Shown piece after piece: positions 1 to 64,000 of a stretch of DNA of 64,000 nt. Source of the DNA: Erysipelotrichales bacterium. GTDB lineage: Bacteria > Bacillota_I > Bacilli_A > Erysipelotrichales > Erysipelotrichaceae. The DNA lies in the NCBI GenBank assembly GCA_910575705.1, contig CAJTFG010000001.1, forward strand, positions 62,001 to 126,000, given 5' to 3'. Both the position numbers and the translations under genes were made by a program. The notes under the pieces are model-generated. The model did not search any database, was not told the DNA's origin, and was given only the letters and a program-made list of their open reading frames with translations. Position 1 is the first letter of the stretch. Each line of letters opens with the position of its first letter.

Positions 1-28
1 AAGTTGAGAGTTCAACTAAAATTCTAAA

Positions 29-102
29 TGGCAGGGGTGACAGGAATTGAACCCGTATCAGCGGTTTTGGAGACCGTTATACTACCATTGTACTACACCC
101 CT
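29..102 (-). tRNA. tRNA-Trp (CCA)
   Basis: Read on the minus strand this is a 74-nt cloverleaf with an encoded CCA end, acceptor AGGGGTG/CACCCCT, a T-loop TTCAATT and anticodon loop CTCCAAA (anticodon CCA). The top anticodon-stem pair is an A-C mismatch; the other four pairs are intact. The tRNA stands alone here and is followed by about 240 bases without a recognisable gene. Confidence 0.93.
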
Positions 103-342
103 ATGAATGCCTAATCATAATATCATAAATTTGCATGATTGACAATCATTTTTATATGTAATTATGGAGGATGTTAAATCATCATTTTCTTAAGTTATTA
201 CTTTGTATATGCAACCGAACACTCGTCTTCTTGATGAAAGCAGGTATTTTATACAGAATATAAATAAGAAAGATTTATAATCAAATAGTTGTTAAAGAAA
301 CTAGCCTATTTTGCTTAGATCCATAGAATACAGTATCTAAAA
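103..342. other. non-coding gap, nothing recognised
   Basis: AT-rich stretch between tRNA-Trp and the small VbhA-like gene. No open frame with an SD site, no hairpin terminator and no repeat stood out. It presumably holds the promoters for the tRNA (minus strand) and the small plus-strand pair, but none can be assigned with confidence. Confidence 0.3.
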
Positions 343-540
343 ATGGCGCAATATGATCCTCAAAGAATTGATATAATACGTCTAAAATCAGAAGAAATCA
401 TCCGCAAAATAAATGGAACGATGGTAATGAAAAGTATGCCGTTAAATAATGATAAAGACATTCTAAGAAGATGCATAGATGGAACAAGCACACCTGAAAT
501 TGAAATTCAAAAAATAATAGACACGTATAGCAGCAAGTAA
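343..540 (+). CDS. VbhA-like antitoxin of a Fic system, probably decayed
   Basis: A 65-residue protein that resembles the small VbhA-type antitoxins which block Fic AMP-transferases. In that family an inhibitory helix carries (S/T)xxxE(G/N). The equivalent stretch here reads NGTMVMKSMP, so the threonine is kept but the inhibitory glutamate appears to be lysine. The C-terminal half (RRCIDGTSTPEIEIQKIIDTY) fits the usual ending of the family. Its stop overlaps the next start by one base (TAATG), the coupling expected for an antitoxin-toxin pair. No clear SD precedes the ATG. The family call rests on recalled motif similarity. The downstream toxin is truncated, so the pair is probably a remnant. 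Confidence 0.6.
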   Translation: MAQYDPQRIDIIRLKSEEIIRKINGTMVMKSMPLNNDKDILRRCIDGTSTPEIEIQKIIDTYSSK

Positions 541-725
541 TGGATAAAACATATAAATGTGATTATGAGAAAACTCCTGATTATTGTTATACAGATGGTG
601 ATGCTCTGATAAATAAAATGAATATACACGATGCAAAAAAACTGCATTTAGCAGAGGAGAAATTAATTGCTATTCGACTATATCAACTAATTGAAAATCC
701 AATTAAGGAAAATTTTGATTTGTAA
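540..725 (+). pseudogene. Fic-family toxin, N-terminal fragment only
   Basis: 61 residues that match the start of Fic/DOC proteins: a motif of the type Y-x-D-x-DALINKMNI, an amphipathic helix with AEEKLIAIRLYQL, then ENPIKENFDL. In intact members this leads straight into the Fic core (…NPIKGNFDxxHLxxIH…), which carries the HxFx(D/E)GNGR active site. Here TAA follows FDL, so the entire catalytic core is missing. A minus-strand terminator lies about ten bases on, so nothing of the core remains next to it. No AMP-transferase activity is expected. It is translationally coupled to the upstream VbhA-like gene. Confidence 0.65.
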
Positions 726-764
726 TAAAAATACCCTCTTTGCTGTTATATCCAGCATAGAGGG
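726..764 (-). terminator. terminator of the SIS-domain gene
   Basis: On the minus strand the arms CCCTCT-A-TGCTG and CAGCA-A-AGAGGG form an 11-pair hairpin with one A-A mismatch (734-764), followed by TATTTTTATT. It ends the SIS-domain gene and directly abuts the stop of the truncated Fic gene on the other strand. Confidence 0.8.
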
Positions 765-802
765 CATATCCAAAACATCGACATATCGTTCGTTGCCTTT
801 GT

Positions 803-1867
803 TTAAACTCTTGTAGAAACATAGTCCGTATAATCGTTGTTGGCATTTCGATTAGGATCCAAACCATGCAATTCCGGCACAAATACGGATATGATTTGAA
901 TCGCGTATGTCAACATGAGCAAAGACTGCGTATACTTGGCATAAGGAACGCATAACATAGATGCGCTGTCATCCTGATGCATGGATGTAATCATCACGAC
1001 CGGCACTTTTTTCGCTTTCAGATAATCGTATGTCTGATCAAAAAGTTGTTTATCCGTATCCGCCTGCAGCAAGATCACATGGCTGTCCTTATGAATGGCA
1101 CGATGCATACCATGAGAAAATTCTACGATATCATTAAACATCGTAGGCACACACAACGTCTCCATCACTTTCAGCTGTCCTTCCATAGCCGTTGCCGCAT
1201 TCATACCGCTTCCGATAACATAAAGTTCCTTCATCTGCTCACCATAGCGATACTGCGCACACCACCCGGTTACCTTATCATAAAGTTCATCTAAAGAATC
1301 AATGCTGCTCTGGATCTCTTTTAAAACTTCTTCTTTAAAACTGGATGTGATATGCTGACATCGTTTCCCGCTTTCCAGTGCCAGCAGCAGCAACAAAAGA
1401 AGCGTACAGCCATATCCCTTTGTCTTCGCATTGCTATCCTCTTCACCACATTGAAACAACAGCGTTTCATCACTCAAACGATCAATCGGCGAATCCGGTT
1501 CATTCGTCAATGCGACCATCAATCCAACTTTATCCTTCACACTCTGCAAAGCTTCTAAAACGCCGCGGCTCGTACCTGTTTGAGAAATCCCCAATACGCA
1601 GGTCTTTTCTTTTTCTTCACAGTCCATCAGTCCCTCGTGATTCTGAAAGCCCGCCGGTGTAAACGCATAGGCGCGTATACCCGTCATCTTAGTAAAAAAA
1701 GAAGATACTGCGGATGCCGCATTATAAGAACTGCCATGCGCTACCATGTAAATCGCACGCATATCTTTTACCTTATCCGCCGTCCTTTTGATCTGATCAT
1801 CTGAAAGCAAGCGATGCAAACATTCTTTTTCTTCCTGAATATATTCCCACATAATACTTTTTTTCAT
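803..1867 (-). CDS. SIS-domain sugar-phosphate isomerase/deglycase
   Basis: 354 residues with two SIS (sugar isomerase) domains. The first has AHGSSYNAAS and GISQTGTS; the second has VIGSGMNAATAMEG and the EFSHG motif seen in GlmS, FrlB and AgaS-type enzymes. It lacks the glutaminase domain of GlmS, so it likely isomerises or deglycates a phosphorylated amino sugar or Amadori compound; the substrate cannot be told. The start at 1867 (MKKSIMW) is chosen over the frame's earlier Met because AGGAGG (1873-1878) sits five bases upstream of it. It is monocistronic, with its own promoter and terminator. No sugar transporter lies beside it. Confidence 0.8.
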   Translation of the reverse strand: MKKSIMWEYIQEEKECLHRLLSDDQIKRTADKVKDMRAIYMVAHGSSYNAASAVSSFFTKMTGIRAYAFTPAGFQNHEGLMDCEEKEKTCVLGISQTGTSRGVLEALQSVKDKVGLMVALTNEPDSPIDRLSDETLLFQCGEEDSNAKTKGYGCTLLLLLLLALESGKRCQHITSSFKEEVLKEIQSSIDSLDELYDKVTGWCAQYRYGEQMKELYVIGSGMNAATAMEGQLKVMETLCVPTMFNDIVEFSHGMHRAIHKDSHVILLQADTDKQLFDQTYDYLKAKKVPVVMITSMHQDDSASMLCVPYAKYTQSLLMLTYAIQIISVFVPELHGLDPNRNANNDYTDYVSTRV

Positions 1868-1896
1868 AGGTTTCCTCCTGTCCATCCGTTATTTCT

Positions 1897-1926
1897 ATTG
1901 TAAGCGATATAACGCTTTCTTGGCAA
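1897..1926 (-). promoter_or_regulatory. promoter of the SIS-domain gene
   Basis: Minus strand: -35 TTGCCA (1921-1926), 18-base spacer, -10 TACAAT (1897-1902). It sits between the mazF terminator and the SIS-gene start. Confidence 0.55.
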
Positions 1927-1944
1927 GAAGCGGTCCGTATTTAT

Positions 1945-1970
1945 AAAGAAAAAGTGTCCTCAGACACTTT
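1945..1970 (-). terminator. terminator of the lolA-like/mazF operon
   Basis: Minus strand: AAAGTGTC-TGAG-GACACTTT followed by TTC and a T-rich tail. The mazF stop codon TGA (1960-1962) lies in the loop of this hairpin. Confidence 0.75.
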
Positions 1971-2304
1971 CCTGTATATCCAAGCTGATACATATCGCAT
2001 GATCGATCTTATCGATTGTTTCCTGATCCAACGTACAGATCCACTGCCCCAGTCTCTTTTTATCAATCGTCCGCAGCTGTTCACACAATATCATAGATAC
2101 ATAACTCAGCGAATCCACACTGAATATCACATGGGTAGGAATCGGCGGTTTCGACATCTTTTTAGATATCGGCGCCACGATTACCGTTTTCGAATATCGA
2201 TTTCCCTTATCGTTTTGAATAACGACTACCGGACGCACACCGCCTTGTTCACTTCCTACAACAGGAGACAGATCTGCGTAATAAACATCTCCTCTTTTTA
2301 CCAT
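1960..2304 (-). CDS. mazF: MazF/PemK-family endoribonuclease toxin
   Basis: 114 residues very similar to the EndoA/NdoA (MazF) group of sequence-specific mRNA interferases: VKRGDVYYADLSPVVGSEQ, GGVRPVVVIQND with the catalytic-region arginine, and a PTHV segment. Length is typical. In Bacillus the gene follows alr and the antitoxin gene ndoAI. Here no antitoxin ORF precedes it; it starts inside the stop codon of a LolA-like gene (TAATG, one-base overlap). An antitoxin must be encoded elsewhere, replaced by another partner, or absent. The fold assignment is firm; whether the protein is toxic is unknown. Confidence 0.9.
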   Translation of the reverse strand: MVKRGDVYYADLSPVVGSEQGGVRPVVVIQNDKGNRYSKTVIVAPISKKMSKPPIPTHVIFSVDSLSYVSMILCEQLRTIDKKRLGQWICTLDQETIDKIDHAICISLDIQESV

Positions 2305-3299
2305 TATTTCATCACTGCCACCTGCATGCTGTTGATAACGCTCATCATCTCTTCCGGCTGCAGCTCCTCGGAATATACGGTATATTCTATGCCGTTGACG
2401 ATCGCATTTAACTGATTGCCGTCATAAAAGCCGACAATATCCAGAGCATCGATAAATTCTCCCGGCATCAATACCGTCTGTGTCTGATCAGACTTTACAC
2501 GAACGCTTTCGACAACGGTAAAGTCACGTTCTCCGGTAAATTCCAAAATATGCTTTACCACACCGCCGCTTGTCATTTCGGACTTGCCGCTCAAACTGGA
2601 ATTGTATACCTGCGCCGGATACAACGGCAGATCTTCACTCGTAATAGAAGACGCCGATACATCCGCATCCATATTGGTCGGAGCTGTAAAATAACTATCA
2701 TCCAGATCACAATTATAATCCGCTTTACTGAAGACGATCTTTAATTCCGGATTATTATCCTGGTTGAAGATCTGCAGCCATTTTATTTTCATATCATCAT
2801 CAAATACCATTTCCTGACGGATAAAATTCTTATTATTCGGATATACGACATCGCTGAGGATCTTCGTACCTTCCTCATCATCGGTGATTTCTGTATTCTC
2901 CTGAGCGACGATATCCTTCATCGACTGCAAAAGATAAGGCTTCGGTGAATTCAGCGGCCAATCTCCTTCAAATTTAAACACCTGATTCAATGATGGCGTT
3001 ATCACAAAAACACCTTCCGCATTACGAAGTATGACCTGTTCCTGATTCAGTTCCTTATCCAGTAAGCTGACCTTAAAATAATCGCTGTCGTCTATCTTTT
3101 CATAGCCTACCTCCAACGCATATGTCTTTACATCTTCTCCCTTGGTGATCTCCATATCCCCCTGCAAGACATAAGACGTCATATTATTCATCGTGTTTTC
3201 AAATTCCTTGTCAAAGGATTTCGGTTTCAGGGCAAACAGCAGTCCTAAGGCCAATACCGCTATTCCGATACCCGCAATAATCTTCGCTTTCATATTCAT
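2304..3299 (-). CDS. membrane-anchored LolA-like (YdcC-type) protein
   Basis: 331 residues. An N-terminal signal-anchor (IIAGIGIAVLALGLLFAL) has no lipobox cysteine. The rest looks like the lipoprotein-sorting LolA-like fold of Firmicutes: a start with repeated 'LQGDMEITKGEDV' and 'YALEVGYEKI' strands, a central 'VVYPNNKNFIRQEMVFDDDMKIKWLQI', and a C-terminal 'YTVYSEELQPEEMM' segment. Bacillus YdcC, of this group, lies in the acpS-ydcC-alr-ndoAI-ndoA cluster, so the coupling to mazF fits a shortened version of that locus without alr and the antitoxin. The start at 3299 has AGGAGGT five bases upstream. Its role is not known; a lipid- or envelope-related function is inferred only from the fold. 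Confidence 0.65.
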   Translation of the reverse strand: MNMKAKIIAGIGIAVLALGLLFALKPKSFDKEFENTMNNMTSYVLQGDMEITKGEDVKTYALEVGYEKIDDSDYFKVSLLDKELNQEQVILRNAEGVFVITPSLNQVFKFEGDWPLNSPKPYLLQSMKDIVAQENTEITDDEEGTKILSDVVYPNNKNFIRQEMVFDDDMKIKWLQIFNQDNNPELKIVFSKADYNCDLDDSYFTAPTNMDADVSASSITSEDLPLYPAQVYNSSLSGKSEMTSGGVVKHILEFTGERDFTVVESVRVKSDQTQTVLMPGEFIDALDIVGFYDGNQLNAIVNGIEYTVYSEELQPEEMMSVINSMQVAVMK

Positions 3300-3391
3300 A
3301 CGTACCTCCTGCTCATCCTAACTTTATGCGTGTGGAATTTAGAAAATGCATATTTCAAATCTTTTTTCATAAAGTAGAAACAGGTGATAAC

Positions 3392-3583
3392 ATGAATCGA
3401 TTTCAGAAACTATGCCTGCTTATTTCCATATTGGGATGCTTGGATTTTGCATTGAATACGCTCTTGCATATGTCCTTTATCATGCGCTTTCTTCCTGACA
3501 GCGGCTTATGGTATAAATCGTATGCATTTCTCATCGGTGTATGCGGGTTCTGCAACTTAACTCTGTTTTCAAACAAACAATAA
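3392..3583 (+). CDS. small DUF378-like membrane protein
   Basis: 63 residues with two hydrophobic helices. The pattern LCLLISILGCLDFALN … YKSYAFLIGVCGFCNL matches DUF378/YuzA-type two-helix proteins (LxIIGALNWG … YxLVGLAAL). The start at 3392 is chosen over an earlier in-frame ATG because of AGGTGATAAC just upstream. It is the only plus-strand gene in this stretch, divergent from the lolA-like gene and convergent with the GNAT gene. Function unknown. Confidence 0.6.
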   Translation: MNRFQKLCLLISILGCLDFALNTLLHMSFIMRFLPDSGLWYKSYAFLIGVCGFCNLTLFSNKQ

Positions 3584-3602
3584 AAAACAGGATCTCTCCT
3601 GT
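3582..3602 (-). terminator. terminator of the GNAT/HMA transcript
   Basis: Minus strand: ACAGGA-GAGA-TCCTGT followed by TTTTTA; the GNAT stop is at the base of the stem (3602). Confidence 0.7.
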
Positions 3603-4012
3603 TATATGATTTTCATCATTTCTATATGCGGCACATGTTCATCCATATGCTCTTCTCCGCATATTACATATCCCTGTTTCTCATAAAAGGGAACCGCCTG
3701 CAGCTGGGCATCCAGCCGCACACACATCGCCCCTTGTTTCTTTGCCGCATACTCCAGCTCCGCTAAAAGCCGGGCGCCGAAATGCTGATTGCGGTATTCT
3801 TTAAAAACAGCAATTCTTCCGATGTGATAGCTGATAAGATCCTCTGCCGGATATATCCTTCCGCAGCCGATCAAACAAGCGCCCTCATAAGCAGTCAGAT
3901 GGATCGCTGTCATGTCGATATCATCAAACTCATTCTGAAAATGCTGTTCCTTTATAAATACCGTTTCTCTGACTTGACGCCAGTCTTTTTCTTCATTGTA
4001 CTTAATATCCAT
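3602..4012 (-). CDS. GNAT-family N-acetyltransferase
   Basis: 136 residues with a GNAT fold. The acetyl-CoA-binding motif A is IGRIAVFKEYRNQHFGARLLAELE (R/Q-x-x-G-x-A variant), followed by motif B VRLDAQLQAVPFYEKQGY, where the FYEKxGY ending is characteristic. The acceptor substrate cannot be inferred. The ATG at 4012 is preferred over an in-frame TTG four codons upstream, since GAGG lies at proper distance from the ATG. It follows the small HMA protein by about 30 bases and probably shares its transcript. Confidence 0.8.
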   Translation of the reverse strand: MDIKYNEEKDWRQVRETVFIKEQHFQNEFDDIDMTAIHLTAYEGACLIGCGRIYPAEDLISYHIGRIAVFKEYRNQHFGARLLAELEYAAKKQGAMCVRLDAQLQAVPFYEKQGYVICGEEHMDEHVPHIEMMKII

Positions 4013-4043
4013 AATGATCCTCAAGCCGTTCAGCGGCTATTTT

Positions 4044-4235
4044 TTAAACAGTCGTAAACCCGATATCATTAATCACTTTTTTCGCAACAGCTACCATATC
4101 GCTGTCACCGTCTACGACTACGATCTTATCTGCCAGCTTGATCTCAAACTTCACACGCGTATCTTCCAATGCGTTTTGTATCTTCTTTGCACAGTTTGCA
4201 CAATTCATATCACTGACCATGATAATGCTCTTCAT
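4044..4235 (-). CDS. heavy-metal-associated (HMA) domain protein, CopZ-like
   Basis: 63 residues forming a single HMA ferredoxin-like fold with the metal-binding motif MNCANC (residues 10-15). Free-standing HMA proteins usually carry Cu(I) to CopA-type ATPases. The csoR-copA locus lies 5 kb away and has no chaperone gene, so this protein may serve it; that link is inference. AGGTGATG precedes the ATG, and an extended -10 lies at 4255-4260. Confidence 0.78.
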   Translation of the reverse strand: MKSIIMVSDMNCANCAKKIQNALEDTRVKFEIKLADKIVVVDGDSDMVAVAKKVINDIGFTTV

Positions 4236-4254
4236 ATATCATCACCTCAATGTT

Positions 4255-4260
4255 ATTATA
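4255..4260 (-). promoter_or_regulatory. extended -10 promoter of the HMA gene
   Basis: Minus strand TGCTATAAT (TGn plus TATAAT). The -35 is poor. The same TGCTATAAT block precedes deoD, cdaA and the aspartic protease gene, so it looks like a common promoter type of this genome. Confidence 0.5.
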
Positions 4261-4296
4261 GCACACTATCGGGAAAACAAAAAAGATAAGCATCAT

Positions 4297-5022
4297 TTAT
4301 TCTACGATCGTTCCTTTTGTCTGGGAAAACGTCCCTTTCAGATGAATGCGGATATGCTCCTCCTTCGCAAAATTCACACATCGATCATGAAGTACCCGCG
4401 CCTTCATATTCAGCATCTGATCATAGGAGATCGTATCGTACTTAATAGCATATTCATGAAGCTTCGGGTCGTGATCATATACGCCGTCGACATCCGTATA
4501 AATATCCACTTCCTTCAAATTCAGCATTTTCGCAAATAAAACAGCACTGTAATCCGATCCACCCCGTCCTAAGGTAGTCACTTTTTTATCATAGCCGATA
4601 CCGATGAATCCTCCTACGACAACCACATCATACTCCTGCAGCTTTGCCTTTATCTTAGAATTATCAAGTTTCACCACTTTTGCATAATCATAGTGATTAT
4701 CCGTAATAATACCGCTGTCTTGGAAACTGAGTGAATAGGCGGAAACGCCCATTTCTAGCAGTTCGCTGCAAACCTGAAGACAAGACAGCTGTTCTCCGAC
4801 CGATACCAAGCGCGCCCGTTCTTCCTTTGACAGCTGATCATTTCCCAAGGACAGTAGAGTATCGGTTGCATAAGCATCAGGAAAACGCCCCATGGCAGAT
4901 ACGACAACAACCAGTTTATGTGTTTTCATTTCCTGCAAGATATGCTTATATACATACTTTCTTGTAGTTTCACTTCGCAGCGATGTTCCTCCAAATTTCA
5001 GAACTCTGATATCCATGTCCAT
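4297..5022 (-). CDS. aspartate kinase, catalytic domain only
   Basis: About 241 residues of the amino-acid-kinase fold: VLKFGGTSL at the N-terminus, a central VVVGGFIGIG, and TLGRGGSDYSAVLFA followed by the aspartokinase signature VDIYTDVDGVYDHDP. It would phosphorylate aspartate in the first step of Lys/Thr/Met/DAP synthesis. Ordinary LysC proteins have about 400 residues with two C-terminal ACT domains that sense end products; these are absent, and the protein ends soon after the kinase core. The start is uncertain: ATG 5022 follows GGGGG closely, ATG 5016 is two codons on, and 5034 lacks spacing. No other pathway gene is nearby. Confidence 0.8.
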   Translation of the reverse strand: MDMDIRVLKFGGTSLRSETTRKYVYKHILQEMKTHKLVVVVSAMGRFPDAYATDTLLSLGNDQLSKEERARLVSVGEQLSCLQVCSELLEMGVSAYSLSFQDSGIITDNHYDYAKVVKLDNSKIKAKLQEYDVVVVGGFIGIGYDKKVTTLGRGGSDYSAVLFAKMLNLKEVDIYTDVDGVYDHDPKLHEYAIKYDTISYDQMLNMKARVLHDRCVNFAKEEHIRIHLKGTFSQTKGTIVE

Positions 5023-5111
5023 ATACCCCCGCATTCCTTACAGGCTATGTAAAAAAAAGCAGCCAGTATGGGCATTTATCCTAAACGAAAATAGAAAGCC
5101 GTCTACAAAAC

Positions 5112-5142
5112 AAAAAAAAATAAGCAGAGGCAAACGCCTCTT
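5112..5142 (-). terminator. terminator of the DUF2589 cluster
   Basis: Minus strand: AGAGGC-loop-GCCTCT (5126-5141), then GCTTA and a run of nine T. It lies 45 bases beyond the stop of the last gene of the cluster. Confidence 0.8.
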
Positions 5143-5186
5143 ACCTATTTCCCGATATCCATGATCTTTCATACAAATAAGATAAG

Positions 5187-5894
5187 TCAGCAAAAATGCA
5201 GTGTATCCCCTTTTAAAAATGTCGAGATCAAACTGAACTGTACTTTATATTTATCCACGGGATTGCGTTTTTCTCTGACACTCTCGGTCCCGTCATGTCT
5301 GGCAATGCCGATAAAATAAAAATCACTACCGCTTTTATCATATACGCATGTAGCCTTATAAAGGCCGTCTCGATCGTCTTTAATCCCATAACTGCCAGTG
5401 GAAAAGCGTATGGTATTATGGTAAAACACGCCGGTGCTTACATCTCCTCTAAGCATACTTACCGACATGCCGGCGGTATTCAGACAGGCTCCTGCATCTT
5501 GTACGCTTAACCCCGAAACGGCGATCAATGCTGTTCTGGAAGCGATGCTTCTATCGGCTAAAATAGCGCCGTCAACACGCACCACAGGAGGCGCTGACGG
5601 AGGCGGCGGAGGCAAAACAGGCACGATAATACCGTTTATCAAAGACGCAAAATACTTTTCCATCAGCTCCGGATCATTCTGCATATTGGCAGCTGTCATG
5701 ATGGCTTTTATAGGGGCAAACATCGATATGGGCGGCAGATTTATAACATAATTATCAACAATCGTTATAAATTCGCCAATGCCCGGCAATCGATGTTGTG
5801 CATTCGCAAAGCTTTGCAATTCCTGTTTCAGCTCTTTTGAAAATCTTGTGAAAAAAGAATTTACCGTTATTTTATCCTTACCTCTATATGGCAT
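5187..5894 (-). CDS. unrecognised protein of the DUF2589 cluster, proline-rich hinge
   Basis: 235 residues, no family recognised. Residues 1-90 look helical and may echo the N-terminal part of DUF2589 proteins. A proline hinge (PVLPPPPPSAPPVV, about 92-105) joins this to a 125-residue domain rich in beta-forming residues and small turns (SVSMLRGDVSTGVFYHNT, GSDFYFIGIARHDGT). There is no signal peptide, membrane helix or recognised catalytic motif. It starts inside the upstream stop (TAATG), so its translation is coupled to the DUF2589 gene and they probably act together. A two-domain adaptor or structural protein is a guess. Confidence 0.7.
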   Translation of the reverse strand: MPYRGKDKITVNSFFTRFSKELKQELQSFANAQHRLPGIGEFITIVDNYVINLPPISMFAPIKAIMTAANMQNDPELMEKYFASLINGIIVPVLPPPPPSAPPVVRVDGAILADRSIASRTALIAVSGLSVQDAGACLNTAGMSVSMLRGDVSTGVFYHNTIRFSTGSYGIKDDRDGLYKATCVYDKSGSDFYFIGIARHDGTESVREKRNPVDKYKVQFSLISTFLKGDTLHFC

Positions 5895-6463
5895 TATTTA
5901 CTCTCGATAGGTTCAATGGCTGCCGCAAGGAGTGTCGTAAGCTTTGCCATTCCCTCTGCTGGCGGCTGCTGAGCAGCTCTGGCGAAAATATCGTACTTCG
6001 CACTTTTATCCGTTGTTCTGGTATGTTCTCGCGTCGTTGTAACGGAACCGGAAATATTGGCGGTAAATCCCCATCCTTTATAACCAAGCGAACTCTTTCC
6101 TTCTTCTGTCGTACTTTTTTTATCGACATCTTGTGTCTTTACTTCCATCGAAAAATTTACCGTCGCTTCTTCCATCGTAAATGCGGGAACCGGAACCAAA
6201 GATAAGATCGGTGCTTCTACATCCACTGTTACTGTATCCGTCGTTCCGTCTTCATTGATGATCGGACGGTTTAATTTAAACTTGATCGTCCTCGTCTTGT
6301 ACTCCTTATTCTCTTTATCATATTCAAAAGCAAGTTCAAATAACGTATTAAGATATACGTCGCATAATGCAGCCTGTCCCTTGGCGACCTCCAAAATCGG
6401 CTGACATACAAGCAGACCAAGCGGCAGACCTGTAAATTCATTACTTGAATTCGTTTCCGGCAT
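5894..6463 (-). CDS. DUF2589-family protein
   Basis: 189 residues with the layout of DUF2589: an N-terminal helix with 'GLPLGLLVCQPILEVAKGQAAL', a central beta stretch carrying VDVEAPILSLVPVPAFTMEEATVNFSMEVKT, a low-complexity Ser/Thr/Gly middle, then YDIFARAAQQPPAEGMAKLTTLL. The pattern 'P-hydrophobics-VP-x-x-x-hydrophobic-E-A-x-V-x-F' is the family hallmark. The family has no assigned biochemical function. There is no signal peptide, so it is likely cytoplasmic. AAGGAGAG precedes the ATG. It lies between a shorter relative (19 bases upstream) and an unknown protein (one-base overlap). Confidence 0.75.
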   Translation of the reverse strand: MPETNSSNEFTGLPLGLLVCQPILEVAKGQAALCDVYLNTLFELAFEYDKENKEYKTRTIKFKLNRPIINEDGTTDTVTVDVEAPILSLVPVPAFTMEEATVNFSMEVKTQDVDKKSTTEEGKSSLGYKGWGFTANISGSVTTTREHTRTTDKSAKYDIFARAAQQPPAEGMAKLTTLLAAAIEPIESK

Positions 6464-6482
6464 AATTTGCTCTCCTTTCTAA

Positions 6483-6929
6483 TCAAAGCTCTATATGATC
6501 CAACATTTTCTGCGTTGCCCGCGCTTGTCCTTCCGACTGCGGAGCACTTTCAAAAACCAATTCAACGGTTCCGTTTTTCGCTTTTGCAAAATCCGCTGCC
6601 GGCGTATCGCTCTGCATGCGCAACGTCTGTGTTTGCACATCTTCATATATGTTCCCGCTGATCGTTACTTTAACCTGTTTCAATCCGATCGTTTCATGCG
6701 ATGTCATTACGGCTAACGGAACATCCACATAGCCGTTTTTCTCTTTTCCCTGAAGTGAAAAACGTATCGCTTTAGGATAAAGTGCAGCTTTACCGTTTTC
6801 ATCGGAAGAGGCGTCTTCATCTGCACTTTGAAAATAACCCATGTACCTCTCTACATCTTTTTGGCTGAGAAATTCCTGCGCCTGCTGTATCGATGCTCCT
6901 ATCGCTGCAAAAAGCTTGCCGATCTCCAT
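6483..6929 (-). CDS. second, shorter DUF2589-like protein
   Basis: 148 residues. The segment GYVDVPLAVMTSHETIGLKQVKVTISGNI lines up with VDVEAPILSLVPVPAFTMEEATVNFSMEV of its neighbour, so the two look like divergent paralogues of one fold. The N-terminus (EIGKLFAAIGASIQQAQEFL) is a helix, and the C-terminus ends in a helix after VELVFESAP. The start at 6929 is chosen because GAGGAG is eight bases upstream; the frame's earlier GTG overlaps that SD. It is the first intact gene of a three-gene unit. Function unknown. Confidence 0.65.
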   Translation of the reverse strand: MEIGKLFAAIGASIQQAQEFLSQKDVERYMGYFQSADEDASSDENGKAALYPKAIRFSLQGKEKNGYVDVPLAVMTSHETIGLKQVKVTISGNIYEDVQTQTLRMQSDTPAADFAKAKNGTVELVFESAPQSEGQARATQKMLDHIEL

Positions 6930-6987
6930 CCTCAGCACTCCTCTTTTGCCAAATAATATACCATATTGTCACTGATATGATACTTTC

Positions 6988-7167
6988 TTACAGCTGCTTG
7001 CAGTCACAGCCTACTTCAACAATGCAGTGATTATCCGCATTCGCGATCGGCGACCATACTGCATACCGAACGATGGTAACGATATTTCCGTCTATTTCCT
7101 TTTTCTGTTCACTGCCCAAATCGGTAATGAAGCATTTCCCCTTATTTCATTCTGTCCACTCTTCCAT
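6988..7167 (-). pseudogene. small gene interrupted by an in-frame TGA
   Basis: Not listed as an intact ORF, but the frame is convincing. ATG at 7165-7167 has a strong SD (GGGAGGGAG) five bases upstream. It reads MEEWTE, then TGA (7147-7149), then NKGKCFITDLGSEQKK, EIDGNIVTIVRYAVWSPIAN and ADNHCIVEVGCDCKQL before TAA. The distal part, with four cysteines and regular beta-like spacing, looks like real protein. It could be a nonsense-mutated gene, a sequencing error, or less likely a recoded codon. It lies 58 bases before the DUF2589 cluster on the same strand and may be its first gene. Confidence 0.5.
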
Positions 7168-7256
7168 GATTTCTCCCTCCCTCACCTTTACATAAACTAT
7201 GCACTTCATTGTATGCCTTGTTTTACCGGAATAAAACAGTGGAGCATATAAACAAA

Positions 7257-7282
7257 AACGGCATCGTTTATACGATACCGTT
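7257..7282 (-). terminator. terminator of mutY-nudix
   Basis: Minus strand: AACGGTATCG-loop-CGATGCCGTT (one G-T pair) followed by TTTGTTTAT. It lies 22 bases beyond the Nudix stop. The bases between here and 7167 hold no gene and presumably the promoter of the small gene and DUF2589 cluster. Confidence 0.75.
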
Positions 7283-7303
7283 CCCTTATTTTCATCTTTC
7301 CTA

Positions 7304-7876
7304 TCACGATGATCTCCGTAATATGCGATCGCTTTTTTCTATCAGTTTACGGTACAGAGGACGCATAGCCTCCTCTGTCACGTACATATCGATATCCTCT
7401 TTCGCGATCCATAAAACTCCGCTGTTCTCTTTAGGACATGCCCGCAGGCGCTGCTGTTCATCCCCTATACATAAAAACGTAATGTTGATATGCTTATGCG
7501 CTTTCACGAGCTTCCCTTTTCGCATATGCTCTTTTACCGGCAATATATCCACAGACAACATATCACTGCCGTAAAGATGTAAATTTTGTATCCCGGTTTC
7601 CTCATAAGCTTCTTTCAATGCTACATGAAGAAGATCCGCATCTCCATCCGCATGACCGCCGCACCATCCCCAAGAGCGGTATATATTATGATGAACCATA
7701 AGGACTTTACTATTATCGGCATTGACGATCCACGGGCTTACGGTAATATGGACACAGGCATTATTTCGGGTATAAAGATCCGCATACGTTTCCAGACAAA
7801 GGAGGATTTCTTTTTTATCCTTTTGTTCCTGCATATCCCATGGTTCATAATCCCGCAGAAGTTCTTTCAGCTTCAT
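7304..7876 (-). CDS. Nudix hydrolase
   Basis: 190 residues. The Nudix box is present as GGHADGDADLLHVALKEAYEETGI, matching Gx5Ex7REUxEExGU with A-Y in place of the usual R-E. These enzymes hydrolyse nucleoside diphosphates linked to another moiety; the substrate is not known. The gene starts within the end of mutY (ATGA, four-base overlap), so they are co-translated. This would fit a role in oxidised-nucleotide control, as for MutT partners of MutY, but that is inference. Confidence 0.85.
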   Translation of the reverse strand: MKLKELLRDYEPWDMQEQKDKKEILLCLETYADLYTRNNACVHITVSPWIVNADNSKVLMVHHNIYRSWGWCGGHADGDADLLHVALKEAYEETGIQNLHLYGSDMLSVDILPVKEHMRKGKLVKAHKHINITFLCIGDEQQRLRACPKENSGVLWIAKEDIDMYVTEEAMRPLYRKLIEKSDRILRRSS

Positions 7877-8928
7877 AAAATACCTCTTTCATACTGGAGT
7901 ACGGCATCCTTATATACCTTCCAGGCAGTCGGCAATGCATATTCTCTCTTCAATTGTTCTATAGAACACCATATTCCTTCCATATCGATCGCCTGATCAC
8001 AGACGATCAGAAACCCATGCATATGCCATTCGATATGCGAAAAGACATGCTTGGCATCATGCAGTGTATAGATCACTGCATGTGGATACCGCTTATGAAG
8101 TTCTTGCTTGCTGAGATAGCCTTCTTCACTTACAAATTCATACAGCCCAGGCAAAAGTCCTTCTTCTTTTCGCTTACGCAAAAGCACTTTTCCGTTATGA
8201 TAAAATACCAATACCGTTTTCTTTTCCTGCCGCCGTTTCTTCTTTGCACTCTTGTTAGGCAAACGCTGTGCTTCACCGCTTTGATACCCTATGCAGTTTT
8301 TCGCTAATGGGCAAATATTGCAGCGAGGCACACTGTTCGGCACACATACCAAGGCTCCGATCTCCATCAATGCCTGATTAAAGGCGGAACTTTCCCCTTC
8401 CGGTATATATTCCTTTATGATCTTTTGATATTTCTTTTTCGTCGCTTCTTTTAAGATATCATCTTCATCTACCAGTATTCTCGAAAACACCCGTAATACA
8501 TTGCCATCTACAGCCGGCACACATTCGCCATAGGCGATGGATGCGATCGCCCCCGCCGTATAAGAACCGATCCCCGGAAGCTGACAGAGCTGTTCATATG
8601 TTTTCGGAAGCTGTCCATGATGATCTTTCATACATTGTAACGCACATTTTTTCATATTACGGACACGATGATAATAGCCGAGTCCTTCCCATAGCTTGGC
8701 TAGTTTGTCATCCTCTGCATATGCCAATGCCTCTATATCCGGAAGTTCTCGTATAAATCGTTCAAAGTAAGGCTTTACAGCTTCTACTCTCGTCTGCTGA
8801 AGCATGATCTCCGATACCCACACCCGATAAGGAGTAGGTTCACTGCGCCATGGCAGAATGCGGGCATTTTCCGTAAACCAGCTAAGCAGATCATCACTGA
8901 ATTGTTTTGGGTCATGTTGATAATTCAT
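7873..8928 (-). CDS. mutY: A/G-specific adenine glycosylase
   Basis: 351 residues. MutY removes adenine mispaired with 8-oxoguanine. Visible features: HhH-GPD fold with VSEIMLQQTRVEAV (catalytic Glu near residue 40), LPGIGSYTAGAIASIAYG (HhH) and VPAVDGNVLRVFSR with the catalytic Asp. The [4Fe-4S] loop is CVPNSVPRCNICPLAKNC, that is C-x7-C-x2-C-x5-C, one residue longer than the E. coli C-x6-C. The C-terminal MutT-like 8-oxoG recognition domain follows (KTVLVFYHNGKVLLRKR). No SD precedes the ATG; a TATAAT ends six bases before it, so the message may be leaderless. Confidence 0.92.
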   Translation of the reverse strand: MNYQHDPKQFSDDLLSWFTENARILPWRSEPTPYRVWVSEIMLQQTRVEAVKPYFERFIRELPDIEALAYAEDDKLAKLWEGLGYYHRVRNMKKCALQCMKDHHGQLPKTYEQLCQLPGIGSYTAGAIASIAYGECVPAVDGNVLRVFSRILVDEDDILKEATKKKYQKIIKEYIPEGESSAFNQALMEIGALVCVPNSVPRCNICPLAKNCIGYQSGEAQRLPNKSAKKKRRQEKKTVLVFYHNGKVLLRKRKEEGLLPGLYEFVSEEGYLSKQELHKRYPHAVIYTLHDAKHVFSHIEWHMHGFLIVCDQAIDMEGIWCSIEQLKREYALPTAWKVYKDAVLQYERGIL

Positions 8929-8934
8929 GATAGT

Positions 8935-8940
8935 ATTATA
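8935..8940 (-). promoter_or_regulatory. extended -10 box directly upstream of mutY
   Basis: Minus strand TGTTATAAT (TGn plus TATAAT). Only six bases separate the -10 from the mutY ATG, which would put the transcription start at or next to the initiation codon. No convincing -35 was found. Confidence 0.5.
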
Positions 8941-8982
8941 ACATATACCGAAACAGCACAGGGGATCTTCATCCTCATTTCA

Positions 8983-9007
8983 TAAAAAAGCATGCGTAAA
9001 CGCATGC
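8983..9007 (-). terminator. terminator of csoR-copA
   Basis: Minus strand: GCATGCG-TTTA-CGCATGC (8990-9007) followed by TTTTTTATG. Confidence 0.75.
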
Positions 9008-9013
9008 ATGTGA

Positions 9014-11428
9014 TCATTTAAAATATCGCAGACGCAGAGCGTTTGTCACAACGCTCACCGAACTGAATGCCATCGCCGCTCCGGCAAAGACCGGAGAAAG
9101 CAGCGGACCGCCAAAGACATGCAGCAAACCGGCAGCGATCGGAATCCCTAATGCATTATAGAAAAATGCCCAAAACAGGTTTTGTTTGATATTTCGGATG
9201 ACCGCCTTGGATAAGCGGATCGCCTGTAAGACATCGCGAAGATCATTTTTTACCAATACAACGTCGGCGGATTCAATAGCGACATCGCTGCCGCTGCCGA
9301 TCGCGATCCCCACATCGGCTTTTGCCAAAGCTACCGCATCGTTAATACCGTCTCCGACCATCGCCGTAACAGAACCGTCCTTCTGCAGCTCTTCTATACG
9401 CGCTCCCTTTTGATCCGGAAGCACCTGTGCGATGACATGATCGATCCCGGCCTGTGCTGCGATCGCTTGTGCGGTGATCTCGTTATCTCCGGTCATCATG
9501 ATAACGTCGATTCCCTGTTTCCGCAAACCGGCAACCACTTCCTTTGACTCCGGTTTGATTTCGTCTGCTATCGCAATCAATCCCAGCACATCACTTCCCC
9601 ATGCTGCCCATATCACCGTTTTCCCCTGCCGCAAGTAGATTTCTTCCTGTTCTTTATAAACGGAGATATCCACACCGGCATCTTGCATTAACGCTTCATT
9701 CCCAAGGTAAGCCGGACGATGTTCATATTCTCCGTACATTCCCTTGCCATTCAATGTTTTTATATTCTCTGCGGCATATGCCTGCAGTCCCATAACTTCT
9801 AACTTTTCCAATACCGCAGTTGCCAGCGGATGCCGAGAACCCTGTTCCAACGCTCCGGCTAAACACATCAAAAGAGCTTCATCCTCTGCCTTCATATCGG
9901 TAACGACCGGCTTGCCGATCGTCAGCGTACCCGTTTTATCAAACACGATCTTCTGTACATGGCATGTTTCCTCTAAGGCCTCTCCGCTCTTCATAAAAAC
10001 GCCCATCTGCGCCGCTTTACCGGTACCTACCATAATCGCCGTCGGTGTCGCAAGACCCAAAGCACATGGACAGGCAATCACGAGAACACTTACAAAGATC
10101 GTCAATGAAAAGGCGATATCCTGTTCTATCAAATACCATACAACAGCTGCAACCAAAGCGATGCTCATTACCGCCGGTACGAAAAACAACGATATGCGAT
10201 CGGCGATCCTGGCGATCGGCGCTTTCTTGCTCTGTGCATCTTCTACCATTTGTATGATCTTGGATAACGTGGAATCCGCCTCTATAGCCGATACTTTAAC
10301 CATAAGCCGTCCATCCAGATTCGTCGTTCCTCCGATTACTTTATCATCGATCCCCTTATCTACCGGCATGCTTTCTCCGGTCAGCATGCTCTCATCAATG
10401 CTACCGCTTCCGGATACGATTACACCATCCAGCGGAATGTGATCCCCTGCTTTTACAACCAGAATATCCCCGATGCTGACTTCATCGATATCCACTTCCA
10501 TCTCCTGCTCGTTTTTCCAAAGCAATGCAGTAGAAGGACGCAGCGATAAAAGAGCGGAAATAGCCCCGGTCGTTTTCTTTTTCGACAAGCTTTCCAGATG
10601 TTTACCGAACATCACAAGCGCAACGACTACACCGGCAGACTCGAAATAAAGCGAATGTACAGCATGAAGATCGCCCTGCATGATCTGAAATAAAGAAAAC
10701 AAGCTGTACAAATACGCACTGCCGGTTCCGATGGCAACAAGCGTATCCATATTAGGAGCTTTATGAAATAACGCCTTGATACCATGCGTGAAAAAACGAT
10801 TTCCGATGCCTAAAATAATCGTTGCCAAAACAAACTGAATCAAAGCGAAATTCAAAGGATGCGTATTATAATGAATGATATCCGGCAAAGGAAGCTCGAT
10901 GGAACCCAGCATATGACTCATACCGATATACAATAGCAGCAATGCCAGTATAAGCGTCACATAAATCTTCGTATACCGCTCTTTTTTTATCTCTTCCTGT
11001 TCCTGCTGTTTTACCTTCCCGTGATATCCGCCCTTTTCTATCGCATGTAAAATTTCCGTTAATTTGATACGCTTCGCATCAAAGGTGATCACGGCGCTGT
11101 TCATGACCAAATTGACGCTTGCCTCTTCCATCCCCGGAAGACGCTGTAATATCCGTTCCACAGCAGCGGCACAAGAAGCACAGCTCATACCTTCTACATC
11201 CAGCTGTACGGTTTTCAGCTGCTGTATATCGGATATGCAGAAACCCGCTTTCTGTAAAGCCGCATTGCAGGCATCTATCGATACTTCTTCATCCGATGTG
11301 ATGCTAACCTGATTCATCACCAGATTCACTTCTGCTTTAGAAATATGTTCATCGCGTTTTAAAATACGCTCTACGGCAGCTGCACAAGAAGCACAGCTCA
11401 TACCTTCCACATGATATGTCTTTTCCAT
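9014..11428 (-). CDS. copA: copper-exporting P1B-type ATPase
   Basis: 804 residues. Two N-terminal HMA domains each carry GMSCASC (cysteines near residues 12/15 and 83/86). Then come the P1B membrane helices, the actuator motif TGES, the membrane CPC ion site (IACPCALGLATP, about residue 453), the phosphorylation site DKTGT (about 496), the HP motif in QGSRHPLA and the hinge VGDGINDAVALAKADVGIAIG (about 691). The FFYNALGIPIAAG motif in the penultimate helix fits Cu(I) selectivity. It pumps Cu(I) out of the cytoplasm. It follows csoR by eight bases in one operon, under the CsoR-type operator at 11711-11726. Confidence 0.95.
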   Translation of the reverse strand: MEKTYHVEGMSCASCAAAVERILKRDEHISKAEVNLVMNQVSITSDEEVSIDACNAALQKAGFCISDIQQLKTVQLDVEGMSCASCAAAVERILQRLPGMEEASVNLVMNSAVITFDAKRIKLTEILHAIEKGGYHGKVKQQEQEEIKKERYTKIYVTLILALLLLYIGMSHMLGSIELPLPDIIHYNTHPLNFALIQFVLATIILGIGNRFFTHGIKALFHKAPNMDTLVAIGTGSAYLYSLFSLFQIMQGDLHAVHSLYFESAGVVVALVMFGKHLESLSKKKTTGAISALLSLRPSTALLWKNEQEMEVDIDEVSIGDILVVKAGDHIPLDGVIVSGSGSIDESMLTGESMPVDKGIDDKVIGGTTNLDGRLMVKVSAIEADSTLSKIIQMVEDAQSKKAPIARIADRISLFFVPAVMSIALVAAVVWYLIEQDIAFSLTIFVSVLVIACPCALGLATPTAIMVGTGKAAQMGVFMKSGEALEETCHVQKIVFDKTGTLTIGKPVVTDMKAEDEALLMCLAGALEQGSRHPLATAVLEKLEVMGLQAYAAENIKTLNGKGMYGEYEHRPAYLGNEALMQDAGVDISVYKEQEEIYLRQGKTVIWAAWGSDVLGLIAIADEIKPESKEVVAGLRKQGIDVIMMTGDNEITAQAIAAQAGIDHVIAQVLPDQKGARIEELQKDGSVTAMVGDGINDAVALAKADVGIAIGSGSDVAIESADVVLVKNDLRDVLQAIRLSKAVIRNIKQNLFWAFFYNALGIPIAAGLLHVFGGPLLSPVFAGAAMAFSSVSVVTNALRLRYFK

Positions 11429-11436
11429 AAAACCTC

Positions 11437-11700
11437 CTATTTCATGATTTTCGCAAGTAGCATTTCGATCTCTTGGATCTTCTCTTCACTCTCTTTTCCG
11501 GACATCGCATGCTTGACACAACTGTTCAAGTGCCCGGTTAGTATGTGCAGGTTCGCTTTTTTCAATAATGCATTGCTGGCAAGGATCTGATTGGAAATAT
11601 CGATGCAGTATCGTTCTTCCTCGATCATATGAATAATTCCTTCTATTTGACCTTTTGCCGTTTTTAAATTCTGCAATGCCTGTTCTCGCTCTTTCGTCAT
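11437..11700 (-). CDS. csoR: copper-sensing repressor CsoR
   Basis: 87 residues, an all-helical CsoR/RcnR-family regulator. The Cu(I) ligands expected of CsoR are visible: a Cys in ERYCIDI, and H-x3-C in GHLNSC on the next helix. Cu(I) binding releases the protein from DNA. The start at 11700 (MTKEREQ) is chosen because GGGGGAGG lies five bases upstream; the frame's earlier GTG lies between that SD and this ATG. It is the first gene of the csoR-copA operon and probably represses itself through the palindrome between the promoter and the SD. Confidence 0.92.
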   Translation of the reverse strand: MTKEREQALQNLKTAKGQIEGIIHMIEEERYCIDISNQILASNALLKKANLHILTGHLNSCVKHAMSGKESEEKIQEIEMLLAKIMK

Positions 11701-11710
11701 AAACACCTCC

Positions 11711-11726
11711 CCCTACGGGTGTAGGG
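11711..11726 (-). promoter_or_regulatory. probable CsoR operator
   Basis: Perfect inverted repeat CCCTAC-ACCC-GTAGGG, a GC-rich core like known CsoR boxes (TACCC…GGGTA). It lies between the -10 and the csoR SD, where a bound repressor would block the polymerase. Confidence 0.75.
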
Positions 11727-11736
11727 CTATGCTCTT

Positions 11737-11765
11737 ATCATATCCCTATTACCGTTCTATGTCAA
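11737..11765 (-). promoter_or_regulatory. csoR-copA promoter
   Basis: Minus strand: consensus -35 TTGACA (11760-11765), 17-base spacer, -10 TATGAT (11737-11742). The strongest housekeeping promoter in the window. Confidence 0.85.
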
Positions 11766-11777
11766 CGATCATGATCT

Positions 11778-11801
11778 AAAAAAAGACATGTTTCCATGTC
11801 C
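11778..11801 (-). terminator. deoD terminator
   Basis: Minus strand: GACATG-GAAA-CATGTC (11785-11800) followed by seven T. It separates deoD from the csoR promoter. Confidence 0.8.
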
Positions 11802-11842
11802 TTTCATATTTTTTTCTTCCAAACTCATCATCAAACGTACTC

Positions 11843-12562
11843 TCATACGATACGGACTGCCGCCTCCAATGCGACAAGCATCATTTGGTCAAAGGAAGTT
11901 TCTCTCTCTTTTGGGGAAATAGCGCTTTCCTTTACCAAAGAATCCGATACGCTTAACAGACAAGCTGCCTTTTTGTCGGCCATGCGTGCATTATGAAAGA
12001 GCGCAAAGCTTTCCATATCCACGCATATACAGCCATGTTGCTTATAAAACTGCGGAAATTGATCTACATGATCTTCATAATAAAACACATCACTGGAATG
12101 CACTCTTCCCTTTATCAACGGTATCGACTGTGCATCGGCGCTTTTTTGAAGCATTTCATTCAATAAAGGATCCGGATGCTGAATATCCGCCATGTCACCT
12201 CCCTGACATCTGGCAAAACTCGATTCACTCCAACAGTCTTCCGTAAGAACGATATCGTACAAATTCAGTTCCGGTGCATATGCTCCACAAGAACCGATAC
12301 GAATGATCGCATCCACATCATAGAAATGAAAAAGTTCATACGAATAAATACCGATGCTCGGCATTCCCATGCCGCTTCCCATGACAGTCACCCGTTTTCC
12401 CTTATACGTTCCGCTGTAACAGAGCATATTACGCACCTGACTGCACAATACGGCATCTTGTAAATATGTCTGCGCAATATAACGAGCGCGCAGCGGATCC
12501 CCCGGCATTAATACGACCTTTGCGATATCTTCTCTTTTCGCTTCATTATGCGGCGTTGTCAT
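11843..12562 (-). CDS. deoD: purine-nucleoside phosphorylase, hexameric type
   Basis: 239 residues of the trimeric/hexameric PNP family: MTTPHNEAKREDIAKVVLMPGDPLRA at the N-terminus, GSGMGMPSIGIYSYEL, IRIGSCGAY, the nucleoside-binding VDMESFAL and a C-terminal SDSL with the catalytic-region aspartate. It cleaves purine (deoxy)nucleosides with phosphate in salvage. Length is standard (about 235). The start at 12562 is taken because AAGGAGG lies eight bases upstream, while the frame's earlier ATG abuts the SD. An extended -10 (TGCTATAAT, 12583-12588) precedes it. It stands alone. Confidence 0.93.
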   Translation of the reverse strand: MTTPHNEAKREDIAKVVLMPGDPLRARYIAQTYLQDAVLCSQVRNMLCYSGTYKGKRVTVMGSGMGMPSIGIYSYELFHFYDVDAIIRIGSCGAYAPELNLYDIVLTEDCWSESSFARCQGGDMADIQHPDPLLNEMLQKSADAQSIPLIKGRVHSSDVFYYEDHVDQFPQFYKQHGCICVDMESFALFHNARMADKKAACLLSVSDSLVKESAISPKERETSFDQMMLVALEAAVRIV

Positions 12563-12582
12563 AAGCATCCTCCTTTTTTATT

Positions 12583-12588
12583 ATTATA
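12583..12588 (-). promoter_or_regulatory. deoD extended -10
   Basis: Minus strand TGCTATAAT about 20 bases upstream of the deoD ATG. The -35 region is weak. Confidence 0.5.
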
Positions 12589-12643
12589 GCATATTCCTTC
12601 TATACAGCACATAAAGAGTGCGATCATGCACATCATAATCATA

Positions 12644-12679
12644 ACGGCACTTGCAGGCTGGTGCCGTTTGTCTTACAAT
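12644..12679 (+). promoter_or_regulatory. pepF promoter with flanking inverted repeat
   Basis: -35 TTGCAG (12651-12656), 17-base spacer, -10 TACAAT (12674-12679). The -35 lies in the loop of a perfect 7-base inverted repeat, ACGGCAC (12644-12650) and GTGCCGT (12661-12667). The repeat could be an operator; its binding protein is unknown. Confidence 0.6.
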
Positions 12680-12699
12680 TAGAAACAAGAGGTGCTACT

Positions 12700-14466
12700 A
12701 TGGAAACAATACCAACACAATATACATGGGATCTGGAAGCGATGTTTGCTTCACAGGAAGAATTCGATGAACAGATGAAGGAAGCGAAAAAGCTTCTTTG
12801 GGAGCTGAAAGCTATGGAAGGACATATATGTGATTCCATACAATCCTTTTGTTCCTATATGGATAAGGATGAACTTCTGGGATGCTTTTTGGAAGATCTG
12901 GTCGTCTATGCCAAGATGAGTACCGATGTCACCGCAAGCGATGAAGCCAAACAAAAAAATTTAGCCGCAGCTATGACCCTCATGCAGCAAGCTTCTATCG
13001 AACTGAATTTCGCATCTTTAGAGCTTATTCACCATAAAGATACGATCCAGACATATCTCGCACAGGATGTATGCAAAGACTATCGTTTTCCGATGTATGA
13101 GCTCTTCCGCACGTTGCCGCATCGTTTAAGCGATGAACAGGAACAGCTGTTAAGCGAGGTACAGGAACTGACATCCGCCGCACAGGAAACCTTTCAGAGC
13201 TTTCGTGTGGAATTTGAGCCGGTCATCGTAGACGGAAAAGAAGAATTCCTCAACGGAGCTACTTACCATGAATTTCTGAAAAACAAAAACGAGACGGTCC
13301 GTAAAGAAGCGTTTGAAAAATATTTTAAAGAATACAAGCGCTATGAAAATGTTTTTGCCAACTTGTTGGTCACTCATGCGAAAGGACAGGTGTTCCATGC
13401 CCGTCAACGGCATTACCAAAGCGCATTGGAAGCCTCTTTATTTCAAGATGAGGCTACCGCAGAACTGTTTCACAATGTATTAGATATGGCAAACAAAAAA
13501 TATCACAGCTACCTTCATGAATACTATCATATGAAAAAAGAATTGCTTCATCTTACAGAACAGCATGTTTATGATATCGCATTGGAAATGAGCGATGATG
13601 TTCAGCAAACCTATACGATCGAAGAATGCTTCGACATCCTGTATCAGGCATTGCAGCCTTTGGGAGATGAATACGTTTCTCTGCTTCGCAAAGCAAAAGA
13701 AGAGCGCTGGATCGATTTCTATCCAAGCAAAGAAAAGCGTACCGGCGCTTATTCCTGGGGAACATACCGTTCTCATCCTTATATCCTCACCAATTTTACC
13801 GGCAGCTACGAATCACTCAGCACGCTGGCACATGAACTGGGACATTCCATGCATTCTTATTTTTCCAATCGTGCAAACCGGCCAATGCTGGCAGGATATA
13901 AGATCTTTGTTGCGGAAGTTGCCAGTACGGTGAATGAAATCCTTCTGAACCGCTACTTATTAGATCATACTACAGATGAAAAAGTAAAATGCAGCATCCT
14001 CGCTGATCTTATGGATCAGCTGATCGGAACCTTGTATCGTCAGCCGATGTTTGCAAAATTTGAAGAACAGCTGCATACATGGGTACAAAATCGGGAACCG
14101 GTATCCTCTTCCCGTTTAACGGACTATTATTGGAAATTAAATCAGGAGTACTTCGGAGATGCCGTTATCGTCGATGAATTACAGAAATACGGCTGTTATT
14201 ACATCCCTCATTTCTACTATAATTTCTATGTATACAAATATACCCTCGGCATGTCGGTAGCTCTTAGCTTCGCAAACGAAATCCTCAAGGGCAATACACA
14301 GCCTTATTTGGACTTTCTTCATAAAGGAGGAAGCGAACCGTGCATAGAAGAACTGAAACAGGCAGGAGTAGATCCATGTAAGGAAAAGGTATATGAAGAT
14401 GCTTTCACGTTCTTTAAAAAGACCATGGATGAATTTTATGACATCTATACATCCGTACATAAATAA
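12700..14466 (+). CDS. pepF: oligoendopeptidase F (M3B zinc metallopeptidase)
   Basis: 588 residues, close to the usual 600. The zinc site is HELGHSMHSYF (HExxH, about residue 377) with a downstream glutamate in FVAEVASTVNEILL, and the C-terminal active-site tyrosines lie in YYIPHFYYNFYVYKYTLG. It cleaves intracellular oligopeptides. The start at 12700 (METIPTQYTWDLEAMF) is chosen because AGAGGTG lies five bases upstream; the earlier in-frame ATG overlaps the -10 region. It is a lone plus-strand gene, divergent from deoD and convergent with the LRR gene. Confidence 0.92.
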   Translation: METIPTQYTWDLEAMFASQEEFDEQMKEAKKLLWELKAMEGHICDSIQSFCSYMDKDELLGCFLEDLVVYAKMSTDVTASDEAKQKNLAAAMTLMQQASIELNFASLELIHHKDTIQTYLAQDVCKDYRFPMYELFRTLPHRLSDEQEQLLSEVQELTSAAQETFQSFRVEFEPVIVDGKEEFLNGATYHEFLKNKNETVRKEAFEKYFKEYKRYENVFANLLVTHAKGQVFHARQRHYQSALEASLFQDEATAELFHNVLDMANKKYHSYLHEYYHMKKELLHLTEQHVYDIALEMSDDVQQTYTIEECFDILYQALQPLGDEYVSLLRKAKEERWIDFYPSKEKRTGAYSWGTYRSHPYILTNFTGSYESLSTLAHELGHSMHSYFSNRANRPMLAGYKIFVAEVASTVNEILLNRYLLDHTTDEKVKCSILADLMDQLIGTLYRQPMFAKFEEQLHTWVQNREPVSSSRLTDYYWKLNQEYFGDAVIVDELQKYGCYYIPHFYYNFYVYKYTLGMSVALSFANEILKGNTQPYLDFLHKGGSEPCIEELKQAGVDPCKEKVYEDAFTFFKKTMDEFYDIYTSVHK

Positions 14467-14488
14467 AAGTCAGCAAATGCTGACTTTT
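14465..14488. terminator. bidirectional terminator between pepF and the LRR gene
   Basis: AAAAGTCAGC-AAAT-GCTGACTTTT: a 10-pair hairpin with A/T flanks that can serve both convergent genes. It overlaps the LRR stop codon. Confidence 0.85.
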
Positions 14489-15929
14489 AAAATGAAAAAT
14501 TATCGTAATATTCCATATCCTCCAAGGAAGAAACATCCTCAATATCATTGTTATCAAGACGCAGATAACGCAGATGACGAAACTCCTTGATATCGTTCAC
14601 ATCGGTGATATAGTTTGCCTTTAACGTCAGTGTCTCCAGCTCTTTCATTCCTTTCAATGGTGAAAGATCGCTGATCCCGTTATGATCCAGCCGCAGCATC
14701 CGTACCTTTTTTAAATCGGAAAGAGGCGATAGATCGGTAATGACGTTATTATACAAGTCGATTTCCCTCAGATTCACAAGTCCTTTCAGAGGCGTTACAT
14801 CGGTAATGGAATTTCCTTCCAAATACAGCTTTTGCAAGTTATGCATCCCCGACAAACTATGGATGGAGCGGATATCATTGTTGCCGACATTCAACGCCGT
14901 GATTTCGGAACAATCCTTTAACACATCAATGCTGGGAATGCTGTTGCCATACACGTTAACTTCTTGCAGATGACGGTCATCTTTCAAAAAGTCGATCGTC
15001 TTTAACTGACAGCGGCAAGCCTCAAAATACGTCAGCTTATCAAACTGATCCAGTACATCCGTATGCTGAATGCGGTTATCGCTGATGTTAAGACGCTCCA
15101 GTCCTTTCATATTCTTTAAAAGACGCAGATCCCAAAAACCGCTCATCATCAGATTCAGATCACGCAAATCGGATAAATTCTTCAAAAAGGAAAAATCACT
15201 CAGCATATTATAAGAGATGTCCAGCTTCTGTAAGTGATGAATGGCATCCAATGCATGATAATCCTTTAAATACTGATTGTTGGAAAGATTCAAAGAGCGG
15301 AGGTTCTTCATCGTGGATAACGGTGAAAGATCGGTAAACAGATTCGTAGAAAGATCCAATACTTCGATCTGTTTCAGATAGGTCAGATCGCTTATCTCAA
15401 ACAGCCACATCCGGCTCATATACAATTCTTTCAAATTGGTCAAAAGGCCGAGTACTCCCAAATGCAGTTCTCCGTTTTCAATACCCAGATGCAGAACTTC
15501 CAGCTTTTTTAAATTTTCGAGATAATCAATGCTATTGACCTTGCTGCGATCCAGATCCAGCTCCACCAGATTCGGCAGACTCATCAACGCACTGATATCC
15601 ATAACATATAAATTATTGCGAGAAAGATTCAAATGCGTGAGATCACGATGATTACGCAATACTTGAATATCACGAAGCTGATTTTTCGAAGCATTCAAAT
15701 ATTCCAGCTTCATCAAGTCCTTCAATGGCTCCAGAAGTTCAATCTGATTATCACTGATATCCAAATACGTAAGATTGATCGCTTCTTCCAGTCCATCCAA
15801 ATACGTGATCCCCATAGAACCGAGATACAGCTCTTTTAATGATCGCATATCGGATACCGTGATCTCTTTCCCTTGTTTATGCAGGATCTCCTGCAAACAT
15901 CCTTTCAGAACATCATCTTTGATATGCAT
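14487..15929 (-). CDS. cytoplasmic leucine-rich-repeat protein (SDS22-like repeats)
   Basis: 480 residues made almost entirely of 22-residue repeats of the form LxxLxxLxLxxNxIxDIxxL, for example NLTYLDISDNQIELLEPL and NLREIDLYNNVITDLSPL. Roughly 18-20 repeats are visible. The unit matches the SDS22/internalin type. Unlike internalins there is no signal peptide, transmembrane helix, LPxTG or SH3/GW region, so the protein appears intracellular. A short N-terminal cap (HIKDDVLKGCLQEILHKQGKEITVSDM) precedes the repeats. The start at 15929 has AGGAGGAG upstream. Partner and function unknown; a protein-binding scaffold is the natural inference. Confidence 0.85.
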   Translation of the reverse strand: MHIKDDVLKGCLQEILHKQGKEITVSDMRSLKELYLGSMGITYLDGLEEAINLTYLDISDNQIELLEPLKDLMKLEYLNASKNQLRDIQVLRNHRDLTHLNLSRNNLYVMDISALMSLPNLVELDLDRSKVNSIDYLENLKKLEVLHLGIENGELHLGVLGLLTNLKELYMSRMWLFEISDLTYLKQIEVLDLSTNLFTDLSPLSTMKNLRSLNLSNNQYLKDYHALDAIHHLQKLDISYNMLSDFSFLKNLSDLRDLNLMMSGFWDLRLLKNMKGLERLNISDNRIQHTDVLDQFDKLTYFEACRCQLKTIDFLKDDRHLQEVNVYGNSIPSIDVLKDCSEITALNVGNNDIRSIHSLSGMHNLQKLYLEGNSITDVTPLKGLVNLREIDLYNNVITDLSPLSDLKKVRMLRLDHNGISDLSPLKGMKELETLTLKANYITDVNDIKEFRHLRYLRLDNNDIEDVSSLEDMEYYDNFSF

Positions 15930-15953
15930 ACGATCTCCTCCTGTCTTTTTTAT

Positions 15954-15959
15954 ATTATA
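15954..15959 (-). promoter_or_regulatory. -10 box of the LRR gene
   Basis: TATAAT on the minus strand, 25 bases upstream of the chosen start. No good -35. Confidence 0.35.
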
Positions 15960-16037
15960 CCCCAAAAAACTTCAGTTTTCTGTTAAATCTTTCCTATTCT
16001 TTCCGGAAATGTTAGAATAAGATAAAGAGGTGATGAT

Positions 16038-16502
16038 ATGGATCGTTTGGAATATATCCGCATAAAAACCGATCGCATTTTAGATGCGATGGAAAACAGC
16101 ATTTCCTGTAAACTTGCCTATATACATTCCTATGGTGTTTCACAAATGGCAGCTCTTTTGGCGAAAAAAAGAAACCTGAATATCGAATTGGCCTGTATCG
16201 CCGCCATGCTGCATGATATCAGCCAATATGAGACAGGCCGGCTGATCGACCATGCCAAAGAAAGCGCAAAACGCGCAGAAGAGATCTTGAAAGCCTCCGA
16301 TGAATTCACGGAAGAAGAAATCAATATCATCGTATCCGCTATCGCTTTTCACAGTGATAAACAAGTAAAGCACGGAGACTATGAAGAACTGCTGAAAGAC
16401 AGCGATGTTCTGGCACACTACTTTTATAATGTCAATGTGCCGATCAACGAACAGGATAAGGTACGTCTTTTCTATCTGTTGGAAGAACTGCATATTTCAT
16501 AG
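16038..16502 (+). CDS. HD-domain phosphohydrolase
   Basis: 154 residues with the HD fold: H in YIHSYGVS, the HD doublet in AAMLHDIS, a histidine in IAFHSD and D in LKDSDVLAHY. Such enzymes are metal-dependent phosphohydrolases acting on nucleotides or related phosphates; this small stand-alone type has no assigned substrate. AGAGGTGATGAT precedes the ATG. It is a single plus-strand gene facing a decayed ORF and mgtE. Confidence 0.8.
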   Translation: MDRLEYIRIKTDRILDAMENSISCKLAYIHSYGVSQMAALLAKKRNLNIELACIAAMLHDISQYETGRLIDHAKESAKRAEEILKASDEFTEEEINIIVSAIAFHSDKQVKHGDYEELLKDSDVLAHYFYNVNVPINEQDKVRLFYLLEELHIS

Positions 16503-16869
16503 CCTCTGCATACAGCGGCACATAGAAGCATTTCCATGTGATCTTGCATACAAGCAGAGCCGGACGCTGTTGCTGATCTAATGCATATGTAAATCTGGCA
16601 TCATAGGAACCGATATGAGATAGAAAAATAGCCACGTTTGGTTTTTGAAATCCTGTTACCGGAGTAGACCCTAATACTCCTTCCAAATCATACTCGGACA
16701 CTTTATCGTAAGCAAATACCTCATCAACGGAGCCGTTAAAATTCTGCCCGATAATCGGTACCAGTGTCCTAGAATTAGAAATCGTGCCCGTAACAAACAA
16801 GCCCTCTATATAACAGCAGCTTTGTCTGTTTAATACGGACTGCCTTTTATTCAGCATACCATATATCAT
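16503..16869 (-). pseudogene. decayed short gene, copy 1 of an unknown family
   Basis: A minus-strand frame starting MIYGMLNKRQSVLNRQ and running through GTISNSRTLVPIIGQ, VDEVFAYDKVSEYD and ALDQQQRPALLV. It has no SD and runs on into the antisense of the HD gene, so its natural end is not clear. It is related to the fragment at 33806-34227: both share 15 bases at the start (16849-16863), 12 bases at GGCACGATTTCT (16777-16788) and 16 bases near the end (16554-16569). The closing RPAL motif recalls the ends of DUF6273-like proteins, but that is weak. It begins right after the mgtE terminator. Confidence 0.4.
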
Positions 16870-16870
16870 A

Positions 16871-16906
16871 AAAAAAGCATAATCTGTAACCGGATCATGC
16901 TTTTTT
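16871..16906 (-). terminator. mgtE terminator
   Basis: Minus strand: GCATGATC-loop-GATTATGC (16877-16900) with flanking A6/T7. The mgtE stop lies in the upstream arm's A/T extension. Confidence 0.8.
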
Positions 16907-18257
16907 ATACCAAAAATATCGTAACAAGCTGAAAATAGACAAATAAGCTCATCGCATCGACAACGGTAGTGATCAACGGTCCGGCCATAACGGCAGGATC
17001 CAAGTGCAGACGCTCCGCGATAACCGGGAGGGTACAACCGACGATCTTTGCCAGACCAACAGTGATAAATACCGTTACCGATACGATAATCGAAGTCATG
17101 ATATCCACCTGTCCCATGAAGATCAGTATACGTAAAAAATTGACAGCACCCATGATAGATCCGCAGATCAATGCGATGCGCAGCTCTTTCCACCAGATCT
17201 GCAACATATCATGTGTCGTCAGCTCTCCGGTCGCCAATGCACGGATCACCATGGTACTCGCTTGATTGCCGGCATTTCCCGCAGCATCCATCAGCATCGG
17301 AATAAAGATCGTCAATGTGACGTTGAACGATAAGACTTCTTCATAACTGGCCATGATCTGCCCAGTAAACGTTGCCGATATCATCAAGATCAACAGCCAT
17401 ATAATACGTGATTTCGCCATTGTGAAAACACCGGTTTCCAAATAGGTGGAATCGATCGGTGTGATGGCACCCATCTTGTGGATATCTTCCGTAGCTTCCT
17501 CATGGATGACGTCAATGATATCGTCTACCGTAACGATCCCCACCAAACAGTCATCATTATTGACGATCGGCACAACGGTAATATCGTACTTTTCAAACAG
17601 CTTGGCAACATCTTCCTGATCATCGGCCGTACGGGCAAAGATGAGATCGGTATCCATAATATCCTCCATCGTCATATCATGGTCACTCAATAAAATATCC
17701 CGCAGTCCGACAACGCCGCGCAAAACCTTTTTCGCATCGGTAATATAACAGTAATTGATCGTTTCGGCATCTTGTCCCTGCTGCTTGATTTTTGTGATAG
17801 CCGGGATGATCTTATCATGTTCCTTCAACACGACGAAATTGGTAGACATGATCGATCCTGCCGTATTTTCCTCATAGCTAAGCAATTTATTAATCTCTGC
17901 ACGCTGTTTCGGATTCGCATTCTGCAAGACATGCTTAACGATATTCGCAGGCATATCTTCGATAAAATCGATAATATCATCATCATACAGTTCATCCAGC
18001 ATCTCTCGGATTTGCGGGCCGGTAAACGTCTGAATAAGCGTCTCTTGCTTATCATGAGGCAAATAGGAGAAGATCTGTGACGTAACATCCTTCTTCAGCG
18101 TCTTGAAGAGGAACAATGCCTCATTCAACTCCAATTCTCCTACCAATTCACTCATATCGACAATATTATGTTCATCAAAAAGGGATCGGAGATCACTGAT
18201 TTTCTTCTCTTTTATAAGCTCTTTTAAATATTCCAAACCGATTGTTTCATTTTCCAT
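16905..18257 (-). CDS. mgtE: magnesium transporter MgtE
   Basis: 450 residues with the full MgtE plan: an N-terminal superhelical domain (ELNEALFLFKTLKKD…LPHDKQETLI…MPANIVKHVL), two CBS domains (DTDLIFARTADDQEDVAKLFEKYDITVVPIVNNDDCLVGIVTVDDIID), a plug helix and five membrane helices including the pore motif PMLMDAAGNAGNQAST. It is a Mg2+-gated channel. The SD is weak (AAGTGAGA). No M-box riboswitch is seen in the 140 bases upstream. It is monocistronic. Confidence 0.95.
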   Translation of the reverse strand: MENETIGLEYLKELIKEKKISDLRSLFDEHNIVDMSELVGELELNEALFLFKTLKKDVTSQIFSYLPHDKQETLIQTFTGPQIREMLDELYDDDIIDFIEDMPANIVKHVLQNANPKQRAEINKLLSYEENTAGSIMSTNFVVLKEHDKIIPAITKIKQQGQDAETINYCYITDAKKVLRGVVGLRDILLSDHDMTMEDIMDTDLIFARTADDQEDVAKLFEKYDITVVPIVNNDDCLVGIVTVDDIIDVIHEEATEDIHKMGAITPIDSTYLETGVFTMAKSRIIWLLILMISATFTGQIMASYEEVLSFNVTLTIFIPMLMDAAGNAGNQASTMVIRALATGELTTHDMLQIWWKELRIALICGSIMGAVNFLRILIFMGQVDIMTSIIVSVTVFITVGLAKIVGCTLPVIAERLHLDPAVMAGPLITTVVDAMSLFVYFQLVTIFLV

Positions 18258-18280
18258 GATCTCACTTCCATTTCTTATTT

Positions 18281-18310
18281 ATTTTACCCCTATTTAACTC
18301 TTTATGACAA
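18281..18310 (-). promoter_or_regulatory. mgtE promoter
   Basis: Minus strand: -35 TTGTCA (18305-18310), 18-base spacer, -10 TAAAAT (18281-18286). Confidence 0.5.
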
Positions 18311-18337
18311 GCAAAAATTTGCATATTGAAACCATGG

Positions 18338-18364
18338 TAAAAAAGCAGGAGTCGTTTTCCTGCT
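18338..18364 (-). terminator. ddl terminator
   Basis: Minus strand: AGCAGGA-loop-TCCTGCT followed by six T. Confidence 0.8.
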
Positions 18365-18396
18365 TGATAGCTCGATATCAATTCTCATATGTTGCT

Positions 18397-19551
18397 TTAT
18401 TTTAGCTTATTTCCGTTTTTCGGATCGAATGTCTGAAGAATATTTGTGGAGTAGGAGGTGATCCTCTGCTGCTGCCGACGATAGTTCCGAAGTCCTAGGT
18501 CGATCAGCTCATCCAGAAGTTTTGTAAAAGACAGCTGCTTCGGCTCCCATAAATAAAAGGATAAAGATCCCGGAATGGTATTGATCTCGTTGACATAGAT
18601 AGTTTGTGTATCTTCATCCATCATAAAATCAATACGGGCGATCCCCTTCGCGTGAAGCTCACGAAACGTCTTTTTTGCCAATTCTTCTATTTGTATGGTC
18701 TGTTCTACGGAGATACGGGCAGGGATCTCCCTTGCGGCACCGGCCATTCCCTTGGTTTTGGCCCCTTCATATTTATCGTGATACGAAAGAATATCATCCG
18801 CCTTCACGACCTCTTCCAATACGCTGACCTCACTGGATGACAGATCGCCCATAACGCTGGCGTTAATCTCTTTCAGGTTTTGCACAGCTCGTTCAAGGAT
18901 GACCTTTTCATCATAGCGAAACGCTTCACTCAGCGCATGCCGCAGCTCGTCTTCATCCATGACCTTTTGAATGGCGATGCTGCTTCCTAAACCGGAAGGC
19001 TTGACGATCAACGGATATCCCAAAGTGTTCACTTTCTCTAAAAACCGGTCATCCAGCTCATCATAGCAAGTGACATACATCCACTCGACAACCGGAAGTC
19101 CGCGATTCTGCAAGATCTCCTTCATCATGACCTTATCCTGTCCCACAGCCGCTCCTAAAACACGACAGCCGCAATAAGGAATACCGATCATTTCCAGATA
19201 ACCTTGCAATACACCGTCTTCTCCGCCGGTTCCGTGCATCACGGGAATTACAATATCGATCTCCCGCCGCTTAGAAAACAGCCTACGCGTATTCGGTTCC
19301 AGATAAAAATGCTGCTGATCACGCATAAGGTGATATCCGAGAAACTTTTTTTCTAAAACATCCAGATTTTTAAACGTATTCAGATCTCGTAAAGAATCAT
19401 CACAAAATAAATTCTTTTCTTTTGAAAAATACATGGGAACGATCTCATATTTTTCATCGTCCAACGCATGCATAACCTGCATAGCGGAGAGAATGCTGAT
19501 CTCATGTTCTACTGACTGCCCTCCGAAAGCAACGCCTACTTTTAATTTCAT
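18397..19551 (-). CDS. ddl: D-alanine--D-alanine ligase
   Basis: 384 residues, ATP-grasp ligase making the D-Ala-D-Ala end of peptidoglycan precursors. Visible: VGVAFGGQSVEHEISILSA (N-terminal signature), MHGTGGEDGVLQGYLEM, VKPSGLGSSIAIQKV, the omega-loop segment KYEGAKTKGMAGAAREIPA, and IARIDFMMDE…VNEINTIPGSLSFYLWE with the Mg-binding ENxxPG-type motif. Selectivity (Ala, Ser or Lac) cannot be decided by eye. It follows the MurF-like gene by 48 bases, so ligase and adder of the dipeptide are made together. Confidence 0.93.
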   Translation of the reverse strand: MKLKVGVAFGGQSVEHEISILSAMQVMHALDDEKYEIVPMYFSKEKNLFCDDSLRDLNTFKNLDVLEKKFLGYHLMRDQQHFYLEPNTRRLFSKRREIDIVIPVMHGTGGEDGVLQGYLEMIGIPYCGCRVLGAAVGQDKVMMKEILQNRGLPVVEWMYVTCYDELDDRFLEKVNTLGYPLIVKPSGLGSSIAIQKVMDEDELRHALSEAFRYDEKVILERAVQNLKEINASVMGDLSSSEVSVLEEVVKADDILSYHDKYEGAKTKGMAGAAREIPARISVEQTIQIEELAKKTFRELHAKGIARIDFMMDEDTQTIYVNEINTIPGSLSFYLWEPKQLSFTKLLDELIDLGLRNYRRQQQRITSYSTNILQTFDPKNGNKLK

Positions 19552-19599
19552 TTTCCTGCACCCCTTTGTATTTCAGTGTATGCAAAGTCCTATGTTTGG

Positions 19600-21171
19600 T
19601 TAATGATTAAAAGCATCGGGCAAATCGTTTTCGATCAAAACGATATCTCCTTCTTTCGCATAGGAAGCAGCCAGCTGCAGCGCTTCTGCCGTAGAAGCGA
19701 CGATGTGGACCCTTTCCCGGGAGTACCCTTCCTTCAAAAGACTCTCGTAAATATCTTTGGTCTGCTGCCTGCCGATCAAAATGACTTCGTCCGCACAGCG
19801 ACTGATCTGCTTTCCAAATTCCTTATGTGCCTCTTGTTTGACATCTCCCAAATCGATAAACCCAGGCGTGATCAACACATGTCTGCCCGGCATCTGTCGC
19901 AATACCGCAAGCGATTCTTTCGCTCCTTCCGGATTGGAATTATACGCATTATCCAATAGCGTATAGGTCGCTGTTTTACGCGGCTGCAAACGATGTTCCA
20001 CATACGGCAGTTCCCGCACTGTTTTTTGCAAGGCAGCCATCGGTACGCCTAAGGTATGTGCTACGGCAACCGCAGCGGTAATATTGCGGACGTTATGCTC
20101 TCCGAGGAGCTTTGTTTCAAAAGCATAGGTCACCCCTTTATTACAGATGGCAAACGACATCCCTTCCGCATGATATACAAGCTGTCTCGCTTGATAATCA
20201 GAAGGCTGATCAATGGAAAACCAAACTGTTTTCACTTCATTTTGCAGTTCATAATCTCTTATATAAAAATTATCCCGATTTAAAAAAGCGATACCATCGG
20301 AAGGGAGTTGTTCGATCAGCTGCATTTTCTCATGTACGATATTTTCCATGCTATGAAAGGTCTGTAAATGCTGCGGACCGATTGCCGTTACGATACCGAT
20401 CTTCGGATTGACGAATTGAGCCAGTCGCTTTATCTCATGTATGTGATCCGCTCCCATCTCACATAAAAAAGCTTCGTGGATCCCTTTTAACTGACTGCGT
20501 ATCGTAATAGTGATTCCCATAAGATTGTTATAGGAATTAGGAGTCATCAGCGTATAGTAGCGATTAGAGAGAAGCGGATACAAGATCGTCTTTACACTCG
20601 TCTTTCCATAGCTTCCCGTAATGCCGATGGTAATTCGTTTCGGATTCTCTTTCAACATGCGCTTCGCATCTTGCACATAATGACTTTGAATCTTCTTTTC
20701 GACAAAACGCATGCACCAGCCGCTGATGATCACCGATCCCCAGCATACGAGATAAAAAAGCGGTGTCAGCAATAAGATTATCAGGTTTGACATCTGCAAT
20801 AGAATGATCAGACATACCACATAAAGCAAATATTGAAACAGCATCTGACGGATCAGACGATGCGTATAAGAAAGGGGCTTGACATATACCTTTTCATCAT
20901 CGATCTTCATCATGATATAAGCATAGATGAATAGCAGAAGCGCCTCCAATGCAAGGATATTAGGATGTGAAAAAAAGACCAGCAAAAGGAGCATCGGGAG
21001 AAACAGGAGTATATAATAAAAACACTGTGCCTTTTTTTCTTCCGCCTTATCGATCATCCATATGCAATATCGGTCCAGATGATAGTGATTCTGCTGGAAA
21101 ATATGCAGTGCTTCCTTGGTCGGAACAAATAAAAACAGAAGCAGGCCGAGGCTGTACATTAACGCGTCCAT
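19600..21171 (-). CDS. membrane-anchored MurF-type Mur ligase
   Basis: 523 residues. The N-terminal 150 residues contain about four hydrophobic helices (YSLGLLLFLFVP, FYYILLFLPMLLLLVFF, ALEALLLFIYAYIM, YLLYVVCLIILL…LLTPLFYLVCWGSV). The Mur ligase fold follows, with the P-loop GITGSYGKTSVKT, SYNNLMGITITI, EMGADHIHEIKRLA, LGEHNVRNITAAVAVA and the DNAYNSNPEGAKESL motif typical of MurF. It should add D-Ala-D-Ala to the UDP-MurNAc-peptide; ordinary MurF (about 450 residues) has no membrane part. The start at 21171 lies just past the upstream stop with AAGGA about ten bases before. Followed by ddl. Confidence 0.85.
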   Translation of the reverse strand: MDALMYSLGLLLFLFVPTKEALHIFQQNHYHLDRYCIWMIDKAEEKKAQCFYYILLFLPMLLLLVFFSHPNILALEALLLFIYAYIMMKIDDEKVYVKPLSYTHRLIRQMLFQYLLYVVCLIILLQMSNLIILLLTPLFYLVCWGSVIISGWCMRFVEKKIQSHYVQDAKRMLKENPKRITIGITGSYGKTSVKTILYPLLSNRYYTLMTPNSYNNLMGITITIRSQLKGIHEAFLCEMGADHIHEIKRLAQFVNPKIGIVTAIGPQHLQTFHSMENIVHEKMQLIEQLPSDGIAFLNRDNFYIRDYELQNEVKTVWFSIDQPSDYQARQLVYHAEGMSFAICNKGVTYAFETKLLGEHNVRNITAAVAVAHTLGVPMAALQKTVRELPYVEHRLQPRKTATYTLLDNAYNSNPEGAKESLAVLRQMPGRHVLITPGFIDLGDVKQEAHKEFGKQISRCADEVILIGRQQTKDIYESLLKEGYSRERVHIVASTAEALQLAASYAKEGDIVLIENDLPDAFNH

Positions 21172-21172
21172 A

Positions 21173-21883
21173 TTATCGACTTCCTTCCAAATACGCATCT
21201 ATGATGCGTAAAAACCGTTCGATTTGATGATAATAGGCAAAGTGATCATCCTGCCGCAATGTGATCAGTACCGCATTAGGCATCTCTTTTTCCATCAGCT
21301 CTCCCATCCATAGCGGCGTTTCTTCATCGAGTTCCCCAAATACCAGCAATGTATCCGTATCGATCGCAGGCAGTAATGTACGAATATCTTCATTTACCGC
21401 TTTTACCAAGATCGATCTTAACACAGAGGAAGCATTTTCATAATCCGGACTTCCTTTCCCTGGATTCAAATGCAGTTTTCTTCTTATCTTATAGCTATAT
21501 ACCTTTGCATAATAAGAAAGACCGCGCGGTTTGCGCACGCCGGCAGCTCCTGTCAGGATCATACGTTTCAACGGATATTTCAACGCATAGCGAAACGCGA
21601 TCCTCGCACCGAACGAATGCGCGATAAGAATGACGTTTTCGCCATGAAACTGCTGCACCAGATCATAGACAAAATCAGCATAGTCTTCCGTAGACCACGG
21701 AACCTGGGGAAGCTCACTGTCACCGAAACCCGGCAGATCGAGATTGATGACTTGATAGCGGTCCTTCAAATGACAGGCGATCGCCTGCATCATATAACGG
21801 TTTTGACCCCATCCATGAAGCAATACGACGCAATCACCGCTTCCTTCGATATCTACAGCTGTTTCTATTCCGTTTATCTTCAT
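21173..21883 (-). CDS. alpha/beta hydrolase
   Basis: 236 residues: oxyanion LLHGWGQNRY, nucleophile elbow AHSFGARIA, acid in FGELDEETP and histidine in DDHFAYY. A soluble esterase/lipase-fold enzyme of unknown substrate. It ends two bases before the MurF-like start, so it shares the wall-synthesis operon and may act on an envelope precursor or lipid; that is inferred from position. The ATG at 21883 is preferred over the in-frame GTG two codons earlier because of the spacing to AGAGGT. Confidence 0.85.
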   Translation of the reverse strand: MKINGIETAVDIEGSGDCVVLLHGWGQNRYMMQAIACHLKDRYQVINLDLPGFGDSELPQVPWSTEDYADFVYDLVQQFHGENVILIAHSFGARIAFRYALKYPLKRMILTGAAGVRKPRGLSYYAKVYSYKIRRKLHLNPGKGSPDYENASSVLRSILVKAVNEDIRTLLPAIDTDTLLVFGELDEETPLWMGELMEKEMPNAVLITLRQDDHFAYYHQIERFLRIIDAYLEGSR

Positions 21884-21925
21884 CAGCACACACCTCTTAC
21901 AAAAAAGTATATGAGTATAAATAGA

Positions 21926-21948
21926 AAAAAAGTCCTATCGGACTTTTT
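21926..21948 (-). terminator. terminator of the two-component operon
   Basis: Minus strand: AAAAAGTCC-GATA-GGACTTTTT plus further T. The kinase stop TAG (21935-21937) lies in the hairpin. Confidence 0.8.
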
Positions 21949-23299
21949 CACGGTTATTCTTGCGTTTCGGTCTGTTGATTCTGAAAATCACACCGTCACT
22001 CGTATTCTCTCCGCTGACATCGTAATTGTTTGCCTTCACTACCTTGGACACAATGGAAAGCCCCAGTCCGAATTTCCCATCCTGTCCCTTTTCAAACGGC
22101 TTAAATAAAACCTTCAAACGGTCTTCACTCATACACGGTCCGTCATTAGCAATGCTTAATCCTTCTTCTTCCGTAAGACAAATATGAATATTGGTAGCGG
22201 CATAGCGCAACGCATTTTCAATGATATTTTCTACCGTTACCTGCCATGCCTCCTCTAATCCATCAAAGTATACTTCTTCCAGCTCCGTTTCAATAACGAT
22301 ATCCGGGCGTATCACCTTGCTGTTCAATATGACGCGTTCTACGATCTCCTTCATATTCGTCATAACGCCTTCTCGGTCTTTTGAAATCAGATATTCCACA
22401 CGATTGAGATATAAGAGAGAATGTACTTTCTTTTCCAAGCGATCCGCATTGTCAATGATCACATCGACGCTCTTCTCCAACGTATCATACGGATATACAC
22501 CGTCCTTGATGCTCTCTCCATACGACTTGATCGTCGCGATCGGCGTCTTCAGATCATGAGATATGTTATGGATCATATCCTCTTTTGTCTTCTCTTGTTT
22601 TAAAAGTTCTTTACGCATACTGACAAGGGCATCCGCAAGCTCTCCGATCTCATCCTTTCGCGAGACTTTCAGCTCCGCTTCCTTTCCGAGCTTTACCTTT
22701 TCTATATAGCTTCGCATCTGATTCAACGGATGGATCAGCGTCGCTACCCAAAGCATCATGACAATAAAGAAAAAGCTGACAACTACCACATTGATATTGA
22801 TGAGATAACTGACCAAAGTATCCTTAAAGGAAGCCATATATCCGGAATCCGCCATAGATACTAAAACGATCCCCTCCCCATCAAGCTTACTGACACGGCA
22901 ATACATGACAATCTCACCATGATAGATGAAATTTTCAAAGGAAGTATTCATATTGCTTACACGGCTGTTGATGGATACCAGAAGATCGGGATCCTGCTGC
23001 AAACGCGCCTTGTTCGTCGTCACGATCTGTCCGTTAGGATAATAGATGAGATGCGTGAGACTGGAATCTTGAAAGCTCTTCATGAGCTGTTCACCTGTCA
23101 CATCCGATTCCATAGATGCCGCTATGTTATTTTGTGTTCTCTGCAAAGTCGCAAATATCTGCTGCTCAATAACTTTATCGACATTTCCATTCAGATATAC
23201 AAAGAAAAAAACAGCAAAAAAGGTTATCGAGAAAAAAATCAATGCGAACATCTGCTGGGTAAGCGTCAGTTCTTTGATCAGTTGATTAAATCGCTTCAT
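21935..23299 (-). CDS. sensor histidine kinase
   Basis: 454 residues. TM1 (about 15-37, MFALIFFSITFFAVFFFVYL), an extracytoplasmic sensor of about 125 residues, TM2 (about 168-192), HAMP, HisKA with the phospho-acceptor in IHNISHDLKTPIATIKSYGES, then HATPase with N box ENIIENALRYA, G1 IANDGPCMS and G2 GLGLSIVSK. It phosphorylates the response regulator encoded one base upstream. The signal is unknown; the downstream wall genes hint at envelope sensing, but a terminator separates them. Confidence 0.92.
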   Translation of the reverse strand: MKRFNQLIKELTLTQQMFALIFFSITFFAVFFFVYLNGNVDKVIEQQIFATLQRTQNNIAASMESDVTGEQLMKSFQDSSLTHLIYYPNGQIVTTNKARLQQDPDLLVSINSRVSNMNTSFENFIYHGEIVMYCRVSKLDGEGIVLVSMADSGYMASFKDTLVSYLININVVVVSFFFIVMMLWVATLIHPLNQMRSYIEKVKLGKEAELKVSRKDEIGELADALVSMRKELLKQEKTKEDMIHNISHDLKTPIATIKSYGESIKDGVYPYDTLEKSVDVIIDNADRLEKKVHSLLYLNRVEYLISKDREGVMTNMKEIVERVILNSKVIRPDIVIETELEEVYFDGLEEAWQVTVENIIENALRYAATNIHICLTEEEGLSIANDGPCMSEDRLKVLFKPFEKGQDGKFGLGLSIVSKVVKANNYDVSGENTSDGVIFRINRPKRKNNREKVR

Positions 23300-23300
23300 A

Positions 23301-23960
23301 TCATCCTAGCCGATAACCGTATCCATATATCGTATGAATATTCAAATTCGGCAGTTTTTTACGCAGGCGACGCAAAGTGTCATCCACTACGCGGTCACTT
23401 CCAAAATAATTTTCCTCCCAAACATTCGTTAAGATCTTCTCGCGGCTGAATGCAATGCCCTTGTTTTTGATAAACATCATCAGAAGATCAAATTCCTTCG
23501 TTGTAAGATCGATCTCACTGCCGTTGAAAAACACCTTTCGCTGTTCTTCATCCAGCTCATAACCATCAATCAGAATGCGGTTGTTTTCATTTTTATATAC
23601 GCGCTTCATGACATTGTTTACGCGCAAAACAAGCTCTTTCGGAGAGAACGGTTTGGTAATGTAATCGTCGCTTCCCTTTTCCAATCCGATGATGCGGTCA
23701 AACTCTTTATCTCTTGCGGACATGAAGATAACGGGGATCTCCGGTCCTTGCAGGCGGATCTCTTCAATCAGATCAAACCCGCTTTTATCATCCAGCATGA
23801 TGTCCAATATCCAAAGGTGGACATCATCGTCACTGACATGACTGCTGGCTTCTTCATATGTATAATAGGAACGTACTTCGTATCCTTCCTTTTTCAAGTA
23901 CTGGCACACCAGATCATTGATGGCTTTTTCGTCTTCTACGACGCAGATCACCTTTTTCAT
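23301..23960 (-). CDS. OmpR-family response regulator
   Basis: 219 residues: receiver domain with acidic pair VEDE, phospho-acceptor in WILDIMLDD (about Asp54), T/S in FMSARD and Lys in DYITKPFSP, then a winged-helix DNA-binding domain (TTKEFDLLMMFIKNKGIAFSREKIL…VDDTLRRLRKKLP…IHTIYGYGYRL). First gene of a two-gene operon with its kinase; AGAGGTGATTGC precedes the ATG. The regulon cannot be read from the sequence. Confidence 0.93.
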   Translation of the reverse strand: MKKVICVVEDEKAINDLVCQYLKKEGYEVRSYYTYEEASSHVSDDDVHLWILDIMLDDKSGFDLIEEIRLQGPEIPVIFMSARDKEFDRIIGLEKGSDDYITKPFSPKELVLRVNNVMKRVYKNENNRILIDGYELDEEQRKVFFNGSEIDLTTKEFDLLMMFIKNKGIAFSREKILTNVWEENYFGSDRVVDDTLRRLRKKLPNLNIHTIYGYGYRLG

Positions 23961-23999
23961 GCAATCACCTCTTATTGGTATTGTAGTATAAAAAGCATG

Positions 24000-24028
24000 A
24001 AAAAAAAAGGACTTTTTTACAGCCCTTT
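24000..24028 (-). terminator. terminator of cdaA-cdaR-glmM
   Basis: Minus strand: AAAGGGCT-loop-AGTCCTTT (one G-T pair) followed by T6. The glmM stop (24017-24019) is in the loop. Confidence 0.75.
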
Positions 24029-25351
24029 CGATTTTATGAAATTTACTACGCGGTTTACATATTTATCACATAATTCATCTGTTTTGGCTTCCACCATAAC
24101 ACGAACGAGCGGTTCCGTACCGCTTGGACGAACAAGGATCCTTCCTTCATCTCCAAGCTCTTTCGCCACTTCGTCAACACAAGCCAACAGTTCCTTATCA
24201 TGCAGTGCCTGCTGTTTATCCTGAACCGGCACATTGATCAGCAGCTGTGGGAAGATAAACAGATCTTCGCTTAATTCCTTTAACGACTTTCCGGTCTCCT
24301 TCATCACTTCCAACAGCTTCAATGCCGTCAAAAGTCCGTCTCCGGTATTCGCATGCTGTTTAAAGATGATGTGTCCGCTCTGTTCTCCGCCGATATAATA
24401 ATCGTTTTTCAACATGCATTCAAACACATATTTATCTCCGACAGCTGTCTGTTCATAAACGATGCCCTTGCGATCAAATGCACGATATAAGCCGAGATTG
24501 GACATTACCGTCGTAACGACCGTATTATCTTTTAACGCATTGTTATCATGCATATGACAACCGCATATATACAGCGTATGATCACCGGTAATCAGATCAC
24601 CGTTTTCGTCTACGGCAATCAAACGATCCGCATCGCCGTCAAAAGCAAATCCCGCATGGAAATCGCCTTCCTTCATCATCCGTTGCAGTTCTTCCGGATG
24701 TGTAGAACCGCATTGGGTATTGATGTTGATTCCATTCGGTGAAGAATGTATGACTTCGATCGTAGCGCCTAATTCCTCCAGCGTTTCCGCAGCACAGCTC
24801 GTAGCGCTGCCGTTGGCTAAGTCAAGGGCGATCCGCATCCCCGTCAAATCAAGAGGAACGGTCTCTTTCAGATAACTCTCGTATACTTCCAAGCCTTCGT
24901 CCCAATTGACAACATGTCCGATCGCTTCATTCTGACAAAGCTCGATCTCGATCTCTTTGTCGATATACTGTTCCACAAGCTCTTCGATCTCCGGATTCAT
25001 CTTCATGCCTTCGCCATTGAACAGCTTGATCCCGTTATCGTGGAACGGATTATGCGATGCACTAACCATAATACCGCAGTCAAATTGATTTTTTCGTATC
25101 AAATAAGAAACACTCGGTGTCGGACATACGCCCAACAGATATACGGTAGCACCTGCGGCAGTAGCTCCTGCCGCAAGTCCCATTTCAAACATATCGGAAG
25201 ACAATCGTGTATCCTTACCGATCAGAATCTTCGCATGACGGTTTTTCCCGTAATGCCAAGCAAGATATTGCCCTGTTCTGACCGCCATATCCAGTGTTAA
25301 AGTATCATTCGCACGTCCGCGTGCACCGTCTGTACCAAAATATTTTGTCAT
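24017..25351 (-). CDS. glmM: phosphoglucosamine mutase
   Basis: 444 residues, typical length. KYFGTDGARGRAN at the start, the phosphoserine loop MVSASHNPFHDNGIK, the Mg-binding FDGDADRLIAVDE, the sugar-binding GGEQSGHI and the phosphate-binding RPSGTEPLVRVMVE. It converts GlcN-6-P to GlcN-1-P for UDP-GlcNAc. In Firmicutes GlmM binds and restrains the c-di-AMP cyclase CdaA; the conserved cdaA-cdaR-glmM order is kept here, twelve bases after cdaR. Confidence 0.95.
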   Translation of the reverse strand: MTKYFGTDGARGRANDTLTLDMAVRTGQYLAWHYGKNRHAKILIGKDTRLSSDMFEMGLAAGATAAGATVYLLGVCPTPSVSYLIRKNQFDCGIMVSASHNPFHDNGIKLFNGEGMKMNPEIEELVEQYIDKEIEIELCQNEAIGHVVNWDEGLEVYESYLKETVPLDLTGMRIALDLANGSATSCAAETLEELGATIEVIHSSPNGININTQCGSTHPEELQRMMKEGDFHAGFAFDGDADRLIAVDENGDLITGDHTLYICGCHMHDNNALKDNTVVTTVMSNLGLYRAFDRKGIVYEQTAVGDKYVFECMLKNDYYIGGEQSGHIIFKQHANTGDGLLTALKLLEVMKETGKSLKELSEDLFIFPQLLINVPVQDKQQALHDKELLACVDEVAKELGDEGRILVRPSGTEPLVRVMVEAKTDELCDKYVNRVVNFIKSKGL

Positions 25352-25362
25352 ATCGTTTCCCT

Positions 25363-26742
25363 CTATTTCTTATTGATTACATTCACTTTGATCGTAGCGT
25401 TTTTCAATTCATAGATCGCCAGCTTATTAGAACCGCTGACCGTTAACGGTACATCATACGTACCCGGTTCTGTAATCTTCGAGAAGTCTGCATATACTTC
25501 CAGCTGATCCACGGTAATGCCATCAAGAACACCTTGTGCTCCTTTTATGACGACTGTCGTATACGCATCACTGGAATTTACAGGCGTAAAGTTCAGCGTA
25601 TCCGCAAGGTTCTTGTACTGTACCGGCACTTCCCCCTGTTCCTTCGTAACGCTGTCTTCCAGCTTGATCGTAATATTGACGGTCTTCAACGATGACTTGG
25701 TGATTCCGTTCGGCAAAATGATCGGCATCGGAATAGAGATATCCGCTGTCAGCGTACTTGCCGGAATAGATATCGGAAGTTCATTGATAGAATCCAATAT
25801 GCTCTGCGGTCCATAGATCTCTACCGATTGTGCATCCAATGTATAGCTTGCGATCGCTTTTCCGTTTGGTACGATACCGACAGGAACGATCGTGATCGGC
25901 ACATTCTTAAACGGTGTCGTAACATTTACGGTCGTCTTCATCGTCTTCGGCATGATATCCACATTCAGACGAGCACCGCTTTGATCGTAAGCTACGATTT
26001 CCGCATTGCTTTCGAATACACCGCTTTCTTTCACATCTGACACATCGATCAAGGCCTTAACAAAGGCGATCTGTTCGATCGTATCCTGAGAAGCGCGCAC
26101 GACGACTTCCCCTTGTTCAAACTGCGGATCTTCCAAAGCGAACGTACTGTCCATCTTACTTATATTTACAAAGTCATATCCGAGCGTAAAGCGTTTGGAT
26201 ACTTTCTTTTTGATCGTAACGTGGATCGTAGAAGGATTGAGCGTGACCTTGATACGGGAAGAAAAATCCTTAGGGATCAACTCCACCATATGCTCTCCTT
26301 CTTTCAGATCTGTCAGATCCGCAACGACCTGATAGTTTTTCTGCGTTTTTGCCAACTGAATATCATTCAAATCGCCCGTCAAAGTAGCATCTACCGTTTC
26401 CGGTATACCGCTGACCTCATAAGCCTGATCGGAAACCTGTACGCTTATCGGAATCCCTTTAATATCCTGAGAGGTCTTACTCGTATCAAATATCGTACCG
26501 TTCTGTTCTCCAGCATCGATCATCGCAAAGATCAACAATGCCAACACCAAAGCAACGATCTTCCCATATTTTTGATTAAACAGAAGACGATCCAGCCAGC
26601 TGCTCATCCATCGGAAGAACTTGGCAATGGAATTTTCTATATTCGCATACGTCTTCGCAAAGGACTGTCCTTTATCGGCGATCGTCTTAGCCAGTTCTGT
26701 CTTTCCTTCTGAACTCAACTGCGATTTCTTTCTTTTTGCCAT
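25363..26742 (-). CDS. cdaR: CdaA regulator CdaR (YbbR repeats)
   Basis: 459 residues. A cytoplasmic N-terminus, one transmembrane helix (KIVALVLALLIFAMID, about 63-78), then about four YbbR repeats outside the cell, each ending in a strand of the type GVFESNAEIVAYDQSGARLNV or GTYDVPLTVSGSNKL. CdaR modulates the diadenylate cyclase. It starts inside the cdaA stop codon (TAATG), so the two are coupled. The N-terminal extension before the helix (about 60 residues) is longer than in Bacillus. Confidence 0.92.
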   Translation of the reverse strand: MAKRKKSQLSSEGKTELAKTIADKGQSFAKTYANIENSIAKFFRWMSSWLDRLLFNQKYGKIVALVLALLIFAMIDAGEQNGTIFDTSKTSQDIKGIPISVQVSDQAYEVSGIPETVDATLTGDLNDIQLAKTQKNYQVVADLTDLKEGEHMVELIPKDFSSRIKVTLNPSTIHVTIKKKVSKRFTLGYDFVNISKMDSTFALEDPQFEQGEVVVRASQDTIEQIAFVKALIDVSDVKESGVFESNAEIVAYDQSGARLNVDIMPKTMKTTVNVTTPFKNVPITIVPVGIVPNGKAIASYTLDAQSVEIYGPQSILDSINELPISIPASTLTADISIPMPIILPNGITKSSLKTVNITIKLEDSVTKEQGEVPVQYKNLADTLNFTPVNSSDAYTTVVIKGAQGVLDGITVDQLEVYADFSKITEPGTYDVPLTVSGSNKLAIYELKNATIKVNVINKK

Positions 26743-28223
26743 TACTCTTTCCTCCCTTCATGATCCTTATTGGAGGCTTTGTCTTTGCTTGATTTATAAT
26801 TCAAAACGATAGCTTCCGGCTCCATCGTATCCTTCAATGGTCCATCCGCTTTCCGTTCATCATCCATAGAACGCGTACGACGGATCACACCGCGGGAAAC
26901 CTGTTCTTCCGTCATGCTCTTATGTACGGGTTTTGCCGGCTCTTCCTGTCGTCTTTCTTCCTCTTTTGATCGTTTCAACTTCTTCGCTATTCCCAATCCC
27001 GGCTTATGATGTTTTACCGGCGGTTCTTTCGCTTTAGAAGCCGGTATTGCCGCATCTTTAGAAGAAGTATCTGCTTTCTCTTTCTTCGGATCTACTTCCT
27101 TTAAATATTTTTTCATCTCGTCTTCTTTTCGCGAACGCGGCTTCGGAGCGTCTGCCTCGGTCACGATCGTATCAAAGAGCGAATCCAGCTCCGGCGTCTC
27201 TTCCATCAGATTACCGATACCGATCTTTTCTACTTTTTTCTCCAAGATCTTCTTTTCCAGATCTTCCTTTTTTCGTTCCTCTTCTTCTTTATCCTTTGCG
27301 GACAGCTTTTCTTTTTTCTTTCCTCTGTTTTTCAGATAGGAAGAGAATCGGCTCTTCTTCGCTTCTTCTGCCTGTTTTTCCTCTGCGATCTGAACGACAT
27401 CCTTTTCCATATCGCTTTCCTTCGTAATGGTATCTTTCGCTACTTCCACTTCTGTCTGACAAATGACCATCAGCAGAAATTCACGCAGGCTCTTTTCATT
27501 TACAACCGTCAGCTTGCCGCCCTCCGCAATAGAGATATTTCCCGTCTCCTCGGAAATGACGATCGTAATGGAATCGGTAATTTCACTGATCCCTACCGCA
27601 GCGCGGTGTCTGGCTCCGTAGCTGGTCGGCAAATCCAATGTGGTCGGCGGAAAATACGCAGCCGCACAGGCGATCTTAACACCTTGTATGATGACCGCTC
27701 CGTCATGCAGCGGTGTTCCGTATTGGAAAATAGAACATAACAATTCGCTGGATACAACGGAATTCATCGCTGTCCCGGTCTTGATATAATCATTCAGAGA
27801 GTGTCCTTGTTCCAAAGAGATCAAAGCCCCTGTCTTAGACTTGGACATATCGGCACAAGCCTTGACAAGCTCATCTACCAGTTTCTCACGTTCATTGATC
27901 GTAAGTGTAGACAACCGAGAGAACACACTTGTCTTTCCCAGCTTTTCCAACAGGGAACGGATCTCCGGCTGGAAAATGATGATCACCGCCAAAACACCCC
28001 AATTCACAAAAATATCCGCCAGAAATTCGACGGTTTTTAATCCCAGGAATACAGCCAGTGCACGGATCAGAATAACAAACAAGATCCCTTTAAAGATCTG
28101 GATCGTGCGGGAATTGTTTCTTACGATCTTCAAACAGTAATAAACAAGCACCCATACGATCCCTATATCTAAAATAGTTTTGCTTAACGTCAGCAAATTA
28201 TTTATCGTTAGATAATCGAACAT
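26742..28223 (-). CDS. cdaA: diadenylate cyclase CdaA with a long charged tail
   Basis: 493 residues. Residues 1-85 hold three membrane helices. The DAC domain follows with the catalytic motifs LHDGAVII (DGA about 174-176) and YGARHRAAVG (RHR about 205-207). It makes c-di-AMP, an essential osmolyte and wall signal. Bacillus CdaA is about 273 residues; here some 225 extra follow (about 268-493), very rich in Lys/Glu/Arg (KKEKLSAKDKEEEERKKEDL, KRSKEEERRQEEP), probably disordered or coiled. The start MFDYLTINN at 28223 has AAGGGAG upstream; an extended -10 lies at 28248-28253. Confidence 0.93.
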   Translation of the reverse strand: MFDYLTINNLLTLSKTILDIGIVWVLVYYCLKIVRNNSRTIQIFKGILFVILIRALAVFLGLKTVEFLADIFVNWGVLAVIIIFQPEIRSLLEKLGKTSVFSRLSTLTINEREKLVDELVKACADMSKSKTGALISLEQGHSLNDYIKTGTAMNSVVSSELLCSIFQYGTPLHDGAVIIQGVKIACAAAYFPPTTLDLPTSYGARHRAAVGISEITDSITIVISEETGNISIAEGGKLTVVNEKSLREFLLMVICQTEVEVAKDTITKESDMEKDVVQIAEEKQAEEAKKSRFSSYLKNRGKKKEKLSAKDKEEEERKKEDLEKKILEKKVEKIGIGNLMEETPELDSLFDTIVTEADAPKPRSRKEDEMKKYLKEVDPKKEKADTSSKDAAIPASKAKEPPVKHHKPGLGIAKKLKRSKEEERRQEEPAKPVHKSMTEEQVSRGVIRRTRSMDDERKADGPLKDTMEPEAIVLNYKSSKDKASNKDHEGRKE

Positions 28224-28247
28224 ACAAACACTCCCTTCGCATACAAC

Positions 28248-28253
28248 ATTATA
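28248..28253 (-). promoter_or_regulatory. cdaA extended -10
   Basis: Minus strand TGCTATAAT, 25 bases upstream of the cdaA ATG. Confidence 0.5.
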
Positions 28254-28291
28254 GCATAAAAACAAATGTCATTTCTCACAATCCCGCAATT

Positions 28292-29062
28292 TTATGAAGA
28301 AATTTGCATCAGATGAGCAATCGCCTCGCTTACCGTATCCACAACCCTTTCCGCATGCTCTTTGATCTGTGAAGACGCATGCGATACGCAAAAGCCATGA
28401 AATTCATCAATCATCGGAAGATCGTTAAACGAATCGCCGATCGTATAAATATCCTCATGCCGGTATCCCTTCCATTCTTTTACAAAGTGCAATCCGCTGC
28501 TTTTACTGACTAGATCAGGAGCAATATCGATGCAGCCTACGTTTTGATAAGCACTCACATGACCGGCAAACGCATGTTGGATATGATCCGTAATTTCTTC
28601 GACTCGTTTCTGATCATGAAGAAACATGACGATCTGTACAATCTGCCGATTTTTCTGCAATTCCTCCCACGTCAGATCCAGACGGGGATCTGCCGTATGC
28701 GCCTCTTCTTTTCCATCCACATAGATGCGAAGACGGCGAAACCCGTCACCGATACTGAAGAATTCACAAGGCAAGGTACGGATATAGGAAACAAGTTCCA
28801 TCGCCTTATCAAAATCCATCGTGTCTTTCTTTATACTGCGATATTCTTGATCACATATGATCCCTCCGTTGTTGGTTACGAGAAAATCGACCTCCAGATG
28901 GTTTTTTTCAATCTCCTGACGAATGGTCTCAACGCTTCTGCCGGTAACGATACCAAACGCATTCCCGTGAGCCCGAAATGCACGGATCGCTTCTACGTTT
29001 TCCTCAGATACGCACTTACCTGTTCTTAGCGTACCATCATAGTCACTTGCCAAAATTTTCAT
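28292..29062 (-). CDS. Cof-type HAD phosphatase
   Basis: 256 residues. Motif I DYDGTLRTG, motif II VTGRS, a Cof-type cap, a Lys in the SKSSGLHF region, and motif IV GDSFNDLPMI. Members dephosphorylate sugar phosphates, flavin or pyridoxal phosphates; the substrate is unknown. It follows the transglutaminase-like lipoprotein by twelve bases and probably shares its transcript. Confidence 0.87.
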   Translation of the reverse strand: MKILASDYDGTLRTGKCVSEENVEAIRAFRAHGNAFGIVTGRSVETIRQEIEKNHLEVDFLVTNNGGIICDQEYRSIKKDTMDFDKAMELVSYIRTLPCEFFSIGDGFRRLRIYVDGKEEAHTADPRLDLTWEELQKNRQIVQIVMFLHDQKRVEEITDHIQHAFAGHVSAYQNVGCIDIAPDLVSKSSGLHFVKEWKGYRHEDIYTIGDSFNDLPMIDEFHGFCVSHASSQIKEHAERVVDTVSEAIAHLMQISS

Positions 29063-29074
29063 ATGTCCCTCTTT

Positions 29075-30154
29075 CTAATATGTAAAGGTGATAACACCCA
29101 AAGCAGGATATTCAACATAGCGGACACTATGCACCTCGATCCCTAGCTGCCGCAGCAAGACAAAGATATGGTTATCATCCAACATGTAAGCTTTCAGCTT
29201 TTGCAGCATTTCCTCATCGTCGCATTTTACGGAAAGCTTTCGCTGACGCAAGTTCTCTTCATACTGCATGATCTCCAAAAGCTGCGTATCGTCAATATCC
29301 GTAATATAAGCATTCTCTTTCACATAGTAATTATCTTTGACCGCATCCGTCACCTCATAGGCGGTATGCACATCATACAATTCCAGCATCTCATCAGAGG
29401 TAAAGCCAAAAAAAGCGTATGTCTTATGTCCGTCCTGTACCCCATCGACAGCAGCATCTCCGTGCGTTACATCTATATAATAATATTCACCATCCATCAA
29501 AACCATATTCCATGCATGGGCATTTTGTTCTTTCAGCGTAACTCCTACCTGATAGCTGCAAGGTATCTTTAAATATTCCAATAGATACTGCATCGTTTTC
29601 GCATAACCGGCGCAAACAGACGTTTCATTCAGCATCACGCTTAGAATATTCTGATTATCTGCAGCTTCCGTATCATAGGCCGTATGATCGATAATATGAT
29701 CATAGACGAACTTTACCTTTTCATAATCCGATGCCCCGGCCGGAAGATCCGTAAGGATCTCTTCTGATTTCTCTTTCAGCTGCCGCGTATACGTCTCCGC
29801 TTCTTCTGCGGTATATAAATAGTGCGGATACAGCTCGCTCCAACTGCCGAAAATCATAAAATCCATCTGGGCATAAGCAAAGGTTTCCGTCCAAAATATT
29901 TCCGGATGATCATACATGACGGCAGAATACAGTTCCACCAATTCATCTTCTTCCATATAGTCGACCTTGATCTCATCATCCATATTCATAAGACCCTCGT
30001 AGATCGCATCATAATCATCTTGCCGTTCTTCTTCCAGCTGCTTTCTCGCATACATAAAACCTGTATCGCTTTCAATTGTATACAGGGATTCTTTTTCATT
30101 GCAGCCCGCAGTGACCATACATATTCCAATCATGATAAACCATCGCTTTTTCAT
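29075..30154 (-). CDS. transglutaminase-like lipoprotein
   Basis: 359 residues. A lipoprotein signal peptide ends in the lipobox VTAGC (Cys about 18). The transglutaminase-like core has the catalytic Cys in TSVCAGYAKTMQYLL, His in NAHAWNMVLMDGEYYYIDVTHGD and the Asp of that same segment. Such surface enzymes act as proteases, transglutaminases or peptidoglycan-linked factors; which is unknown. The last about 80 residues form a separate region ending in VRYVEYPALGVITFTY. An extended -10 (TGTTACAAT) lies just upstream, back to back with the yjzC promoter. Confidence 0.82.
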   Translation of the reverse strand: MKKRWFIMIGICMVTAGCNEKESLYTIESDTGFMYARKQLEEERQDDYDAIYEGLMNMDDEIKVDYMEEDELVELYSAVMYDHPEIFWTETFAYAQMDFMIFGSWSELYPHYLYTAEEAETYTRQLKEKSEEILTDLPAGASDYEKVKFVYDHIIDHTAYDTEAADNQNILSVMLNETSVCAGYAKTMQYLLEYLKIPCSYQVGVTLKEQNAHAWNMVLMDGEYYYIDVTHGDAAVDGVQDGHKTYAFFGFTSDEMLELYDVHTAYEVTDAVKDNYYVKENAYITDIDDTQLLEIMQYEENLRQRKLSVKCDDEEMLQKLKAYMLDDNHIFVLLRQLGIEVHSVRYVEYPALGVITFTY

Positions 30155-30198
30155 GTGCTTGCCCCATTCTTTACAACCGTCATCATTGTAACAACTTT

Positions 30199-30226
30199 TT
30201 GATGTTTTTCATAGTTTTTGTATAAT
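30199..30226 (+). promoter_or_regulatory. promoter of the YjzC-like gene
   Basis: -35 TTGATG (30199-30204), 16-base spacer, -10 TATAAT (30221-30226). Confidence 0.6.
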
Positions 30227-30266
30227 AATTTTTATCAAACCCATACTACTATCAGGAGGTGTGAAA

Positions 30267-30428
30267 ATGGCACAGAAAAAATATCGTCCGGGAATGAACT
30301 GCGAAAAGACCGGAAAGTATCGCAGATACGACAAAAACGGTAAAGTAGTCAACGAAGACGTCGATGTAGAAAAGGGCAGAAGATTCCCTCCTGCACAGGA
30401 AGAGGGCTGCTACTACTGCGAGAAGTAG
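30267..30428 (+). CDS. YjzC-like small protein
   Basis: 53 residues, too short for many ORF finders. It reads MAQKKYRPGMNCEKTGKYRR, then YDKNGKVVNEDVDVEKGRRF and PPAQEEGCYYCEK, matching the YjzC family pattern PG-x(n)-SGxYxxxDxxGxxxxxxVxxxxGxxFPP. Three cysteines, one early and a C-x2-C near the end, could bind a metal. AGGAGGTGTGAAA precedes the ATG, with a good promoter and terminator, so it is surely expressed. Function unknown. Confidence 0.85.
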   Translation: MAQKKYRPGMNCEKTGKYRRYDKNGKVVNEDVDVEKGRRFPPAQEEGCYYCEK

Positions 30429-30438
30429 TTTATCGCAA

Positions 30439-30467
30439 AGGAACTGTTTGTCAGTTCCTCTTTTTTT
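30439..30467 (+). terminator. yjzC terminator
   Basis: AGGAACTG-TTTGT-CAGTTCCT followed by C and seven T. Confidence 0.9.
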
Positions 30468-30478
30468 ATCATTTCCAT

Positions 30479-30504
30479 AAAAAAAATGCCGCTACAAGCG
30501 GCAT
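30479..30504 (-). terminator. rubrerythrin operon terminator
   Basis: Minus strand: ATGCCGCT-TGT-AGCGGCAT followed by eight T. Confidence 0.9.
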
Positions 30505-30515
30505 CGTAAACATCT

Positions 30516-31055
30516 TTAGTAGTTTTCTTCGTGAACGGCAAAATAAGAGCGCGCATGATGACATACCGGGCACTCCTGCGGTGCGGATTTCCCCTTGTGA
30601 AGATGACCACAGTTCAGACATTCCCACAGCGTTTCTTCATCTTTATCAAACACGGTTCCGTCTTCGATATTGCTTAACAAAGCCGCATATCGTTCTTCAT
30701 GCATCTTTTCGATAGCAGCGACACCGTCCATCTGATCAGCGATCTCATCAAAGCCTTCTTCTCTGGCTTCCTGTGCCATGCGTGCATACATGTCGGTCCA
30801 CTCGAAATTTTCACCGGCTGCGGCATCTTTCAGGTTATTAACAGTGCAAGGAACGCTTCCCCCATGCAAATGCTTAAACCACAATTCCGCATGTTCTTTT
30901 TCGTTCGCAGCCGTCTTCTCAAAAATCTGAGAGATCTGTACATATCCTTCTTTTTTTGCCTTAGAAGCATAGAACGTATATTTATTACGTGCCTGTGATT
31001 CTCCGGCAAATGCTTCCGCTAAATTTCTTTCTGTCTTTGTTCCTTTTAAATTCAT
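30516..31055 (-). CDS. rbr: rubrerythrin
   Basis: 179 residues. A four-helix di-iron domain with the ligand motifs [13 protein letters not shown] (ExxxR), NEKEHAELW (ExxH), the later [14 protein letters not shown] and EKMHEERY, then a C-terminal rubredoxin-like domain with CLNCG and CPVCH. It reduces peroxide in anaerobes. AGGAGGAAATGTT precedes the ATG. Eleven bases downstream of the rubredoxin-like gene, so one oxidative-stress unit. Confidence 0.94.
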
Positions 31056-31066
31056 AACATTTCCTC

Positions 31067-31399
31067 CTAAAATTTTCCTTTGCTGATATGACCGGCAATT
31101 TCCGCTTTCGCCATCTGTTTAATTTCCCAAGCACGCTGTTTCGCATACTGGAATACATGTACACATCCCGGATCCAGGTTATCTTCAATACCTTTAGATG
31201 CGATCTTATCCATCTTCATTGCCAGACGGATCAGCTGCATGTGATAATCGTTTGTCTTATCGCTGCGATAAACCTTCTCTGCTTCCTCTTTGGGAAGTTC
31301 CATAAATTTGTCGGCAGCAACCCCACACTTCGGACATTTTTCAGGTGCACTTTCACCTTCATGAACATAACCGCATACGGAGCATTTCCATAGTTTCAT
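31067..31399 (-). CDS. rubredoxin-domain protein with a helical tail
   Basis: 110 residues. The N-terminus is a rubredoxin-type iron site, [12 protein letters not shown]…[14 protein letters not shown] (two C-x2-C). The C-terminal 70 residues are helical ([24 protein letters not shown]…[18 protein letters not shown]), not part of ordinary 52-residue rubredoxin. Likely electron donor to the rubrerythrin encoded next. AAGGAGGTAAATGAG precedes the ATG. Confidence 0.85.
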
Positions 31400-31651
31400 C
31401 TCATTTACCTCCTTATGTTTCTACATGTTATATTGTAACCGCATTTGATAAAAAATGCACGCTATTTGCTACTGTTTTTTCAAAGACGCTCCACCAAAAG
31501 TAAAAAAAGCACTTCTTCTGTTAAAATCAAAAAAATTTACATCATAATTGCCGATCTTTTTTTATTTGTTTTACAATTTATCATTTTTATATGAAATATC
31601 TGTACTTTTTTTTCATAAAATATTAGAATAATACATATTGGAGGATCCACT
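31400..31651. promoter_or_regulatory. AT-rich divergent intergenic region
   Basis: About 250 bases between the rubredoxin-like gene and glnN, no gene seen. A possible glnN promoter is TTGCCG-N18-TACAAT around 31547-31576, followed by a 70-base leader with T-rich tracts and GGAGG before the ATG. No riboswitch fold was recognised. Confidence 0.35.
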
Positions 31652-33745
31652 ATGAAAGAAAAACACCCATTCGATGATTTCGGTATCAACCTATTTAGCG
31701 AAAATATAATGAAAGAACGCCTTCCCCATCCGATCTATGAGAAATGGAAGCACGCTGCGCGCAAAGACGACGCTTTGGATCGCCCTACCGCCGATGCGAT
31801 CGCTCATGCCATGAAAACATGGGCTATGGAAAAAGGCGTTACACATTTCACTCATTGGTTTCAGCCGATGACAGGAAGCACGGCCGAAAAGCATGACAGT
31901 TTCGTAGAGCCCGGTGACCATCAACAGGCAATTTCCCGTTTCTCCGGAAAATCGCTGATCAAAGGGGAAGGAGATGCTTCCAGTTTTCCGACCGGTGGTC
32001 TTCGCGCCACCTTTGAGGCCAGAGGATATACATATTGGGACTGTACTTCTCCGGCATTCATCCGTGAAAATGTTCTTTGCATACCAACGATCTTTGTATC
32101 TTACAACGGTGAGACTCTCGATAAAAAAGCCCCGCTCCTAAAATCCATCGAAGCCATTGATACACAGGCAACGAGAATCGTAAATCTATTTAAAGACAAG
32201 GACATCAAGCGCGTCCTGCCAATGGTAGGCCTTGAACAGGAGTACTTTCTCGTCGACAAATCATTATATGCCAAAAGGAAAGATCTTATGCATACCGGAC
32301 GAACGCTGTTCGGTTCCATGCCGCCCAAAGGACAAGTCTTAAAATCACATTATTTCGGCAGCATTCCGAGCAGAGTATCCGCTTTTATGAAAGAGGTAAA
32401 CGAAGAACTTTGGAAACTGGGCATCTATGCGAAAACGGAACACAACGAGGCAGCGCCTTGTCAGTTTGAGATCGCCCCGTTATTTGCGGAAACGAATATC
32501 GCTGTCGATCAAAACCAAATCATCATGGATGTGCTGAAAAAAACTGCCGATAAGCACCAATTGGCCTGCCTTCTCCATGAAAAACCATTTGATCATGTAA
32601 ACGGCAGCGGCAAACACAACAACTGGTCTTTAGTGACAGACGACGGGCAGAATCTTTTGGAACCGGGAGATCGTCCTCATGAAAACATCCGTTTCCTGCT
32701 GTTTGTATGTGCGGTCATTCAGGCAGTCGATACGTATCCTGAATTACTTCGTATGGCGGCTTCCTGTTATGGAAATGACTATCGCCTAGGCGGACACGAG
32801 GCACCGCCTGCCATTATCAGCATCTGTATGGGCAGCCATTTAGAGGAAATTCTGATGAAGCTGGAAAAAGGCAATGAATCATTGGAAACCAATGTCGATA
32901 CCACACCGTTCAACATCGCCAATCTGGCATATGTACCCAAAGATACCAGTGACCGTAACCGAACATCTCCGTTCGCCTTTACCGGCAACAAATTTGAATT
33001 CCGCATGGTCGGCTCTTCCCGTTCCGCCGCTACGACGAACGTCATCTTAAACACCATCGTCGCAGATTCTTTAAAAAGCATCGGCGATGAACTGCAAAAC
33101 TATAAATACATTGATGATATACGAAAGAAAGCTCTCGCGATATGTCAGGATATCCTCTGCCGACACAAGCGTATCCTGTTCTCCAAAGACGGATATTCAC
33201 AAGACTGGATCAAAGAGGCCAGCCTGCGCGGACTCCCGAATATCGAATGCTACGTCGATTCTATCAGCGCTCTTACATCAGACAAAGCCGTTGCCATGTT
33301 TGAGCGAAATCACGTTTATTCCAAAAACGAATTGGAAGCACGTTCGGAAATCTTGTATGAAGAATTCGTAAAAGAAGTAAAAGTGGAAGCGAGCGTATTG
33401 CTGGATATGAGCAAAAAGATCCTTCTGCCATGCCTCGTTAAAGAACTGAAATTCTATACGGACGCCGCTCATTCACTAGGTGTGGAAAATGCATATTACC
33501 AAAAGAAAATCAAACGAATGGTCAATCTGCTGAACAGTTTTGATGAGAAATATCACATATTGAAACATGCGTTGATCGATCGAAGAAAATGCCACAACAA
33601 CGAGGAAAAAAGCAAATATCTGAATGCTGAAGTTGTCGGAAAAATGAAAGATCTGCGCTGTATTATCGATGCCATAGAGGAACAGGTCAGTGCTGATTCC
33701 TACCCTGTTCCCACATATGAAGATCTATTTACCTCTATACAATAA
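31652..33745 (+). CDS. glnN: type III glutamine synthetase
   Basis: 697 residues, the size of GSIII (about 700; GSI is about 450). Signatures: FTHWFQPMTGSTAEKHDSF, FEARGYTYWDCTSPAFI, MVGLEQEYFLVDK with Mg ligands, EHNEAAPCQFEIAPLF, VNGSGKHNNWSL, GNDYRLGGHEAPPAI and NRTSPFAFTGNKFEFRM. It makes glutamine from glutamate, ammonia and ATP. Stand-alone gene with its own promoter and terminator. No GlnR box was recognised. Confidence 0.95.
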   Translation: MKEKHPFDDFGINLFSENIMKERLPHPIYEKWKHAARKDDALDRPTADAIAHAMKTWAMEKGVTHFTHWFQPMTGSTAEKHDSFVEPGDHQQAISRFSGKSLIKGEGDASSFPTGGLRATFEARGYTYWDCTSPAFIRENVLCIPTIFVSYNGETLDKKAPLLKSIEAIDTQATRIVNLFKDKDIKRVLPMVGLEQEYFLVDKSLYAKRKDLMHTGRTLFGSMPPKGQVLKSHYFGSIPSRVSAFMKEVNEELWKLGIYAKTEHNEAAPCQFEIAPLFAETNIAVDQNQIIMDVLKKTADKHQLACLLHEKPFDHVNGSGKHNNWSLVTDDGQNLLEPGDRPHENIRFLLFVCAVIQAVDTYPELLRMAASCYGNDYRLGGHEAPPAIISICMGSHLEEILMKLEKGNESLETNVDTTPFNIANLAYVPKDTSDRNRTSPFAFTGNKFEFRMVGSSRSAATTNVILNTIVADSLKSIGDELQNYKYIDDIRKKALAICQDILCRHKRILFSKDGYSQDWIKEASLRGLPNIECYVDSISALTSDKAVAMFERNHVYSKNELEARSEILYEEFVKEVKVEASVLLDMSKKILLPCLVKELKFYTDAAHSLGVENAYYQKKIKRMVNLLNSFDEKYHILKHALIDRRKCHNNEEKSKYLNAEVVGKMKDLRCIIDAIEEQVSADSYPVPTYEDLFTSIQ

Positions 33746-33769
33746 AAGCTGCCTAAGGCAGCTTTTTTT
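33745..33769 (+). terminator. glnN terminator
   Basis: AAAGCTGCC-TAA-GGCAGCTTT followed by more T. Confidence 0.9.
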
Positions 33770-33805
33770 CCTCTGTACAAAAATTCTTATAAAAGTTTCT
33801 TCCTT

Positions 33806-34227
33806 CTATAAATCCATCACATGCAGAGCCGGACGCTGATAGCTTATATTGGTTGTACTCGTTCCCCGCCATGTTTCCGCATACGTAATTCTTCCGGACT
33901 CCACGATTACATACCCCAGTCGTCCATCGATAACAGAGGATAACGTGACACAGGGATCATGAGAGGTACCGTTGATCCAAGACATCTCTATAATTTTCGA
34001 CTCCATGTAAACAACAGGGACAAAATGGGCATAAGAAATCGTGCCACCTTATAATGGAACCCCTGTCCAATCCTTTAAACAAGATTCCTCTTATGCATAA
34101 AAGTCTATCCCCTTTTAATTTCCTATCCATCATATTAATGGAATTCCTAGCCTCACAACTGCAACCGAATCCCAGTCCTCATTTTCTTTCCTTTTCAACC
34201 TACCTTTAATTCAGCATACCATAATGC
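33806..34227 (-). pseudogene. decayed short gene, copy 2 of the unknown family
   Basis: Read on the minus strand, the copy starts YGMLN and is at once broken by stops, then recovers at GGTISYAHFVPVVYMESKI and runs to YAETWRGTSTTNISYQ-RPALHVMDL (66 residues open from 34006). It matches copy 1 (16503-16869) in exact blocks at 34209-34223, 34034-34045 and 33823-33838. No SD. Like copy 1 it lies just downstream of a minus-strand terminator. Function of the intact family is unknown. Confidence 0.45.
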
Positions 34228-34240
34228 GTATTATGCAACT

Positions 34241-34270
34241 AAAAAACTGCAGTATGATCAATGCAGTGAT
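34241..34270 (-). terminator. terminator downstream of tnpB copy 1
   Basis: Minus strand: ACTGCA-loop-TGCAGT (34246-34267) followed by six T. Confidence 0.65.
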
Positions 34271-34299
34271 CCTATAAAGCGTTGGCTCTGTATGTGGCA

Positions 34300-34400
34300 T
34301 ATCTTGCGATTTCCTGTTCGATGAGATCATATCCCAAGCATAAGCAGGCTATCCCCGTTTGCCCAACGGTTCTCATATTACACAGATTGAAGGATCTTTC
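34300..34400 (-). ncRNA. possible omega (right-end guide) RNA of tnpB copy 1
   Basis: TnpB elements carry a non-coding right-end RNA overlapping or following the 3' end of tnpB. Here the minus strand after the stop has GAGAACCGTTGGGCAAACGG, a hairpin (CCGTT/AACGG), then a structured stretch to about 34318. The exact ends and guide are not determined. Confidence 0.3.
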
Positions 34401-35478
34401 TTCCCTCATGACATAAATTCACGGCCGCATTGTGATCGCGATCCATCACATGACCGCAAGCAGAACAATGAAATATACGCTCTTCTATCGGGAGTTCTTC
34501 TAATACATTCCCACATCGGCTGCATACCCTGCTACTGGCAAAATAGCGGTCGATGCGCAGAAGCTGTTTGCCTTGCTCTTCCAGCTTATATGCTAAGAAG
34601 CTACGGAACATGCCATAGGAATTATCCATCAGGTTTTTCCCCAGATGAAGCGACTTGCTCATCTCCATCATATTCAGATCTTCTACTGCAACCGCATCCC
34701 AGGCATTGGCTATCTGTCTGCTTTGCTTATGCAGAAAATCTCTGCGCTGATGGCTGATCTTTTCATATAAGACTTGAATCCTCTGTTTTTGTTTTATCCA
34801 GTTTCTGCTGTTTTTTTCCATATGCGTGAGCCGTCGCTGCTCCTTTGCCAAACGATGCTCCAGTCTTCGATAATAATGCGGATAATCTCCGCTGTTTCCT
34901 TCACTATCAATATAAAGGCAGCCTTGCGCATAGTCCAAGCCGATCATCCGTTCTACTTTTTTAGGCTGGATTTCAATCTCATACTCATACAGCAAAGAAG
35001 CTTCATAAGTCCCATTGGCACACTGAGACACCGTAACGGATTTCAAGCGGTACTCTTCTGGTATCCCCCGATGCTGCCGGATCTTTACCCATTTCAGCTT
35101 CGGCAGCTTCAAGTAACCATCCTTCAGTTCGATATTATGATGAATCACATTGGTCGTGTAAGATTTTCTGCTCTTATGCTTGCTTTTCCAGCGCGGAAAG
35201 CCGTATCGACGGTCACGAAAAAAATTACGGAATGCCCGCTCTAAATTACGCTGCGCATTGACTAATGCCATACAGTCTACTTCCTTTAAAAACGGATACG
35301 CCTCTTTATAGTACGCCGGTGTCAATATGATATTTTCTTTTGTCTGTTCATAATGCCGTATTTTATCATCCAGCATCTTATTATACAGGAATCGTGTACA
35401 ACCGAAAGTCTTTTCCAAAAGCACCCGCTGCCGTGCATCAGGATACAGTGCAAACTTAAATCCACGTTGCTGTTTCAT
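34378..35478 (-). mobile_element. tnpB: TnpB (IS605/IS200-type OrfB) RNA-guided nuclease gene
   Basis: 366 residues. RuvC residues are all present: Asp in MIGLDYAQGCLYIDSEG, Glu in VAVEDLNMMEM and Asp in GHVMDRDHNAAVNL. The zinc ribbon is CSRCG…CSACG. The N-terminus (QRGFKFALYPDARQRVLLEKTFGCTRFLYNKML) is typical. It appears full length and active. There is no tnpA beside it. Its ATG (35478) lies five bases past the AI-2E permease stop, with an SD (AGGTGA) that includes that stop region, so no left end fits between the two genes. The start 35478 is preferred over GTG 35490 inside the permease gene. Confidence 0.92.
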
Positions 35479-35482
35479 AAGC

Positions 35483-36631
35483 TTATTCACCTATATCATC
35501 AATCTGCATATTCTTTTTCTTCAATCGAAAATAAACCAGTTCCCGTATAGCGGCATAGACGATAGCAAATACCGGAACACCGATGAACATACCGATTACA
35601 CCAAACAAGCCGCCGCCGACGCAAACAGCAAACAAGATCCATATGCTAGGCAATCCGAGGCGATCTCCCAAGATAAGCGGTCCTAAGATATTTCCGTCAA
35701 ACTGCTGAAGTACTAAAATGAATAAAGCAAAATAAACTGCCTCGATCGGCCTGATCAGCAACAAGATGAAAATTCCCGGAACAGCACCGATAAAAGGTCC
35801 GAATACCGGAATCATATTGGTGGTTCCCACGATAACCGACAACAACAGCGCATACGGAAGATTGAGAACCGTCAATCCGATATAACATAAAACACCGATA
35901 ATCAGAGAATCGATCGCCTTACCGATGATAAAGTTATTAAATACATCGTTGGCATCTCTTTGCAGGCGAACAAAATAATCGGCTACTTGTTTGGGAAACA
36001 ATGCGTAATTCGCAACCTTTACATGACGTACGAGCTGTTCCTTATCAATAAGTATGTAAAGCGCAGCCATAATGCTTAAAAAGATATTGAATACACCGCT
36101 TGTCAACTGATAGGAATAAGTCACCATTTTCGGCAGAGCATCAGAAAAAAACGTAGTAAGCCTATTAAAAATATCAAATTCGCCGAATAAAGCAGTGATC
36201 TGATTCACATCCAGCTCATAGCGAACGATCATCTGATTGATGAAAACCTGAAAATCCTCTATATACTGCGGTGCATTTTGCATAAGAGAAAAAATGGAAT
36301 CGATCAATTGCGGGATCAGCAATGCCAGAAACAAGCCGACAACCAAAATTCCTAAAATAACAGCGATCACTGCCGCAAGACTGCGTTTATGATTCGCTTT
36401 TAAAGGCATTTTTTTCAAAACCTTCGCTTCGATGATCATCATCGGCTTATTCAAAAGAAAAGCGATCGCAAAACCGAATATGAACGGCGATATCAAATGG
36501 AACATGGAGGAAAGCCAGCTTGTGATAGTAAAAAAATTAGAAAACAAAAAATACAAAAGGATAGCGATCGCCGCAACGCTCGAATACGTTAAGATCTTTT
36601 TCTGCATGCCATCATCAAACTGAAATTTCAT
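35483..36631 (-). CDS. AI-2E-family (PerM/YtvI-type) membrane permease
   Basis: 382 residues with about eight membrane helices. Features of the AI-2E transporter family are present: a central soluble-looking loop (MQNAPQYIEDFQVFINQMI), FFVRLQRD-type segment YFVRLQRDANDVFNNFIIGKAIDSLIIGVLCYIGL and the C-terminal VVGTTNMIPVFGPFIGAVPGIF…QQFDGNILGPLILG. Substrates of this family differ and none can be assigned. GAGGAGGT precedes the ATG. The next gene downstream is tnpB; the next upstream is nadE, 65 bases away. Confidence 0.85.
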   Translation of the reverse strand: MKFQFDDGMQKKILTYSSVAAIAILLYFLFSNFFTITSWLSSMFHLISPFIFGFAIAFLLNKPMMIIEAKVLKKMPLKANHKRSLAAVIAVILGILVVGLFLALLIPQLIDSIFSLMQNAPQYIEDFQVFINQMIVRYELDVNQITALFGEFDIFNRLTTFFSDALPKMVTYSYQLTSGVFNIFLSIMAALYILIDKEQLVRHVKVANYALFPKQVADYFVRLQRDANDVFNNFIIGKAIDSLIIGVLCYIGLTVLNLPYALLLSVIVGTTNMIPVFGPFIGAVPGIFILLLIRPIEAVYFALFILVLQQFDGNILGPLILGDRLGLPSIWILFAVCVGGGLFGVIGMFIGVPVFAIVYAAIRELVYFRLKKKNMQIDDIGE

Positions 36632-36696
36632 GAAATACCTCCTCTTCCTATGATTTATATTATATCATAATTTACGAACCCTCACGAATCCTATCT

Positions 36697-38355
36697 TCAC
36701 TTTTTTAAATGAAGAATCTGTTCCTTTAATTCCGAATACAACGCAAGATCACCAGCCGGCTGCATCTCTGTCCTATTGCCGAAAGCATTCTCGGATATCA
36801 TGATGATAGGAGGCGTCTGCAATCTCTTAAAGGCATTCCGCCGCATCGTGGATATAAACCAATCCAAATCCGCAATAAACGCATACGGATCATCAAGCTG
36901 GTAATACTTCATCCACGTAGCGATCTCACTTTCCCAGATGCTTCCATCCAAATAAGATCTCATAAACTGCTCAATCGTCATATCTTTCTGTAGATGCTCT
37001 ACGAGATAATCATGATAAAACCATTTCATAGGATCCAACTGATCGTCTTTTAATTCCGCACTCGGCGGCATTTCCCATGATATCGCACCACCGGAAAAGG
37101 AAGGAAGAAGAGAAGCCGGAATAACTTCTTTCTCATAACGCGCATTGATCTCATGCGCTAGATCAAACAACTGCACTTTTGTAAGATCACCTATGAGCCC
37201 TAACGCTCCCACTGCATCTCCATACAAGGTACAATATCCCAAGGCAACTTCGACCTTATTTCCGTTGTTGCAAACGACTCCATGATGGATTTGGGCAAAT
37301 GTAGATAACAGATGACCGCGTATCCTTGCCTGAATATTCTCCGTAACTAATGTTTCCCGATCTTTTTCATGATACCCATACTCCTCCAGAACTTGCGCCG
37401 TAGCGTTCGTAAGCTTTTCAATACTGCCGCTATGCAACGATATCCCTAAGGCTTCCGCTTCCTGACGAGCATTGGCGATCGTAATGGAGCGATTGTAAGA
37501 ACTGCTCAGCTGATAGGCAAAGATTCGCTCTTTTCCCAACGCATATGTCAGAAGAGCGGCGTTGACGCTGGAATCAAGGCCTCCACTCAAGCCGATGATC
37601 CATGGACTGTTTCCACCCAAAACCTGCTCATCATACTCCCGAACAGCCATACATAAAGCATCCATCATAGAAGGTGTCTGCGGCTGCATCACTTGATCGG
37701 ATCGTGTATCCACAAGCGCATATGCCTCTTGGAATAACGGTGCTTCATATAACAGATTGCGGTTCACCACCACACGGCTTCCTCCCGGATATACGACGAC
37801 ATTTTTCCCTATCGCAGCAATTCCTACTGAATTAACATAAACATAGCTCCCTTTAACTTCCCATGTTTGATCATATAAGTACGGCTGTGCATCGATGTTC
37901 AGATTCAAATCCGCGATCTGCAGTTCATCATGAAAATTCAGCGCTATTACATCATCCCCGAATTCGATAGCACTTTGAATATCCTGCTCGCAAAAATAAC
38001 GGCTGTCCTGATATAAAAAACTATCCGCATTCTTTTTCACACGCATATGCGTCTGACGATCTTTCGCATAAAACGCACAATTAAACAGACGACCGCCGCG
38101 ATAACGTATATTCCCCCAAACAATCGCAATCTTATCACTGTAATCGAGGATCCTGTCGTTAAAGCTATCCACATAACGGCACCATTCTCTATCGTTCCAG
38201 CAATCACCCAGCAAATATCCACTTACGGCATTTTGCGGAAACATAACGAGATCTGCCTCATCACGGATCGCACGTTCTATCTTATCAGTCATATATTGAA
38301 AATTTTCTTCACATCGTCCATTCATCACCGGCATTGTCACTACTGCAATCTTCAT
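36697..38355 (-). CDS. nadE: NAD synthetase fused to a degenerate glutaminase domain
   Basis: 552 residues. The C-terminal synthetase is intact: P-loop IIGLSGGLDSSVNAALL (about 250-265), GHLLSTFAQIHHG, LGYCTLYGDAVGALGLIGDLTK and PPSAELKDDQ. The N-terminal nitrilase-fold domain normally supplies ammonia from glutamine by a Glu-Lys-Cys triad. Here the Glu site (FPEL) reads FPQN (Q41), a Lys remains (K107 or K108), and the ICED motif with the nucleophile reads NFHD (F141). So it probably cannot use glutamine and would depend on free ammonia. The start at 38355 has AGGAGGCG upstream. Confidence 0.88.
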   Translation of the reverse strand: MKIAVVTMPVMNGRCEENFQYMTDKIERAIRDEADLVMFPQNAVSGYLLGDCWNDREWCRYVDSFNDRILDYSDKIAIVWGNIRYRGGRLFNCAFYAKDRQTHMRVKKNADSFLYQDSRYFCEQDIQSAIEFGDDVIALNFHDELQIADLNLNIDAQPYLYDQTWEVKGSYVYVNSVGIAAIGKNVVVYPGGSRVVVNRNLLYEAPLFQEAYALVDTRSDQVMQPQTPSMMDALCMAVREYDEQVLGGNSPWIIGLSGGLDSSVNAALLTYALGKERIFAYQLSSSYNRSITIANARQEAEALGISLHSGSIEKLTNATAQVLEEYGYHEKDRETLVTENIQARIRGHLLSTFAQIHHGVVCNNGNKVEVALGYCTLYGDAVGALGLIGDLTKVQLFDLAHEINARYEKEVIPASLLPSFSGGAISWEMPPSAELKDDQLDPMKWFYHDYLVEHLQKDMTIEQFMRSYLDGSIWESEIATWMKYYQLDDPYAFIADLDWFISTMRRNAFKRLQTPPIIMISENAFGNRTEMQPAGDLALYSELKEQILHLKK

Positions 38356-38456
38356 AATACGCCTCCTATTTATCATACTACATATACCATAAGTGTACCA
38401 TTATTCCATCAGTGTTACCAATTATTTTTTATGATATACTATATAGGAAGGAAGTG

Positions 38457-39191
38457 ATGTCATCCATGAAACAACCCCATATGCTCGAAGGGAATATATC
38501 TGTAAAAGCTGCCTTGCTGGCAAAGCGAAGACCCTTTTACAAACTCATCGTCGATATAAAAAAAAGAGACAGAGATACTGCTTTCATATTAAAAGAAGCG
38601 CAAAAAAGAAAGATCATCATCGAGAAGAAAAACCGTTTTGACATCGATGAGCTGGCAGATGGAAAAACGCATGGAGGTCTCATCGCCTATGTTGGAGAAC
38701 GAACTTTCGACGATTTGCCAGATACCGGTCATGAACATTGCCTTCTTGCGATCATAGAAGGAATAGAGGATCCTTTTAATTTCGGCCAGATCATCCGAAC
38801 ACTGTATGCCGCCGGCTGTAAAGGCGTCATCCTTCCGCCGCGCAACTGGTCATCTGCGGCAAAAACGATCGCAAAATCGTCTGCAGGCGCCAGCGAATAT
38901 ATTCCCATGATCATTGCCGAAGATATGAATAAATTATGTGCAGAACTGAAAGAAAGACAGTTTTCCATCGTTTGCGGCGATCGAAAAAACGCCGTCTCTC
39001 TCTATGACTACCGCTTCCCTAACCGCACTTGTATCGCTATCGGCGGAGAAATGCGCGGTCTTTCAAAAAGCGTACAGGAGTACAGCGACCAAAATATCTA
39101 TATTCCCTATGAAAATGATTTCCGCAATTCTCTGAATGCGGTAAGCGCAGCTGCCGTCATCGCCTTTGAATTCGTAAGGCAACAAATATAA
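38457..39191 (+). CDS. TrmH/SpoU-family RNA 2'-O-methyltransferase
   Basis: About 244 residues. The SPOUT signature motifs are seen: IEDPFNFGQIIRTLYAAGCKGVILP (motif 1, N-F-G-x-I-x-R), CIAIGGEMRGLSKSVQEYSD (motif 2, GxExxG) and IPYENDFRNSLNAVSAAAVIAFEFVR (motif 3, SLNVSxA). An N-terminal substrate-binding domain precedes (EGNISVKAALLAKRRPFYKL). Target, rRNA or tRNA, unknown. ATG 38457 follows AAGGAAG closely; ATG 38466 is an alternative. Single plus-strand gene, divergent from nadE. Confidence 0.87.
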   Translation: MSSMKQPHMLEGNISVKAALLAKRRPFYKLIVDIKKRDRDTAFILKEAQKRKIIIEKKNRFDIDELADGKTHGGLIAYVGERTFDDLPDTGHEHCLLAIIEGIEDPFNFGQIIRTLYAAGCKGVILPPRNWSSAAKTIAKSSAGASEYIPMIIAEDMNKLCAELKERQFSIVCGDRKNAVSLYDYRFPNRTCIAIGGEMRGLSKSVQEYSDQNIYIPYENDFRNSLNAVSAAAVIAFEFVRQQI

Positions 39192-39260
39192 GCAAGGATA
39201 TCCCAATTGCCGCCTCATTTATAATAATCAAAAAGTACAGAGGCTGAATCACTAAAAAAG

Positions 39261-39629
39261 TTATACGATCGCCTGCCCAATATGTTTATCTAATCTCCAC
39301 TGCGGAGCATTGCCATCATCCGCCCAATATTCATCCATGGAAACGATCTTATCATCTTTGATTTTTATAAAAGACGTTACATGAAAAGAAGTGCTCCTGT
39401 CTTTGGGATATACATTGACGACTGTAATAATCAGATCATTCAGCACTTCGATTCTTTCCACTGTCCCCTCCCAATTACCGGGATATTCACAATTCGCAAT
39501 GATAAATTCATCAACGGTAAAGTGTTCATTCGTACAGTGCCAATTTACATAGGCCTCATCATGAAAGTAATGTCTAATTTCTTTCTCTTCTTGCATAAGC
39601 ACCACTTTCCAAAATTCATAAATATCCAT
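39261..39629 (-). CDS. NTF2/SnoaL-like small protein
   Basis: 122 residues with the NTF2-like cone fold: YEFWKVVLMQEEKEIRHYFHDEAYVNWHCTNEHFTVDEFI at the start and a C-terminal sheet ending FIKIKDDKIVSMDEYWADDG, the usual close of SnoaL/ketosteroid-isomerase-like proteins. Could be an enzyme or binding protein; unknown. The ATG at 39629 has GAGGAG upstream; the frame's earlier TTG overlaps this SD. Confidence 0.75.
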   Translation of the reverse strand: MDIYEFWKVVLMQEEKEIRHYFHDEAYVNWHCTNEHFTVDEFIIANCEYPGNWEGTVERIEVLNDLIITVVNVYPKDRSTSFHVTSFIKIKDDKIVSMDEYWADDGNAPQWRLDKHIGQAIV

Positions 39630-39750
39630 AGCGCATCTCCTCAATAAATCATTTTCTAACTATTTCAAAGCCATTAGTTTCCAAGGTTTCCTATATTGTT
39701 ATTTTAGTTTCATGCATATGAGCAAATAGGAACATTATGATCCAAAGTTT

Positions 39751-39788
39751 TGCGAAAAGAGCAGCATTTAAAACTATGCCGCTCTTTT
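39751..39788 (-). terminator. terminator of the cyclophilin/MBL operon
   Basis: Minus strand: AAAAGAGCGGCA-loop-TGCTGCTCTTTT, 12 pairs with one G-T, starting next to the MBL stop. The T tract is short. Confidence 0.65.
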
Positions 39789-40493
39789 TTACCGATTATG
39801 AACTAAATAATATTTATACGCGATCATAATGAGGTCTTTCGCCTCTTTACCGATGCGCGGATTGCCATGGCCACCCAAAATAATGGTAGGAGCTAACTGC
39901 ATTTCCCACAGTCTCTTAAAACTATCTCCCAGCTTCTCGCTGCTGTAGCTCATATCGCCCTTCCATCCGGTAAAAGCCAGATCCCCTCTTTCTCCATCGC
40001 AATAAAAAAAATCACCAGTAAACAACACATGATCATCATCCAGCTTAACATCATATATCATGAATCCATCGGTATGCCCGGGCATTGCATATGCATCAAT
40101 ATCTACACCGCCGATGCACATATGCGTATCTGCATCCAACAATATATCCGCATGGCAAGAAGGCATCGTATGATTTTGAAACGGACTTTCCTTTCCAAAA
40201 TCACCTGATTCCAGCATGAAGCTATCCGATCTTCCTACAAGGATCTTTGCGCCCAGTTCCTGAAATTTTGCCGCTGTACCCGCATGATCATCATGACCGT
40301 GCGTCAGCAGAACATGTGTGATTTCCTTCTCAGAGATTCCCCAATAATGGAGATTTTCAAGAATCGTATCATAAGCTGCCGGCGTACCGCAATCAATCAA
40401 AAAATATCCTTCCGCATGCCGAACGGCATATACATTCCCCAACTGCCCGTAAAGTCCTCCAGAAACATAAAACAGTTTATTTCTTATTTTCAC
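39789..40493 (-). CDS. metallo-beta-lactamase-fold hydrolase
   Basis: 234 residues. The metal site is THGHDDHAGTA (HxHxDH), with further ligands in YAMPGHTDGFM and FTGDFFYCDG, and a C-terminal ILGGHGNPRIG. A glyoxalase-II/MBL-type enzyme with unknown substrate. Its start is a GTG (40493), eight bases after AAAGGA. Last gene of a unit with the cyclophilin and a small membrane protein. Confidence 0.87.
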   Translation of the reverse strand: MKIRNKLFYVSGGLYGQLGNVYAVRHAEGYFLIDCGTPAAYDTILENLHYWGISEKEITHVLLTHGHDDHAGTAAKFQELGAKILVGRSDSFMLESGDFGKESPFQNHTMPSCHADILLDADTHMCIGGVDIDAYAMPGHTDGFMIYDVKLDDDHVLFTGDFFYCDGERGDLAFTGWKGDMSYSSEKLGDSFKRLWEMQLAPTIILGGHGNPRIGKEAKDLIMIAYKYYLVHNR

Positions 40494-40509
40494 TTTTTAA
40501 TTCCTTTGG

Positions 40510-40857
40510 TTAATCCGCAAACAAATAACCGAAATAAATATAAAGCATGATAGAAAATCCTTCCGTTCCGAACGTATGAAGGATCATTCCGACAAAAGGA
40601 ATCGTATTAAAAAGATCATATCGCATACAAGTAAGCAAGACCGTTAACAAAATTGCGATGACTTTTTTAAAAACCGCATTGGAACGTTTCTTCTTATTCA
40701 GATAATATCCAAAAAAGAAATAACAGAAAACGATTACCATCGTACGAAAGAAACCTACAACTGCATTCATAACAAGATAATTATCGATCAGCCATACTGC
40801 AAAAGCACCTAAAAGAATGATCGCTAACGGCAACCCCAATCGCTTTGTATCACTCAT
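40510..40857 (-). CDS. small hypothetical membrane protein
   Basis: 115 residues with four hydrophobic helices ([66 protein letters not shown]) and a basic loop KKKRSN. No family recognised. The start overlaps the cyclophilin stop (ATGA), so it is co-translated with it. Confidence 0.75.
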
Positions 40858-41297
40858 TCAACTTCCTCTTCCAACGTTATGGATGTCATAACATCGCCGT
40901 TTCGCATATTCCTTACTGCCCCCATATTATCCGTCACTCTGCCAAACACCGTATGTACCCCATCCAGATGCGGCTGCGGATCATGGCAGATGAAAAACTG
41001 ACAGCACCCTGTATCTTTTCCCCGATGTGCCATCGATAAAGATCCTTCCACATGCTTATGTGGATTGCCTGCCGTTTCACAAGGTATCGTATAGCCGAGA
41101 TCACCCGTACCATTTCCATGCGGACATCCACCCTGCGATACGAAATGCGGGATCACACGATGAAAAGTCTTTCCGTTATAATACCCTTCCTTAATCAATT
41201 TTACAAAGTTAGCCACCGTTTTCGGAGCTTCATCCGGATATAGCTCAAACGGCAGATCAGCACCGTTTTCTAAGGTTATCGTTCCATGATAAATCAT
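40854..41297 (-). CDS. cyclophilin-type peptidyl-prolyl isomerase
   Basis: 147 residues. [52 protein letters not shown] is the standard cyclophilin N-terminal half (with catalytic R in FHRVI), followed by [25 protein letters not shown]. There is no signal peptide, so it is cytoplasmic. It speeds prolyl-bond isomerisation in protein folding. GGAGGAATTTAT precedes the ATG. First gene of a three-gene unit. Confidence 0.92.
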
Positions 41298-41355
41298 ATA
41301 AATTCCTCCCTTTCTTTTACGTATTATTCTACTAGATTAACATGAAAATTTCAAC

Positions 41356-42327
41356 TTATACCAGCAGTACCATACCTTTGCTGTTAATCAAGCGAATACG
41401 CCTGTTTCTGAAAATTTCATTGCCGAAAACACCATCACACACGATCTCCGGTAATATGTTACAATTACCGCTCATCATATTATGAATGTGTATATCAGCT
41501 CGATACAGCGAAAACCGCATATCTTTATATAAACGAAGATGCATTTTCTCAGCGCCATGAACACCAAAACCAACCGCTGTTATTTCCCCGTGTTCCACAT
41601 ATCGCAAACGCTCAGCACTCTCCATGGAAAACCAACTGTGCCTAGACCCACTATCAAAGCCCATTTTTAACAGATTGCCTCTTTCATCTTCTGCCAAAAA
41701 TATAGGAAACAAACCACTTACCATATTTTCATAAGCAAAGCGAAAACGATTTTTCATAAATTTCAGCTGCATAGCTACGGTATCCAGCTCAAAATCAAAG
41801 TTTCTTAAAATATCCCATCCTAAGATCCCATCAAACCGGAAAATATCTACATCCGCAAAGCGCAATGAAAAATCATGCTTATCCAAACACAATACCGGAA
41901 CATTCTCATAAGCAGCTTGACCGAACACCAAAGAACGCAGTACGCATCCTTTCAGCTCTTTTCTCGTTCCCGAAGCAGCGCCGACCTCGATACTGCCGTT
42001 TGACTTGGAAATCCCCAAGCGCACCATCATATCGTGACGTATGGAAGATAACTGCGCCCCAGTGTCTATCACAAAACGGCAAGCCACACCATTTACATTG
42101 ACATCACATAAATAAAGCCCGAACATATTTTTATATAAGGGTAATGAAAAATCTTCATGCGGTTTATGAAAAATGATATTCAGTGAATGATCCGCCAATT
42201 GCCTCTGCGCTTCTTCCAAAGTATCCTTTTGATGCAGCAATTCTCCTCGGTACTGCTCATACAACGGATGCACACTGGGATCACACTCTGCCCGTGTCCT
42301 CGTTTTACAATAATGAAGGAGCGCCAT
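41356..42327 (-). CDS. retropepsin-like aspartic protease with two DTG-type motifs
   Basis: 323 residues. Two aspartic-protease-like motifs: FVIDTGAQLSSI followed by the flap-type stretch GAASGTRKELKGCVLRSLVFG, and later MGFDSGSRHSWFSM. Between them runs DGILGWDILRNFDFELDTVAMQL, a hallmark of clan AA proteases (hydrophobic-hydrophobic-G psi-loop), repeated near the end as DGVFGNEIFRNRRIRL. So it looks like a bilobal, pepsin-like arrangement in one bacterial chain. The first 100 residues are helical (HQKDTLEEAQRQLADH). No signal peptide. GAGGTGATAGG precedes the ATG, and TGCTATAAT lies upstream. Confidence 0.8.
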   Translation of the reverse strand: MALLHYCKTRTRAECDPSVHPLYEQYRGELLHQKDTLEEAQRQLADHSLNIIFHKPHEDFSLPLYKNMFGLYLCDVNVNGVACRFVIDTGAQLSSIRHDMMVRLGISKSNGSIEVGAASGTRKELKGCVLRSLVFGQAAYENVPVLCLDKHDFSLRFADVDIFRFDGILGWDILRNFDFELDTVAMQLKFMKNRFRFAYENMVSGLFPIFLAEDERGNLLKMGFDSGSRHSWFSMESAERLRYVEHGEITAVGFGVHGAEKMHLRLYKDMRFSLYRADIHIHNMMSGNCNILPEIVCDGVFGNEIFRNRRIRLINSKGMVLLV

Positions 42328-42443
42328 CCTATCACCTCATGGTCATTATAGCACACTTCTGATATAATAAAGAGCATGGAATGATCCAGAAGAAAAACAG
42401 ATAAAAAATTAGTGCATTCAAGCAAAGGAGAAATAGAGCAATT

Positions 42444-43491
42444 ATGGAAAAATGTATAAAAAATAAAGAAAACATAAAGAAAGCAAATAATCATTATGTA
42501 TGGTTGGATTTATTAAAAATATTGGCATGTTTCTTAGTCATCGTCAATCATAGCGTTTCCTATTTATTAGATTCCAGCGGATATAATAATTACTCTGTAC
42601 TAGTGTATTCCTGTGCTTTTGCAATATGTAAAATTGGAGTGCCCATCTTTTTAATGATCACTGGGATCCTCTTAAATAAACAAATGAACTATCGGTATAT
42701 CGGTAAAAAAAATATTTAGAATCATCGTACCATTAGTATTATTATCCGCATATATTTATATCCGAAATTACGGTATCCACTTCAATTTCTTTAAATCTAT
42801 TCTCGAAGATCCTATTTCTATACCGCATTGGTATCTTTATATGCTGATCGGATTATATCTTATGATGCCTTTAGTAGAAAAAATGATCAGAAACTTTGAT
42901 AAAGACGATTATCGTTTTCTAATCATGATCGCTTTATTCATCCCAGGCACTCTATATGTAATTCAAAGCCTGACACCAATTCATATCAGTGATTATCTTT
43001 TACTTGCGATTCTTCCTTATCCGATTGCTTACTGTATTGCTGGTATTTATCTCACAAAGGTGGAACTGACAAAAAGAAATCGTAATATTGCAATCATATG
43101 CTTTATGATCCCTCTCCTTATTTTTATTCTTTCCTTATATATACCTTATATAAAATATCAGGAAATTTCTCATGCGCTGGATGCCTGTCGTAATATCACA
43201 ACTTCTTTACCTGCAATGGCTGCTTTCTATTTATTCCGGTATTATTTTGAAGACAATCATTTCTCTGCTTTCACAAGCAAATGGATCAAAGAAATCGCTC
43301 TTTCTACTTTCGGTATCTACTTATTCCATTTCATCTTCATACCAAAAATCTATCGTTTGACCATGATACAGAACATATTCGCCTTCAGCTCCTTTATCGG
43401 TATCTTCACTTTTCAAATCTGCTTATTTATCTGTTGCGGAATCATAACCTATTGCTTACGAAAAATTCCAGTCGTAAAAAATTTCCTATAA
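42444..43491 (+). pseudogene. acyltransferase-3 family membrane protein, frameshifted
   Basis: Two frames belong together. 42444-42719 gives HYVWLDLLKILACFLVIVNH (the R/K-x10-H signature of acyltransferase 3/OafA-like proteins) up to YRYIGKKNI. Shifting frame in the A8 run (42705-42712) gives KIFRIIVPLVLLSAYIYIRN…IPHWYLYMLIGLYLMMPLV, which joins the second frame (from 42841) to its stop. The rejoined protein is about 348 residues with about ten helices, normal for O-acetyltransferases of surface polysaccharides. It may be a true pseudogene, phase-variable at the A tract, or a sequencing slip. The SD is far (14 bases). Confidence 0.8.
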
Positions 43492-43542
43492 ACATCCATA
43501 CATAGAAATATAGATTTCTAATATCAAGGAAGGAGAAATCAT

Positions 43543-44400
43543 ATGAAGACAAACAAAGAAAAATTAGTAATACAAAGCGTATGCGGTTCCATACATCATC
43601 CTACCATGCACGGAAGCGGACATTGGGTAGGCTACGACGGATATGGAAGGATCCCTGTAGGACCGGGAGGCATTACATATAATTATCAAATCGGCGATTC
43701 GTGCATGTGCATACCCGGTGATCACGTAGAACCTGGCGTAAGTATTAAAAATATGAACGATAAAGAAAATAACGCACTTCAAACATTATCATGTATCGGC
43801 AATCAGGCAAAAGTCACCAGCGGCGACGCCAAGGGAAGCATTGGGTTTGTTACTGGCACTCATGGCGGCGTCGATCATGTAATGGTATATTTCGATAAGG
43901 AAATACTCGAAATGCTCTGTATCGGCGATCATATTCAAATCAAATCTTGCGGCCAAGGACTAAAGTTGCTTGATCATCCACAAGTATTCGTCATGAATCT
44001 TGATCCGTCCTTGTTGGAACATATGCATTTGAAGGAACAAAACGGATGTTTGGAAGTAGGTGTTACGCACATCATACCTGCATATCTGATGGGAGGTGGT
44101 TTGGGTTCCACGACCATGATGAGCGCAGACTATGATATCATGACACAAGATAAAGAAACCGTTGCCGCATTAAGCTTACACGATCTTCGCTTTGGGGATA
44201 TCGTCGCCATCATGGATCACGACAATCACAATGGACCTCATTTTCATAAAGGTTCTGTTTCCATCGGAATCATCGTACACTCTGACTCTTACACAAGCGG
44301 ACACGGACCCGGCGTGACCGTTCTCATGACAGCGAATCAGCAGTATTTAAAACCATATATCGAACCAGAAGCAAATCTTGCGAATTATATGATCAAGTAA
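43543..44400 (+). CDS. DUF4438-family protein
   Basis: 285 residues matching DUF4438: GYDGYGRIPVGPGGITYNYQIGDS, GDHVEPGVS, TSGDAKGSIGFVTGTHGGVDHVMVYF, LDHPQVFVMNLDP, AYLMGGGLGSTTM and a C-terminal GIIVHSDSYTSGHGPGVTVLMT. Several histidines (HPTMHGSGHWV, DHDNHNGPHFHKG) suggest metal binding. No signal peptide. The family has no established function. AAGGAGAAATCAT precedes the ATG. It sits between the broken acyltransferase and a convergent DUF188 gene. Confidence 0.85.
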   Translation: MKTNKEKLVIQSVCGSIHHPTMHGSGHWVGYDGYGRIPVGPGGITYNYQIGDSCMCIPGDHVEPGVSIKNMNDKENNALQTLSCIGNQAKVTSGDAKGSIGFVTGTHGGVDHVMVYFDKEILEMLCIGDHIQIKSCGQGLKLLDHPQVFVMNLDPSLLEHMHLKEQNGCLEVGVTHIIPAYLMGGGLGSTTMMSADYDIMTQDKETVAALSLHDLRFGDIVAIMDHDNHNGPHFHKGSVSIGIIVHSDSYTSGHGPGVTVLMTANQQYLKPYIEPEANLANYMIK

Positions 44401-44402
44401 AA

Positions 44403-44422
44403 CATCCCCTTTCACGGGGATG
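44403..44422. terminator. bidirectional terminator
   Basis: CATCCCC-TTTCAC-GGGGATG flanked by short A/T tracts, between the convergent DUF4438 and DUF188 genes. Confidence 0.75.
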
Positions 44423-44424
44423 CT

Positions 44425-44862
44425 TTAGATAGTATCTAAGAGTTTTCGCAAGGCCTGTATAAAAGCTCGATCATCTGTAGCGCTACGTTTTTTAACAGAA
44501 CCAAAACGATGCGATATCCTTCTTTGTTTCGCACAGAAATGACGCTGTGTCAAAAGTCCGTCCATATTATCACTTGTATAAAGAACTCCGTTTTGTGAAA
44601 TAGGGCGCGCATTTTTCGACAAGGCCATAGCAGCCAAGCCATAATCTTGTGTTACAACGATATCATCCGGATGAAGACGTCTCAAAATCTCATAATCCAC
44701 ATGATCCTTTCCTTGATCAACGATGATGATTTCCGCCTCCTCCATTGAAAATACATGCGCATCATCACAAACAACATAACAAACGATCCCATATTCATGA
44801 ACGATCTCTAAGGTAAGATATACGACAGGACAGCCATCAGCGTCAATATAAATCCTAGGCAT
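44425..44862 (-). CDS. YaiI/YqxD family (DUF188) protein
   Basis: 145 residues: PRIYIDADGCPVVYLTLEIV, then VDQGKDHVDYEILRRLHPDDIVVTQDYGLAAMALSKNA and a terminal KKRSATDDRAFIQALRKLL, all typical of the DUF188 family with a PIN-like fold. Activity not established. The start at 44862 overlaps the ilvA stop by eight bases, with GGAG inside the ilvA end; the longer frame runs deep into ilvA and is rejected. Confidence 0.85.
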   Translation of the reverse strand: MPRIYIDADGCPVVYLTLEIVHEYGIVCYVVCDDAHVFSMEEAEIIIVDQGKDHVDYEILRRLHPDDIVVTQDYGLAAMALSKNARPISQNGVLYTSDNMDGLLTQRHFCAKQRRISHRFGSVKKRSATDDRAFIQALRKLLDTI

Positions 44863-46054
44863 ATGACTCCATATGCGCTGTATATCCGTTTTCCCGAAGC
44901 GTTTGTATAATCTGCCGGATATGCTCATGAGAAAGCGTTTCAATCACAAATTCTACCTTACACTTTGAAGACAAGATTTCTTCTGTAATACGGCTATGAT
45001 CGATACTTACGATATTAGCCCCAGTTTCACTTATCAAATCAATAATTTTAGAAAGATTGCCCGGCTTATCGGTAACGTTCATATGCAAAACCACCTTTCG
45101 TCCTGTTTTCATCAATCCTAAGTCAATGATCCTGGAAAGAAAGTTAACATCAATATTCCCTCCTGACAAAACAGCAACGCATTTTCGATCCTGCATATCA
45201 ATCTTTTGGAACATGGCCGCAGCCACCGCGACAGCACCGGCTCCCTCCGCAACCATCTTCATTTTCTCAAGCAGTGTCAATATACTTGCGGCAATCTCTT
45301 CTTCGCTTACTAATAAAATACCGTCTAAATAATCTCGGCACATCGCAAATGTCCGCTCACCCGGCATCTTAACGGCAATACCGTCCGCCATAGTAGCTAC
45401 ATCGGATAAACGAATGATTTTGTTTTGACGAAAAGATTCATACATGCTCGGCGAACCGCTGGCTTGTACGCCATATACCTTGCAATCCGGTTTTTTTTGT
45501 TTTATCGCACAGGCAATGCCGCTCGCTAATCCCCCACCGCCGACAGGCACCAATACAACATCGACATCTTCCATCTTTTCTAGGATTTCAAGACCGATCG
45601 TACCTTGTCCTGCTATCACATACGGATCATTGAAAGGCTCAATAAACACCGCGCCTGTCATTTCCTGAAGATGCTTCGCATATTCATAAGCATCGTTAAA
45701 AGTGTCTCCTTGCAGTTCCACATTCACACCATAGCTCCGCGTTGCATCTATCTTGGATAACGGTGCGGTTTTAGGCATGACAATCGTTCCGTTGATTCCC
45801 ATTTTCTGACAAGCATACGCAACACCTTGTGCATGATTCCCCGCACTCGCCGCAATAACGCTGCGCTTCTTTTCTTCATCCGTCAATTTTGAAAGCCGAT
45901 AATACCCGCCACGCAGCTTAAATGCCCCGGTACTCTGTAAATTCTCTGCCTTGATCCATAAATTAGGATGTATTTTATCCGCTTTTATCAGCGGTGTTTT
46001 TGCTATAACCCCCTGCAATACTTCTTTTGCATCTTCAATCCGATCGATATCCAT
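44855..46054 (-). CDS. ilvA: threonine ammonia-lyase with C-terminal ACT domain
   Basis: 399 residues. PLP lysine in LKAENLQSTGAFKLRGGYYRL, substrate loop AASAGNHAQGVAYAC, glycine-rich PVGGGGLASGIA, VLSGGNID near the cofactor, and a C-terminal ACT-like domain (VTDKPGNLSKIIDLISETGANIVSIDHSR). It deaminates threonine to 2-oxobutanoate. The short single-ACT form is like the TdcB/IlvA enzymes of Firmicutes, so biosynthetic or catabolic use cannot be told. No isoleucine genes nearby. AAGGGAGG precedes the ATG. Confidence 0.92.
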   Translation of the reverse strand: MDIDRIEDAKEVLQGVIAKTPLIKADKIHPNLWIKAENLQSTGAFKLRGGYYRLSKLTDEEKKRSVIAASAGNHAQGVAYACQKMGINGTIVMPKTAPLSKIDATRSYGVNVELQGDTFNDAYEYAKHLQEMTGAVFIEPFNDPYVIAGQGTIGLEILEKMEDVDVVLVPVGGGGLASGIACAIKQKKPDCKVYGVQASGSPSMYESFRQNKIIRLSDVATMADGIAVKMPGERTFAMCRDYLDGILLVSEEEIAASILTLLEKMKMVAEGAGAVAVAAAMFQKIDMQDRKCVAVLSGGNIDVNFLSRIIDLGLMKTGRKVVLHMNVTDKPGNLSKIIDLISETGANIVSIDHSRITEEILSSKCKVEFVIETLSHEHIRQIIQTLRENGYTAHMESYA

Positions 46055-46185
46055 AGGTATATCCTCCCTTTATATCTTTATCATAAACGCTATCCTTACG
46101 AAAATAAAGTGTAAAATTCACTTTTGATAAACATTTATATAGAGATGTTCAAGATATAAGAACACATATGCATAGAGTATAGATT

Positions 46186-46214
46186 AAAAAAGAAGCTACA
46201 AAAATAGCTTCTTT
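46186..46214 (-). terminator. terminator of the P-loop kinase-like gene
   Basis: Minus strand: AAAGAAGCTA-TTTTT-TAGCTTCTTT followed by TTTA. It begins a few bases past the stop at 46222. Confidence 0.8.
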
Positions 46215-46221
46215 ATACATC

Positions 46222-47916
46222 TTATTCATTCTCGATAAATTCCAATAGCTGCTTAGCCGCTATCTGCAATCCTTCGCGATCCTCTTTACTGAATCCAAGA
46301 TGCGTAAAGATCTCACCGACAAATACATGATTGTCATAAAGGTTTTCAAAAACCTTATCAATCAAAGGCTCGCATATATCCTGCCTTTGCATCGGTCCAA
46401 ACGGGTTAGCAAAATAGGTTGTGGAAATACCCACCTCTTGTGTAGTACCCAGCGCCATACGCTTCCCTTGCTTGCAGATGGCCTTTGCCTCCTCCATATC
46501 ATCAATGCGGCGGATTCCTATACTATCATCATGGTTATTTGCATAACAGAATAAATCAATCGTATGGTTCATGGAAATCACATCATATGCAGTAGCCGGC
46601 GTAATAACACGGGCATTGCTGGACTCCGGATTCATAAAGATACTTCGATCCATATCGCGATACGGTGTTCCCGGATCCAAATCATCCAATCGAATGAATG
46701 CTCCAATCTCCGTGCCCTGCCCAAACGGCACGCCATTTTCTACATGAATCGTTCCCATATCGTCAAAAACAACTTCGATGTCTTTAATTTTATCATTTCC
46801 CAACGCCCTCAATGCCTCGATGGATTCTGACTTTCCAGCTCCGCTATCACCCATTAACATGATCCCTTTTCGCTTTCCGTTTTTTAACGTAATATTCACA
46901 AAAGCACCATGGATCGGCAGCCAACCTTTTTGCATCATAGCCAAATTATGAAGAGTGAGAGACATCTTTTTGATATATCCAAAGTATTCAATGCGTTCGC
47001 TGTAGCTGACACATCCAATCCAAACATCCTCTTCTTCATCATAATGGAATGTACAGTCATCCAGCCTGTCTTCATTGCCAAATAAACATATGAGATCCGG
47101 TTTGCCACGGCACTCATCTTCTGTAGCCAATTCGAATAAATTACCTAATGAAACAGCAGAGGAAATAAAATCACGATGAAAATAAATAAAAGCCAAAAGA
47201 CTTCCTATCTTGGCAGGATAGCAAAACCACGTATCTGGATTACCAGTAAAGGATCCAATAGGATTATCCTCCCGATTTTCAAAAGTTCCGGTACGCTTAT
47301 TAGAACGCGGATGCAAGAGCATAGGAGTTCTTAACATCAGCGAATCAATAAACGGAATATTTTTCAGCTTTTCGTATTTATCAGATAATTTCGTAACATT
47401 ATAACGAATCGCCATAGAGGCATTTGTGCCGGCCTGCATCTGACGATAAATACTGTTTTTTCTTCCCAATATCTTTTCTTCTATACTGCGATACATCGAG
47501 CGAATTACCTGATTAAACCCAGAATCCGCCTGAACGAAACTAGATTCGGAAATAGCATTGCCAAAGCCCTTATTCACGATAGAAAAACGCTGATGGGCTT
47601 TCCAAAAATTATACAATTCTTCGATAAATTCCAATAATTTATCTTTATCATTCAGGTAATCAGACTCTACTTCAGACATGCTCAAAACACTGAGCTGACG
47701 CAGCAACTTTACGATTTCAAATGCAGCTTCGCGCGCTGTGATATTTTGCAGTACGTAATTATAAAGATCTTCGTTATTTATTTTCAAATCATCTATAAAA
47801 TTTCTCACTAAATTGGCAAAGGTAGACGAACTCAGCAACTCCTGAGAACTGCGAGCATAAGACGCATTAAAATTTATAATCGCAACATTCCTATTCAAAT
47901 ACAAACTTTCCTTCAC
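46222..47916 (-). CDS. PEP carboxykinase/HPr-kinase-like P-loop protein
   Basis: About 564 residues. The C-terminal half has the Walker A GIMLMGDSGAGKSESIEAL followed by IEVVFDDMGTIHV, FGQGTEIGAFIRLDDL and a metal-site-like IDLFCYANN, the architecture of the PEPCK/HPr-kinase superfamily. The N-terminal 270 residues (all helical, VRNFIDDLKINNEDLYNYVLQNITAREAAFEIVKLL) have no recognised relative. The true product may be PEP carboxykinase-like, but classical PEPCK signatures are not all visible. Start: GTG 47916 has AAGGAG eight bases upstream; ATG 47922 is only two bases from it. Confidence 0.6.
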   Translation of the reverse strand: MKESLYLNRNVAIINFNASYARSSQELLSSSTFANLVRNFIDDLKINNEDLYNYVLQNITAREAAFEIVKLLRQLSVLSMSEVESDYLNDKDKLLEFIEELYNFWKAHQRFSIVNKGFGNAISESSFVQADSGFNQVIRSMYRSIEEKILGRKNSIYRQMQAGTNASMAIRYNVTKLSDKYEKLKNIPFIDSLMLRTPMLLHPRSNKRTGTFENREDNPIGSFTGNPDTWFCYPAKIGSLLAFIYFHRDFISSAVSLGNLFELATEDECRGKPDLICLFGNEDRLDDCTFHYDEEEDVWIGCVSYSERIEYFGYIKKMSLTLHNLAMMQKGWLPIHGAFVNITLKNGKRKGIMLMGDSGAGKSESIEALRALGNDKIKDIEVVFDDMGTIHVENGVPFGQGTEIGAFIRLDDLDPGTPYRDMDRSIFMNPESSNARVITPATAYDVISMNHTIDLFCYANNHDDSIGIRRIDDMEEAKAICKQGKRMALGTTQEVGISTTYFANPFGPMQRQDICEPLIDKVFENLYDNHVFVGEIFTHLGFSKEDREGLQIAAKQLLEFIENE

Positions 47917-48056
47917 AAACATCGCTCCTTTCCAAAACAATATATTGGTTTTATTATACTATATTTCCGAAAATATAAAAAGAGAACAATCAACATTAAC
48001 AACACGTAGTCCATCATCTTATCACACACATAACTCATGACATTCATTTCGTTAAC

Positions 48057-48084
48057 AAAAAATAGAGAGCATCCCCTCTATTTT
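48057..48084 (-). terminator. pepT terminator
   Basis: Minus strand: AAAATAGAG-loop-CTCTATTTT followed by TT; the pepT TAG (48078-48080) lies in the stem. Confidence 0.75.
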
Positions 48085-49295
48085 GTACTATTCTCTACAA
48101 TCTTCAACAACAATTCAACACCCTTGTGCATGGAATTAATTGAAACATACTCATATCTTCCATGACAATTACATCCGCCAGTTCCGATGTTAGGGCAAGG
48201 AAGACCATCGTATGTCAAACGCGCTCCGTCCGTTCCACCGCGGATTGCCTGTGATGTCGGTTCTAAACCAAGTTCACGAATCGCCTCTTTTACTTGCTGT
48301 ACAATATGCATATTTTTTTCTATAATTTCACGCATATTAGCATAGCTGTCCACGATCTTTAAATCGATCGTATAACTTCCATATTTTTGATTAAGATATT
48401 CGCTTATTCTATAAAACGTCTTTTTCTGTTTTTCAAACTGCTGCTTATCATGATTGCGGATAATATATTCCATCTTTGTTGTTTCACAGTTTCCTTCCAT
48501 ATGCGTCAAATGCTGAAATCCTTCATACCCTTCTGTATAGGCAGGATTTTCATGAACCGGAAGCATCTGCTGAAATTCCATCGCCACAAGAAGAGAATTG
48601 ATCATTTTTCCCTTAGCTGTACCCGGATGAATGCCCAATCCATGAATCGTAATATCAGCTGCAGCAGCGTTAAAATTTTCATAATCTACGCTTTCAATAT
48701 CTCCGCCATCGACAGTATATGCATAGTCCGCTCCAAATTTTTCAATATTGAAATTATCCGTTCCTCGTCCAATCTCTTCATCTGGAGTAAATGCTATTTT
48801 TATAGTGCCATGTGGCAAGTCATTTTTTATAATCGTTTCTGCCATTTCCATGATCTCGGCTATACCCGCCTTGTCATCACCGCCTAATAAAGTAGTGCCA
48901 TCGGTTACAATAAGATCATCGTGAATATTCTTTTTCAAAGTAGGAAAATCGCTAGGAGACATTACAATGTTATATTCCTCGTTTAAGACAATATCTCCGC
49001 CGTCATAATCTCTTATAATTCGCGGATGAATATTTTCACCTGTTAAATCCGGAGAAGTATCCATATGAGCTATAAAGCCTATTGTATCCGTCGGACGATC
49101 AGTATTAGATAAAATAGTCCCGTACACGATGCCAAATTCATCAACATGAGCATCTTGAATTCCTATAGCTAACATTTCAGACTTTAACTCCCCTGCTAGC
49201 TTCAGTTGCTTCATAGTACTCGGATATGTTTCTGAATATGGATCAGACTGCGTATCATAACTCACATATTTTAAAAATCGTTCTTCAACAGACAT
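48078..49295 (-). CDS. pepT: peptidase T (tripeptide aminopeptidase)
   Basis: 405 residues, M20B metallopeptidase. Metal ligands in GFIAHMDTSPD (H, D), LLGGDDKAGIAEIM, TPDEEIGRGTDNF (catalytic Glu plus metal Glu), YTVDGG and NCHGRYEYVSINSM; dimerisation-domain GLGIHPGTAKGKMINS. It releases N-terminal residues from tripeptides. The start at 49295 (MSVEERFLKY) has AAGGTGATAAC just upstream. Lies 41 bases after the ferritin-like gene's terminator. Confidence 0.94.
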   Translation of the reverse strand: MSVEERFLKYVSYDTQSDPYSETYPSTMKQLKLAGELKSEMLAIGIQDAHVDEFGIVYGTILSNTDRPTDTIGFIAHMDTSPDLTGENIHPRIIRDYDGGDIVLNEEYNIVMSPSDFPTLKKNIHDDLIVTDGTTLLGGDDKAGIAEIMEMAETIIKNDLPHGTIKIAFTPDEEIGRGTDNFNIEKFGADYAYTVDGGDIESVDYENFNAAAADITIHGLGIHPGTAKGKMINSLLVAMEFQQMLPVHENPAYTEGYEGFQHLTHMEGNCETTKMEYIIRNHDKQQFEKQKKTFYRISEYLNQKYGSYTIDLKIVDSYANMREIIEKNMHIVQQVKEAIRELGLEPTSQAIRGGTDGARLTYDGLPCPNIGTGGCNCHGRYEYVSINSMHKGVELLLKIVENSTK

Positions 49296-49335
49296 GTTAT
49301 CACCTTCCATTATCAATCATGTTCATATTATACAA

Positions 49336-49359
49336 TAAAAGGCGCTTCCTTGCACCTTT
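49336..49359 (-). terminator. terminator of the ferritin-like gene
   Basis: Minus strand: AAAGGTGC-loop-GCGCCTTT (one T-G pair) then TTATTG. Confidence 0.7.
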
Positions 49360-49807
49360 ATTTATATTCTACTAAAAATTTGTGCAGATCATGATATATG
49401 CTACTGTAATCATCTTTCATAATCTGTATTTCTTTCTGCATCGTTTGAGATAATGTAAAATGCTTATCATCAAAATCACGCAAGGCCTTTAACCCCATTT
49501 CAATAGATTTTGTCGCCTCTTCAATCACCTGTATATCTGTAACGATAATCAAGTTTTTAATCATGCCCATCATATCCGTCATAGTGCCCATAAACCCGCT
49601 CGTATCGACTGCTTCTCCATCTAACTCCGTTATATGCTGAGTCAGCATTTCTTCATGTTTTTTTAAAATTTTCAAAATCCGCTTAAATTCTACTTTCAAA
49701 TCATGTGCTGTAATTTTAGCGCTTAAATCTTCAAATATAAATGCACCCATGTGGGTTCCTTTTAAAAGCTGGTTTAATTCTTCGATCAGATCTTCACGTT
49801 GATTCAT
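49358..49807 (-). CDS. ferritin-like (DUF2383-type) protein
   Basis: 149 residues, all helical. LIEELNQLLKGTHMGAFIFEDLSAKIT … LKILKKHEEMLTQHITELDG … VIEEATKSIEMGLKALRDF resembles the DUF2383/YciE-like ferritin superfamily, with Glu/His positions suitable for a di-metal site. Function unknown; a stress protein is plausible. The start at 49807 has GAGGTGACGAAC upstream; the longer frame extends into a region without SD and is rejected. Confidence 0.65.
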   Translation of the reverse strand: MNQREDLIEELNQLLKGTHMGAFIFEDLSAKITAHDLKVEFKRILKILKKHEEMLTQHITELDGEAVDTSGFMGTMTDMMGMIKNLIIVTDIQVIEEATKSIEMGLKALRDFDDKHFTLSQTMQKEIQIMKDDYSSIYHDLHKFLVEYK

Positions 49808-49963
49808 GTTCGTCACCTCGTTACAAGTATGGCATTTCTGTTTATTTGTTATTCGAAAATCCATTAATTTGTAATGGAATAACATTCGTTCCTCGATCAA
49901 ACCTTATCTTTAATAACCCTGAGAAATATCAAGACAAGCAGTAAAAAATCAGGAAATTATACA

Positions 49964-49993
49964 TAAAAAAACACACCTAGAAGAAAGATGTGT
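49964..49993 (-). terminator. terminator at the right end of tnpB copy 2
   Basis: Minus strand: ACACATC-loop-GGTGTGT (one T-G pair) followed by seven T. It lies right where the probable omega RNA guide would begin. Confidence 0.7.
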
Positions 49994-49994
49994 T

Positions 49995-50115
49995 TATATT
50001 GTTCGAACCCCTCGGTGGATGTATTATTGTTTTAAACAAACAATGTATGGTTGCACCGTCAACCGTCCTAATACTGTACATATAGTTTATTAGGCAATCT
50101 GTTATTCAACAGATC
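49995..50115 (-). ncRNA. probable omega (right-end guide) RNA of tnpB copy 2
   Basis: About 110 non-coding bases directly after the tnpB stop contain palindromes GGTTG-ACGGTG-CAACC (50049-50064) and ATTGTTT…AAACAAT (50027-50046), ending in CCGAGGGGTTCGAAC near 50002. This is the place and style of the guide RNA scaffold of IS200/IS605 TnpB, whose scaffold ends just before the variable guide. The boundary is inferred. Confidence 0.45.
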
Positions 50116-51142
50116 AAAGTGCTCTGAGTATGTTAATGGCACCTACAATATCGCGATGATTGTGATAACCGCATACGTTGCAACGGTATTGGCGATCTTT
50201 AGGATAATTTAAAGATCCGCAATCAGGACAATTTTTGGAAGTATTTTTAGGGTTTACATAAACTATTCGTATTCCATTTAAATTCGCTTTATAACATATC
50301 ATGTCCTGCAGACGCTTATACGACCATAAATAAATATCAGAAGTTATCCTTATGTCAAATGTTCTATTCATATAAGTAAGCTTCTCTAATTTAATAATGC
50401 CGATATCTTCATGTAAAGCAAACTCAATAATCCGCGAGGATATTTTATGATCAATATCGTTTAAAATATGGTGGAGCTTATGATTCATAAGCGTCATCTT
50501 TCTAAACTCTTTACGATGTTGTAACTTTTTATACTTTGAACGATAACTTCTCTGATAATAACGAAGCATTTTACCATTTCCTATAAATCTAATTTTCATA
50601 TCACTGGTACAAATTACCGCAGGAACTTTGATCCCAATATCAACCCCCATCACTTTATCAGATAAATTCCATTTTATATCAAATTTCATTTGAAAATATG
50701 CAACCCATGATTCATTTTTTCTGCTTAACATCAAGGATAGAATTTCCCCTTGATGCAACCGTTTCTCTAAATAATCTGACCAATATATATGCATAAATAT
50801 CTTTCTTTGAAATTGATTCCTCCCTAAAATTAAACCTAGCCTCTTCTTTTCATGATCAATTTCAAATGATTGCACATTCCAAATACTAGAAAAATTCATT
50901 TTCAACAATTTTCCTTGTTTATTAGCCGTATACATTTCTTTTGCTTTCGATAACACAATACTCTTGCATGTCCAAGATATATCATTACTTATATTTTTAT
51001 AACGATATTCAAAAACAGAATTTTTTGATTTAAATACCATACAGATTTTAAAAATTTCTCTTTTAAAACACCGTTCATACCTCAATAACTCCTGTCCAAC
51101 AGCATCATCTGGAAATAATTGTGCTTTAATAGTAAGGTACAT
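50114..51142 (-). mobile_element. tnpB: TnpB RNA-guided nuclease gene, divergent from copy 1
   Basis: 342 residues. RuvC residues are present: Asp in VMGVDIGIKVPAVIC, Glu in IIKLEKLTYM, Asp in HNHRDIVGAINI. Zinc ribbon CPDCG…CNVCG. The N-terminal 160 residues are lysine/asparagine-rich and differ from copy 1; the second half gives the family call. Its AT-rich composition (many AAA, TTT codons) contrasts with its neighbours, suggesting recent arrival. No tnpA is linked. It lies between the ferritin-like gene and the tRNA cluster. SD AGGGA precedes the ATG. Confidence 0.88.
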
Positions 51143-51270
51143 GTTTCCCTACGCTCCTTTCACTATATACTTACACAATTGAAATCCAAATTCCTAAAAT
51201 TAACAGCAGTTGAATCCGCCGCCCCCTTCATCTTAATAGCGGTAAGCGAATCCAGATATCGAATCGCACA
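51143..51270. other. probable left flank of the TnpB element
   Basis: About 130 bases with no gene. It has a GC-rich patch (GGGGGCGGCGG on the minus strand) and short inverted segments (CGCTTACCGC), and may include the element's left end. No direct repeat was found. Confidence 0.25.
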
Positions 51271-51292
51271 AAAAAACTTCCACTAGGAAGTT
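51269..51292 (-). terminator. terminator of the tRNA cluster
   Basis: Minus strand: AACTTCC-TAGT-GGAAGTT followed by TTTTTTG, ten bases past tRNA-Lys. Confidence 0.85.
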
Positions 51293-51301
51293 AACTTTCA
51301 A

Positions 51302-51377
51302 TGGTGACCCGTTGGCGATTCGAACGCCAGACCCTTTGATTAAAAGTCAAATGCTCTACCAACTGAGCTAACGGGTC
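51302..51377 (-). tRNA. tRNA-Lys (TTT)
   Basis: 76-nt cloverleaf with encoded CCA; acceptor GACCCGT/ACGGGTC and anticodon loop CTTTTAA. Last of six tRNAs in one minus-strand cluster. Confidence 0.96.
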
Positions 51378-51391
51378 AGTTGGATTTTATA

Positions 51392-51467
51392 TGGCTGGGG
51401 TATCTGGATTCGAACCAGAGCAATGCCAGAGTCAAAGTCTGGTGCCTTACCGCTTGGCTATACCCCA
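51392..51467 (-). tRNA. tRNA-Gln (TTG)
   Basis: 76-nt cloverleaf with CCA; acceptor TGGGGTA/TACCCCA, anticodon stem CCAGA/TCTGG, loop CTTTGAC. Confidence 0.95.
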
Positions 51468-51475
51468 ACAACTAA

Positions 51476-51559
51476 TGGTGGGGGGGGGCGGATTCGAACC
51501 GCCGAACCATAAGGAACTGAGTTACAGTCAGCCGCGTTTAGCCTCTTCGCTACCCCCCC
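51476..51559 (-). tRNA. tRNA-Tyr (GTA)
   Basis: 84 nt, class II with a long variable arm; acceptor of seven G-C pairs, anticodon GTA in loop CTGTAAC, encoded CCA. The acceptor gives a G9 run in the genome (51480-51488). Confidence 0.95.
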
Positions 51560-51577
51560 AGCTCTCTTAATTGAGAA

Positions 51578-51653
<76 letters not shown>

Positions 51654-51660
51654 AAAAAAA

Positions 51661-51734
51661 TGGAGCGGATGATGAGAATCGAACTCACGTAGTCAGCTTG
51701 GAAGGCTGAAGTTCTACCATTGAACTACATCCGC
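51661..51734 (-). tRNA. tRNA-Gly (TCC)
   Basis: 74-nt cloverleaf with CCA; acceptor GCGGATG/CATCCGC, anticodon loop CTTCCAA. Confidence 0.96.
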
Positions 51735-51743
51735 ACAATAAAA

Positions 51744-51819
51744 TGGTGGAGGTTAACGGGCTCGAACCGCTGACCCTCTGCTTGTAAGGCAGACGCTCTC
51801 CCAACTGAGCTAAACCTCC
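51744..51819 (-). tRNA. tRNA-Val (TAC)
   Basis: 76-nt cloverleaf with CCA; acceptor GGAGGTT/AACCTCC, anticodon loop CTTACAA. First tRNA of the cluster. Confidence 0.96.
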
Positions 51820-51855
51820 ATATATTTCGCGCCCGTTAACCCTTGGCGCCTTATT

Positions 51856-51884
51856 ATAATATCATTCAGTTCCATATCTGTCAA
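51856..51884 (-). promoter_or_regulatory. promoter of the tRNA cluster
   Basis: Minus strand: TTGACA (51879-51884), 17-base spacer, TATTAT (51856-51861), then a GC-rich discriminator (GGCGCC), as expected of a strong stable-RNA promoter. Confidence 0.8.
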
Positions 51885-51990
51885 CATTTTTCTTGAAATT
51901 TCAGCTATTAATATACCATAAATCCATTCCTAGAAAACAAGTATACCCCTATTTTATTTTATACATAGTTTTATAAGGATTCTCATTAAT

Positions 51991-52367
51991 TGGTGGAGGT
52001 GAGGAGAATTGAACTCCTGTCCAAGAACAGTTCCACGTGCAGACATCTACAGTTTAGTCTATTCTAAATATTCCGTAAGCAATAATAGACAATTCCCCAC
52101 GGATGTTTCTGAAAAATCTTCGAGACCATTACCTCAGATCAACAATAATCTCTATCTTTTGTATCTTATCGGATGATGAGCCCAAAAGAACAGCATCATC
52201 ATGCGGCTGCAAACCTCTGTCGGTTAATTAAGCAGCAAATGCTACTCTCTGGTTTCCACCAAAAAGATTAGCTAATTTAGTTTTTCCAGTTATTTTTATT
52301 AGTTATTACGTAACCACTCGACTGCAGTCTACACCAAACATATCCCTGTCGAAACCAGTACACCCCC
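51991..52367 (-). ncRNA. ssrA: transfer-messenger RNA (tmRNA)
   Basis: 377 nt. The 5' end GGGGGTGTACTGGTTTCGAC pairs with the 3' acceptor CACCTCC and ends in encoded CCA; the T-arm GTTCAATTC is near the 3' end. The tag frame at 52228-52272 encodes ANLFGGNQRVAFAA then TAA, with the usual protease-recognised AFAA-type end. It rescues stalled ribosomes together with SmpB. The smpB gene is next upstream on the same strand. A possible promoter is TTGCTG-N17-TACACT just before the 5' end. Confidence 0.95.
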
Positions 52368-52421
52368 GTAATGTTAAACACTAGTAGTGTAACACAAATA
52401 GTATATGCCAGCAATTCAATT

Positions 52422-52871
52422 TTAAAAATTATTTTTCATGGCTTTTTGAATTTCACGTTTTGCATCACGTTCTCTTTCACTTTGTCGCTTATCATGAAGA
52501 TCCTTTCCTTTAGCCAATGCAATTTCCAGCTTCGCTAATCCGTTTTGAAGATATAGCGAGGTCGGCACAACTGTATAGCCTTTCAATTTTACTTTCTGCT
52601 GCAATTTCTTAATCTCATATTTATGTAAAAGAAGCTTTCTTTCTCTAGTTTCATCATGGTTAAAACGATTTCCAAAAGCATATTGCGGTATATGCATTTC
52701 TTTAATATATGCTTCATTACCAATAAAACTTATATATGAATCTTTTAACTGCACACTTCCTCGCCTAATAGACTTGATTTCTGTACCTAATAAAAGTAGT
52801 CCGGCTTCATAACGATCTTCAAGAAAATAATCATGAGATGCTTTTCTGTTTAATGTAATTACTTTTTTCAT
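52422..52871 (-). CDS. smpB: tmRNA-binding protein SmpB
   Basis: 149 residues, typical length. KASHDYFLEDRYEAGLLLLGTEIKSIRRGSVQLKDSYISF, EAYIKEMHIPQYAFGN, RERKLLLHKYEIKKLQQKV, KGYTVVPTSLYLQNGLAKLEIALAKGK and the conserved tail HDKRQSERERDAKREI. It brings tmRNA to the ribosome. The start at 52871 (MKKVITLN) fits the family; the longer frame begins in a stretch without SD. Encoded between rnr and ssrA. Confidence 0.95.
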   Translation of the reverse strand: MKKVITLNRKASHDYFLEDRYEAGLLLLGTEIKSIRRGSVQLKDSYISFIGNEAYIKEMHIPQYAFGNRFNHDETRERKLLLHKYEIKKLQQKVKLKGYTVVPTSLYLQNGLAKLEIALAKGKDLHDKRQSERERDAKREIQKAMKNNF

Positions 52872-53025
52872 GTAATTCCCCATTTCGTTTTTGTCCACTT
52901 GACAATTTCACCTTACAAATCCTCATAAATAATTCAAAGTATATTAAACATACCTACTTAATATCCGAAAGCATATGCTTTTATTTTACCTTAGAATATA
53001 ACAATTTCAAAAACATTTACCCTGC

Positions 53026-55134
53026 TCAACACTTTTTGCGAGAATGCTGCAATAATTCAAAGTCAATCTCTCTTTTAAAGTGATTTGCCCCAGTAACACG
53101 AATTGTCACTTTTTGTCCCATCCTGTATGTTTTAGCAGTGGTCCTTCCAATCAATGATTTACTGTGATTATCATAATGATAATGATCATCCTGCAGAGAG
53201 TTTATATGAACAAGTCCTTCTACTGTATTTTTTAATTCGACAAATATGCCAAACTTAGTAACACCGCTGATAATTCCGTCAAACACTTGTCCAACATATC
53301 GCTCCATGTATTCACTTTTTTTCATATCCTCTACATCTCTTTCGGCCTCAATCGCTTTCCGTTCCTGTGCAGAACTATGTTTCGCACATTCTTCAATCCA
53401 CAATTCATCATTTTTCATCTCGTCTATATCATACGTTTGCTGAAAATAATATTTCCGTAACATTCGATGAACAATTAAATCAGGATATCGGCGAATCGGA
53501 GATGTAAAATGCGTATAGTTTTCAAGTGCGAGACCAAAATGCCCAAGACACTCCGCATCATAGCGTGCTTTCTGCATGCTCCGTAAAAGATATGCTGATA
53601 AAACAGGATATTCTTCACATTCCTTAGCACTATCCAAAAATTCCTGTAACTGCTTAGGATACACAGCTTTAGCGTTAGCATGCAAAGGATATCCAAGATT
53701 TCTAGACATACGAGAAAATTCACGAATCTTTTTAGGTTCTGGCATTTCATGAATGCGATATATAGATGGTACTTCCAACCAGCGATTATGCATTGCCACG
53801 CACTCATTTGCACATATCATAAAATCTTCGATTATTCGTTCTGCTTTGCCACGATCGCGCAACACAATATCCGTCGGCCTTCCTTTGTCATTTACTATAA
53901 TCTTCGCTTCTTTCATATCGAAATCGATATTTCCTAATGACTCTCTTCGTTTTCGGATAATGTTTGATAACTCCTGCATATTGCGACATAATGGAATAAT
54001 ATGCTGATATTTCTTAACTGCTTTTTTATCTTCAGCAAGTATTTTATTTACATCTGTATAGGTCATTCTTTCTGTCGTTTTAATGACTGACGGAAATATC
54101 TGATAGTCTTTTATTTCGCCTTTTTTATCAATATGCATCTTGCATGTTAGCGTCAATCGATCTACTCTCGGCAACAAAGAACATATATCATTGCATAAAA
54201 CATGAGGAAGCATCGGTACTACACGATCCGTAACATAAACGGACGTTCCTCTTTGATAAGCTTCACGATCAATCGCACTGCCTTGTGAAACATAATAGGA
54301 AACATCCGCAATATGAACGCCTAAGCAATATCCGTCTCCTGTTTTCTCCACAGACACAGCATCATCGAGATCTTTCGCATCCTCTCCGTCTATTGTAATA
54401 ATCTGAAGATCGCGTAAGTCTCTGCGATTCTTGATTTCATTTTCAGATATCTTATCAGAAATCTGAGCAGCTTCCCGGATGACTTCTTCGGGAAAGGAGG
54501 GCTCAATATCATGTTCCATCAGTACAGAAAGCACATCAATTCCCGGATCATATTTATGTCCTAGCACCTTTTCAATGTGACATTTCAGCGTCTTTCCATA
54601 AGAATCTATCTTTAACAGCACTTTTATATCATTCACAAGTTTAAATTCCTTGATATTCGTTATGGAAAAAGAATGACCGTTCATAAAAGAATCCGGTAAG
54701 AAATACATATCCCGATCATTTTTCTTAATAACGCCGACAACGGTTTTTATATGATGTTCTATGATATCAATGATCTCGCATTCACTGCGATGGTCGGTTT
54801 GCGTATTTTTTCGAGCCATAACAATATCACCGTGCAAAGCGAAATTCAAGTGATCTTTAGCAATATAAAAGCTTTGCCCGTCTGCTTCCACAAACCCAAA
54901 TCCTTTCGGATTTATTTTCAAAGTTCCTTTAAAATAACCAAGATTTTCACAGCGAAAGTATCGATTTTTTCTGTCTCGTGCTAAAACATATGTATTTTCA
55001 AGCTCGTTCAATGCTTTCAAAAGCAATTTATAACTATCCGTGTTCTGCATATCCAACTGTTGGGCAAAGATATTTGCCTCATAGCCGGGATAATTACTTT
55101 GATCCACAATCTCTAGTATCTTTCTTTTTATCAT
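53026..55134 (-). CDS. rnr: ribonuclease R
   Basis: 702 residues. An N-terminal winged helix, cold-shock domains (YFKGTLKINPKGFGFVEADGQSFYIAKDHLNFALHGD), the RNB catalytic domain with DLQIITIDGEDAKDLDDAVSVEKT (the Mg-binding aspartates) and HYTHFTSPIRRYPDLIVHR, and a C-terminal S1 domain (GQVFDGIISGVTKFGIFVEL). It is the 3'-5' exoribonuclease that degrades structured RNA and also tmRNA-tagged messages. Classic secG-rnr-smpB-ssrA order. AGGGAGGG precedes the ATG. Confidence 0.95.
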   Translation of the reverse strand: MIKRKILEIVDQSNYPGYEANIFAQQLDMQNTDSYKLLLKALNELENTYVLARDRKNRYFRCENLGYFKGTLKINPKGFGFVEADGQSFYIAKDHLNFALHGDIVMARKNTQTDHRSECEIIDIIEHHIKTVVGVIKKNDRDMYFLPDSFMNGHSFSITNIKEFKLVNDIKVLLKIDSYGKTLKCHIEKVLGHKYDPGIDVLSVLMEHDIEPSFPEEVIREAAQISDKISENEIKNRRDLRDLQIITIDGEDAKDLDDAVSVEKTGDGYCLGVHIADVSYYVSQGSAIDREAYQRGTSVYVTDRVVPMLPHVLCNDICSLLPRVDRLTLTCKMHIDKKGEIKDYQIFPSVIKTTERMTYTDVNKILAEDKKAVKKYQHIIPLCRNMQELSNIIRKRRESLGNIDFDMKEAKIIVNDKGRPTDIVLRDRGKAERIIEDFMICANECVAMHNRWLEVPSIYRIHEMPEPKKIREFSRMSRNLGYPLHANAKAVYPKQLQEFLDSAKECEEYPVLSAYLLRSMQKARYDAECLGHFGLALENYTHFTSPIRRYPDLIVHRMLRKYYFQQTYDIDEMKNDELWIEECAKHSSAQERKAIEAERDVEDMKKSEYMERYVGQVFDGIISGVTKFGIFVELKNTVEGLVHINSLQDDHYHYDNHSKSLIGRTTAKTYRMGQKVTIRVTGANHFKREIDFELLQHSRKKC

Positions 55135-55162
55135 ATGGTCCCTCCCTTCATTCCGTTATTAT

Positions 55163-55188
55163 TAAAAAAAGACCTTAACGGTCTTTTT
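55163..55188 (-). terminator. secG terminator
   Basis: Minus strand: AAAAAGACC-GTTAA-GGTCTTTTT plus more T, two bases past the secG stop. It separates secG from rnr, so rnr may have a weak or read-through promoter. Confidence 0.8.
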
Positions 55189-55189
55189 G

Positions 55190-55423
55190 TTACGCTACCA
55201 AACGAACGATAATCACCAGAATAAAGAATACCACACCTGTAATCATCGTCAGGTTAGAAATTACTTTTTCTGCACCACGCTCTTTGACATTGGCAAATAA
55301 ATTCAATCCTTCGCCACCGGTAAAGGCGCTACCGATACCGTCTGATTTACCGCTTTGGAGCAAGGATAGAATTATCAAAACAACCGCTACTATCATTAAT
55401 ATGATGTCTAAAAATCCCATCAT
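55190..55423 (-). CDS. secG: protein translocase subunit SecG
   Basis: 77 residues, two membrane helices (LDIILMIVAVVLIILSLLQS and ISNLTMITGVVFFILVIIVRLV) with the SecG loop SGKSDGIGSAFTGGEGLNLFANVKERG between them. Part of the SecYEG channel. AAAGGAGG lies three bases before the first ATG (55423) and six before the second (55420); either may be the true start. Confidence 0.93.
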   Translation of the reverse strand: MMGFLDIILMIVAVVLIILSLLQSGKSDGIGSAFTGGEGLNLFANVKERGAEKVISNLTMITGVVFFILVIIVRLVA

Positions 55424-55552
55424 AATCCTCCTTTCTCCTTAATTACCGTTTCATTATAGCAAAATATTTTTTAAATTACAATCTTTATTTGAGCGGGTAA
55501 CCATTAACGATATGTGTTTGAAGAATACGGCAGTTACCGATATTCTTTTCTA

Positions 55553-56884
<1,332 letters not shown>

Positions 56885-56886
56885 TC

Positions 56887-56915
56887 AGTATAACATATTT
56901 CAATTTTGATGTTAA
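56887..56915 (-). promoter_or_regulatory. enolase promoter
   Basis: Minus strand: -35 TTAACA (56910-56915), 17-base spacer, -10 TATACT (56887-56892). Confidence 0.7.
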
Positions 56916-56940
56916 GCTGTTATACTCCAGTATCCTTCGA

Positions 56941-56971
56941 CAAAAAACGCACAAAAAAAGAATTTTTGCGT
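56941..56971 (-). terminator. probable terminator of the DUF368 gene
   Basis: Minus strand: ACGCAAAAA…TTTTTGTGCGT, an A/T-rich hairpin with a two-base bulge, followed by TTTTTT. Less regular than the others. Confidence 0.5.
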
Positions 56972-56998
56972 ACTTCAAAAACCTTTTTTTCTTACTGC

Positions 56999-57838
56999 TT
57001 ATACAAATTTATTTAACAAGATGATGACAATGCCGCCAAACGCAAAAGCTATTGCCGATGTTGTGATCAGAGCGACATCATATGCTGCGTGTAAAGGGAT
57101 CAGAACGATAGAGGATGCGATGATCAATCCCAAAATAAAACTCAATGTGGCTGAGCGATTCTTTTTCAGGCAGAATCCGGTGATTTTAGCGCTGATTACG
57201 ATCCCCAATAATATACCGATTCCCATAAAGAGTAACGGGATCAAGATGTCCATCTGAAAAGACATCACATTTGCCAGATAAGATTTAAAAAGATAATATT
57301 TCCCTAAGATCAAAAGAACCATAGATCCGCTGACACCGGGCAGCAGCATCGCAAAACCGCTGATAAATCCGATCCATATCATCTCTATGCATAATGCGAT
57401 AGACACGATCGGAAATTCCGGATTGACTGCCAGATCTTCTTTTCCCGGGTTCATATAATTGATCAGAAAAATCAGCAGCATGCCAACAGCAACAAACAGC
57501 CAGCTGCAGCGATCACTTTTCATCTCCGATTTCATAAAAACGGGAATAGAAAACAGCACCAAGCCGATAAACCAAAAGATCGTCTGTGTCGGAAATTCAG
57601 CGAACAGATACTCCAGCACCTTCGCAAAACCTACCAAACCGATACCGGCTCCTAATAAAACCTGTAGGAGGAACAGAATATCTTTTTTGCGGTTTGGATT
57701 GTGCGGTTTGAATATTCCGGAGATACTTTCCATCACCTGATTGAAAATCCCTAAAATAACCATCATCGTACCGCCGCTGACACCGGGTATGACGTTGGCA
57801 ATTCCTACAGCAATACCGCCGATCAAATTTTTAATCAT
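56999..57838 (-). CDS. DUF368-family membrane protein
   Basis: 279 residues, about eight membrane helices. The DUF368 signature is clear: GIAVGIANVIPGVSGGTMMVILGIFNQVMESI near the N-terminus and a second, related GFISGFAMLLPGVSGSMVLLILGKYYLF in the middle. Members of the family were recently connected with undecaprenyl-phosphate recycling in the envelope; that link is from family knowledge. The start at 57838 has GGAGGTTTTT upstream. Monocistronic. Confidence 0.87.
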   Translation of the reverse strand: MIKNLIGGIAVGIANVIPGVSGGTMMVILGIFNQVMESISGIFKPHNPNRKKDILFLLQVLLGAGIGLVGFAKVLEYLFAEFPTQTIFWFIGLVLFSIPVFMKSEMKSDRCSWLFVAVGMLLIFLINYMNPGKEDLAVNPEFPIVSIALCIEMIWIGFISGFAMLLPGVSGSMVLLILGKYYLFKSYLANVMSFQMDILIPLLFMGIGILLGIVISAKITGFCLKKNRSATLSFILGLIIASSIVLIPLHAAYDVALITTSAIAFAFGGIVIILLNKFV

Positions 57839-57894
57839 AAAAACCTCCATACGATACTACATAAAGTATAGAGGTTTTTCATATTTTTGCAAGT

Positions 57895-59361
57895 TTAACT
57901 TCGTCCAGCATTCATAAGCCATCCGCAAACTTGTGCTGCTTTTATCGTCAGCGGTTTGAGATTTTTCATTTTCCATTCCCAATTCGGTGATCCAATCGTT
58001 CCCGGTGTATTCATCCTGCCTTTTTTCAAGCCGAGAATGTCCTGCAGCGGAATGATGACAATATCCGCAGCGCTGTCTATGCAATAACGCAGTACCAAAT
58101 CTATAATATTTCGGTCGGTATATCCCCGCATGTGAAAGAAACGGCGTAAAGAAGCCTTATGGTTGCTTGGCAAACGATCATAAACGGCAGCCATCGTATC
58201 GTTATCGTGTGTTCCCGTATATAAAATACAATGCTTCGGCATCCCTTTTTTCATCTGCTTTGCCGTAAACTGAAACTGTAATACCTGCATGCCGTATAAT
58301 CGATAATGATCTTTCAGTTCCAAAACTTCTTTCCTTAAATCTCCGAGATCTTCTGCCACGATCTGTATATCAGGGAGCTGATGGAATATCTCATCGAGCA
58401 GACTGCAGGCAGGGCCCAAGATCCATTCCCCCTCTATTGCGGTCTCGCATGATTCGGGAATCTTCCAATACGTATCAAATGCCCGGAAATGATCAATGCG
58501 AATAATATCATATTGTTGGGCGTTCCATCTTAGACGTTCGATCCAAAAAGTGTAATTATTTCGCTTCATCGTTCGCCAATTATAAATAGGATTGCCCCAG
58601 CGCTGTCCTGTCTCACTGAAATAATCCGGAGGTACACCGGCGATGAAGGTGGGTCGTCCGTCTTTTGTCAGTAAAAACTCTGATTGGTGGCTCCATACAT
58701 CTGCGGAATCCAATCCCACATAAAACGGGATATCTCCCATGATCTGAATTTGATGCTGATTGGCATACGCTTTTATTTCGTTCCATTGTTTGTAAAACAT
58801 AAACTGCAAAAAGCGTTCATAGTCCATATCCTCTTGATACGGCTCCCATGCATCCGTTGATGCTTTGATAAGCTCCCGCTCGTTTTTATCCCACATACGC
58901 CATGCAGCCATATGATTTTTCCTTTTTAATGTCATGAAGAGCGCATAATGATCCAGCCAGCTGCTGGAGGCACAAAACTGCTCATATTCCTCTGCAAACC
59001 GGTCAAACTGTTTTTTAAAAATCCGATAGGCTTTCTTAAAATACGGTTCTTTGAATATGCGGACACCTTCATAATCAACCTGTTCGCTGAATTTATGAAA
59101 TGTCTTGACGGAACTGCGTCTGATCAGATCATAATCAGCTAGACGATCGATATTGATATATATTTCGTCTCCTGCAAACGAAGAATACGGCTGGTAAGGC
59201 GAATTGCCGTACCCGAGCGGATTCAAAGGCAATATCTGCCAGATGTGACATCCGCATGTTTTCAATGCATCAATAAAATAAATTGCCTGCTTCCCAAAAT
59301 CGCCGATTCCCTGATTCCCCGGCAAGGATGAAACGGATAATAATATCCCAGCTGTCCGCAT
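57895..59361 (-). CDS. malQ: 4-alpha-glucanotransferase (amylomaltase)
   Basis: 488 residues of GH77. GILLSVSSLPGNQGIGDFGKQAIYFIDAL, QILPLNPLGYGNSPYQPYSSFAGDE, GDIPFYVGLDSADVWSH, GVPPDYFSETGQRWGNPIYNW, the nucleophile Asp in IIRIDHFRAFDTYW, acid/base Glu in IVAEDLGDL and the stabilising Asp in YTGTHDNDT. It disproportionates malto-oligosaccharides. Sixteen bases downstream of glgP, giving the usual pair for maltodextrin/glycogen use. GGAGGGAAGCATT precedes the ATG. Confidence 0.95.
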   Translation of the reverse strand: MRTAGILLSVSSLPGNQGIGDFGKQAIYFIDALKTCGCHIWQILPLNPLGYGNSPYQPYSSFAGDEIYINIDRLADYDLIRRSSVKTFHKFSEQVDYEGVRIFKEPYFKKAYRIFKKQFDRFAEEYEQFCASSSWLDHYALFMTLKRKNHMAAWRMWDKNERELIKASTDAWEPYQEDMDYERFLQFMFYKQWNEIKAYANQHQIQIMGDIPFYVGLDSADVWSHQSEFLLTKDGRPTFIAGVPPDYFSETGQRWGNPIYNWRTMKRNNYTFWIERLRWNAQQYDIIRIDHFRAFDTYWKIPESCETAIEGEWILGPACSLLDEIFHQLPDIQIVAEDLGDLRKEVLELKDHYRLYGMQVLQFQFTAKQMKKGMPKHCILYTGTHDNDTMAAVYDRLPSNHKASLRRFFHMRGYTDRNIIDLVLRYCIDSAADIVIIPLQDILGLKKGRMNTPGTIGSPNWEWKMKNLKPLTIKAAQVCGWLMNAGRS

Positions 59362-59377
59362 AATGCTTCCCTCCTAT

Positions 59378-61588
59378 CTATAAATGCCATATATCGCGAT
59401 CGTATTCTCTTATCGAACGGTCACTGCTGAAGAAACCGCTTTTAGCAATGTTCTTCATCATCATGACCGCCCAAGCTTTCCGATTCTCATATGCATTCAG
59501 CATACGTTCTTTGCATTCGACATATTCCTTTACATCTAAAAGCGTCATAAACCAATCTTTATATAAAATTTCATCATATAAGCGCCGCAAACTTTTTCTA
59601 TCACCGATACTGCCGAGGGCATCGCCGATGATAAAATCCATCCATGTCCGAATATCCGTATCTTCTTCGTAAATCTTCTTAGCGCAGTAATCGTTCTTTT
59701 CATAATGGGCGATGACTTCTTCGCTTTGTTTTCCGAAGATAAATATCGCATCATCACCAACAAGCTCCTCGATCTCCGCATTTGCTCCGTCTCTCGTCCC
59801 TAAGGTTACCGCTCCATTCAACATGAATTTCATATTGCCGGTTCCGCTTGCTTCTTTAGAAGCCAATGATATCTGTTCACTGATATCACAAGCCGGTATG
59901 AGCTTTTCAGCCTTTGATACGTTATAGTTTTCTATAAAGCATATCCGCATATACGGTGAGACTTCGTCGTCCTCACCAACCAGTTTCTGCAAGCAGAGCA
60001 ACAGATGAATGATATCTTTGGCAATGGTATATGCCGGAGCTGCCTTGGCGCCGAAAATAAAGGTAATCGGGCGCTTGGGAGGATTTCCCTTTTTTATGTC
60101 CAGATATTTAAAAATAATATAAAGCGCATGCATTTGCTGACGTTTATATTCATGCAAACGTTTGCTCTGTACATCAAAAATAGAGTCAACGGAGACAGAC
60201 AGCTGCTGTTTCTCCCAAATGTCATCCGCAAACTGCTGTTTCTTCTTTTGTTTGATCATTAATAGTTCTTCTAATACCGCATCTTCTTTAACATATTGCA
60301 GCAGGCGATGAAAGTCATCACGGCGAAATTCCTCTTCCGGAATATACGTCCGAAGAAAGGCCGTCAGTTCGCGGTTACAGCTGTACAGCCATCTGCGAAA
60401 GGATATCCCATTTGTCTTATTATTAAATTTATACGGATACAGACGGTAAAACGGTTTTAATTCGGTATGCTTCAATATATCCGTATGCAATGCCGCTACC
60501 CCATTTATACTCTTGCTGAAATGAATATCCATATGTGCCATATGCACTTGCCGTCTGTCATCGATGATCTGTACATCGCGATCCTCACAAAGAGCATGTG
60601 TCAGTGCATCTAGGGCTTCTATGATGCCCATCAGCTGTGGAACCGCTTTTTTCAAATATTCATATGGCCATGTTTCCAAAGCCTCTGCCAAAATCGTATG
60701 ATTGGTATACGCACATGTCTTACGTACAATATCGATGGCTTCGCGCATAAGGATACCGTTGCTCATCAACAGGCGGATGAGCTCGGGAATGATCATGGTA
60801 GGATGCGTATCGTTGATCTGAATGCAAACATGTTCATGCAGGCGATGCAGATCATATCCTTGCTTCCGGCAGTCTTCTATGATATATTGCGCCGCATTGC
60901 TGACCATGAAATACTGCTGATAAATCCGCAACAGACGTCCGTCTTCATCACTATCATCAGGATATAGAAACAACGTCAGATTCTTATCGATCGCAGTTTT
61001 ATCAAAAGCGATCCCTTCTCGAATCAAAGCTTCATCACAGCTATCCAGATCAAAGAGGCGCAGCGTATTCTTCTTGCCGTTATATCCCGGCATATCTATG
61101 GTATACATCGTCGACAATAAAGAAATATCCGAAAATTCGACCGTATAATGCGTATTCGTCCTTTTCAGCCATTGATTGCCATGCAGCCAAAAATCCGGAA
61201 GTTCCTTTTGTTTCCCATCACAGAACTCCTGACGAAACAGTCCGCAATGATACAACAGACCGATACCGTCACCCGGCAGCTGCAGCGCCGCAATAGAATC
61301 CAGATAACAAGCAGCCAGCCGTCCAAGACCTCCGTTACCCAAGGAAGGCTCTTGTTCCATATCCAGTATCTCCTGCAGAAGATATCCCTGCTCTTTTGCC
61401 ATTTCTTCCGCTTTTTCATACAAACCAAGATTAATAAGGTTACTGGCTAGCATATTTCCGATCAAAAACTCTGCTGAAACATAGTACAGACGGCGGGAAG
61501 AGACAATATGCGGAACGCTCTCCAGCTTCTCGCTGACCATTTGGCATATCTTTTCAAACATCGCCTGTTTCGATATCCGTCTTTCCAT
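59378..61588 (-). CDS. glgP: glycogen/maltodextrin phosphorylase
   Basis: 736 residues (family usually 750-850). RRLYYVSAEFLIGNMLASNLINL, EPSLGNGGLGRLAACYLDSIAAL, KLVIQ-type VCIQINDTHPTMIIPELIRLL, the region ESFADKxK-like VQSKRLHEYKRQQMHAL and the PLP-lysine segment SKEASGTGNMKFMLNGAVTLGTRDGANAEI. It releases glucose-1-phosphate from alpha-1,4-glucans. No N-terminal allosteric extension. First gene of the glgP-malQ operon; GGAGGTTTT precedes the ATG, and an extended -10 (TGGTACAAT) lies upstream near 61635. Confidence 0.94.
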   Translation of the reverse strand: MERRISKQAMFEKICQMVSEKLESVPHIVSSRRLYYVSAEFLIGNMLASNLINLGLYEKAEEMAKEQGYLLQEILDMEQEPSLGNGGLGRLAACYLDSIAALQLPGDGIGLLYHCGLFRQEFCDGKQKELPDFWLHGNQWLKRTNTHYTVEFSDISLLSTMYTIDMPGYNGKKNTLRLFDLDSCDEALIREGIAFDKTAIDKNLTLFLYPDDSDEDGRLLRIYQQYFMVSNAAQYIIEDCRKQGYDLHRLHEHVCIQINDTHPTMIIPELIRLLMSNGILMREAIDIVRKTCAYTNHTILAEALETWPYEYLKKAVPQLMGIIEALDALTHALCEDRDVQIIDDRRQVHMAHMDIHFSKSINGVAALHTDILKHTELKPFYRLYPYKFNNKTNGISFRRWLYSCNRELTAFLRTYIPEEEFRRDDFHRLLQYVKEDAVLEELLMIKQKKKQQFADDIWEKQQLSVSVDSIFDVQSKRLHEYKRQQMHALYIIFKYLDIKKGNPPKRPITFIFGAKAAPAYTIAKDIIHLLLCLQKLVGEDDEVSPYMRICFIENYNVSKAEKLIPACDISEQISLASKEASGTGNMKFMLNGAVTLGTRDGANAEIEELVGDDAIFIFGKQSEEVIAHYEKNDYCAKKIYEEDTDIRTWMDFIIGDALGSIGDRKSLRRLYDEILYKDWFMTLLDVKEYVECKERMLNAYENRKAWAVMMMKNIAKSGFFSSDRSIREYDRDIWHL

Positions 61589-61707
61589 AAAACCTCCATT
61601 ATCCGCCTATTTGTATGCGGTTACGCTCATTGTACCATAAATCAAAAAAAACGGATATATTAATTCGTTTTCTTCATAAAATTAGTAAAATATGACTTAT
61701 CAGGGAT

Positions 61708-61730
61708 TAAAAAAAGCGCATTTGCGCTTT
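61708..61730 (-). terminator. terminator of the DUF362 gene
   Basis: Minus strand: AAAGCGC-AAAT-GCGCTTT followed by TTTT; the stop codon lies at the base of the stem. Confidence 0.85.
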
Positions 61731-62856
61731 ATTTTACTTCAATCAAATGATATTCCCTGCTTCCAAGGCCGATCTTACAGGCATGTTCCAAACAAGACTC
61801 CCATTCACTTTCCGGCGTCGTATTATGGAAATGATCACCGTTTGCATCATGCTTACCGTCATGCAAATGCTCATCTAAAATACTTCCCGGTATCGGTGTT
61901 TGCGCATTGCACGCATCTACGCATGCCTGATCCAGAGCAACCGGATCGAAGCTCGCAAACATCCCTATATCCGGCAAGATCGGAAGATCGTTTTCCGCAT
62001 GACAATCGCAATACGGAGAAATGTCCATCACCAGATTAATATAAAAACAAGGGCGACCGGAAACAACCGCTTTCGTATATTCCGCCATTTTTTTATTTAA
62101 AAGAGAATTGGCATGATAATTTGCATTGTAGATCGCATCAAAATTACACATTCCAAGGCAGCGTCCACATCCAACACAACGCGTATGATCGATATGGGCA
62201 TGACGATTTTCATCATAAGATATCGCATCGTGAGCACAGACTTTCGCACACATACGGCAGCCGACACATGCCTCTTCGCGAACCGAAGGCTTACCGCTGT
62301 TATGCTGTTCCATCTTACCGGCGCGGCTTCCGCATCCCATGCCGATATTTTTGATACAGCCTCCGAAGCCGGCGGATTCATGTCCTTTAAAATGACTCAA
62401 AGCGATAAATACATCCGCTTCCATGATCGCCCGTCCGATCTTCGCTTCTTTTACATATTCGCCGTTCTCTACCGGAACAGCAACCTCATCCGTGCCTTTC
62501 AAACCATCTCCGATGATGACATGACAGCCGGTGCTGAATGGTGAAAATCCGTTCTCATACGCCGCTTCCAAATGATCGAGCGCATTTTTACGTCTGCCGA
62601 CATACAACGTATTACAATCGGTAAGAAACGGACGACCGCCCAAGGATTTCACGACATCCGCCACCGTCTTCGCATAATTAGGACGAAGATACGAGAGATT
62701 CCCCGGCTCTCCGAAATGAATCTTAATCGCTGTAAATTTATTCTCAAAATCGATATCCGCAATTCCCGCCTTGCGCATCAAACGTTCCAGTTTCATCTGC
62801 AGGCTCGTTCCCGGCAATGCCCGTAAATCTGTAAAGTATACATTTGCTTTTTCCAT
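61729..62856 (-). CDS. DUF362 protein with two [4Fe-4S] motifs
   Basis: 375 residues. The DUF362 part (KFTAIKIHFGEPGNLSYLRPNYAKTVADVVKSLGG…FIALSHFKGHESAGFGGCIKNIGMGCGSRAGK) surrounds a bacterial ferredoxin domain with CVGCRMCAKVC and CVGCGRCLGMC. Likely an electron carrier or redox-enzyme accessory in an anaerobe; no substrate known. The start at 62856 has AAGGAAGTGATAACC upstream. Monocistronic with a strong terminator. Confidence 0.88.
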   Translation of the reverse strand: MEKANVYFTDLRALPGTSLQMKLERLMRKAGIADIDFENKFTAIKIHFGEPGNLSYLRPNYAKTVADVVKSLGGRPFLTDCNTLYVGRRKNALDHLEAAYENGFSPFSTGCHVIIGDGLKGTDEVAVPVENGEYVKEAKIGRAIMEADVFIALSHFKGHESAGFGGCIKNIGMGCGSRAGKMEQHNSGKPSVREEACVGCRMCAKVCAHDAISYDENRHAHIDHTRCVGCGRCLGMCNFDAIYNANYHANSLLNKKMAEYTKAVVSGRPCFYINLVMDISPYCDCHAENDLPILPDIGMFASFDPVALDQACVDACNAQTPIPGSILDEHLHDGKHDANGDHFHNTTPESEWESCLEHACKIGLGSREYHLIEVK

Positions 62857-62901
62857 GGTTATCACTTCCTTATGTTATTATTTTACACCTCTTTCTTTCA
62901 T

Positions 62902-62930
62902 AAAAAAAGATAGAAACGCTTCTATCTTTT
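62902..62930 (-). terminator. proS terminator
   Basis: Minus strand: AAAAGATAGAA-GCG-TTTCTATCTTTT plus T; the proS stop lies in the 5' edge of the stem. Confidence 0.85.
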
Positions 62931-64000
62931 ACATATTCATCACAATGTCCACAATATCCGCAACTGCCACATCGGCATTTTCGCTATCCGTACGTCTGCG
63001 CAGCTCTACCATACCTTGTGCAGCTCCTCTGCCGACGGTTATCCTGACAGGAATGCCGATCAGTTCCAGATCTTTAAACTTCACGCCCGGACGTTCATTG
63101 CGATCATCCAGCAGCACATCCAAACCGCGGCCGGTAAGTTCATCATACAGATCATTGGCAATGCGAACCTGTTCCTCATCCTTCATGGATACGATCACGA
63201 TCGCCGCCTGATACGGCGCAACTGCTTTCGGCCATATGATCCCGTTCTCATCGTTGTGCTGTTCTACAATCGCCGCCATGCAGCGTTCCAAACCGAAACC
63301 ATAAGAACCCATCACGACCGGATGAAGTTCATTATCCGCATCCAAATATTCCAGTCCCATGCTCTTCGCATACTTCGTTCCGAGCTTAAACGTATTCCCC
63401 ACTTCGATTCCTTTGCAGAATTTCAGCGGTTTTCCACACACAGGACAACGATCCCCCTCATGTACCTGAGCGATATCCGCTGTCATCTCCACTTCAAAAT
63501 CTTTGATATTCACATTTTCTATATGATGATCCGTCTTATTGGCTCCTACGATAAAATTGCGCATATGCGTAACTTCACGATCCATAATGATCGGACAATC
63601 CAAACCGATAGGACCTGCAAAGCCTACCTTTGCATGCGTAACGCGTTCCACTTCATCAAACTCTGCCAGTTCCATCTCATTCGCATGCAGAAGCTTCAGC
63701 ACTTTGGTTTCATTCAGCTCCCGATTTCCTTTCAGAAGAAAAGCATATGTCTTTCCATCCACCCGATAGATCAGCGTCTTCACAAAATCATCGGCAGAAC
63801 GATGGAAGAAATTCGCAACATCCTCAATAGATTTTGCGTTCGGTGTCTCCACGATATGCATGTCTTTATATTCCTCTGCAGATGAACTTCTCGTATCAAC
63901 GACTTCGGTAATTTCCAGATTACTGGAAAAATCGCATCCCTCACATGTCACGACAACATCTTCGCCGATCTCCGAAATCGCCTGGAACTCTTCCGATAAA
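62929..64000 (-). CDS. proS: prolyl-tRNA synthetase, C-terminal part (runs off the window)
   Basis: The frame stays open to the edge (…SEEFQAISEIGEDVVV-TCEGCDFSSNLEITE), so only about 357 C-terminal residues are seen; the GTG at 63951 is internal. Visible are the editing (INS) domain of bacterial ProRS (KSIEDVANFFHRSADDFVKTLIYRVDG…FVGANKTDHHIENVNIKDF), a zinc-like CPVCGKPLKFCKGIEVGNTFKLG, class II motif 3 GSYGFGLERCMAAIVEQ and the anticodon-binding domain (PYQAAIVIVSM…DRNERPGVKFKDLELIGIPVRITVGRG). It charges tRNA-Pro. Confidence 0.95.
   Translation of the reverse strand, partial: LSEEFQAISEIGEDVVVTCEGCDFSSNLEITEVVDTRSSSAEEYKDMHIVETPNAKSIEDVANFFHRSADDFVKTLIYRVDGKTYAFLLKGNRELNETKVLKLLHANEMELAEFDEVERVTHAKVGFAGPIGLDCPIIMDREVTHMRNFIVGANKTDHHIENVNIKDFEVEMTADIAQVHEGDRCPVCGKPLKFCKGIEVGNTFKLGTKYAKSMGLEYLDADNELHPVVMGSYGFGLERCMAAIVEQHNDENGIIWPKAVAPYQAAIVIVSMKDEEQVRIANDLYDELTGRGLDVLLDDRNERPGVKFKDLELIGIPVRITVGRGAAQGMVELRRRTDSENADVAVADIVDIVMNM

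Follow-up and report, generated by a model that had tools for sequence, protein, structure and literature searches.

The nadE locus and its single NAD synthetase gene

The stretch of DNA that we analyzed, called the window here, comprises 64,000 nucleotides from an Erysipelotrichales genome and carries a nadE-like gene on its minus strand, together with the following features.

36697..38355, minus strand: nadE-like gene, 552 aa, the single NadE of the genome
38362..38367, minus strand: ribosome-binding site AGGAGG, supporting the ATG at 38355
37687..38355, minus strand: dead nitrilase/glutaminase domain, residues 1-223 (Pfam CN_hydrolase 18.4 bits, cut-off 23.2)
36697..37671, minus strand: intact NAD synthetase domain
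37567..37587, minus strand: pyrophosphate loop SGGLDSS of the synthetase active site, residues 257-263
35483..36631, minus strand: AI-2E family transporter directly downstream of nadE, a neighbor conserved in most of the clade
38412..39191, plus strand: divergent SpoU-type rRNA methyltransferase (rlmB-like), the same neighbor in the clade, including Merdibacter and the genus of genome G067

The open reading frame consists of 552 codons followed by TGA. The AGGAGG sequence lies 6 bases upstream of the ATG at 38355 and homologues also start with MKIA, so the gene, frame, strand, and start given in a preliminary description of this DNA were right. An alternative start in the list of open reading frames (ATG 38376) was ruled out by the spacing of AGGAGG and by the MKIA starts of relatives. 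Residues are numbered from the Met at 38355 (552 aa); a 559-aa numbering was also used for the structural model.

The synthetase half scored 115 bits against PF02540 (NAD_synthase, cut-off 21) and 108.9 bits against TIGR00552 (cut-off 63.65), and its motifs were unchanged, in agreement with the earlier description of this half as intact. A domain above the curated cut-off along with an SGGxDS loop places the protein in the NAD synthetase family. The score against the NCBIfam equivalog NF010588 (205.5 bits) was below the cut-off of 479, but this shortfall is not diagnostic of triad loss, as an intact Holdemania enzyme also falls below it (312 versus 479). A search of the whole 1.85-Mb genome with PF02540 revealed one NadE, the two other matches (frames of 519 and 411 aa) being weak.

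The genome also encodes NadD (TIGR00482) and the nicotinate phosphoribosyltransferase PncB (NAPRTase, TIGR01513), both above cut-off, and PnuC was not found in it. The Francisella NadE homologue offers a precedent (PMC3376133) for assigning such a protein as an NMN synthetase or another amidating enzyme instead of an NAD synthetase; we consider this assignment most improbable here, since a single NadE accompanied by NadD above cut-off would leave NaAD with no other outlet, and the synthetase half most resembles type F NadE.

Three other genes were noted nearby. A type III glutamine synthetase (31652-33745, plus strand) is ∼3 kb from nadE and has homologues near nadE at three other loci (L117, L174, and L154), a TnpB-like protein (OrfB_IS605, Cas12f1-like TNB domain; 34378-35490, minus strand) adjoins the AI-2E transporter, and a protein with a retropepsin-like aspartyl protease domain (41359-42327, minus strand) occurs near nadE across the clade.

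Catalytic residues and predicted fold of the former glutaminase domain

The positions of interest within the N-terminal domain are listed below.

38233..38235, minus strand: Gln41 replacing the catalytic Glu (FPQN for FPE)
38098..38103, minus strand: Tyr85-Arg86, a newly fixed clade-specific pair
38035..38037, minus strand: Lys107, a clade-invariant residue occupying the catalytic Lys position
37930..37938, minus strand: Asn140-Phe141-His142, with His142 at the position of the nucleophile Cys
37891..37893, minus strand: Asp155, clade-invariant, replacing a Ser invariant in intact enzymes (presumed glutamine-binding)

A MAFFT alignment with 33 relatives, including sister enzymes from Holdemania, Anaerorhabdus, Traorella, and others, bore out two substitutions already read from the sequence in the preliminary description: Gln41 in place of the Glu of FPE, with which profile-profile comparison agreed, and NFHD (residues 140-143) in place of (I/V)CED. 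The profile alignment with intact glutamine-dependent NadE that had been proposed as a check, run against intact sister enzymes, yielded P ∼100% and E 5e-175, and agreed at FPQ and at the Lys. Profile-profile comparison placed ICEDLW opposite a gap, and it is the MAFFT alignment, together with the order of strands in the predicted model, that sets the register around the Cys; no Cys is found at the nucleophile site under either register. In a first alignment the catalytic Lys fell in a gap and seemed deleted, a reading that was overturned in favor of Lys107 by a larger alignment and by profile comparison. Where type F enzymes have their E-K-C triad, the window protein thus has Gln41, Lys107, and His142. 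The profile alignment and the fold both identify a fused N-terminal nitrilase-like domain, as in type F.

Among 46 relatives that keep the Cys, Glu was found wherever position 41 was present and Gln in none. The nucleophile position is variable in the window's clade (G/H/K/Q), and Asn140 and Phe141 are invariant and clade-specific. Several residues that are near-invariant in the 46 intact enzymes have disappeared from most dead lineages. Among them are the Cys, a Glu and a Trp that come after it, and three residues (Ser, Lys, and Arg) of an SxSPWxxNKExSR segment. We take this segment, by reference to the Mycobacterium tuberculosis NadE, to be the glutamine site; the glutamine-binding Ser, Lys, and Arg are lost in the window protein. 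Positions in the synthetase half were lost likewise, most clearly a Pro and an Arg of the C-terminal loop. This loop of NadE forms part of the interface between the domains (PMC3376133).

Ahead of the synthetase motif the protein is 69 residues shorter than intact enzymes; deletions of ∼15 residues after the nucleophile strand and ∼14 after the next strand were apparent. AlphaFold2, provided with a 30-sequence alignment, returned a model with a mean pLDDT of 89.9 and a pTM of 0.90, in which most of the dead half exceeded 90 and the strand of the old nucleophile (residues 142-148, 559-aa numbering) ran directly into the next strand. The best Foldseek matches in the PDB were glutamine-dependent NAD synthetases, followed by nitrilases and amidases over ∼250 alignment columns. 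The dead glutaminase half is thus predicted to be a folded domain, not junk.

We considered whether the domain could still be an amidase, either acting on some other amide or using C59 or C122 as a nucleophile in a new position. C59 occurs in 17 of the 17 clade members and K107 is retained, as such an enzyme might show; however, C59 is also present in about a quarter of the intact enzymes and is accompanied by neither a Glu base, which is now Gln, nor a glutamine-binding site, the requisite Ser, Lys, and Arg being absent. C122, which the preliminary description had raised as a possible rescue nucleophile, proved not to be conserved even among close relatives. With the segments that follow the nucleophile and the succeeding strand also deleted, residual amidase activity appears very unlikely.

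Repeated loss of the glutaminase and the likely nitrogen donor

Relatives at E ≤ 1e-25 were present in 85 of 273 genomes of the same family, whereas among 395 genomes sampled from the class there was no whole-protein match at E ≤ 1e-40 outside the family. A profile of the window's dead domain matched 17 genomes at E 1e-85 or better, with the next at 1e-41. With TIGR00552, the dead-domain gene was the sole NadE above cut-off in 29 of the dead-lineage genomes scanned (that of the window and 28 others). Intact proteins are 593-668 aa in length and dead ones 526-583 aa, when fused and contig-cut genes are excluded, and among the dead NadEs examined that have an intact synthetase half the domain was only trimmed and never deleted.

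At least five live/dead changes are needed on a tree built in careful mode from the synthetase half alone of 63 sequences; four of these are forced by well-supported branches, a single dead clade appeared in 0 of 200 bootstrap trees, and one dead clade was rejected by the AU test (p = 7e-5). As the tree is unrooted, every change can be counted as a loss only on the assumption that the Cys-Glu-Lys site, once gone, does not re-evolve. Some sisters of the same genus differ in state: G263 is live and its counterpart G010 dead, G247 is live and its counterparts G245 and G246 are dead, and genus g63 includes both kinds. By these sequence comparisons, loss of the glutaminase residues with no domain deletion is convergent and took place about five times in the family. 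Additional single-domain NadE genes were observed in G246 and G258, where contamination is possible. Close NadE relatives were also encountered on contigs labeled Eggerthellaceae or Coriobacteriaceae (L148, L150, and L155-L172; metagenome-assembled, many from ruminants), which suggests either cross-phylum transfer or misbinning.

The known NadE forms are fused, clustered, remote, and single-domain (PMC3376133), and the same study reported that the fused enzymes characterized up to that point used glutamine and sorted NadE into glutamine and ammonia users by the presence or absence of the glutaminase domain. None of those forms is a fused enzyme with a dead G-domain. The window NadE has the domain order and synthetase motifs of type F NadE-Gln (Holdemania-type sisters; PDB 5kha, 4f4h, and 3n05), but its G-domain is 69 residues shorter and lacks the triad Glu and Cys along with the residues that bind glutamine; as judged from its sequence, the enzyme is a descendant of type F without the catalytic residues of that type. 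It does not belong to the two-subunit types C and R. Nor is it of type N, which has no glutaminase domain, for here the domain is present and folded in the model. Like a type N enzyme, it is expected to use free ammonia, and the genome has no glutaminase for it; unlike type N, it keeps a folded G-domain under selection, and its ancestry lies in type F rather than in the single-domain branch.

The Thermus kind of NadE has a separate glutaminase subunit. No separate nitrilase-type G-subunit was found in the window genome, where the sole CN_hydrolase match is the NadE gene itself. As there is one NadE, PncB and NadD are present, and no stand-alone nitrilase exists, free ammonia is the likely nitrogen donor of the window enzyme. 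The Amt ammonium transporter was not found in the genome, and the ammonia would therefore have to come from diffusion or metabolism. The preliminary description had envisaged both a need for ammonia and a domain kept as scaffold; the first part is likely and well supported, fitting a genome with one NadE, an upstream pathway (PncB and NadD) that depends on it, no PnuC, and no other CN-hydrolase, while scaffolding would be only a portion of the explanation, for the reasons given below.

Selection on the dead domain and its possible roles

Pairwise dN/dS values for the dead domain were 0.03-0.16 in the window's clade, g24, and g20, compared with 0.04-0.2 in intact pairs, and the domain persists across nine genera. 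The large deletions and the variable nucleophile position might indicate a relic under relaxed selection that is heading for loss, and in lineage g21 the dead domain does evolve fast (dN/dS ∼0.3), from which we conclude that plain decay also occurs. Passive decay is nevertheless an unlikely account of the window's domain, because purifying selection in its clade, g24, and g20 is as strong as in intact enzymes, the predicted fold is of high confidence, and nine genera represent a long persistence. Substitution patterns indicate that the dead domain is retained and usually under purifying selection.

Thirteen dead-domain positions are newly fixed in the clade, defined as residues shared by at least 16 of 17 members and rare in intact enzymes: Q41, C59, D63, A77, V79, Y85, R86, V106, I130, N140, F141, N151, and D155. 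Several coincide with, or adjoin, the positions once occupied by the Glu, the Cys, and the residues that bound glutamine. K107 was flagged as well, but it was out of register with the catalytic Lys in this alignment and is not new; V106 may suffer from the same register problem.

The gene of genus g70 (Merdibacter) and of genome G067 retains the dead domain, with FPQN, RYR, and ALNF(H/K)D, and its synthetase half has no P-loop and no Pfam NAD_synthase match. These genomes possess another NadE of ∼650 aa with intact FPE, CED, and SGGLDS motifs. The decayed gene is taken to be the original locus because its rlmB-like neighbor is the same as in the window. Identity between the three Merdibacter species is 60-68% in the dead half, 24-42% in the former synthetase half, and mostly 64-74% in the neighboring genes, one of which reaches 95-97%. 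The Merdibacter dead half exhibited pN of 0.21-0.25 versus pS of 0.73-0.85, and the AlphaFold model was reliable for this half only, the remainder having a pLDDT of ∼28-46. It is unusual for a fused enzyme to conserve its dead half, as at this locus, while the formerly live half decays. In Dielma fastidiosa, a dead-domain gene (L126) occurs in the same genome as an intact NadE, and the dead copy has a long synthetase branch. Both cases fit a domain whose value would be independent of the synthetase.

A purely structural explanation holds that the domain is kept solely for folding, oligomerization, or active-site shielding of the synthetase and has no job of its own. It accounts for the trimming with no deletion in the dead lineages examined that have an intact synthetase half, and for the kept C-terminal interface region, and we regard it as possible though doubtful. 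Scaffolding of the synthetase alone appears insufficient because the clade has 13 newly fixed residues, several at the former active site, and because Merdibacter conserves the dead half after P-loop loss, with no working synthetase half to support.

The sequences themselves show that the triad and the glutamine site have been lost from a single-copy gene whose synthetase half is intact, that such losses recurred, and that the dead half is constrained; the Merdibacter loci and newly fixed residues favor a second role for the dead domain in the clade. Our preferred reading, which we hold with considerable confidence, is that of an ammonia-dependent NAD synthetase in which selection maintains the dead domain, in part as a scaffold and, in the clade, probably also for a second, noncatalytic role. 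The enzyme would amidate nicotinate adenine dinucleotide with free ammonia; the former glutaminase domain would no longer bind or hydrolyze glutamine but would be kept as a folded module that presumably still packs on the synthetase in a scaffold role. In the clade, the emptied active site may have been refitted with Q41, N140, F141, N151, D155, Y85, and R86 around K107, and the refitted site could perform an extra noncatalytic job, such as ligand sensing or partner binding. More tentatively, at somewhat less than even odds, the clade's domain may be a noncatalytic sensor or binding module in the former active site, independent enough that once another NadE had been acquired, selection kept the module and the synthetase half decayed; this would have happened in Merdibacter and perhaps, as a separate event, in the genus of G067.

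A comparable situation is known in vertebrate CPS1, which retains a glutaminase-like domain with a Cys-to-Ser substitution and uses external ammonia (PMC4655335; PMC7657897), with convergence described for fish CPS III (PMC7657897). The cases would be analogous in the retention of an inactive glutaminase-like domain, the replacement of its nucleophile Cys, and repeated evolution, with ammonia use predicted for the window enzyme. The folds are unrelated, as the CPS1 glutaminase has a class I triad and is not a nitrilase, and the case described here is distinct in being bacterial, in concerning NAD synthesis, in involving about five losses within one family, and in having a dead half that outlives the synthetase half. 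We looked, in a body of literature covering few subscription journals, for papers on degenerate glutaminase domains in NadE, on pseudoenzymes of the nitrilase type, and on the NAD synthetase of Erysipelotrichaceae; none described such an enzyme. A domain-presence rule would misassign dozens of genomes here, named gut species included. The repeated losses, some between congeneric species, supply live/dead pairs for probing roles of the glutaminase domain besides making ammonia.

Two fusions were seen among the intact relatives. The intact NadE of D. fastidiosa (L145:7998-10277) has a C-terminal NUDIX fusion in one open reading frame, and an 859-aa frame at L136:3799-6375 combines a NadD-like nucleotidyltransferase (PF01467) with an intact glutamine-dependent NadE, joining two consecutive steps of the NAD pathway.
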